Source of the DNA: a virus
Virus record (IMG/VR): IMGVR_UViG_3300027503_000053
Coordinates: 1-26,430 of that record
Reading direction: 5' to 3' (one strand)
Length of the DNA: 26,430 nucleotides
Shown here piece by piece: positions 1 through 26,430 of the stretch. The position numbers and the translations under genes were made by a program. The stretch's first letter is position 1, and the number at the start of each line of letters is the position of its first letter. The notes under the pieces were generated by a model. That model was not told where the DNA came from, did no database searches, and was given only the letters and a program-made list of their open reading frames with translations.

Positions 1-272
1 AAGTTCTTGGTCATGTTTGGGGTGATTCTTTGGAGGATGATGGCTTCTGCGACCTCCTGTTTGGTGGTGAGTTTGAGAGACTCGATGATCTTGAGGCATC
101 GTTTGGGCATTCCGTGGGTCCAGACGGACTCGATCTTGGACCGCATTTCTTTGGAGTGGATGATCTGGTGGATGCGTTGGCGTGAGACTCCGAGTTGTTG
201 GCCGATGGCATTCATGGTGAGTCCTTGGGCTCGGAGTTCTTGGACTTTCTCCATTGCGTATTCGAGTTTCAT
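1..272 (-). CDS. Small helix-turn-helix protein (partial, runs off left edge)
   Basis: The frame opens at an ATG that overlaps the upstream stop as ATGA and stays open to the window edge, so the C-terminus is missing. It begins MKLEYAMEKVQELRAQGLT and holds a clear helix-turn-helix at about residues 19-40 (LTMNAIGQQLGVSRQRIHQI), like sigma-70 region 4 or resolvase-type HTHs. The following segment (about residues 42-90) is basic and helical. A DNA-binding or regulatory role is inferred from the HTH alone. It is the last gene seen in the small-gene array and is translationally coupled to the Cys-rich gene before it. Target and function are unknown. Confidence 0.75.
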   Translation of the reverse strand, partial: MKLEYAMEKVQELRAQGLTMNAIGQQLGVSRQRIHQIIHSKEMRSKIESVWTHGMPKRCLKIIESLKLTTKQEVAEAIILQRITPNMTKN

Positions 273-496
273 TGAAGTGGTGTGAGTATTGCGCGGTATC
301 GTTTGTTGGCTTTGTGGCATTGGACGCACAGGCCGGATTCCTTTTGGCATCCACAGCCCAAGCAGTTGGCCAATTCGTGACAGAGTTCTTTCCATTGATT
401 ATTTGGTTCGTTGTTTGTTTTTGACTGACCAGACGTAGTAGACTGAGACCCCGTGTCGTTTTGCGAGTTCCCGGTAGTTTGCCTTGGTTTTGTCAT
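269..496 (-). CDS. Small Cys-rich (zinc-binding?) protein
   Basis: 75 residues. The C-terminal half has closely spaced cysteines (CLGCGC, then CVQCHKANKRYR), a pattern expected of a structural zinc site. The N-terminal 33 residues are low-complexity (Thr, Gln, Asn, Ser) and overlap the preceding HTH-like gene by 98 bases in another frame. The true start may therefore lie further in, although no other in-frame ATG or GTG is present; a TTG lies before ANCLGC. AAGG sits about 9 bases before the ATG. The stop overlaps the next ATG as ATGA. The C-terminal half looks genuine; the start is uncertain. Confidence 0.55.
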   Translation of the reverse strand: MTKPRQTTGNSQNDTGSQSTTSGQSKTNNEPNNQWKELCHELANCLGCGCQKESGLCVQCHKANKRYRAILTPLQ

Positions 497-644
497 TGAG
501 GATTGCCTTGGTGATTGCTGGGTCGATTTTACGACCGGGGTAGATGTGGTGTTTGGGTTTGGGTGGGTCTGGCATCACTTGGGTTCCCAGCATCTTGGCG
601 ATCTGGTCCTTGGTGAGTCCGATGGATTTGAGTGTTGAGTTCAC
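399..644 (-). CDS. Small helix-turn-helix-like protein
   Basis: 81 residues from a GTG start. A candidate HTH lies at about residues 53-76 (ANYRELAKRHGVSVYYVWSV), typical of small phage DNA-binding proteins that read 'x-E-L-A-x-x-x-G-V-S-x-x-x-V'. A proline-rich linker (PDPPKPKHHIYPGR) precedes it. The GTG lies inside the preceding gene, at the point where that gene's conserved ERELN motif is encoded, and has only a weak Shine-Dalgarno (TGGA). The two genes overlap by 116 bases out of frame. DNA binding is inferred; the target is unknown. Confidence 0.6.
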   Translation of the reverse strand: MNSTLKSIGLTKDQIAKMLGTQVMPDPPKPKHHIYPGRKIDPAITKAILNDKTKANYRELAKRHGVSVYYVWSVKNKQRTK

Positions 645-750
645 GTTCCAGTTGTCGTGCGAAGTCTGGCCATAGGGCTATTCGGTTTTTGAGCCAGGAC
701 TCGACGTAGGCGTCGGTTCTTGGAGTACGAAGTAGAAGTTGTTCTGCCAT
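529..750 (-). CDS. Paralogue of the TPRTDA/LERELN small coiled-coil family, overlapped at both ends
   Basis: 73 residues. The first 39 match the family found four more times to the right: RTPRTDAYVE at residues 8-17 and ARQLERELN at 31-39. The family's IKRLEE coiled coil and KEAKP tail are missing. After ERELN the frame continues with 34 basic, Pro/Thr/Gln-rich residues that look like the shadow of the downstream HTH-like gene. It also overlaps the preceding gene by 73 bases. No good Shine-Dalgarno precedes the ATG. The match to the family motif supports real coding at least to residue 39. It may be a truncated or decaying family member. Confidence 0.5.
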   Translation of the reverse strand: MAEQLLLRTPRTDAYVESWLKNRIALWPDFARQLERELNTQIHRTHQGPDRQDAGNPSDARPTQTQTPHLPRS

Positions 751-902
751 GATGAGTTGAGTTCGTTGTAGGTGTTGTTCTTGATCTTCCAGGTGCGAGG
801 GTTTCGTTTTGCGCCTGTGTGGGCGCAGACGATGAGTACGTCGAGGTCTTTGATGGGAGTGTTTCTGTGTGGGTGATCGAGTGGTAGTTCGTTGAGTTTC
901 AT
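678..902 (-). CDS. Small phage protein of unknown function
   Basis: 74 residues, beginning MKLNELPLDHPHRNTPIKDL. The start ATG overlaps the upstream stop (ATGA). The protein is soluble, mixed alpha/beta in appearance, without Cys clusters or membrane segments. It contains a compact VLIVCAHTG strand-turn and a C-terminal tail rich in Pro, Thr and Ser that overlaps the next gene in another frame. I recognise no domain. Coupling to its neighbours shows it belongs to the small-gene operon. Confidence 0.6.
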   Translation of the reverse strand: MKLNELPLDHPHRNTPIKDLDVLIVCAHTGAKRNPRTWKIKNNTYNELNSSWQNNFYFVLQEPTPTSSPGSKTE

Positions 903-1108
903 GGTTGCTCTGAGAGTTCCCTGATGATCTTGGCCCGCTTCTGGCCGTTGGATTTGACGATGAGTTGGAGGATGACGATTGGATCGACCGTTGAAACGTG
1001 CTTCCAGTACGGTCTGGCTGCATCGAGTTCCCGTGCGCGGTCGATGTCCACCACAAGCACTTCGCTGGTCATTCTGTGCTTGTAGACGAAGGCAACGGAC
1101 AGGCTCAC
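899..1108 (-). CDS. Small hypothetical protein
   Basis: 69 residues from a GTG whose last bases form the TGA of the preceding gene (GTGA). A strong AGGAGG lies just upstream, encoded by the preceding gene's glutamate-rich tail. The protein starts VSLSVAFVYKHR and has alternating hydrophobic strands (EVLVVDID, PIVILQLIV) and a basic C-terminal helix. No domain is recognised. The good ribosome binding site and stop/start overlap support expression. Confidence 0.65.
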   Translation of the reverse strand: MSLSVAFVYKHRMTSEVLVVDIDRARELDAARPYWKHVSTVDPIVILQLIVKSNGQKRAKIIRELSEQP

Positions 1109-1299
1109 AATTCCTCCTCCTCCTGCCAGCGTTCCAGCCCGTCTGGTCTGGTTGTCTCCAGCCCCAGCCGGATCAGGTGTCTGATGCGGTCGTCGCGCTT
1201 CCCTATCTTCTGCCGGAGGTATTCGTTGACGGCCTTGAGTTCCCGAACCTCCTGCTCCAGATTTGAGAGATGGGATGGCGTTGTGTGTTCCTTGCTCAT
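1105..1299 (-). CDS. Small coiled-coil protein
   Basis: 64 residues from an ATG overlapping the preceding stop (ATGA). Residues 12-46 (LSNLEQEVRELKAVNEYL and onward) have regular heptad spacing of Leu/Val/Ile and many charged residues, so a short coiled coil is likely. The C-terminus is very acidic (WQEEEEL), and those codons also supply the purine-rich ribosome binding site of the next gene. The coiled coil resembles in style, but not in motif, the LERELN/IKRLEE family upstream. A longer in-frame ORF to 1545 exists but overlaps two supported genes. Confidence 0.7.
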   Translation of the reverse strand: MSKEHTTPSHLSNLEQEVRELKAVNEYLRQKIGKRDDRIRHLIRLGLETTRPDGLERWQEEEEL

Positions 1300-1406
1300 G
1301 GTTTGATTCTCTCTCGGTGTTTGCAGATGGTGCAGATCCAGCTTTTGCCGCTCTTTGATAGGCGGCAGGATCGGAGACATTTCCGACATTGCATGGATTG
1401 ATTCAC
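1296..1406 (-). CDS. 36-residue zinc-ribbon microprotein
   Basis: A very short gene starting at GTG inside junction repeat J1, with AAGGAGG seven bases upstream and a GTGA overlap. It encodes VNQSMQCRKCLRSCRLSKSG, continuing to CTICKHRERIKP. The two CxxC pairs (Cys7/Cys10 and Cys25/Cys28) are spaced as in a classical zinc ribbon, and the protein is strongly basic. The stop overlaps the next ATG as ATGA. The perfect ribosome binding site, both overlaps and the paired cysteines make it credible despite its size. A nucleic-acid or protein-binding role is a guess. Confidence 0.7.
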   Translation of the reverse strand: MNQSMQCRKCLRSCRLSKSGKSWICTICKHRERIKP

Positions 1407-1630
1407 GGCTTGGCCTCCTTGGCTTTGTGCCAGATTCCTCTCCTGTTGTAGATGTCACTTTCTTCGACAAGTTCTTCGGCAAGCTCCTCCAGCCGCTTGA
1501 TGCGGTCATTCGCTGCGTTGAGTTCAAGCTCAAGTTTTCGTGCATCTGCTAGACTTACAACGGAGTGGGTTCCACCTGCTCCGTCTTCAGCCAGCCATTG
1601 AACGGCATCCATTCTCGGCGTATCGCTCAC
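1403..1630 (-). CDS. TPRxDA/ELN-IKRLEE family small coiled-coil protein, copy 1
   Basis: 75 residues from GTG, with AAGGGGGAG upstream and a GTGA overlap. The order is: N-terminal motif SDTPRMDAVQ; a variable stretch containing GAGGTHSVVSLADARK; the shared coiled coil LELELNAANDRIKRLEELAE; a short tail; and C-terminal AKEAKP, which is encoded by junction repeat J1. The two ends and the coiled coil match the paralogues at 1833-2072 and 2883-3128, while the middle differs. Function is unknown. Dimerisation through the coiled coil is likely. The ORF can be extended to 1711 but that part lies inside the preceding gene. Confidence 0.75.
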   Translation of the reverse strand: MSDTPRMDAVQWLAEDGAGGTHSVVSLADARKLELELNAANDRIKRLEELAEELVEESDIYNRRGIWHKAKEAKP

Positions 1631-1836
1631 GGCTTCTCCCCCTTGGCTTGGGTGTGATAGGTGATGCTGAAAGATGCGTAGAGAATGAACACTTTGCCAC
1701 ACCCACCGCATTCACGATTCGAAGGGTCTTCGTTGGCATCACCATCGCAAGCATCTGCTTGGCATGTGTGGCCACAATGCGGACAGATAATGTAGCAGTC
1801 ATCCATCTGATCGCCGGGTTCAAAGTCACTGCTCAC
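1627..1836 (-). CDS. Small zinc-ribbon protein
   Basis: 69 residues from a GTG in junction repeat J3, with AAGGAGG and a seven-base spacer. Its cysteines form a likely zinc ribbon: CPHCGHTC at about residues 18-25, then Cys30, then CGGCGK at about 43-48. The segment between is acidic (DACDGDANEDPSNRE). The protein ends AKGEKP, a variant of the KEAKP tail found across the array, showing that it sits in the same cassette framework although its body is unrelated to the coiled-coil family. Function unknown; such ribbons often bind nucleic acid or protein partners. Confidence 0.75.
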   Translation of the reverse strand: MSSDFEPGDQMDDCYIICPHCGHTCQADACDGDANEDPSNRECGGCGKVFILYASFSITYHTQAKGEKP

Positions 1837-2072
1837 GGCTTGGCCTCCTTGGCATTGGCCCATCCGACTGAATGCAATCCAATATGGTCCATGCATTCAT
1901 CGCAGCATCCGAGAGCCGCTTGCCTTAAAGCATCCCCAGCCTCCTCCAGCCGCTTGATGCGGGCCTTTGCTTCGTTCAACTCGTACTCCATCCGAGTGCA
2001 TTCTTCCGCCATTGCCATGTGATGGCAGACATCTTTTAGACGGGCTGCGTCAGTCCTAGGGTAGTTGCTCAC
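1833..2072 (-). CDS. TPRxDA/ELN-IKRLEE family small coiled-coil protein, copy 2
   Basis: 79 residues from a GTG in junction repeat J4 (AAGGAGG, seven-base spacer, GTGA). It opens SNYPRTDAARLKD, has a Cys/His-containing variable part (CHHMAMAEECTRM), then the shared coiled coil YELNEAKARIKRLEEAGD, then a second variable part (CCDECMDHIGLHS) and ends NAKEAKP. The 18-base stretch coding for IKRLEE is identical to that in copies 1 and 3. The CxxC pairs in the variable parts could bind a metal. Function unknown. Confidence 0.75.
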   Translation of the reverse strand: MSNYPRTDAARLKDVCHHMAMAEECTRMEYELNEAKARIKRLEEAGDALRQAALGCCDECMDHIGLHSVGWANAKEAKP

Positions 2073-2287
2073 GGCTTCGCCTCCTTCTCCTCCCACAGCA
2101 GAAGATCAGCGCGGAGTGCGTCGTTTTCTTTCTCCAGCCGATTTATTTTTCGCAGCAAACCGTTCAATTCACGGACTATTGATATTGGAGAAATGTCTTT
2201 GAGCATTCTTGGATGCACTGGGCAGATAATTGAAAACCCATGTCTAGGAGGACAGTTTGGGTACATCTCAATACGATAATACGTCAC
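2069..2287 (-). CDS. Small coiled-coil protein, divergent array member
   Basis: 72 residues from a GTG in junction repeat J5, with AAGGAGG seven bases upstream and a GTGA overlap. The N-terminal half (VTYYRIEMYPNCPPRHGF and on) does not match the family, but residues 40-65 (IVRELNGLLRKINRLEKEND) align with the ELN..IKRLEE coiled coil, and the protein ends EKEAKP. It may be a hybrid: a family C-terminal half joined to a different N-terminal half. Function unknown. Confidence 0.7.
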   Translation of the reverse strand: MTYYRIEMYPNCPPRHGFSIICPVHPRMLKDISPISIVRELNGLLRKINRLEKENDALRADLLLWEEKEAKP

Positions 2288-2886
2288 GACTCGGCCTCCT
2301 TTTTGAAGTTTGGTTTGGTGTTGTTGCGTAGCCATTCTGATTGATCAGCCCAAGCCTTAGCCAAGGCAGCATCCCTAGCCCAAGCCGCAGCCTTAGCCGC
2401 ATCCCAAGCCGCAGCTCCAGCCGCAGCCCTAGCCGCAGCTCCAGCCGCAGCCAAAGCCGCAGCTCCAGCCGCAGCCAAAGCCGCAGCCCTAGCCGCATCC
2501 CTAGCCGCAGCTCCAGCCGCATCCCTAGCCGCATCCCAAGCCGCATCCCTAGCCGCATCCCTAGCCGCATCCCTAGCCGCATCCCAAGCCTCGGCTAATT
2601 CGGCGTCCGTAGCCCGTCCGCGCGCATACCGCTCTGCGACATCCAGCGCGGCAATGCTTCTCGCATCTGTCATCAGATGCTGCACTTGTCGAGCTGACCA
2701 AACCGCGAACAGTCTTAGATCATTGTCCGTGAGGACTCCGTTGCGTGTTGCGACCCAAATCAACCATTCGGGTTTCAGATTCGTCCACGCATCTTGCATG
2801 GAAACACAGTTTTCCAATGCCCATTTACGGCCACCTTCACAAGCATAATACTTGTCACAGAACTCTTGTATTGTCATGTCACTCAC
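2284..2886 (-). CDS. Imm5-like putative immunity-type protein with alanine-rich tetrad repeats
   Basis: 200 residues from a GTG in junction repeat J6 (AAGGAGG, seven-base spacer); an ATG lies three codons in. Residues 1-100 (WALENCVSMQDAW, then WLIWVATRNGVL, then RSIAALDVAERYARGRAT) resemble the Imm5-like 'putative immunity protein' domain found in many bacteria and phages, from memory and unverified. Residues 100-180 are degenerate four-residue repeats of the DAAR/GAAA type, predicted to be one long alanine-rich helix, encoded by a 12-base tandem repeat. The tail ends KKEAES rather than KEAKP but keeps the junction sequence. Immunity or host-interaction function is inference only. Confidence 0.7.
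   Translation of the reverse strand: MSDMTIQEFCDKYYACEGGRKWALENCVSMQDAWTNLKPEWLIWVATRNGVLTDNDLRLFAVWSARQVQHLMTDARSIAALDVAERYARGRATDAELAEAWDAARDAARDAARDAAWDAARDAAGAAARDAARAAALAAAGAAALAAAGAAARAAAGAAAWDAAKAAAWARDAALAKAWADQSEWLRNNTKPNFKKEAES
2345..2590 (-). repeat. Degenerate 12-bp tandem repeat coding for alanine tetrads
   Basis: About twenty imperfect copies of a 12-bp unit (plus-strand AGCCGCATCCCT and variants such as AGCCGCAGCTCC) lie in tandem. Copies near 2520-2590 are almost identical; those near 2345-2400 have diverged, which suggests recent expansion from one end. In the coding frame each unit gives four residues (DAAR, DAAW, GAAA, LAAA). The multiple-of-three unit keeps the frame whatever the copy number. 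Confidence 0.85.
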
Positions 2887-3128
2887 GGCTTGTCCTCCTT
2901 GGCTTTGTTCAGTTCATCCAGCGCATCTCCAAGAACAGTTCCGCTCCAATCTTGGATGCTGTGTGCTGCATCATCGACTCTCTGCCCCGCCTCCTCCAGC
3001 CGCTTGATCTTGGCGTTCGCTGCGTTGAGTTCGCGTTCTAACTTTGCAGCGTCTTTTATTCGGACGAACTCCTCATCCGTCCCAAAGCAAAACTTCATCA
3101 TTGCATCAACCATAGGCGTGTCTCTCAC
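2883..3128 (-). CDS. TPRxDA/ELN-IKRLEE family small coiled-coil protein, copy 3
   Basis: 81 residues from a GTG in junction repeat J7, with AAGGAGG and a seven-base spacer, overlapping the preceding stop as GTGA. It begins RDTPMVDAMMKF, continues with a variable stretch (GTDEEFVRIKDAA), then the coiled coil LERELNAANAKIKRLEEAGQ, a second variable stretch (DDAAHSIQDWSG), and ends NKAKEDKP. It is the most canonical member of the family. An ORF extension to 3164 is not needed given the strong signals at this GTG. Confidence 0.78.
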   Translation of the reverse strand: MRDTPMVDAMMKFCFGTDEEFVRIKDAAKLERELNAANAKIKRLEEAGQRVDDAAHSIQDWSGTVLGDALDELNKAKEDKP

Positions 3129-3289
3129 GGCTTGGCCTCCTTGGTTTTGTTTTTCCTTCTCCACACCGAGGTGTCGTTCTTGAATCTGTAGTTCCTAGCT
3201 GCCTTGAACGCTTGGCCCACATCGTTCTTGGTCATGTGGTAAGCACCGTCTCCGTCGGTCATTATCCTTTCCGGCGCGGTCCTTTTCAT
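3125..3289 (-). CDS. Small basic protein at the head of the cassette array
   Basis: 54 residues starting at an ATG that overlaps the stop of the RuvC-like gene (ATGA). It is basic (MKRTAPERIMTDGDGAYHMT, then RNYRFKNDTSVWRRKNKT) and ends KEAKP, encoded by junction repeat J7. This is the first gene whose C-terminus supplies the junction sequence, so it marks the boundary between the DNA-metabolism genes and the array. No domain recognised. Confidence 0.68.
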   Translation of the reverse strand: MKRTAPERIMTDGDGAYHMTKNDVGQAFKAARNYRFKNDTSVWRRKNKTKEAKP

Positions 3290-3741
3290 CGGTGTCCTCC
3301 GGTTGCGTAGTGGAGGATCAGCAGGGCATCGCAGTTGCCGAGTGTGACATCCAGATGGGGGTAGAGTTCCTGGGCCTTGGCCTTGAGCTTACGCTTCCAT
3401 TCTGGGCCGGTGGCGCAGGACTTCCTGCCGCCGAGTCCGAGTGGTTCCTGCCAGACTCGTGGCTCGACGCGGTGGAGTGCGTAGCCTTGAGAGTAGGCCA
3501 GTCCTTGGACGATGCCGTAGTTCTCGTGGAGAGTGGCGACGGCTGCTGCTGGGGTGAGTTTGCTAACAAACTTCGGCACCTTCTCGATCCAGATGTGTGA
3601 GTCTGAGAGTTTGATGTCCATGAGGAGTTCGTGGATGTCCGGCACGGATTCCGGCATGGGGAAAAGGAGGATCCTGTCTTGGGTTTTGACTGCGAACCCG
3701 CCGTTCACGCCGGGGTCACAGGCTACGATTGTTTGGTTCAT
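3286..3741 (-). CDS. RuvC-like Holliday junction resolvase
   Basis: 151 residues, the usual length for phage RuvC-type resolvases of the RNase H fold. The expected acidic residues are visible: Asp9 in IVACDPGVNGGFA (first strand), Glu53 in IWIEKVPKF, and Asp138 in GNCDALLILHY. Such enzymes cut four-way DNA junctions made during recombination and replication before packaging. It lies next to recombination and helicase genes, seven bases after the nuclease gene, and its stop overlaps the next ATG. The family is clear. Whether it acts on Holliday junctions or other branched DNA is not shown by the sequence. Confidence 0.85.
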   Translation of the reverse strand: MNQTIVACDPGVNGGFAVKTQDRILLFPMPESVPDIHELLMDIKLSDSHIWIEKVPKFVSKLTPAAAVATLHENYGIVQGLAYSQGYALHRVEPRVWQEPLGLGGRKSCATGPEWKRKLKAKAQELYPHLDVTLGNCDALLILHYATGGHR

Positions 3742-3748
3742 TGGTTGG

Positions 3749-4333
3749 TTATTGCTTAGGGTTCCATCGTGTCCGATTGCTGGCTTCTCGCCATAGCATC
3801 GTTATTTCTTCTTGTGTTACCGGGAAACTACCGAAACTGCCTCCGTCGTGGCCTCCGCTGATGCGGTCCATAAAGCTCATTCCGCTATGGCAGAAACCGA
3901 TGCGACCATTGGGACCCTCATTTTCGTAACGAGACATTGGCGCGGTGTCCCACCAGAAGTCGTCGGGGCCTAACTTGGTTCGGCGTGAATCGTAAGGAAC
4001 CGTTTTCTCCCGAAGCCATCCAACTATTGGATAGTCGAACTCATCACCCCACATCGGCCCAAGCATTCCGACGATCAGCACCTCATCTGAGCAACCGCTT
4101 CGGTCTATCTTTTGGGCGACCTCTTCTGGGAACTTGGAGACGGGCTTTACTTCGACATAAACGATGTCCTTTCCATGAATCGCAAAGTCAGGGATCCAGC
4201 CATTGAAATCCGTGGGCTCGTATGTCCATCCCCATCTAAGCAGGTCGAACATCGCAGCCCATTTTGCCTCAAGCCGAGAACGGAAGTTGATACCGTTGTA
4301 CCTAGTTTCGATTGCTGGAATTGTTCTGTTCAT
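3749..4333 (-). CDS. PD-(D/E)XK-like phage nuclease
   Basis: 194 residues. The N-terminal half has a nuclease pattern: Glu22 in FRSRLEAKWAAMFD, Asp49 in WIPDF, and Glu61-x-Lys63 in VYVEVKP. This E...PD...ExK arrangement is common in small phage endonucleases of the restriction-enzyme fold, including T7 gp3-like and VRR-type proteins. The C-terminal half (Trp-rich, GPMWGDEFDYPIVGW) is not recognised. The start overlaps the preceding membrane-peptide gene by 32 bases. A role in resolving branched DNA or degrading host DNA is inferred. It is distinct from the RecE-like nuclease at 6053-6829. Confidence 0.75.
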   Translation of the reverse strand: MNRTIPAIETRYNGINFRSRLEAKWAAMFDLLRWGWTYEPTDFNGWIPDFAIHGKDIVYVEVKPVSKFPEEVAQKIDRSGCSDEVLIVGMLGPMWGDEFDYPIVGWLREKTVPYDSRRTKLGPDDFWWDTAPMSRYENEGPNGRIGFCHSGMSFMDRISGGHDGGSFGSFPVTQEEITMLWREASNRTRWNPKQ

Positions 4334-4448
4334 TGGTTGGTGGTTGGTTCTGGGATCTGATGGTGAGTTTGTGGCCTACGAAGACTCCGAGGAGTGTGAA
4401 GATCGGGAGGATCGCGGCCATCGAGATGATCGTGAGCGCGGTGTTCAT
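4302..4448 (-). CDS. Small single-pass membrane peptide
   Basis: 48 residues starting at an ATG that overlaps the helicase stop (ATGA). One membrane segment spans about residues 3-25 (TALTIISMAAILPIFTLLGV), followed by a short basic, Asn/Gln-rich cytoplasmic or periplasmic tail. Its end overlaps the nuclease gene by 32 bases. Placement between a helicase and a nuclease is unusual for a membrane peptide; it could be a small host-interaction or inner-membrane anchoring protein. Function unknown. Confidence 0.6.
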   Translation of the reverse strand: MNTALTIISMAAILPIFTLLGVFVGHKLTIRSQNQPPTNEQNNSSNRN

Positions 4449-5557
4449 TGGATCGAGCATCCGAGTTGTTGGTAGCACTTGATCCGCTTCTTGGCGTGGG
4501 CATGGGCGAGCGGATGGAAGTTGTCCTTGAAGTCGTGGATGAACGCCTCGTCCTTCCCTTCGCACCTACGAAGCGCACGACTGGCCCGCTGTATGGTTTT
4601 CTGTGCGCTCCTGCCACCGGACACCATCACGAGTGTGCGGACGTTCGGCAGGTCCAGCCCCTCATCGGCCAGCGAGGTGGCGATCATCGCCCTTATGTTG
4701 CCAGCCTTGAACTCTTCCATTGCAGCGCGGCGGGCCTTCTTCGGCATCTTGGAATGGACGAGGACGGATCCATCGATTGCTTTCGCGTACTCCTCACCGA
4801 GGGTCACCCTGGGGACGAGAACAAGGGTTTGAGGCTCGCACTTGGCGAACATGATTGCGGCGGCATTCCGGTTCTTGTTCTGGCAGATACCGATGTCGGT
4901 GATGGCTTCCCAAGCGCACATGGCGCGGAGTTCGGTATGCGGAATCCGCATGTAGCGTTTGCGGTCGGTGAAGAGCTTCTCGATCTGGTCATCGATCTTG
5001 CTCTGGATGAAGAAGTCCGTGGCCGATGAAAGGAATACGGTCGCGTGGGCCAGAACGTTGACCAGCTCCTCGCGCTTGATCTCGTGTGCGCTGTTTCGGA
5101 ACAACATGAGGAGGATCTCGTTGCGCTCTGGATCATCGCACCAAGGGGTCGCATCGAATCCGTAGCGTCGTCCCTTGCAAGACTCGATGATCCTGCGCCA
5201 TGACTCTGCTGGCGCATGCTTTGCCTCATCCACGATGAGGACTTTCTTGGATGAGAAATCGACAGACTCGTGGGGGCACCGGACCTCGACGATTGAAGGA
5301 TCGACTCCAACAGCCTTGAGCGAACTGATTGCCTGCTGGCATGTCTCGCGGGTTGGGGCGAGCCACCCGAAGGTCATGCCGTGGAACTTCTCGGAGAAGT
5401 GTTTGACGATGGATGACGCGATGAGGGTCTTGCCACACCCTGCTGGAGCGATGATGAGTCCATCCCCTTGAATGGCCCACTCGACAGCTCTCTGCTGGTA
5501 AGGGCGCAGAAGGAACGCTTGCGCGGGTTCCTGTTGTGATGAATCTTTGTCGTGCAT
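4445..5557 (-). CDS. Superfamily 2 DNA/RNA helicase (DEAD/DEAH-type ATPase)
   Basis: 370 residues from the ATG chosen here; a GTG 11 codons earlier (5590) abuts a strong hairpin and is less likely. Numbering from that upstream GTG, the helicase motifs are: Q-motif-like RPYQQRAV at 29-36; Walker A APAGCGKT at 48-55; Walker B VDEAK at 120-124, where DEAH has become DEAK; motif III-like GFDATP at 144-149; motif V IATSLADEGLDLP near 300; and motif VI QRASRALRR at 334-342. Phage SF2 helicases of this size (UvsW-like or Rad25-like) act in replication-fork remodelling or recombination. The stop overlaps the following small membrane gene. Confidence 0.85.
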   Translation of the reverse strand: MHDKDSSQQEPAQAFLLRPYQQRAVEWAIQGDGLIIAPAGCGKTLIASSIVKHFSEKFHGMTFGWLAPTRETCQQAISSLKAVGVDPSIVEVRCPHESVDFSSKKVLIVDEAKHAPAESWRRIIESCKGRRYGFDATPWCDDPERNEILLMLFRNSAHEIKREELVNVLAHATVFLSSATDFFIQSKIDDQIEKLFTDRKRYMRIPHTELRAMCAWEAITDIGICQNKNRNAAAIMFAKCEPQTLVLVPRVTLGEEYAKAIDGSVLVHSKMPKKARRAAMEEFKAGNIRAMIATSLADEGLDLPNVRTLVMVSGGRSAQKTIQRASRALRRCEGKDEAFIHDFKDNFHPLAHAHAKKRIKCYQQLGCSIQ

Positions 5558-5591
5558 AGCGTTTCGTTGCGCTTTGTTACTTGTTCGCACA

Positions 5592-5617
5592 CCCCCGGAG
5601 GCTGGAACCTCCGGGGG
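5592..5617. terminator. Strong 10-bp hairpin between SSB-like and helicase genes
   Basis: A perfect inverted repeat: CCCCCGGAGG at 5592-5601, six-base loop, CCTCCGGGGG at 5608-5617. On the plus strand it is followed by CTTTGTTTTGAT, the T-rich tract of an intrinsic terminator. On the minus strand, where all genes lie, it is preceded by that A-rich tract and followed by TGTGCGAAC, which has no U-run. It may therefore stop antisense transcription, or act on the sense mRNA as an attenuator, processing or stability element. Confidence 0.6.
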
Positions 5618-5631
5618 CTTTGTTTTGATGA

Positions 5632-6048
5632 TCAGAACGCCTCGTCAGCGGGGGTCTTCTTCAGACGCTTCACGCGCAGGGTGGTCTGTTCGGCACCGTT
5701 CTTGTCGGTGTACTTCTCCTCTTCGAGGACGATGTTGAGCGAGAGCCCCACAAAGCCTTGGAGGAAGGCGAGGAAGGCACCTGGGACCGAGAAGTCGAAC
5801 TCCTTGCCGTCATCGATGTTGGCATCGGTGGCGGAGATGAGCGACTGGACGCGCCACATGAGGGTTTCCTTGAGGGTGAACCGGTCGCTGGCGGTCTCGC
5901 CGGTGGCAGCCTTGTAGCGGAGGGTGACGACGGGGTTGCCGTACTTGTCGAGGCCCTCGTCCTTGGCGGAGTTGACGACGACGGTGTATTCGCCGGGCTT
6001 GGCGAAGGACTTCACTTCTGCTTGGGAACGATCGACTGTGAACTTCAT
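5632..6048 (-). CDS. DUF669/SSB-like phage DNA-binding protein
   Basis: 138 residues. The pattern KPGEYTVVVNSAKDEG at residues 17-32, followed by a strand-rich core and a lysine-rich end (LRVKRLKKTPADEAF), resembles phage proteins of the DUF669 type that sit beside RecT/RecE or helicase genes and are thought to bind single-stranded DNA. The short acidic C-terminal tail after a basic patch is also seen in some SSBs. It is placed four bases after the RecE-like nuclease and before the helicase, as expected for a recombination module. The family match is from memory and moderate. Confidence 0.6.
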   Translation of the reverse strand: MKFTVDRSQAEVKSFAKPGEYTVVVNSAKDEGLDKYGNPVVTLRYKAATGETASDRFTLKETLMWRVQSLISATDANIDDGKEFDFSVPGAFLAFLQGFVGLSLNIVLEEEKYTDKNGAEQTTLRVKRLKKTPADEAF

Positions 6049-6052
6049 GGTG

Positions 6053-6829
6053 TTACTGGTTTTCGTTGTTCTTCAAAGCCCACGTGGGCAGAGAAAGGGT
6101 TTCTGTTGAGGAGGAATAACAGGGCCAAGAGTTGAGGGCTTGGCATTCGCGGAAGGTGGCTAGCTGAGCATCGATGATCTCGTTGCCGAGGTCGATGGCC
6201 TGCTGATCAAGCTCGTAGCAGGCGATGCCGAATGGCGGTTCCTTCTCTGCTGCGATGAATACGAAGCGGCGGATGCCGGTGATGCGCTGGTACCAAGCGG
6301 CTTGGACATGGTATCGGAACTGCGCGACGGACTTGGCGAACGCCGATGGCGATGCGTCCTGGGTGGTCTTGAGGTCGATGATGTAATCGTCTGCGATGCC
6401 ATCGAGTCGGGCTTTGACCTCGATGCCCATCCAGTTGTCGAACCACGAGGTCTCTGGCTCGATGCGGTGGAGGAGTTGGGCGGCGGCAGGGTGTGCGTGG
6501 ACGGATGCCGCGAGGTGGTTGATCGAGTCCCAAGTCTCTGCTGCCAGCGGGGTGTGGCCTGAGTCGAGGATTGCCTGCCAGATGGCCTTGCCTTCCTTGG
6601 TGCGCTTGTCCCCGTTGAACGGCTTGTACTTCTGGATGAACAGTTCTGGCTCAAGAACAGCCATGTGGGCGGCGGTGCCGAACTCCATGGCAGGAGTGGA
6701 CTCCTGCTTGGCATCACCGTCCTGCCATGCGCGGAAGTGGGCGGGCGACTTGCGGAACTGGTCGAGCCCGGACTTGGAGAGAGAGCGTCGGGCGTGGTAA
6801 TCCGCTGCCGCCATCTGTTTGAACTTCAC
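6053..6829 (-). CDS. RecE/lambda-exonuclease-like PD-(D/E)XK nuclease
   Basis: 258 residues from a GTG at 6829, chosen because GGAGG lies seven bases upstream and the GTG overlaps the RecT-like stop as GTGA; the longer ORF to 7633 runs through RecT. The N-terminus DYHARRSLSKSGLDQFRKSP and GTAAHMAVLEP (His55) are typical of RecB-family phage exonucleases. Catalytic residues are Asp143 in RLDGIAD and Asp152-x-Lys154 in DLKTT, with the Q-motif FRYHVQAAWY at 171-180. Such enzymes resect double-stranded ends to give 3' overhangs for the annealing partner, which is encoded directly upstream. Confidence 0.88.
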   Translation of the reverse strand: MKFKQMAAADYHARRSLSKSGLDQFRKSPAHFRAWQDGDAKQESTPAMEFGTAAHMAVLEPELFIQKYKPFNGDKRTKEGKAIWQAILDSGHTPLAAETWDSINHLAASVHAHPAAAQLLHRIEPETSWFDNWMGIEVKARLDGIADDYIIDLKTTQDASPSAFAKSVAQFRYHVQAAWYQRITGIRRFVFIAAEKEPPFGIACYELDQQAIDLGNEIIDAQLATFRECQALNSWPCYSSSTETLSLPTWALKNNENQ

Positions 6830-7596
6830 GATGCGACCTCCACGGTGGTCTCGACGGCGGGAGCCGGGAGCTTGGAGAGGATGAGGTCGGGCCGCTTGAT
6901 GTACTTGGAAGCGGTCACGTCGTCGATGTCGCGGAAGGTCTGACCTTCCTTGATGCGTCCGGCACCGATGAGGAGTTGGTTCACCTCGGTCTCGCGTGAC
7001 TCGAACAGCTCTTCGAGTTTGGAGGTGATGTCGAAGGACTTGGCCGGGGTGACTGCGACCTCGGAAGGAGCGGGCTGGAAGTCCTCGGTTTCCTCCGGGG
7101 TGTAGATCCCGGCGACGACCTCGGGGGCGAGCATGCGGACTGCCTTGGAAATGCAGCGGGCGCGAAGCATGGCGGAAGGATCCTTGGCCCACCCGGAACC
7201 CGGCTTGGCGGGGAGCAGGCCAGCGATGCGGGCATCGTTCTCGGTGAAGCCGATCTCGCACTCGTTGCCATCGTACTTCCAGATGGCGATGGCTGCTTTG
7301 GAGTCGAACTGCTTCCAGAGGACTTTGCCTCCGCGAACACGGTATCCGGCGAGCATGGCATCGGAGCGCATGCTCAAGGATCCGTTGATGATGTGGTACT
7401 CGCGCTTGAAGTCGAACGGGGTCTTCTTCTCGGCGGCGCATTGCCACGCGATGAGTTTGCCCTGCTCGACCTTGGTGCATCCGAGCATGCCGGATGAAGC
7501 GATCCACTCGCCCATCTTCTCGATGGCGGTGATTGGGTCCGAGATCTTGTCGTACATCTCGGATGATGGCTGCGTTGTCGTTGCGATTGCGTTCAT
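6826..7596 (-). CDS. RecT-like single-strand annealing protein
   Basis: 256 residues from the ATG that overlaps the HTH gene stop (ATGA); the ORF is open further upstream but that part is a shadow. Residues 43-90 (VEQGKLIAWQCAAEKKTPFD, then IINGSLSMRSDAMLAGYR) and 136-172 (WAKDPSAMLRARCISKAVRM, then PEVVAGIYTPEE) match the RecT/Redbeta superfamily layout in which MLRAR..S...R...P.V..GIYTPEE closes the core. The C-terminal 80 residues are variable. It would anneal single strands produced by the adjacent RecE-like exonuclease. Operon partner and motif order make the assignment strong. Confidence 0.82.
   Translation of the reverse strand: MNAIATTTQPSSEMYDKISDPITAIEKMGEWIASSGMLGCTKVEQGKLIAWQCAAEKKTPFDFKREYHIINGSLSMRSDAMLAGYRVRGGKVLWKQFDSKAAIAIWKYDGNECEIGFTENDARIAGLLPAKPGSGWAKDPSAMLRARCISKAVRMLAPEVVAGIYTPEETEDFQPAPSEVAVTPAKSFDITSKLEELFESRETEVNQLLIGAGRIKEGQTFRDIDDVTASKYIKRPDLILSKLPAPAVETTVEVAS
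6827..6841 (-). promoter_or_regulatory. Ribosome binding site that decides the RecE-like start
   Basis: GGAGG lies seven bases before the GTG at 6829, inside the last codons of the RecT-like gene (VEVAS). It is the best Shine-Dalgarno in the recombination operon and shows that the nuclease begins at this GTG rather than at an ATG five codons in or at the far upstream end of the open frame. Confidence 0.75.
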
Positions 7597-7769
7597 TTGT
7601 CTTGTTGGTTTCGGAGCATCTGCTCGACCACATCGGAGCGGACCCGGATGACTTGGCTGGTGGCCTTCATCGCTGGGAGCCGCCCCGAACGGATCCATCG
7701 GCGCACGGTCTCGGGATGGACCCCGAGAGCAGTGGCGATCTGCTTCGTTGAGAGGAGTTTTACGCTCAC
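7593..7769 (-). CDS. Excisionase/MerR-type helix-turn-helix protein
   Basis: 58 residues from the GTG at 7769; a TTG at 7805 would add 12 residues, and neither has a good Shine-Dalgarno. The sequence KLLSTKQIATALGVHPETVR, followed by RWIRSGRLPAMKATSQVIRV, is the classical HTH_17 (excisionase/MerR-like) winged helix: HTH at residues 5-25 and wing with RSGRLPA at 27-33. These small proteins act as excisionases or operon regulators. It stands first in the recombination operon after a 50-base gap, so autoregulation of that operon is plausible. No integrase is seen, which makes an excision role less likely here. Confidence 0.82.
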   Translation of the reverse strand: MSVKLLSTKQIATALGVHPETVRRWIRSGRLPAMKATSQVIRVRSDVVEQMLRNQQDK

Positions 7770-7819
7770 GGGGCAGATGTTGCACCGTGTCGTACTCTGC
7801 CGCAAGGAAATTGTTGAAA

Positions 7820-10432
7820 TTATTCTGCGGAGTCTTCCTCGCCTAAGTATCGACGAGCAAGCTGGATCTGCTGCGGCTGCGGAGCGTCTGCGATTTTCTT
7901 GAGGAAACCGTAGAGTTCCTTGCGTTCCTTGAGGCCGCTGACACCTGCGCCTTTGGCGAGTATTTTGGAGTAGTATCCGTATCCGATTGCGCTCGCCAGC
8001 TTGCTGAAAACGTTGACTGCTGGCTTGATGACGTCGCCGGTTGCAATCTGTGCTGGAGCCTCAAGTGCTGCGCGTCCAACCCGTTCGAGCGCGGCACCTC
8101 GGACCGTAGATCCGGCCATTCCAGCAGCCTCTCTTGCTCGCTCCATGACTCTGAATCCAGGCAAGAACTGGTCGTCGATGGTCTTGATTATCTTGGGACC
8201 AAGGATCAACGCCGCTTTCTCTCGCATCTCTTGGTCGGTGAGTTCGATCAAGGATCCGAGGTTGGGTTTTGGCCCAGAAGTGCTTGCCTCAAGGAGAATG
8301 TTCTCGATCTCTCTGGCCCTGATGTTCAGCAGGGTGTTTTCGGCAACCTTGGAGCCTGCGACGGCCTGCTTTTCGAGGGTCCTGATGACCGAATCGACCG
8401 TAGCGAGGTCTGGCAGGGTGCGGACGGCGCGAGAAGCGACCGCGAAGCCAGCGGGGGTGCCAGTCTTGAGGAGTTCCAGAACTGCCTCAGGGCCTTTCGC
8501 CTGAGCTGGGTCGAGTTTCTGGACGTACTGGACGAAGCGGTCGAGTTCCTGCTTGGTTCCGAAGCCAAGTTTCTGAAGACCTGATCCGCCCTGTTGAGCG
8601 ATGTTGTTGAGATCGCCGGCCAACTGATTGAGGTTTATCTCACCGGTCGCCTTATTGATGGCTTTATCGACGATTCCAGAGCGGATGTCGTCGATGATTG
8701 GCTGCATGCTCGGGGCATTAGCAACCTTGCGATTTTGAAGTGTCTGAATCAGCGACTCCAAGTTGGCAAACTCTGGAGCTTGAACGCCTTGGGCTTTCAC
8801 TCCACCAACAGCAGCTTCTCCCATCTGTCCGCGTTCCATCGTCTCAGGTGCAAACGCTCGCTTCACGCCGAAAACGTCGAGCTTCGGCCTTGTGGCTCCA
8901 TAGAACTCTTCGCCTGCTTTGATCGAGTCGGCCACGTCCTGTCCCAAAGCCCTAGGAGCCTGATCGGTGACGGTATCCGAAAGGCTTCCAGCCAAACGGC
9001 GGATTTCAGCTTGAGCTTTGTTGCCGATGGCTTCGCCGGAATAATCAGCGAAATCGTAAAGCTCATCTCGAATCCCTTGAATCTCTTTGAACGTCGCCTT
9101 CTGCGGTATGGAAACTGTGAGCGGTGCGGTTGGGTCTGCTGAGTACGGAGCAGCGACGGTAGTCCTCCTGCCTAGGATCTTGCGAACATCAGCAAGGGTG
9201 GAGGTGGAAATGTCGGGAATCCTGCGAAGTATGTCGTTCGCTCGATCAGCAAAAGACGGTTGGTTTCCAACTCCGGTGAAGAGATCAAAAGCAGGCACAT
9301 CTTCAACGGCGTTAGCCGGTCCATAGAGTCTACGAGCCTCGGTACGGATCGCTTCTTTCGCCTGATTAGCCACGCTTTCAATGCGTTGGCCTGCCGGAAC
9401 CGCTTGATACGGTGCTACGGCACCAGTCTTCATTCCACCCTTGAGAGTCTCAATCTCAACGGCCTTCTGGAACGCTTGCTGGGCTTCCTTGAGAGCGTCT
9501 TGAGCGAGGCTCTTCTGGGCTTCTGAACGCGCCCTTTCGACAGCCGCAAACGCATCGTTCACGTTTTGCGCTTCGTTGGCCAGTCGTGCGCCAGTTTCTG
9601 GGCTCAAGCCTCCGAAGGTCTGCGCGATTCGGCTCACCAGTTTTGAATGGGACTCAGCAGGCATGCCGGTGATGTTTCTTACGGCATCTGCAACAACTTT
9701 GGACTGATCCAAAAGCTGATTAGCCAACTCTTGTGAACCCGTTTGCGATTCAATGCGAGATTGGAGTCCAGCGAACTCGGGGAACGCCTGACCGAACGTG
9801 GCGGTGATTTTTCCCGGTGCGATTTTTTCGATCTGTTCGGAACGGGAAATGCCGCCAGAGAGCCTTGCCCGATTGGCTCCAAGAACAGAACTCAGTCCCT
9901 GAAGGAACCCTACCGGTGCAGCGGATTTTACGAACTCCCCGGCCATCTCCATTCCACCCGTCTTCCCTTCGGCTGCGCCTCCTGCCACACCTGCTCCGCC
10001 GGCAGCGAGGATGGTCTTGATGGGGGCACGGCTGATGAGCGGAGCGGCACCACGGATCGTCGCGCCGGCAATTTCTCCGGGTCGATACTCTTTGTCCTCT
10101 GCAACCCTTTCGACGGTTTGTGCGCCGGCTTCTCCTAGGCCAGCGGCCCCGCCCGTGATTGCTGCGGTTCTGGCAAGAGCTGCGAGTCCACCGACCGGAC
10201 CCGTGGCTAACCCGGCGGCAAGCGGGACGCCGTAGCGGAGAGCGGCCTTTCCAATGGTCTTTTCGGCTTCTGGGCTCAAAGGCCCTCCGCCGCCACGCAT
10301 CTCACGCATGAGTTGCCTGCGCTCCCTGCGTAAAATCTCATCTTCCGTAAGCTGCGGCTCTGCCGCTTGAGAACCGGCAAGTTTAGCTTCGAGTTTGGCC
10401 AATTCGGCCTCTTCAGCAGCGGTAAGTGGCAT
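7820..10432 (-). CDS. Large internal virion / DNA-ejection-type protein
   Basis: 870 residues, the largest gene seen. The N-terminus is charged and helical (AAEEAELAKLEAKLAGSQAA), followed by two long Gly/Ala-rich hydrophobic stretches at about 63-105 and 125-160 that could insert in a membrane. Most of the rest is predicted helical with many short repeats of Ala, Glu and Lys. Its size, helicity and position as the last of four large proteins after the tail nozzle fit an ejection protein like T7 gp15/gp16, which leaves the capsid and forms the channel for DNA. No lytic transglycosylase motif was found. Assignment rests on context and composition. Confidence 0.65.
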   Translation of the reverse strand: MPLTAAEEAELAKLEAKLAGSQAAEPQLTEDEILRRERRQLMREMRGGGGPLSPEAEKTIGKAALRYGVPLAAGLATGPVGGLAALARTAAITGGAAGLGEAGAQTVERVAEDKEYRPGEIAGATIRGAAPLISRAPIKTILAAGGAGVAGGAAEGKTGGMEMAGEFVKSAAPVGFLQGLSSVLGANRARLSGGISRSEQIEKIAPGKITATFGQAFPEFAGLQSRIESQTGSQELANQLLDQSKVVADAVRNITGMPAESHSKLVSRIAQTFGGLSPETGARLANEAQNVNDAFAAVERARSEAQKSLAQDALKEAQQAFQKAVEIETLKGGMKTGAVAPYQAVPAGQRIESVANQAKEAIRTEARRLYGPANAVEDVPAFDLFTGVGNQPSFADRANDILRRIPDISTSTLADVRKILGRRTTVAAPYSADPTAPLTVSIPQKATFKEIQGIRDELYDFADYSGEAIGNKAQAEIRRLAGSLSDTVTDQAPRALGQDVADSIKAGEEFYGATRPKLDVFGVKRAFAPETMERGQMGEAAVGGVKAQGVQAPEFANLESLIQTLQNRKVANAPSMQPIIDDIRSGIVDKAINKATGEINLNQLAGDLNNIAQQGGSGLQKLGFGTKQELDRFVQYVQKLDPAQAKGPEAVLELLKTGTPAGFAVASRAVRTLPDLATVDSVIRTLEKQAVAGSKVAENTLLNIRAREIENILLEASTSGPKPNLGSLIELTDQEMREKAALILGPKIIKTIDDQFLPGFRVMERAREAAGMAGSTVRGAALERVGRAALEAPAQIATGDVIKPAVNVFSKLASAIGYGYYSKILAKGAGVSGLKERKELYGFLKKIADAPQPQQIQLARRYLGEEDSAE

Positions 10433-10441
10433 ACGAATAAA

Positions 10442-11920
10442 TTACTGTTGAGCCCTCTTCTGTTGGAGCTGCCTGAGTCTTGCGGACTCCTCGTTCGACA
10501 ACCCTCTGCGAGTCCCTCCCAGACTTCCAAAGTTGAGCTGCTCACGAGTCGTGAGCCATTTCTGGCGGGCGTCTTGAACAGTCTTCTCAAGTTCCGCAGG
10601 AACCTGGATGCCGAACTGCTTGTAGTCCTCGTTGACCACATCGCGGCTGAATACTCCGTCGAGGAACTGAACCATGCGCGGCAGGAAGTTGGCTTTGCTT
10701 GGATCACCAAATCCAGTCTTTGCAGATTCTTGTTCTCCTTGTGTAAGCGAAGCCCCAAAGAGGTCTTTACGTTTGCCTTGAACAACGGCCTCGAACTGCT
10801 GAACGATGTCGTTGATGGTTCTGAGTCGAGAATCCTCGGCTCCGTACTTGTTTTTGATTCCGCGCAACCAGCTTTGGAATCCGTTGAAGTTGTCCTGAGA
10901 AACCTTCGCTAGGTTCTCAGATCCAGCCAGCGACGACAGAGATGTCGCAAGGTTTTGCGCTCCACCGAGCATCTCCCGGTATTTGACCAGCGATTCGCGT
11001 TCCTTTGGCGTAGGAGCCTGAGTGACACCTGCAATCATGCGATTGCGAGCATCTTTCTGAGCATCCGTCGGGAGATCGTAGAACAGGGTCTTGAGCTTGG
11101 TCTGATCGGGGGCGTCTTTGCCAGCCTCGACATTGAACTCATCGATCGCCTTGCGTTCAGCTTTTACCTTCCGATCAAAAGCTCCGACGTAGGATTCCTG
11201 CTGATACTTTCGACCGTAAATGTCGGCTTGGGCAATCGCCTGCTCTGGAGTAAGCGACTCAATGTTCATCGGGCTAGGAACAAAGCCCATTCCCTGCAAA
11301 GCAGTAAGCTCAGCCTTTGCTTGAGAAGCCCTGCTTTCGACAGGGATCCTGCTCTGGGTCTCCATGCGGATACGCTCAAGCTGGCCTCGGAGTTCTCCGG
11401 TGGGCGCACCAGGGCGAGGAGTCGCTCCGAATCCACGAAGCTGGGCCTCAAGCATAGGCCGATTGATTTCCTCTTCGGCACCAGCCATCGCCTTCTTCTC
11501 GGCAAGCTCGACCTGTCCCTTGGCCATTCCGGCTTGGAAGGTCGGTTCGGCTTCGTAAGGCGAAGGACCGATTGATTGCCCCAACCCAAAGATTCGACCC
11601 TGCTGCCCTGCGATCTCCTGACGGAGCCGCTTCTTCTGGAAGTCGGCCATCCTCTCCTCGAACGTAGCTCCCTCAAGCTGTCCAACGCCCTGTTGGAGAG
11701 CGTTGATCATCAGTTGCCGATCAAGGGCCCGTTGCTCGTCCCGCTTCTGAAGTTCCTCTTGAAGCAAAGCTCGTCGAGCGGCCCGCTGCTGGCGGATCTG
11801 CTCGTTGGTGCCGGTGAGTTCACCGGCGATTCCCCCGGTGAGCATCGACAACCCCTTTAGGAATGGGTTGATCCGCTGCGTGGCCTGCTGTTCGAGATTT
11901 GCGAATTGAGGAGTAGCCAT
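10442..11920 (-). CDS. Internal virion-type helical protein
   Basis: 492 residues. After a short hydrophobic glycine-rich segment (LKGLSMLTGGIAGELTG, about residues 22-38) comes a long charged helical stretch (RQQRAARRALLQEELQKRDE and on) of coiled-coil type, then mixed helical sequence to the end. The start follows the previous stop directly. Together with its three large neighbours it forms the block normally occupied by ejection/internal-core proteins in T7-like phages. No enzyme motif is visible. A scaffold or core role is inferred from position. Confidence 0.6.
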   Translation of the reverse strand: MATPQFANLEQQATQRINPFLKGLSMLTGGIAGELTGTNEQIRQQRAARRALLQEELQKRDEQRALDRQLMINALQQGVGQLEGATFEERMADFQKKRLRQEIAGQQGRIFGLGQSIGPSPYEAEPTFQAGMAKGQVELAEKKAMAGAEEEINRPMLEAQLRGFGATPRPGAPTGELRGQLERIRMETQSRIPVESRASQAKAELTALQGMGFVPSPMNIESLTPEQAIAQADIYGRKYQQESYVGAFDRKVKAERKAIDEFNVEAGKDAPDQTKLKTLFYDLPTDAQKDARNRMIAGVTQAPTPKERESLVKYREMLGGAQNLATSLSSLAGSENLAKVSQDNFNGFQSWLRGIKNKYGAEDSRLRTINDIVQQFEAVVQGKRKDLFGASLTQGEQESAKTGFGDPSKANFLPRMVQFLDGVFSRDVVNEDYKQFGIQVPAELEKTVQDARQKWLTTREQLNFGSLGGTRRGLSNEESARLRQLQQKRAQQ

Positions 11921-13009
11921 TTACTTCATCCTTTCAAACATCCGTTGTTCTTCGAGAAGCGACTGTTTTGCGTAGCGCGGGCCGAGGCTCCGCATGGCGG
12001 CTTCGAGGATCAGCTCGGGATCGTAGTTGATGTCTCGGAAGATGCCTGGAGCGAGCCGTTCGACCGCCCGACGCATGGGTAGCTCTATGTCTACGGGCTT
12101 GAGCGTTGGGATCAGACGACCGGGTTGCCTGTTGATTGGCGTGACCGGAGCCGGCTCGGTGAACTGGAACTCGGAAATCGGAAACGGGTCATACTTGATC
12201 GGATCAATGATGACGCGGGCGGGAACGTATTGGCTTACTTCCTCTTTGATCTCGGTCCCAGGAGGAGGCGTGTTTGTGCCCGGCGTGACGGTAGGAGTCG
12301 ATGTGGTCGGAGTCTGGGTTCCAAGAAGCTCATCTATTTCTTTCGGAGTGAGCTGCTCGACTTTGATGTCAGGTGCGCCGCCGCCAATACCAGATTCTGG
12401 AATAGGGGTGATCGTTTCCTTATCATCCTTTCCAACTCCAATGACATTGTACCGTTCCTCCGTGGTTGGATCGATGGGGGTTCCGATGTTTGCGGCAACA
12501 ACCGGTTTTGTCTGATAATCCGAGAAAACCGGAGCAGAAGATGGCTCTGGCTCTGGCTCAGGAGCAGGCGTTGGCTCAACCCTGACAGCCGACGGTGCCG
12601 CGAAGGACATCGGGCTGGCGAGCGAAGGCGTGGGAGCAGGAGCCTGAGGCTGCTGAAAGGTTGCCAAGCCCGCGTTGAGCATTGGCGTCATGTCGATCCT
12701 CGCGGGAGCGGGAGCGGCGTAGGAAACTCGTGGAGGAGCCGCTGCCGGTGTGACCGGCTGCTGCGGCTGGAACATCCCGAGAACCGGAGGAGGAGTGAAG
12801 TCGATCCTCGGAGGAGTCGGAGCGGCGTAGGCAATGCGCTCCAGATCGCTGATCGCCGGCCCCTGATCCTGAGGAGGCTGCAACGTGGCCAACCCCGTGG
12901 ACAGATCGATGGGGTATCGACCGAGAACTTCCGCGCTCGGGGTGAACCCAAGCTCGGACGCCTCTCCACCCTCGGGAAACAAGAAGTAGCTATCCAGCGA
13001 TTCGGCCAT
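11921..13009 (-). CDS. Proline-rich repeat-containing virion protein
   Basis: 362 residues. Residues 36-150 contain three loose repeats: GLATLQPPQ with YAAPTPPRIDFTP at 61-73; YAAPAPARIDMTP at 97-109; and GLATFQQPQ followed by FAAPSAVRVEPTP at 136-148. An EPEPEP run follows at about 151-156, then an acidic Thr/Pro-rich linker to about 260. The C-terminal 100 residues (PISEFQFTEPAP, then IELPMRRAVERLAPG, then EEQRMFERMK) look folded and helical. The extended Pro-rich N-terminal half suggests an unfolded or rod-like part. It belongs to the internal-virion/tail block; specific function unknown. Confidence 0.6.
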   Translation of the reverse strand: MAESLDSYFLFPEGGEASELGFTPSAEVLGRYPIDLSTGLATLQPPQDQGPAISDLERIAYAAPTPPRIDFTPPPVLGMFQPQQPVTPAAAPPRVSYAAPAPARIDMTPMLNAGLATFQQPQAPAPTPSLASPMSFAAPSAVRVEPTPAPEPEPEPSSAPVFSDYQTKPVVAANIGTPIDPTTEERYNVIGVGKDDKETITPIPESGIGGGAPDIKVEQLTPKEIDELLGTQTPTTSTPTVTPGTNTPPPGTEIKEEVSQYVPARVIIDPIKYDPFPISEFQFTEPAPVTPINRQPGRLIPTLKPVDIELPMRRAVERLAPGIFRDINYDPELILEAAMRSLGPRYAKQSLLEEQRMFERMK

Positions 13010-13012
13010 AGA

Positions 13013-14380
13013 TCAGGACTTTGGAATCAAGCTCTTGATCCGAGAGAGCATCCAGTTGGCCACCAGCTTCTTGGCCTTAGGCTTGTCCTTGATCCACTTG
13101 GCGAACTTCTCTGCATTGCTGTCGTAGAAGCTCTTGAACCAAACAGGGGCAACCAGTTCTTTCCAGAAGAAGAACGCCTCCCACTGATCAGGGATACACT
13201 CACGAGCCACATAGCAGATTCCACCAGTGAAACCCCCAAACGCTTGACCAAGGTTTCCGATTCCTTCGGTAACTCCTCTGAACACCGCAAGGGGACTGTT
13301 GGCCTGCGAGGCTTGGAAAGCGTTCTGGGCGTTCTGCAACGCGAAGCTGGTTCCAAGCTGGGCGAGCTGACCCGGACCCGCCTGCTGCATTCCTTGGATG
13401 AGCTGTGGAGGAGCGAACGGAGATGCGCCCTGCTGAAGTCCGGGGAGCTGAGCGGCCTGCGAGACAATCGGCTGGAGACCGAGAGCAGACTGGATGTTGG
13501 CGATGTTCTGCTGCTGGGTGCCCTGACGCTGCTGCTGTGAAGCCATCTGGCCTGCGAAGGTCTGCTGCTGGGCGGTATTCCGTTGGCCAGTAGCGGCGAG
13601 GATGTTCTGGAACGACTCCTGCGCCTGCCGATTGGCGACATCGCTGGTCGTCTGGCCAGACTGAAGCAGGCTCATGGCCTGAGCCCTGCGCTGCATGTCC
13701 GCGTTGGCAATGGCCTCGCTGACGGCACGAGCCTCACGGAATGCTTGGGGATCGCTCAGTGCGGCACCGGTAGCGGTTCCACGGGCTCGGACAGCCTGCT
13801 GAGCAGCGCGGATGAGCGCAGGATCAGCGGTTCCGGCCTGAGCCAGACCAGCGGAGATCTGACGCTCAAGATTGGAACGGATCCGCTGCGCCTCACCGAC
13901 ATCCTGAGGTTGAGGAATGTTCGCGGTGCCGACCTGCTCGTACCGAGGAGCTTGGATCTGATCCTCTGCGATTGGTCGGTCAGCAATGTTCTTTAGGAAG
14001 GTCTCGTAGAGTCCGTATCTGGTGGGATCTAGGGCTCGAAGCTCTTTTGCGCGCTGAATCGCCGTTGCTTCACCGAGCGTTGGTCCACCTGGGGAAACCC
14101 TTTGCTGAGACGCTTCGTACTGAGCGCGAGCCTGCTCAGGAGCCATCTCAGCCAGAGCCCTTCCGATTTCCCTCGTCTGAGCAACGTCAGAGATGCCTTT
14201 GAAATCAACCTCTTTGAACTCGCCGGTTGCTTCTCCGTCTTTGTAGACGGGAACGCTTACCTTCGCGCCAATGCGAGACGCGGCTTCAATTTGGCGTAGC
14301 AACGGAAACGTTTCCGCCTGCGCCAAGACAGCCTCTCGATTGGCCGACGCGAAATCAGGTGCTCTGTAACTTCCTCCCAT
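13013..14380 (-). CDS. Tail/ejection protein with CYVARE-type C-terminal domain
   Basis: 455 residues. The N-terminal 230 residues are helical and charged. Residues 250-340 are Gln/Ala-rich and low complexity (GQMASQQQRQGTQQQNIANI). The final 69 residues (about 387-455) contain ICYVARECIPDQWEAFFFW and continue with Trp-rich helices to FAKWIKDKPKAKK. Many phage structural proteins end in a similar Cys-x-(V/I)-A-x-E helical domain of unknown role. It overlaps the previous gene by 26 bases. Position after the nozzle and gp13-like gene suggests an internal-core or distal-tail part. Confidence 0.62.
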   Translation of the reverse strand: MGGSYRAPDFASANREAVLAQAETFPLLRQIEAASRIGAKVSVPVYKDGEATGEFKEVDFKGISDVAQTREIGRALAEMAPEQARAQYEASQQRVSPGGPTLGEATAIQRAKELRALDPTRYGLYETFLKNIADRPIAEDQIQAPRYEQVGTANIPQPQDVGEAQRIRSNLERQISAGLAQAGTADPALIRAAQQAVRARGTATGAALSDPQAFREARAVSEAIANADMQRRAQAMSLLQSGQTTSDVANRQAQESFQNILAATGQRNTAQQQTFAGQMASQQQRQGTQQQNIANIQSALGLQPIVSQAAQLPGLQQGASPFAPPQLIQGMQQAGPGQLAQLGTSFALQNAQNAFQASQANSPLAVFRGVTEGIGNLGQAFGGFTGGICYVARECIPDQWEAFFFWKELVAPVWFKSFYDSNAEKFAKWIKDKPKAKKLVANWMLSRIKSLIPKS

Positions 14381-14795
14381 AGCAAATCCTATCGTTCATC
14401 AACAGTTTGAAGTACCGCTCGAAATCGTACAAACGCGAAACGCCCGTGTGGACGTTGGTTCCTCCCATCTTGGTAACGTTGGCGGAACACCGCGCTTTCA
14501 TGGCAAGCCAGAGTGTCTGGACAGCCATCGGCTTGCTCGTCACAACCACCTCGATCCAGGCGATGTGACCGTTCGGATCATCGTTGTAGATGTCCTTGGA
14601 TTCCTCGATGGAGTTGAGGAACCGGACGGCCCCTACGCCAACGCATTCGTCGCCATCCATGACGATGCCGATCTGTCGCTTGGCATTGAAGATGCCGATC
14701 CAGTTGAGCAACTCGTCATTGTTCCATGTGGAACAAGTGGGCCACTTCTCCTTCAGCAGCTTGGCCGCCGAGATGATTGTGGGATGAGCGTTCAC
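14355..14795 (-). CDS. GNAT-like / T7 gp13-like small virion-associated protein
   Basis: 146 residues from a GTG overlapping the nozzle stop (GTGA). The centre reads IGIVMDGDECVGVGAVRFLN, then HIAWIEVVVTSKPMAVQTLW, consistent with the central strands and following helix of a GNAT acyltransferase fold. No clear acetyl-CoA loop (Q/R-x-x-G-x-G/A) is visible, so catalysis is doubtful. T7 gp13, which is needed for virion assembly and lies just after the tail genes, has been related to the same fold. The match in gene order strengthens this. Assignment is inference from shape and place. Confidence 0.5.
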   Translation of the reverse strand: MNAHPTIISAAKLLKEKWPTCSTWNNDELLNWIGIFNAKRQIGIVMDGDECVGVGAVRFLNSIEESKDIYNDDPNGHIAWIEVVVTSKPMAVQTLWLAMKARCSANVTKMGGTNVHTGVSRLYDFERYFKLLMNDRICYGRKLQST

Positions 14796-16747
14796 TGTTG
14801 TGGGCGAACGGAATCAACGAACCCAGACAAGATCGTGGACTGTAGGCAAAGTCTTCCGCCCGAGTTGGTGTTCACCTTGAACTGGATGGTGTTCCAGCGG
14901 CCTTTGCTGATCAGGTTGTAGGCTTTGAGGAACTTCTGCGAAGCCGTGATGTTCAGGGCTGGATCGATGGTCGAGAAGGTCCCGCTCATGTCCTTGGCGT
15001 AGGAGACGCTCACCGGAACATTCTGCGTGGTGTACGGATTGTCGAACGCGAGCTGGACGCTGTACCCGATCTTGTCGGGGATCGGCTCGTTGAGGTTGTA
15101 CGCCTTGGTGATGACGCTCGACTCGTAGGTGGCACCGCCGTCGAGGTATGCGGACGCAGCGACGGGTGAGAGCCGGGTGTTGGGCAGGTAGTCGTTGAAG
15201 GACCAGACCTGACCGGATGCTGCCGACACCGAGATGATGTCTCCGGCGAACATGAGGACGGGACCGAAGTTGGAGAACGAAGTCGGGATGAAGTCGTTGA
15301 CGATCCAGTTGTCCCAGTAACCGAGCCAAGAGCGGGCCAGCGAGTGGTAGACGATGACCGCGTTGTTCTCGTTGAGTGCGCCTTCGAGCGAGATGTCGAT
15401 CGAGTTCTCGGTGAGCAGTGAATACTCGTTTTCCGTCCCCAGGATGTAGGGATCCTCGGTGACGAACGGAACGGCCAGCAGGTAGCGGTTGTTCCAGAAG
15501 ACGCCATCACACAGATCGAGCTTGGTCTTGTTGATCCGGCTGATCAGGTCGTTGATGGGCGACGAGAGCGCGAGGCCGACGCTGGTCTGTGTGCCGGCTT
15601 GGATCTGGGCCATGGACCGGATGCCGTCACGGGAGAGGAAGAAGACATCGGCACCGACGGCTGCGATGGATCGGTGAGAGGAGCATCCGATGTTTCCGCT
15701 GACGAGTGTGACCTGCCAATCGGCTGGGTCTTGTGTCGGATCGGAATCGACCGTCCAGATGGATCTCTCCTTGAAGACGAGGAGCTTGTACCCGAACCAC
15801 GAGTAGAGTCCTTTGATGGGATCGCCGTCGCCGCCGACGCGAATGGATCCGAGGGGATCCCAAGATTCACCGTCGAGCAGATCTGAGAAGTAGAGTGTAT
15901 CTGGTGTGACAGCCGTATTGTTTGACACGCACCAGAGCCGGTTCGTGTGAGCTGTCAGATAAATTGGTTTTGACGGAGCAGCGAGCGATACATAAGCGAC
16001 CGCATGGGCACCGCCGCCACCACTGATGTTCACCGAAGGAGCCGTTGTGTATCCGCTTCCTGGATTGGTGATGTTGATGGCAACCAGATTGCCATCGTTT
16101 GCAACGATTGCTTCACCCGTGGCCGTGACCCCGCTTGGAGGAGAAGCGATCGTAACTGTTGGAACTCCTGATAGATTACTTCCTTGGTTGATGACATCGA
16201 TGCGGCTGATCTTGCCGGCTGTGATCGATGAATTGACGTTGGCCGACGTGATGTATCTGAGGCTGCTGTAGCCGTCTCCGTAGAACAGTTTCTCGTTGAG
16301 CTGCGCGAAGTAGACGTAGGTTGCAGCCTGATCGATTGTGGAGCTTGCGATCTGGGCGTAGGAGGTTCCCGGCGATCCGTAGTAGAGCGTCTTGGTGGAG
16401 GTGTCGTTGACTGCGATGACGAGGCGTTCGGACGCTGCGGTGTCGAAGTAGAAGCCTGAGAAGACGCTGGCGTTGATTGGGAGGTTTGAGCCGAAGCTGG
16501 AAGTAATAGCGTTCCAGTTGTCTACGATGTCCTCCCAGTTTTGGACCAGAGGATTGCCGGCGAGCGTGACGGTTCCAAGTCGGCTGACGATGTTCCCGAA
16601 ATCGTCGTAGTCCATGTTGATTGCCGACTCCATGCTTGTGGCAGGGATGGAATCTGGACGTGTGGCAGAGATGACGCCGGTGCTGAACCCGTTGGTCCCA
16701 TCGAGGATCAACTGGTCGTCGAGAGTCTCTGACGCTTGGAACGGCAT
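14792..16747 (-). CDS. Tail nozzle / tail tubular protein B-like (T7 gp12-like)
   Basis: 651 residues, within the size range of podoviral nozzles. The N-terminus (FSTGVISATRPDSIPATSME, then NMDYDDFGNIVSRLGT) is the typical opening, in which the protein lists input positions for a beta-propeller. Further on come LLVFKERSIWTVDSDPTQDP and VGADVFFLSRDGIRSM, characteristic propeller strands of these tail proteins. A central glycine-rich section (about 175-260, PTVTIASPPSG, PSVNISGGGG) looks like an inserted bacterial Ig-like or beta domain. It would form the tube through which DNA exits. It follows the adaptor gene with a TAATG overlap. Confidence 0.75.
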   Translation of the reverse strand: MPFQASETLDDQLILDGTNGFSTGVISATRPDSIPATSMESAINMDYDDFGNIVSRLGTVTLAGNPLVQNWEDIVDNWNAITSSFGSNLPINASVFSGFYFDTAASERLVIAVNDTSTKTLYYGSPGTSYAQIASSTIDQAATYVYFAQLNEKLFYGDGYSSLRYITSANVNSSITAGKISRIDVINQGSNLSGVPTVTIASPPSGVTATGEAIVANDGNLVAINITNPGSGYTTAPSVNISGGGGAHAVAYVSLAAPSKPIYLTAHTNRLWCVSNNTAVTPDTLYFSDLLDGESWDPLGSIRVGGDGDPIKGLYSWFGYKLLVFKERSIWTVDSDPTQDPADWQVTLVSGNIGCSSHRSIAAVGADVFFLSRDGIRSMAQIQAGTQTSVGLALSSPINDLISRINKTKLDLCDGVFWNNRYLLAVPFVTEDPYILGTENEYSLLTENSIDISLEGALNENNAVIVYHSLARSWLGYWDNWIVNDFIPTSFSNFGPVLMFAGDIISVSAASGQVWSFNDYLPNTRLSPVAASAYLDGGATYESSVITKAYNLNEPIPDKIGYSVQLAFDNPYTTQNVPVSVSYAKDMSGTFSTIDPALNITASQKFLKAYNLISKGRWNTIQFKVNTNSGGRLCLQSTILSGFVDSVRPQQ

Positions 16748-17508
16748 TACAGGATATCCTGGAAGGTGTAATCGTAGAGGCTGTCAGGGATGATGCGGCT
16801 GATCTGCTGCTGTTGGCCGCGCTCCATGTCTTTCATGATGGAGACCTGAGCGGCTCCTTCTTGGAACTTGGCCTGTGCCTTTGCGTACTGGCGCGAGTAT
16901 TCGAGGAGATCACCTTCTGTGTAGGCCAGCAGTGCGTTCTCGACGCCGCGCAACTCGAAGTCGCTGTCGTTGGAGATGGCGGTTGCTTCACCGAACTGGC
17001 GCATTTGGGACTGCTTCTTCCCGAGGATGAAGAGTGTCCCATCGGTGTTGGGTGTTGGGACGAGTTTGATGCGTGGGACACCGGCTTCGCCGTAGGATGC
17101 GCCGATGATGCGGGTCCAGTTGACGAAGTTTCCAGGGGTGGACTTGCGGGAGTCCACGTTGTTCCAAGTGTTGGGATCGAGCTGGAAGAACGAGACCCAT
17201 TCTGCGGCAGGGATCTCGATGCCATCGGTTTCGCCGGTGACCGTGAACCGTGCGGCGACCGGGAAGTCGAGGAACATGTTGTACCCCGACCCGGAGTTGT
17301 AGGTGGCGGTGACGGTCTGGTCGAGGGTGACGAGTTCGTTGCCTTGGATGACTGATCGGGAGATGACTCCGAGGGTATCGTTCCAGAGGCACGAGTCCCA
17401 GATCATCGAGTATCGACGGATGCAGAACTTGTTGGCCAACGTGATGGTGGCCGAGTCCGTGAACGAGAGTTTGTCGCAGGCAGCCTGCGCTACTTCGGAG
17501 GGTTTCAT
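16747..17508 (-). CDS. Head-tail adaptor / tail tubular protein A-like (T7 gp11-like)
   Basis: 253 residues from an ATG that overlaps the fibre stop (ATGA). The N-terminal helix pair (SEVAQAACDKLSFTDSATIT, then NKFCIRRYSMIWDSCLWNDT) resembles phage adaptor proteins that bind the portal. The middle is beta-rich (ATYNSGSGYNMFLDFP) and the C-terminal third is helical (GDLLEYSRQYAKAQAKFQEG). These proteins form the ring joining portal and nozzle. Its place directly before the nozzle gene supports this. Identification is by pattern and synteny. Confidence 0.65.
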   Translation of the reverse strand: MKPSEVAQAACDKLSFTDSATITLANKFCIRRYSMIWDSCLWNDTLGVISRSVIQGNELVTLDQTVTATYNSGSGYNMFLDFPVAARFTVTGETDGIEIPAAEWVSFFQLDPNTWNNVDSRKSTPGNFVNWTRIIGASYGEAGVPRIKLVPTPNTDGTLFILGKKQSQMRQFGEATAISNDSDFELRGVENALLAYTEGDLLEYSRQYAKAQAKFQEGAAQVSIMKDMERGQQQQISRIIPDSLYDYTFQDIL

Positions 17509-18890
17509 GCGTACTCGATCAGTTCAAATTGGACCTTGGCCTGCAAGGTGGTTCCGGTTTGACCGAAATAATAACCGAAACCGTTTCTGGCAATCACCAC
17601 GGTTTGGGTTGCACCAGTAACGAAAATCTTGAAGGTGTGCGATGCAGCGGTGGATGTGAAAACCATGTCTGCAACCACATTTGCGGGTGATGAAGCGGCA
17701 GCCGAAACAAATGCTGCTCCAACGCCAATGTAATCGTTTGGAGCAGAGTATGGGCTTTTGGCCACGCCTATGTACATGCTTCCTTGAACCCCAACTTCAA
17801 TCGGAACTGAAACCCTGATGATGGCCTTGTTCCCAATTGTTTTCGGTGTCCATGTGTAGGTCCAGTCAGAGGTTGAACCTCCTTCTTGGATTGCGGTGGC
17901 TGAACCGGTTGTGATGGACGCAGACTGTCCCCCTCCTCCGGTTTTGGAGAATCCTTCTGAATAGACAAATTTGACTGCGTTCAATGAACCGACCGTTGAT
18001 GTCTTGAGAGCGTTTGACGCTGCTGAATCCCTTAGAAGAACAGTATCTGCATCAACTGGAGTTGCCTTTGAAGTCAGGTTATTGATGGCAACTGTGCCTG
18101 CTGTAACGGTTAGGGAATCTCCGGATGCATTGCCAATGGTTGTATTTCCATTGACTGCGAGGTCTCCGAAGAGGGTTGTGTTGCCAGCGACATCAAGAGT
18201 GCCGGCCACGTTGGTGTTTCCGCTGGCGGCGGATACCGTGAGCTTTGCGGATCCAACCTCCAAGTTACCGCTCGAATTCAGCGTTCCGCCGACAACCGTG
18301 TTTCCGCTCGCGGCAGCGACGGTGAATTTTGACGCTCCGACTTCAAAGTTACCGGTAGATGCAAGCGTTCCTGCTACCAGCGTATTTCCGGACGCTGAAT
18401 CTACGGTGAACTTGTTGGTATTGACCGAGAAGTTGCCGGTCACACCGAGCGTGGTTCCGACCGTGGCAGCACCGCTGGTGGAAAGGCTGGAAAGGCTTGT
18501 GGCTCCGGTGACCGCCAATGTGCCTGCGACCGATGTGTTCCCGCTGGCGGCGGCGACATTGAACTTGTTGGTATTGACCGCGAAGTCGCCGGTGGATGAC
18601 AGGGTGCCTGGCACGGACAGATTGCCAGTGAGCGTGGTGGCTCCAGTGACGTTGAGGTTTCCGCCGATGGTCACGTTGCCGCTGGTTGAGAGGGTCGAGA
18701 GATTGGTCGCCCCGGTGACTGCGAGGGTGCCGGTGCTGGCCACTCCTGCGGAGGAGATCTGGAGCGCGGAATCGTTGCCGCCGCCGTCGCTGATGGTTCT
18801 CAGGGAACCGCTCAGGACAGCGTTGTCGGTGGTCTTGAGGAGCGCGGTGTAGGTGGATGCTACGGAGCTTCCTGTAAGTGGGGTTCCCAT
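17505..18890 (-). CDS. Tail fibre with 28-residue beta repeats
   Basis: 461 residues. Residues 50-255 are built of G-N-F/L-x-V...SGNT..GTL repeats: GDFAVNTNKFNVAAASGNT near 101, GNFSVNTNKFTVDSASGNT at 152, GNFEVGASKFTVAAASGNT at 180 and GNLEVGSAKLTVSAASGNT at 208, the last three spaced by exactly 28 residues. A fibre hallmark, PVDADTVLLRDSAASNALKT, lies at 278-297. The C-terminal 160 residues (TSDWTYTWTPKTIGNKAIIR and on) look like a jelly-roll receptor-binding or trimerisation head. A trimeric beta-helical fibre is likely. The receptor is unknown. Confidence 0.8.
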   Translation of the reverse strand: MGTPLTGSSVASTYTALLKTTDNAVLSGSLRTISDGGGNDSALQISSAGVASTGTLAVTGATNLSTLSTSGNVTIGGNLNVTGATTLTGNLSVPGTLSSTGDFAVNTNKFNVAAASGNTSVAGTLAVTGATSLSSLSTSGAATVGTTLGVTGNFSVNTNKFTVDSASGNTLVAGTLASTGNFEVGASKFTVAAASGNTVVGGTLNSSGNLEVGSAKLTVSAASGNTNVAGTLDVAGNTTLFGDLAVNGNTTIGNASGDSLTVTAGTVAINNLTSKATPVDADTVLLRDSAASNALKTSTVGSLNAVKFVYSEGFSKTGGGGQSASITTGSATAIQEGGSTSDWTYTWTPKTIGNKAIIRVSVPIEVGVQGSMYIGVAKSPYSAPNDYIGVGAAFVSAAASSPANVVADMVFTSTAASHTFKIFVTGATQTVVIARNGFGYYFGQTGTTLQAKVQFELIEYA

Positions 18891-18891
18891 A

Positions 18892-19584
18892 TCAGGTTCT
18901 TGAGCGGTTCTTGTATGTGGACCTTATCCTCCACTGGTCCCTGTAGTTGCCAACGACATTTTTTGAGTCGGCCACTATGGGTGTGACTTGAGAAGCGGCT
19001 ATGACCGCTGCTGCGAGATTTTCTGGAGAAAGCGGTGTGTAAGGGGTGATGTCTCCAGCCAAGATTCCGATGGCTGTCGTTGATCCAGACTCGGTGAACG
19101 TCACCATGGATCCTCCGATCAAATCGATAACTGCTCCCAGCGTGTTTGGCCCCACGGTGAAAGTGAGCATGCTTGATCCAGATCCATTGAGAGCCCCTGG
19201 GAGTGCGGCTGGACCGACGGTGAATACCACATTGCAACCGCCGACTGCTGACGAGATGAGTTCAAGGAGCGATGGACCTACCGTGAACGTGATCGTCGAT
19301 GATCCATCGGAAGAGACTCCTCCAGCGACATTGAGTGGATCGACTGTAAAGGTTGCTCCGATGTATGTGTAAGCCGACATGGCTCCCCCTTGATATGGGA
19401 GGTTCCATGACGACGGAGCAAGATGACCGTATGGGATGCCAGCCAGTTCCGATGAGATGCCTTCACCGACGCTTTGATTCCTGAGGTCCGTGCGCCCCCA
19501 CATGGAGCGCAAGGTGCCGGGATCACCGCCGCATTGACGCAGTGGTAACTGGCACAGGATCGAAGTGTTCTGCTTGAGGGCCAT
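18892..19584 (-). CDS. Structural protein with exact 21-residue repeat
   Basis: 230 residues. The N-terminal 65 residues are mixed with two cysteines (CQLPLRQCGG). From residue 71 a repeat unit built around TFTVGP recurs with phenylalanines at 79, 100, 121, 142 and 163, that is every 21 residues without exception: ATFTVDP, ITFTVGP, VVFTVGP, LTFTVGP, VTFTESG. The C-terminus (SPENLAAAVIAASQVTPIVA, then NYRDQWRIRSTYKNR) is helical then basic. It lies in the fibre cluster and is probably a tail appendage or fibre connector. I do not recognise the family. Confidence 0.65.
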   Translation of the reverse strand: MALKQNTSILCQLPLRQCGGDPGTLRSMWGRTDLRNQSVGEGISSELAGIPYGHLAPSSWNLPYQGGAMSAYTYIGATFTVDPLNVAGGVSSDGSSTITFTVGPSLLELISSAVGGCNVVFTVGPAALPGALNGSGSSMLTFTVGPNTLGAVIDLIGGSMVTFTESGSTTAIGILAGDITPYTPLSPENLAAAVIAASQVTPIVADSKNVVGNYRDQWRIRSTYKNRSRT

Positions 19585-19587
19585 GGA

Positions 19588-20469
19588 TTATCCCCAGCCT
19601 AATTCAATTCCGCCGTAGAAATTGGTACTGGCGGCGGTGGCGGCTCCAGAGAAATAGAGCCAGACGAGGCAGGCTCCATCGATGACTCTCGGAAGGCTTG
19701 GGAGCTGGTTGAGGAGATCGCGTTCAGCGGCGACCGATGCGGTGGTCAGCGGCAGGGTGAGCAGCGGTCGAGCGAGGCAAAGGGCTCCAGTGCCGGTATT
19801 GGCTGCGGAGAACGTGACGCTTGCCACGGTGCTGACTCCGGTGTCACCGGATGCGAGTGGCAAGAACGGTCCGTAGTTGTTGGCTGCAGTACCGCTGTGG
19901 CTGATGTGGCCTGCGATTGCCGAAGCCGTCATTGACACCGTGACCGGAAGAGCGCGGCCCGAGGTTGGAGTCGTGTTGCTGTAGCTTAGGCTGATGTTCT
20001 GGGCGGTTGCACCCGCAACTGCTGTTTGAGCCCAGAACAGCCTGCATCCGGCCCCGTTTGCGTACCTGAGTGTGGGTGTTCCAGTGAGGGTTTGGGCGAC
20101 GGCTGAGTTGTTGCTGATGCCTGGCCAATATCCTTGGAGATCCACCAGCATAAGCTGAGCTGGAACACCGGTGGATACGCCTGTAAGTGCCGAAACGTTT
20201 AGGATGTGCCTCGTATCTGGGCTGACATTTGCTCCAATGGGTAACCCGAAAATTTGAGTGCCGTTTCCAGTTGAGGCATCACATGTTCTCCAAGCGAGGG
20301 CGGTTCCAGCCCAAGCGTTGGCGATGGGAGTGCCTCCAAGACTTGAAAATTCATACCACCGACCCGCTGTAAAAGCGGACGCGCCGGTGATCTTGTTCCA
20401 ATCGATTCGATTGAACTTTCCGTTTGTCGTGATCTCGTTGACGAGATCATCCATGGATGAGAAGCCCAT
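19588..20469 (-). CDS. Virion appendage protein, paralogue A
   Basis: 293 residues starting MGFSSMDDLVNEI. It is beta-rich, with few charged residues and many Thr, Gly and Ala, typical of phage surface proteins. It aligns along its length with the next gene upstream: FTAGRWYEFSSLGGTPIANA here against FGTAARWYDASIGSGTPVYQ there; TRHILNVSALTG against TKHLFAISAGTS; and YGPFLPLASGDTGVSTVASV against ASPFIPLGNGDRGIRSIENV. It ends STNFYGGIELGWG. It belongs with the tail fibres. Function unknown. Confidence 0.68.
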   Translation of the reverse strand: MGFSSMDDLVNEITTNGKFNRIDWNKITGASAFTAGRWYEFSSLGGTPIANAWAGTALAWRTCDASTGNGTQIFGLPIGANVSPDTRHILNVSALTGVSTGVPAQLMLVDLQGYWPGISNNSAVAQTLTGTPTLRYANGAGCRLFWAQTAVAGATAQNISLSYSNTTPTSGRALPVTVSMTASAIAGHISHSGTAANNYGPFLPLASGDTGVSTVASVTFSAANTGTGALCLARPLLTLPLTTASVAAERDLLNQLPSLPRVIDGACLVWLYFSGAATAASTNFYGGIELGWG

Positions 20470-20471
20470 TG

Positions 20472-21320
20472 TCAGTTCCAGATAAATTGCACGAACCCGC
20501 GAAATGGAGCGAATGTCGTTGCCGTGTTGTTGAGTGCGATGAAGTTCAGATAGGCACCGGGTTGGACCTGCACACAGTTAGCTTTGCTTGTGAAGAACAC
20601 TGTTTCCGCCTCGGTGTTCTGCTCGCGGATGAGGTGCGTTGCAAGCGGTTTGACCAAAACGATGTGGCAGAAACCTCCCATTGAGGTATTGCAGATCACG
20701 TTCTCAATGCTTCGGATTCCCCTGTCTCCGTTGCCCAGCGGGATGAAAGGAGATGCGGAGCCCGCGCCTAGTGTTGAGTCGCTGTTGTTGACAATGGTTC
20801 CGATGGTTCCGCTGAAGGTGATTCCGAATGTGGTCGTCCTGTTGGCTATTCCTTCGCTGTTGGTGTAGTTGACGGTGATTGTTCCGTTTCCAAGCATTGG
20901 AGCTGCGACAACAAAGAACGCCATGACGCCCTCACCTGAGGTGTAGCGCGATAGGCTTGATGAGTTTGTCATGTCCTGTTGATCGAGCGAATCCATGTCG
21001 ATCAGTGGATAGAACATGAGGTAGTCGGCCAGCATCAGGGTCAGCGGCACTGATGCCGTGGAAGTTCCTGCTGAGATGGCGAACAGGTGCTTTGTCTGGC
21101 CTGCTGAAGGTGTTGGTCCTGTGTAGATGCCTTGGTTTGACTGACCAGATATGATGGTGGATTCGTACTGGCCACCGACGTAGGCTTGGTAGACGGGAGT
21201 TCCAGATCCTATGGATGCGTCGTACCAACGAGCTGCGGTTCCGAATGGAACGCTTGTCTTGAAGAAGAACGACTGCCAGTTCGCTGCTTCTGCGAGCGGT
21301 ACTATTCCTGTGAAACCCAT
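20472..21320 (-). CDS. Virion appendage protein, paralogue B
   Basis: 282 residues starting MGFTGIVPLAEAANWQSFFF. It is the partner of the preceding paralogue (see matching blocks listed there) and the two genes are separated by two bases. Specific features are a more charged C-terminal part (THLIREQNTEAETVFFTSKA) and an end reading APFRGFVQFIWN, an ending typical of virion beta-sandwich proteins. The N-terminal 20 residues differ most between the pair, which could reflect different attachment sites on the virion. Function unknown. Confidence 0.68.
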   Translation of the reverse strand: MGFTGIVPLAEAANWQSFFFKTSVPFGTAARWYDASIGSGTPVYQAYVGGQYESTIISGQSNQGIYTGPTPSAGQTKHLFAISAGTSTASVPLTLMLADYLMFYPLIDMDSLDQQDMTNSSSLSRYTSGEGVMAFFVVAAPMLGNGTITVNYTNSEGIANRTTTFGITFSGTIGTIVNNSDSTLGAGSASPFIPLGNGDRGIRSIENVICNTSMGGFCHIVLVKPLATHLIREQNTEAETVFFTSKANCVQVQPGAYLNFIALNNTATTFAPFRGFVQFIWN

Positions 21321-21460
21321 GAGTCAGGCTCTGGTTCTGGGTTTCTTGGGACTAGATCGGCTTGTGGAACACCGTCTGGATGTTCGGAACAAACCTGTTG
21401 TTCTTGATTTTCATCCAGCGGCCACAACTGCCGCAAGCAATGTGGGCAGAAGTAGTCCAC
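21302..21460 (-). CDS. Small zinc-ribbon microprotein
   Basis: 52 residues from a GTG; a stop lies just upstream in frame, so the protein is short by necessity. It carries C-x2-C (Cys5, Cys8 in YFCPHCLRQLWPL) and C-x2-H (Cys24, His27 in VCSEHPDG), a plausible zinc site, followed by an acidic, proline-rich tail (PRNPEPEPDSWVSQE). It overlaps the start of the following gene by 19 bases and fills the only gap of more than 100 bases in the fibre cluster. The ribosome binding site is weak. Moderately supported. Confidence 0.45.
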   Translation of the reverse strand: MDYFCPHCLRQLWPLDENQEQQVCSEHPDGVPQADLVPRNPEPEPDSWVSQE

Positions 21461-21464
21461 ATGA

Positions 21465-21908
21465 TCAATCCACTGTGACGGTTAGAGCGCCGGCGGCGAA
21501 CTGCGGTTGGATTCCGTTGGAGACGGAGAGTGCCGATGTGAGAGCGCCCTTGAACAAGAGATTGCCAACTCCTGACCCGCTATCCGTGCCGATGCCGAAG
21601 TGGGTGAGTGTGTTGGAGCCGCCGGTGCATTGAGCGAACTGGACGAGGGCGGTGTTGCTGATGGTTGATGTGGTGAGTGTCCAACCTGCGCCGGATCTGG
21701 CGACGCCGACTCTGGCGTATCCGGTGTATGTGGCCTCGTTGGTGTTCTGGTTTCCTGCCTCGCCGGGATCGGCGGTGTGGAGGCTGACGTAGAACGAGCC
21801 TGCGACTGTGGAACCTTGTAGGCCACCGGTGTTGCCGATGTGTCCCCAGTTCACGTTGAGGAAGATGAGATCGAGGAGATCCGCCTCGGCGGCGTTGGTC
21901 ATTGACAT
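21465..21908 (-). CDS. Short phage tail fibre-family protein
   Basis: 147 residues. The sequence SFYVSLHTADPGEAGNQNTN, then EATYTGYARVGVARSG, then TLTHFGIGTDSGSGVGNLLF, with a final GALT...NGIQPQFAAGALTVTVD, is a widely distributed family usually annotated as phage tail fibre protein, from memory. It is about the usual length and beta-rich throughout. It sits between the lysis-type genes and the other appendage genes. It probably forms a small trimeric spike or decorates the tail. Confidence 0.7.
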   Translation of the reverse strand: MSMTNAAEADLLDLIFLNVNWGHIGNTGGLQGSTVAGSFYVSLHTADPGEAGNQNTNEATYTGYARVGVARSGAGWTLTTSTISNTALVQFAQCTGGSNTLTHFGIGTDSGSGVGNLLFKGALTSALSVSNGIQPQFAAGALTVTVD

Positions 21909-21918
21909 AGCGTTGGAA

Positions 21919-22152
21919 TCACTTGGTTTTTGGAAGTGCGTACCATCCGGCTGGAAGAGTCACGGTCGATGGGCCTACGAGTTTCTGATCCTTGTCGAAG
22001 CCGTAGACGCTGGCCTTGGTTGGCTTGGCCAGCATCACGGGATCACCGCTTGGGACCAGCACCACCTTCGTCTGCTGGCAGGCCGGGAAGATCGGCAACG
22101 CGAGCAGCCAGATCATCCTTGAGAGCCTTTGGGGCTTGGCCGTGCTGGACAT
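21919..22152 (-). CDS. Small lipoprotein, nested with the preceding gene (Rz1-like position)
   Basis: 77 residues. The N-terminus MSSTAKPQRLSRMIWLLALP, then IFPACQQ, has a basic n-region, a short hydrophobic core and a lipobox-like F-P-A-C with Cys25 as the acylation site. The mature part is about 50 residues, strand-rich, ending GWYALPKTK. A second in-frame ATG at 22116 has a better Shine-Dalgarno (AAAGG) but would remove the basic n-region. The first 110 bases overlap the upstream gene in another frame, the arrangement of Rz/Rz1 spanins. Unlike Rz1 it is not proline-rich, so spanin function is uncertain. Confidence 0.6.
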   Translation of the reverse strand: MSSTAKPQRLSRMIWLLALPIFPACQQTKVVLVPSGDPVMLAKPTKASVYGFDKDQKLVGPSTVTLPAGWYALPKTK

Positions 22153-22216
22153 CGGTGGGCGGGGTTTCTCGGAAGAAATCGAGGAATGCCTTGATGATCT
22201 GGTAGATCCAGTTCAC
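22043..22216 (-). CDS. Small amphipathic protein after the holin
   Basis: 57 residues from a GTG that overlaps the holin stop (GTGA). The N-terminal NWIYQIIKAFLDFFRE is an amphipathic, membrane-seeking helix rather than a clear transmembrane span. The rest (APKALKDDLAARVADLPGLP) is charged and helical. Its last 110 bases are shared with the lipoprotein gene in another reading frame. By position it could be the inner partner of a spanin-like pair or a holin accessory. No family is certain. Confidence 0.6.
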   Translation of the reverse strand: MNWIYQIIKAFLDFFRETPPTDVQHGQAPKALKDDLAARVADLPGLPADEGGAGPKR

Positions 22217-22383
22217 TCGGGCTTCTTCTTGTTGCTCTTGATCGACCAGCCGACGCTGGCCAGCGACAGGAGCGCACCGACCAGCTCGGTGATCTGCTCG
22301 GTGGAAGCGACTCCACGGGCGACGAGGAAACCGCCGGCGGCGGTGAGTCCGTGGCGGATGAGGGAAGCGATGTTGGGGTTCAT
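22213..22383 (-). CDS. Pam3-gp28-like putative holin
   Basis: 56 residues from an ATG that overlaps the preceding stop (ATGA); the longer ORF to 22458 is not supported. The sequence MNPNIASLIRHGLTAAGGFL, then VARGVASTEQITELVGALLS and a short basic tail SIKSNKKKPE, closely matches the Pam3-gp28 family of putative holins as I remember it: conserved RH.LTAAGGFLVA, a glycine/alanine membrane helix, a turn, and a second hydrophobic helix. Holins form inner-membrane lesions at the end of infection. The basic C-terminus is expected to stay in the cytoplasm. Confidence 0.78.
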   Translation of the reverse strand: MNPNIASLIRHGLTAAGGFLVARGVASTEQITELVGALLSLASVGWSIKSNKKKPE

Positions 22384-22550
22384 TTTCCGAAGAATAGTTT
22401 GTAGGTGCCGTAGGCCATGCAGAGGAATCCCAGCACAGCGGTTCCGAGCTGGACCCATTGCGTGAGGATGGGAGCGATTGATGCAGCGGTCAGGCCGGCG
22501 GCTGCGCTGATGGCAACTGTTGCGGCGTTGCTCGATGAATCAGAGGTCAT
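22380..22550 (-). CDS. Small membrane protein next to the holin
   Basis: 56 residues beginning MTSDSSSNAATVAISAAAGL. An alanine-rich weakly hydrophobic segment at about 10-29 and a clear membrane helix at about 33-54 (VQLGTAVLGFLCMAYGTYKL) end in a basic FFGK. Two hydrophobic parts plus a neighbouring holin suggest a second holin or antiholin. The stop overlaps the holin ATG. Function inferred from topology and place only. Confidence 0.62.
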   Translation of the reverse strand: MTSDSSSNAATVAISAAAGLTAASIAPILTQWVQLGTAVLGFLCMAYGTYKLFFGK

Positions 22551-22553
22551 GGC

Positions 22554-22706
22554 TTACTCGACGGGCTTAGGTTGGGCTGCTGCGATGATGATGTCGGCCA
22601 GCGGGACGCCCACTTTGGCGTTCTGGTAGCCGCCGGCTTTGATGGCGATGTCGATGAGCTGGATGAGGCTATTGGCCTGCTCCTGAGTCAGCGTGATTTG
22701 AATCAT
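22554..22706 (-). CDS. 50-residue small protein
   Basis: A short gene whose ATG overlaps the preceding stop (ATGA). It encodes MIQITLTQEQANSLIQLIDI, then AIKAGGYQNAKVGVPLADII and a short tail. This pattern (a strand, then an amphipathic helix ending in AGG, then a second helix) is seen in small phage proteins encoded near lysis or tail genes, but I cannot name a function. Three bases separate it from the next gene. Confidence 0.62.
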   Translation of the reverse strand: MIQITLTQEQANSLIQLIDIAIKAGGYQNAKVGVPLADIIIAAAQPKPVE

Positions 22707-23074
22707 GGCGCGACAGCTTCAACGACAACCTCAGGCTCGGCAACCACAACCGGAGCGGGAGGAGCCCACGGCAGCGGCAGCACCACCACCGGCGGGTTGA
22801 TCTGGTCGTTGATCTGCTGCGTGACGTTCGCTTCGATGGCCACCTTGTCCACGCCATTGGCATAGCACCAGCCGAGAACCTGATCCTGCGTGAGGTCAGG
22901 ATACGGCGTGAACGATCCGGTCGGCGGAGCGAACGACGCGCTGCCGTAGCAGGTGCCGCTGTACTTTCCATCGGTGCCGGTGCAACGCCAGTCGGCGGTG
23001 ATGACGACATCGGTGAGCGTGCCTTCGGTCGGCTTGACCAACAGGCGTTCGATGATCCAAGAGATGGTAATCAT
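22703..23074 (-). CDS. Small phage protein with proline-rich tail (DUF7936-like)
   Basis: 123 residues. Residues 1-75 (ISWIIERLLVKPTEGTLTDV, then DWRCTGTDGKYSGTCYGSAS) are beta-rich and read like the phage family DUF7936, which I recall but cannot verify here; a conserved DLTQDQVLGWCYANG helix follows at about 60-74. The C-terminal 30 residues are Pro/Val-rich (PPVVVLPLPWAPPAPVVVAE). Three cysteines are present. It is coded directly after the fibre with an overlap into the next small gene. Confidence 0.62.
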   Translation of the reverse strand: MITISWIIERLLVKPTEGTLTDVVITADWRCTGTDGKYSGTCYGSASFAPPTGSFTPYPDLTQDQVLGWCYANGVDKVAIEANVTQQINDQINPPVVVLPLPWAPPAPVVVAEPEVVVEAVAP

Positions 23075-23080
23075 GGGATA

Positions 23081-24619
23081 TTAGGCTTCGAGTGCTTCAA
23101 CGCGAGCGGTGAGTTCCTTGATTGCGGCAACCAGCAGGGGAATGACTTCGGTGTAGCGCAAGCCAAGCTCGTTATTCTCGCCTACCACATCGACCGCCTC
23201 AGGAAGCACAGACTTCACATCCTGAGCAATCAGGAACGAGCGTCGGGTACCTTCGCTGTCGGTCTTGAACTTACCGATGACAGAACGCAGCGAACCAACC
23301 TTAGCAACAGCGTTTCCAATCGGCTCGATGATATCCTTCATCGTCTCATCTGACAGCGTGGTCCAAGCGGTGGCACCTGAGACAAGCTGAACGCCAACTG
23401 CGGAAGCGTTTGAAATCTTAAACGCAGGAGTTGCAGACGCATCATTGATGACGCCGAAATCCCAAACAGCGGTTCCGCTCTTTCGGATGGTGTGGTTTCC
23501 GTAATTTGAAACGTAGTCGATTGCCGAGTTGACGTTGGCAGCTTGAGACTTGATCAGCGTGGTGCAATCACCAGAAGCGGTCTGAACATTGAGTCGGTTG
23601 CCGCCAGCCGTCGTCGTCCCCACCAACAGATTCCCGCTCGCGTCGAGCGTCATCGCTTGGGTAAGCGTTTGAGCGACTCCAACGCTTCCTGCGGTCGATT
23701 TGTTGAGCCAGACATGGTTTCCGTTTAGAACTTCAAAACGATATTCACCAACATAATTGGTGGTGATCGCAATGTTGTTTGTGTTGTCGTTGTAGAGGTT
23801 GAACTTTGTTCCGTAATAACCAAGCGCAGCAGCTCCGTAAATAGATCCAGCTTGCCCAACCTGAACGACTTTGAAGTTGTTACCCCACGCACTCGGCGTA
23901 ACCCCCACGCCGACGTTGCCGGAGGAGTCGATCAAGAATCGGCTCGCGCCATTCGTGAATAGCGAAAGAGAGGCCGCGGTGTTGTCGTAAATGACCTGAC
24001 CTGCTGAAGGAGCAGAAGTTCCACCAAGCAACAATCCAACAAGCGAGGTGTTATCACCGCTGTTGATGTTCGCGTAAGTCGCACCGGAACCGACAATCGA
24101 CAACTTGCGAGTTGGACTTCCCCCCACGCCCAGCCCCGTGGCGTTCAAAGTCATGGCGGTGCCAGCGACTCCGCCGACGTCCTGCCACGTCATCACCGTG
24201 TTTCGGCTGGAATCGCCACCAAAAATGATCTGGTTTGTATTCCAACCGATCAGCCCCTGGCGAAGTGAGTTGGCCCACAACTCGACACGGGCATCAGTTG
24301 CACCACCTGAATCCCAGCGTTGCTGGGCGCCCGCATTCCTGATGTGAAATGGTCCACTTGGCGCGGCCGTTCCAAAACCAACACCAGTGCTGGTTACCGC
24401 CAGCAAATTTGTCCGAACCGTCAGATCGCCGGTGATGGTGGCGGAGGCGAGCGTGGCGGTGCCGCCGGCTCCCAGGATCTGGTTCACCGTAACCTTACGG
24501 GTGGAACCAGATGCGGCCATACTGTTATCGGCTACGATAACAATGGGTAGAACATCGGTGGATGGAACAACCGGAAACGCTCCCGGCGTCTGAAGCCCTG
24601 TAATTTTAGTATCTGCCAT
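23081..24619 (-). CDS. Tail fibre/spike with C-terminal S74 intramolecular chaperone
   Basis: 512 residues. The N-terminus MADTKITGLQTPGAF with SMAASGSTRKVTVNQIL is a common fibre attachment module. Residues 55-410 are beta-rich with GVGVTPSAWG and LLVGTTTAGGNRLNV motifs of phage fibre shafts. The C-terminal 90 residues form a peptidase S74 (endosialidase-type) chaperone: Ser423 and Lys428 in SDETMKDII, then FLIAQDVKSVLPEAVDV, ending in a coiled coil (IKELTARVEALEA). In this family the chaperone guides trimer folding and is cut off by itself. The adhesin would bind the host surface; the receptor is unknown. Confidence 0.85.
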   Translation of the reverse strand: MADTKITGLQTPGAFPVVPSTDVLPIVIVADNSMAASGSTRKVTVNQILGAGGTATLASATITGDLTVRTNLLAVTSTGVGFGTAAPSGPFHIRNAGAQQRWDSGGATDARVELWANSLRQGLIGWNTNQIIFGGDSSRNTVMTWQDVGGVAGTAMTLNATGLGVGGSPTRKLSIVGSGATYANINSGDNTSLVGLLLGGTSAPSAGQVIYDNTAASLSLFTNGASRFLIDSSGNVGVGVTPSAWGNNFKVVQVGQAGSIYGAAALGYYGTKFNLYNDNTNNIAITTNYVGEYRFEVLNGNHVWLNKSTAGSVGVAQTLTQAMTLDASGNLLVGTTTAGGNRLNVQTASGDCTTLIKSQAANVNSAIDYVSNYGNHTIRKSGTAVWDFGVINDASATPAFKISNASAVGVQLVSGATAWTTLSDETMKDIIEPIGNAVAKVGSLRSVIGKFKTDSEGTRRSFLIAQDVKSVLPEAVDVVGENNELGLRYTEVIPLLVAAIKELTARVEALEA

Positions 24620-24620
24620 A

Positions 24621-24878
24621 TCAGTAAACGGTTAGAATGAATTTGTTGCTGTCTTCTGTCGTGAGACCTATTGGAAGTGTTCCTCCCTCAAGAGTCATCA
24701 CATCGTAAATGCCCTCCGATGCAACCAGGTACACCACCGGATTTCCCGTATCAAACTCAAGGACAAGCTGGTCCGCAAGGTCTTCGGTAACCAGAACTCG
24801 GCGCAAGACGGGCTCATCAGGCTGGACGACAATCGCGCCCCCAGATGATGCCAATCTTGTTCCAATCGAGATCGTCAC
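24621..24878 (-). CDS. Small hypothetical protein, probably structural
   Basis: 85 residues from a GTG preceded by CAG and a weak Shine-Dalgarno, four bases after the previous stop. It is beta-rich with regular hydrophobic strands (AIVVQPDEPVLRRVLVTEDL, then PVVYLVASEGIYDVMTLEGG). No domain recognised. It lies between small post-capsid genes and the S74 fibre, so a virion or assembly role is possible. Confidence 0.6.
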   Translation of the reverse strand: MTISIGTRLASSGGAIVVQPDEPVLRRVLVTEDLADQLVLEFDTGNPVVYLVASEGIYDVMTLEGGTLPIGLTTEDSNKFILTVY

Positions 24879-24882
24879 CTGA

Positions 24883-25149
24883 TTACGAGTTGATCACACC
24901 ATTGAAAGCAATCACGGCACCGAACGAAAGCTGAAAGCTCTGAATCGGACCAGGCATCGTGATTCCAGCAGGGATGGTTGCCGTAGACCAAGTTCCGCTG
25001 ATGTTGTTCCCGGTAATCGAAACAAAGGTTGTCGGAGCGACCGTGGTGATCGCAACGAACGGACCAGTGGTCAGACTCGTAGCGGTCACGAGCTGGAAAC
25101 CGGCATTGCCCATCGAATATTCAATGGCTTGGTTTGATATGTCGCTCAT
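24883..25149 (-). CDS. Small beta-rich structural-type protein
   Basis: 88 residues from the ATG at 25149, which overlaps the preceding stop as ATGA; an ATG three codons earlier is less likely. The sequence is rich in Thr, Ile and Gly (TGPFVAITTVAPTTFVSITG) and has almost no basic residues, as in phage decoration proteins and spikes. It ends AVIAFNGVINS. A decoration role on the capsid is a guess from composition and closeness to the capsid gene. Confidence 0.6.
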   Translation of the reverse strand: MSDISNQAIEYSMGNAGFQLVTATSLTTGPFVAITTVAPTTFVSITGNNISGTWSTATIPAGITMPGPIQSFQLSFGAVIAFNGVINS

Positions 25150-25400
25150 ATGTCCCAAATCTTCCGAATCTGATTCTTGGTGAAAGTACTCTCGAAGCGC
25201 GAGCCCTGACGGTCTTCCATGCGACTGAACCCGCGCTTCACATGATCCTTGAGTTCGGCCTCGCGGGCAAAACCGGTGACCCCGAAGCGGGCCACCGGCT
25301 GCCTCGTCCAGCGTTCCCCTTTGATCACAATGGAATCGGTTCCCATCGGAGCGATATGCTCGATGGACCGGCCCTTGTTCTCGAAGGTGTAGATCGGCAT
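25146..25400 (-). CDS. FmdB-like small protein lacking zinc-ribbon cysteines
   Basis: 84 residues. The opening MPIYTFENKGRSIEHIAPMG and the following GERWTRQPVARFGVTG resemble the FmdB-type regulatory domain (MPIYEYEC..CG....), but all zinc-binding cysteines are absent. Phage relatives with this cysteine-free form are known to me only as uncharacterised proteins. The C-terminal half is basic and helical (FTKNQIRKIWDI). Two bases follow the previous stop. Function unknown. Confidence 0.58.
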   Translation of the reverse strand: MPIYTFENKGRSIEHIAPMGTDSIVIKGERWTRQPVARFGVTGFAREAELKDHVKRGFSRMEDRQGSRFESTFTKNQIRKIWDI

Positions 25401-25401
25401 C

Positions 25402-25794
25402 TTAGCCCTCCATCTCGCTGTCGTATTCCTCGGCCATCTTGCGCATGCCTTCTTTGTCCATGGGGCCGGCCATCTCTTTCTTGTCCTCCTTGGACTCGTA
25501 CTCGGCGGGCATGCCGTTGACGCTACGGATCTCGATGTAGGCTTCTCCGTTGTCGAGCTTCTTCAGTACACCGCGAACATCATCCAGAAGAACCTCGTCA
25601 CCGACCTCGGGCATGGCCTGTTCGCCATCCTCCATGTCGGTGGAGAGAGCCTCGATAGGAATCGAAATCATGGGCGCATTGTTGTCAGCCTCTTCGCATC
25701 CGCAAGCGGAATGAGAAGGGGCACCACCGATTGCTCGATGATGCCCCTTTGGGCTGACGGCGATCACCATGATGGTGGCCGTCTTGGGTTTCAT
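25402..25794 (-). CDS. Acidic protein following the capsid gene
   Basis: 130 residues; the ATG overlaps the capsid stop (TAATG). The N-terminal 41 residues are encoded across two hairpins and contain CGC and His residues (HHRAIGGAPSHSACGCEEAD). From Met42 (MISIPIEALSTDMEDGEQ) the protein is strongly acidic, with a GDEVLLDDVRGVLKKLDNGE beta-type core and a Glu/Lys/Met-rich tail. Translation may start at either Met1 or Met42. The acidic nature would fit a small capsid-associated or assembly protein. No family identified. Confidence 0.6.
   Translation of the reverse strand: MKPKTATIMVIAVSPKGHHRAIGGAPSHSACGCEEADNNAPMISIPIEALSTDMEDGEQAMPEVGDEVLLDDVRGVLKKLDNGEAYIEIRSVNGMPAEYESKEDKKEMAGPMDKEGMRKMAEEYDSEMEG
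25699..25749 (-). other. Two tandem hairpins just after the capsid gene
   Basis: Reading the minus strand, an 8-bp stem (AAGGGGCA at 25749-25742 with TGCCCCTT at 25723-25716, 18-base loop) is followed after five bases by a small perfect hairpin TCCGCTTGCGGA (25710-25699). The first is followed by CTCATTCC, only moderately T-rich. The place, 45-95 bases after the capsid stop, recalls the partial terminator after the T7 capsid gene. Terminator, processing site and coincidence in coding sequence are all possible. Confidence 0.4.
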
Positions 25795-26430
25795 TACAGC
25801 GTGGTAGCAGTCTTGGTACGATGCACCAGGTACCAGACCGGGTTGCCGGTGGAACTGGTGTTGCCCGCAGCCAGACGCAGCGTGGCGAAGAACAGCTTCA
25901 CGCCAACGGTGACGAGCTGGTTCAGCGGGTCGCTCTTGTCCGGGGTGTCGGTGATCACGATCTTCGGGGAGAGCGGATCATCACCGGCCAGAGCTGGGAT
26001 ACCAAACGACTCGTTGCCGAAGAAGAACGAAGCAATGATGTCCTTGGTCAGAGCGGTGCCGCCACCATTCGGGCTGGTGGTGTTGATAAACTCGTCGGTA
26101 TCAGTCGCGGAACCCTTGCTAACAAACGAGTTGGTCTGGGTGACGACGCGGCAGCCGTAGATGGAGCCGACCTCGCCCTTGTAGAACGGCTGGCCCTTGT
26201 TGCCGTAGTTGGAGGCGTTCAACCAATCGCTGTCGCGCATCAGGTCGCGGGCAACGCGGGGATCGGTGGCGAGGACGTAGCCGCCATTGATCAGCGGGGC
26301 GCGGTTGCGCTTCAGCCGGGTCATGGAGTCGAGGACAGCCTCGGCCTTCATCGTGCTGTTGGTCGTCTCGGTGTTCAGTCCGCTGAAGCTCTGAGCGCAC
26401 AGAGCAGGATTACCATACACCTTGATACCT
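25794..26430 (-). CDS. Major capsid protein, N4-gp56 family (partial, N-terminus off right edge)
   Basis: About 211 C-terminal residues; the frame is open to the window end, and the GTG at 26420 is only an internal codon. Hallmarks of the N4-gp56/HK97-fold capsid family are GYVLATDPRVARDLMRDSDW, GEVGSIYGCRVVTQTNSFV and the final SDPLNQLVTVGVKLFFATLR, which matches the family's 'DPL.Q...VG.K' motif. The protein forms the icosahedral shell. It is the first gene of the visible late operon and its stop overlaps the next start as TAATG. Confidence 0.82.
   Translation of the reverse strand, partial: GIKVYGNPALCAQSFSGLNTETTNSTMKAEAVLDSMTRLKRNRAPLINGGYVLATDPRVARDLMRDSDWLNASNYGNKGQPFYKGEVGSIYGCRVVTQTNSFVSKGSATDTDEFINTTSPNGGGTALTKDIIASFFFGNESFGIPALAGDDPLSPKIVITDTPDKSDPLNQLVTVGVKLFFATLRLAAGNTSSTGNPVWYLVHRTKTATTL

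Follow-up and report, generated by a model that had tools for sequence, protein, structure and literature searches.

On the evidence of sequence comparison, neighbouring genes are exchanged repeatedly at a short junction element in a group of freshwater phages. The element was studied from the window, the whole 26.4-kb virus record analysed here, which carries what appears to be an array of translationally coupled small accessory genes whose junctions share a single DNA sequence. In related phages the array is a mosaic, and exchange probably proceeds by homologous recombination or annealing at linkers that hold translation signals, between co-infecting phages. It should be noted that the data are metagenome contigs throughout, and recombination has not been seen experimentally.

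The junction element and the genes around it

The element, AAGGAGGCCAAGCCGTGA, occurs in the window in seven copies with 0-3 mismatches, one per stop/start overlap, compared with 0.03 copies expected by chance and a maximum of one in 100 shuffles. The earlier note had placed seven near-copies, three of them identical, at consecutive gene boundaries, and all of them were recovered there on the minus strand:

3125..3142, minus strand: junction element 1, exact copy of AAGGAGGCCAAGCCGTGA
2883..2900, minus strand: junction element 2, 1 mismatch, ..KEDKP-stop/GTG
2284..2301, minus strand: junction element 3, 2 mismatches, ..KEAES-stop/GTG
2069..2086, minus strand: junction element 4, 1 mismatch; the upstream gene ends ..ADLLLWEEKEAKP
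1833..1850, minus strand: junction element 5, exact copy
1627..1644, minus strand: junction element 6, 3 mismatches
1403..1420, minus strand: junction element 7, exact copy

Each copy provides the C-terminal codons of an open reading frame (KEAKP in four copies, and KEDKP, KEAES and KGEKP), contains a Shine-Dalgarno sequence (AAGGAGG, or AAGGGGG in one copy) seven bases 5' of the GTG codon, and makes a GTGA stop/start overlap. The suggestion that one sequence is at once a C-terminus (KEAKP or a variant), a Shine-Dalgarno sequence at constant distance and a GTGA overlap is thus borne out in every copy. Conservation is low farther out than about -12, and no significant fold was detected in the 48 nt around the seven window junctions on the strand tested.

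The junctions separate the following genes:

3125..3289, minus strand: array gene 1, 54 aa, the entry to the array
2883..3128, minus strand: cassette 2, coiled-coil protein of the TPRTDA-like family, 81 aa
2284..2886, minus strand: cassette 3, alanine-rich repeat protein, 200 aa, phrog_18326 (function unknown)
2069..2287, minus strand: cassette 4, 72 aa, ends ..ADLLLWEEKEAKP
1833..2072, minus strand: cassette 5, coiled-coil protein of the YPRTDA family, 79 aa
1627..1836, minus strand: cassette 6, Cys-rich, zinc-finger-like protein, 69 aa
1403..1630, minus strand: cassette 7, coiled-coil protein of the SDTPRMDA family, 75 aa
1296..1406, minus strand: final array gene, Cys-rich protein, 36 aa

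As had been claimed, paralogous and unrelated genes are mixed between the junctions: three coiled-coil proteins that begin with a TPRTDA-like motif and have a RIKRLEE-like one in the middle are found beside three unrelated proteins (the 200-aa alanine-rich repeat protein, the Cys-rich protein and the 72-aa protein). No relatives of the Cys-rich cassette were found by a peptide-pattern scan. A 12-bp tandem repeat (17.8 copies, positions 2377-2590, minus strand) lies inside gene 2284-2886 and encodes its Ala-rich A-A-R/W-D repeat.

Ahead of the array is a replication-recombination block in the order RecT-like protein, RecE-like nuclease, single-strand DNA binding protein, helicase and RuvC-like resolvase:

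6826..7785, minus strand: open reading frame with a RecT-like annealing protein (phrog_561, E=6e-22; PF03837, 24.9 bits)
6053..6826, minus strand: RecE-like PDDEXK nuclease, DUF3799 (PF12684, E=2e-37)
5632..6048, minus strand: single-strand DNA binding protein (phrog_378)
4445..5590, minus strand: DEAD/ResIII helicase, used as an unbiased anchor to choose relatives
3286..3741, minus strand: Holliday-junction resolvase (phrog_1770; RuvC-like), immediately before the array

The Pfam match of the RecT-like protein is weak (24.9 bits against a cutoff of 24).

Distribution of the element

The earlier note had recommended a database search for the element, and this search was productive, as the exact 18-mer is present in at least 120 IMG/VR stretches. 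Among the matches listed, a stretch holds up to six exact copies, and the KEAKP-stop/GTG frame is kept with few exceptions; within a record, every copy lies on one strand. When up to three mismatches are allowed, 496 junctions at 200 loci are found, compared with 0-3 for 20 permuted elements that have the same GTGA end. Because some of the 200 loci come from one contig and overlap, later counts were dereplicated by sequence. The element is also frequent among relatives chosen by the helicase without use of the element, of which 66 of 80 contain it and 38 of 80 contain two or more copies.

Among 84,980 genomes of bacteria and archaea, an exact copy occurs in just 31 stretches, a few of them from Verrucomicrobia; these 18-mers are isolated, and no arrays were found in these genomes. 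The Verrucomicrobia phage P8625 is the top match to the helicase among the matches listed (36% identity), and the stretch of it that was examined contains no element at up to four mismatches; this helicase match is the sole pointer to a host, which would be Verrucomicrobia-like. A cassette-type protein, searched for in isolate phages with an approximate, hand-made, consensus-like sequence, gave no match.

Exchange of gene partners at the element

An alignment of relatives, also recommended in the earlier note and covering approx. 200 stretches, revealed cassettes that are present in some phages and absent from others, cassettes that are replaced and neighbours that change, and the breakpoints fall at the element. 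One upstream gene is joined to different downstream genes across phages, and vice versa. For example, relatives of the left gene of junction 2069-2086 have more than 12 different right genes, and L039 alone shares the one found in the window; at junction 1627-1644, L060 has the same left gene and a different right gene; and at junction 1403-1420, L181 has the same right gene (a homologue of the 36-aa protein) preceded by another left cassette. Of 70 left clusters with several members at element junctions, 65 are joined to two or more right partners that are unrelated to each other, compared with 12 of 39 at element-free junctions far from arrays (p=1e-11). The same measure gives 64 of 97 at element-free Shine-Dalgarno/overlap junctions near arrays (Fisher p=3e-5 against the element). 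The idea of gene swapping at the element is thus supported, but the element is not the only site, since partners also change at these element-free junctions and at the intragenic RIKRLEE linker considered below.

The ends of blast alignments point to the same place. Within 3 bp of the right edge of the element lie 216 of 889 ends (permuted mean 12.5, maximum 28), and within 3 bp of its left edge 91 of 936 (permuted mean 13.5, maximum 32), where the null was obtained by shifting element positions within each array and the alignments were dereplicated. Individual pairs illustrate the pattern: L196 and L200 do not differ at all over the 6,985 bp that lead to the element, split one base past it and rejoin at an intragenic linker, and L090 and L159 differ by a 608-bp insertion with elements at both ends. 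The pair L196/L197, a candidate for element breakpoints on both sides, was rejected, as base-level alignment puts the right breakpoint at an intragenic RIKQLED.

Linkage across the element locates the change more closely. In pairs that share only the left gene, linkage is 0.7-1.0 as far as element position 2 and approximately 0 from +1, the base that follows GTGA, and pairs that share only the right gene give the mirror image; positions 8, 9 and 14 are intermediate, linked partly to each side, with wide confidence intervals. As linkage flips across the element, the change of ancestry lies inside the 18 bp.

An intragenic linker

In a scan that ranked k-mers by how diverse their contexts are on the two sides, the element came first and CGCATCAAGCGGCTGGAGGA next; the latter encodes RIKRLEE, which is centrally placed in many cassette genes. 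In a blind scan of 81 helicase-chosen loci (481,425 16-mers), the element again had the most diverse contexts (23/25), followed by RIKRLEE (21/19). The window contains three such linkers:

2983..3011, minus strand: intragenic linker K-IKRLEEAG-Q, 4 mismatches to CGCATCAAGCGGCTGGAGGAGGCGGGGGA
1933..1961, minus strand: intragenic linker RIKRLEEAGD, 1 mismatch to CGCATCAAGCGGCTGGAGGAGGCGGGGGA
1476..1504, minus strand: intragenic linker RIKRLEELAE, 5 mismatches to CGCATCAAGCGGCTGGAGGAGGCGGGGGA

Alignments end at the RIKRLEE linker in 156 of 889 and 130 of 936 cases, compared with approx. 3.6% expected, and the linkage pattern also flips inside this linker. The right breakpoints of the pairs L196/L197 and L196/L200 are coiled-coil linkers of this type. 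Half-genes are therefore swapped as well as whole genes, and chimeric genes result. Because the genes are chimeric, single-linkage clustering of proteins merged the paralogues into a single family of 380, and the comparison was based on DNA contexts. Within arrays, more than half of the ends of dereplicated alignments lie at neither linker. A rarer junction of the ATGA type (WKECK-stop, KE.K-stop; AAGGAGTGCAAATGA, AGGAGGCGAAATGAGC), observed in arrays L008-L207, also has diverse contexts on both sides.

Conservation of the linkers as DNA

Several positions of the linkers are conserved where the encoded protein would not require it. The Lys codon at element position 12 is AAG in approx. 95% of copies, compared with 55% elsewhere in array genes (AAA 45%), and the second Arg of RIKRLEE is CGG in 92%, compared with 20% in array genes. 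In arrays the spacer AAGC is conserved to 95-98%, and it is not the consensus at other Shine-Dalgarno overlaps of these phages. Element positions 8 and 14, at which changes alter the amino acid, are variable, and residues 3 and 5 of the encoded tail vary freely (A/D/V/G/T and P/L, respectively). Since synonymous sites are frozen, the shared sequence reflects DNA ancestry and not protein need alone; this conservation points to ancestry shared through recombination or homogenisation, beyond the needs of the Shine-Dalgarno sequence and the peptide.

These observations bear on the possibility that joins are made anywhere by illegitimate recombination and that only intact, translatable genes survive selection, the element being an optimal coupling signal that travels with the upstream gene or has evolved repeatedly. 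Such a process would account for the partner switching at element-free junctions near arrays (64/97), and most of the 31 exact 18-mers in the 84,980 genomes are isolated KEAKP-stop/GTG junctions, which shows that convergence can produce the sequence. However, linkage switches inside the element, which does not travel whole with the left gene; the second linker is intragenic, where no translation signal is needed; and positions outside the Shine-Dalgarno sequence, as well as synonymous ones, are conserved. We therefore regard this explanation as unlikely, without setting it aside.

It is still harder to support selection at the protein level, according to which KEAKP (in W..KAKEAKP) would be a functional C-terminal tail, e.g., a docking or protease signal. 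The tail is indeed common to unrelated small proteins, but it is free to vary at residues 3 and 5 and yet keeps one synonymous position conserved, few synonymous rewrites of it are seen, and a role of the peptide would leave the exchange of partners unexplained. This reading has very little to recommend it.

Recombination enzymes and a possible mechanism

The exchanges are inferred to occur by homologous recombination or by annealing of single strands, between co-infecting phages that share 18-34 bp of near-identical sequence. That this homology is short speaks against the reading: the inferred parental junctions have 18-34 bp in common, hardly more than random pairs of elements share. Each exchange at such a junction would preserve the reading frame, the ribosome-binding site and the stop/start coupling, and it is inferred that recombinants would therefore be expressed at once and survive. 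Translational coupling is established biology, and a fixed Shine-Dalgarno sequence, spacing and overlap would keep recombinants expressed.

With less support, the enzymes may be the RecT-type annealing proteins of the phages together with the RecE-like nuclease, encoded approx. 3-4 kb upstream of the array. The earlier note had named a RecT/RecE pair as a possible agent; both proteins are encoded in the window, but their role is unproven. A RecT match (PF03837, E<=0.001) was obtained for 17 of 27 array-bearing records, in 14 of them above the Pfam cutoff, and the RecT mechanism may therefore not be general. No ERF protein was found in 19 array-bearing records. In G039 and G043 (the records of L075 and L124), the RecT phrog_561 match spans two and one in-frame TGA codons, respectively.

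Confinement of breakpoints to a short, defined sequence is also what a dedicated recombinase acting site-specifically at the element, as in integrons, would produce. However, tyrosine integrase (PF00589) and serine resolvase (PF00239) domains were found in 0 of 21 array-bearing records, the element has no significant fold, and an unrelated second linker recombines too, all of which makes such an enzyme most improbable. A virulent lifestyle may be inferred from the absence of integrase and resolvase in all 21 records and of arrays in host genomes.

A further and only tentative possibility is that both linkers have been selected as recombination sites and form a recombinase-independent, integron-like generator of whole-gene recombinants and half-gene chimeras. 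If this were true, selected linkers would build novelty from a cassette pool common to several phage lineages that infect the same hosts.

Phage backbones and the question of assembly

Cassettes of this kind occur on different phage backbones. In 28 long array-bearing records, the helicase is 63-94% identical to that of the window in eight, distant in five and not detected in fifteen; cassettes at 85-99% DNA identity are common to these helicase groups, and outside the array the stretches compared have little or no similarity between groups. As the records may be fragments, a missing helicase or missing similarity is weak evidence. In L009 (7295-9031; record 3300044695_002148) and in the record of L118, the helicase homologue carries an in-frame interruption, with two matches approx. 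1 kb apart in one 746-aa frame. Because of the in-frame gap and the intein-like ends (GHPFWNG...GILVHNC), the interruption is probably an intein, a prediction made from the translation.

If one gene had been duplicated in tandem and had diverged, with no exchange from phage to phage, the several paralogous cassettes (the TPRTDA...RIKRLEE family) would be explained, but this hardly merits belief, as the element is common to unrelated families, and cassettes 90-99% identical stand in different orders, neighbourhoods and backbones. Nor is there much reason to suspect that short repeats produced chimeric contigs, despite the origin of all sequences in metagenome assemblies: the repeat does not reach the length of a usual read, and six left clusters have at least two alternative right partners, each in at least two independent contigs from different metagenomes (three further cases, in which one contig had been counted twice, were left out), a recurrence that makes chimeric assembly unlikely.

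Comparison with known systems

PeSLs, attributed to Arbiol in 2010 and Comeau in 2014, are reportedly promoter-terminator motifs that flank small accessory genes in T4-type phages, where they are said to have been proposed to drive shuffling in hyperplastic regions. As with PeSLs, a repeated regulatory motif flanks small genes here, and gene content changes between copies of the motif. However, PeSLs are intergenic, whereas the present motif is coding sequence, Shine-Dalgarno sequence and stop/start overlap with no intergenic space, and the second linker is intragenic. The PeSL arrangement of an early promoter and a terminator stem-loop between genes does not fit here, as there is no intergenic space and no significant hairpin (only hairpins, not promoters, were searched for). 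The PeSL work on T4-type phages is cited in PMC4503421 and PMC3797505.

According to the accessible part of PMC3203893, the SAS of cluster K mycobacteriophages (13-bp consensus GGGATAGGAGCCC) is a short asymmetric repeat with a ribosome-binding site before many unrelated small genes; its conserved positions include ones unable to pair with 16S rRNA, and at about half of the sites 17-bp inverted repeats (ESAS) lie upstream. The element resembles SAS, as known from that portion, in lying directly before the starts of unrelated genes and in including the Shine-Dalgarno sequence. It differs in consensus (AAGGAGGCCAAGCCGTGA, not GGGATAGGAGCCC), and the same portion describes neither a coding C-terminus or stop/start overlap nor a recombination test at SAS. 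In contrast to the ESAS described there, the element shows no sign of upstream inverted repeats, with little conservation beyond about -12 and no fold.

Mosaic phage genomes arise when Rad52-like recombinases exchange DNA on the basis of homology (De Paepe 2014, PMC3945230). Short, imperfect homology at the borders of exchanged fragments is found there and here; the window also encodes a RecT-type protein, as do 17 of 27 related records at E<=0.001. However, that mosaicism relies on ordinary gene homology, whereas here one short translation-signal sequence is repeated as a linker. The arrays also resemble integron cassettes in being ordered, in holding small, mostly unknown genes and in having a common recombining site at each boundary, but there is no integrase (PF00589, 0/21) and, on the strand tested, no structured attC, and the element lies inside coding sequence.

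Repeated translation-start elements (SAS) and motif-driven shuffling (PeSLs) are thus already described. No paper on the element or the TPRTDA motif was found in the literature searched, and nothing like it in isolates. What appears new, as not found in the papers searched, is an element of coding C-terminus, Shine-Dalgarno sequence and stop/start overlap as a point of exchange, together with an intragenic linker.

Significance

It is still debated whether phage genomes are reshuffled by random joins followed by selection or by recombination at limited homology (PMC3945230). The arrays offer a natural system: the junction occurs in hundreds of instances and the switch falls inside one short functional sequence, which makes this debate measurable. 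The element and RIKRLEE can also serve as sequence tags to find and compare accessory gene pools in environmental viruses. Finally, the junction suggests a design rule: when ribosome-binding site, stop and start lie within the recombining sequence, every exchange would be expressed, and by exchange at this junction phages may therefore trade small genes without breaking expression.
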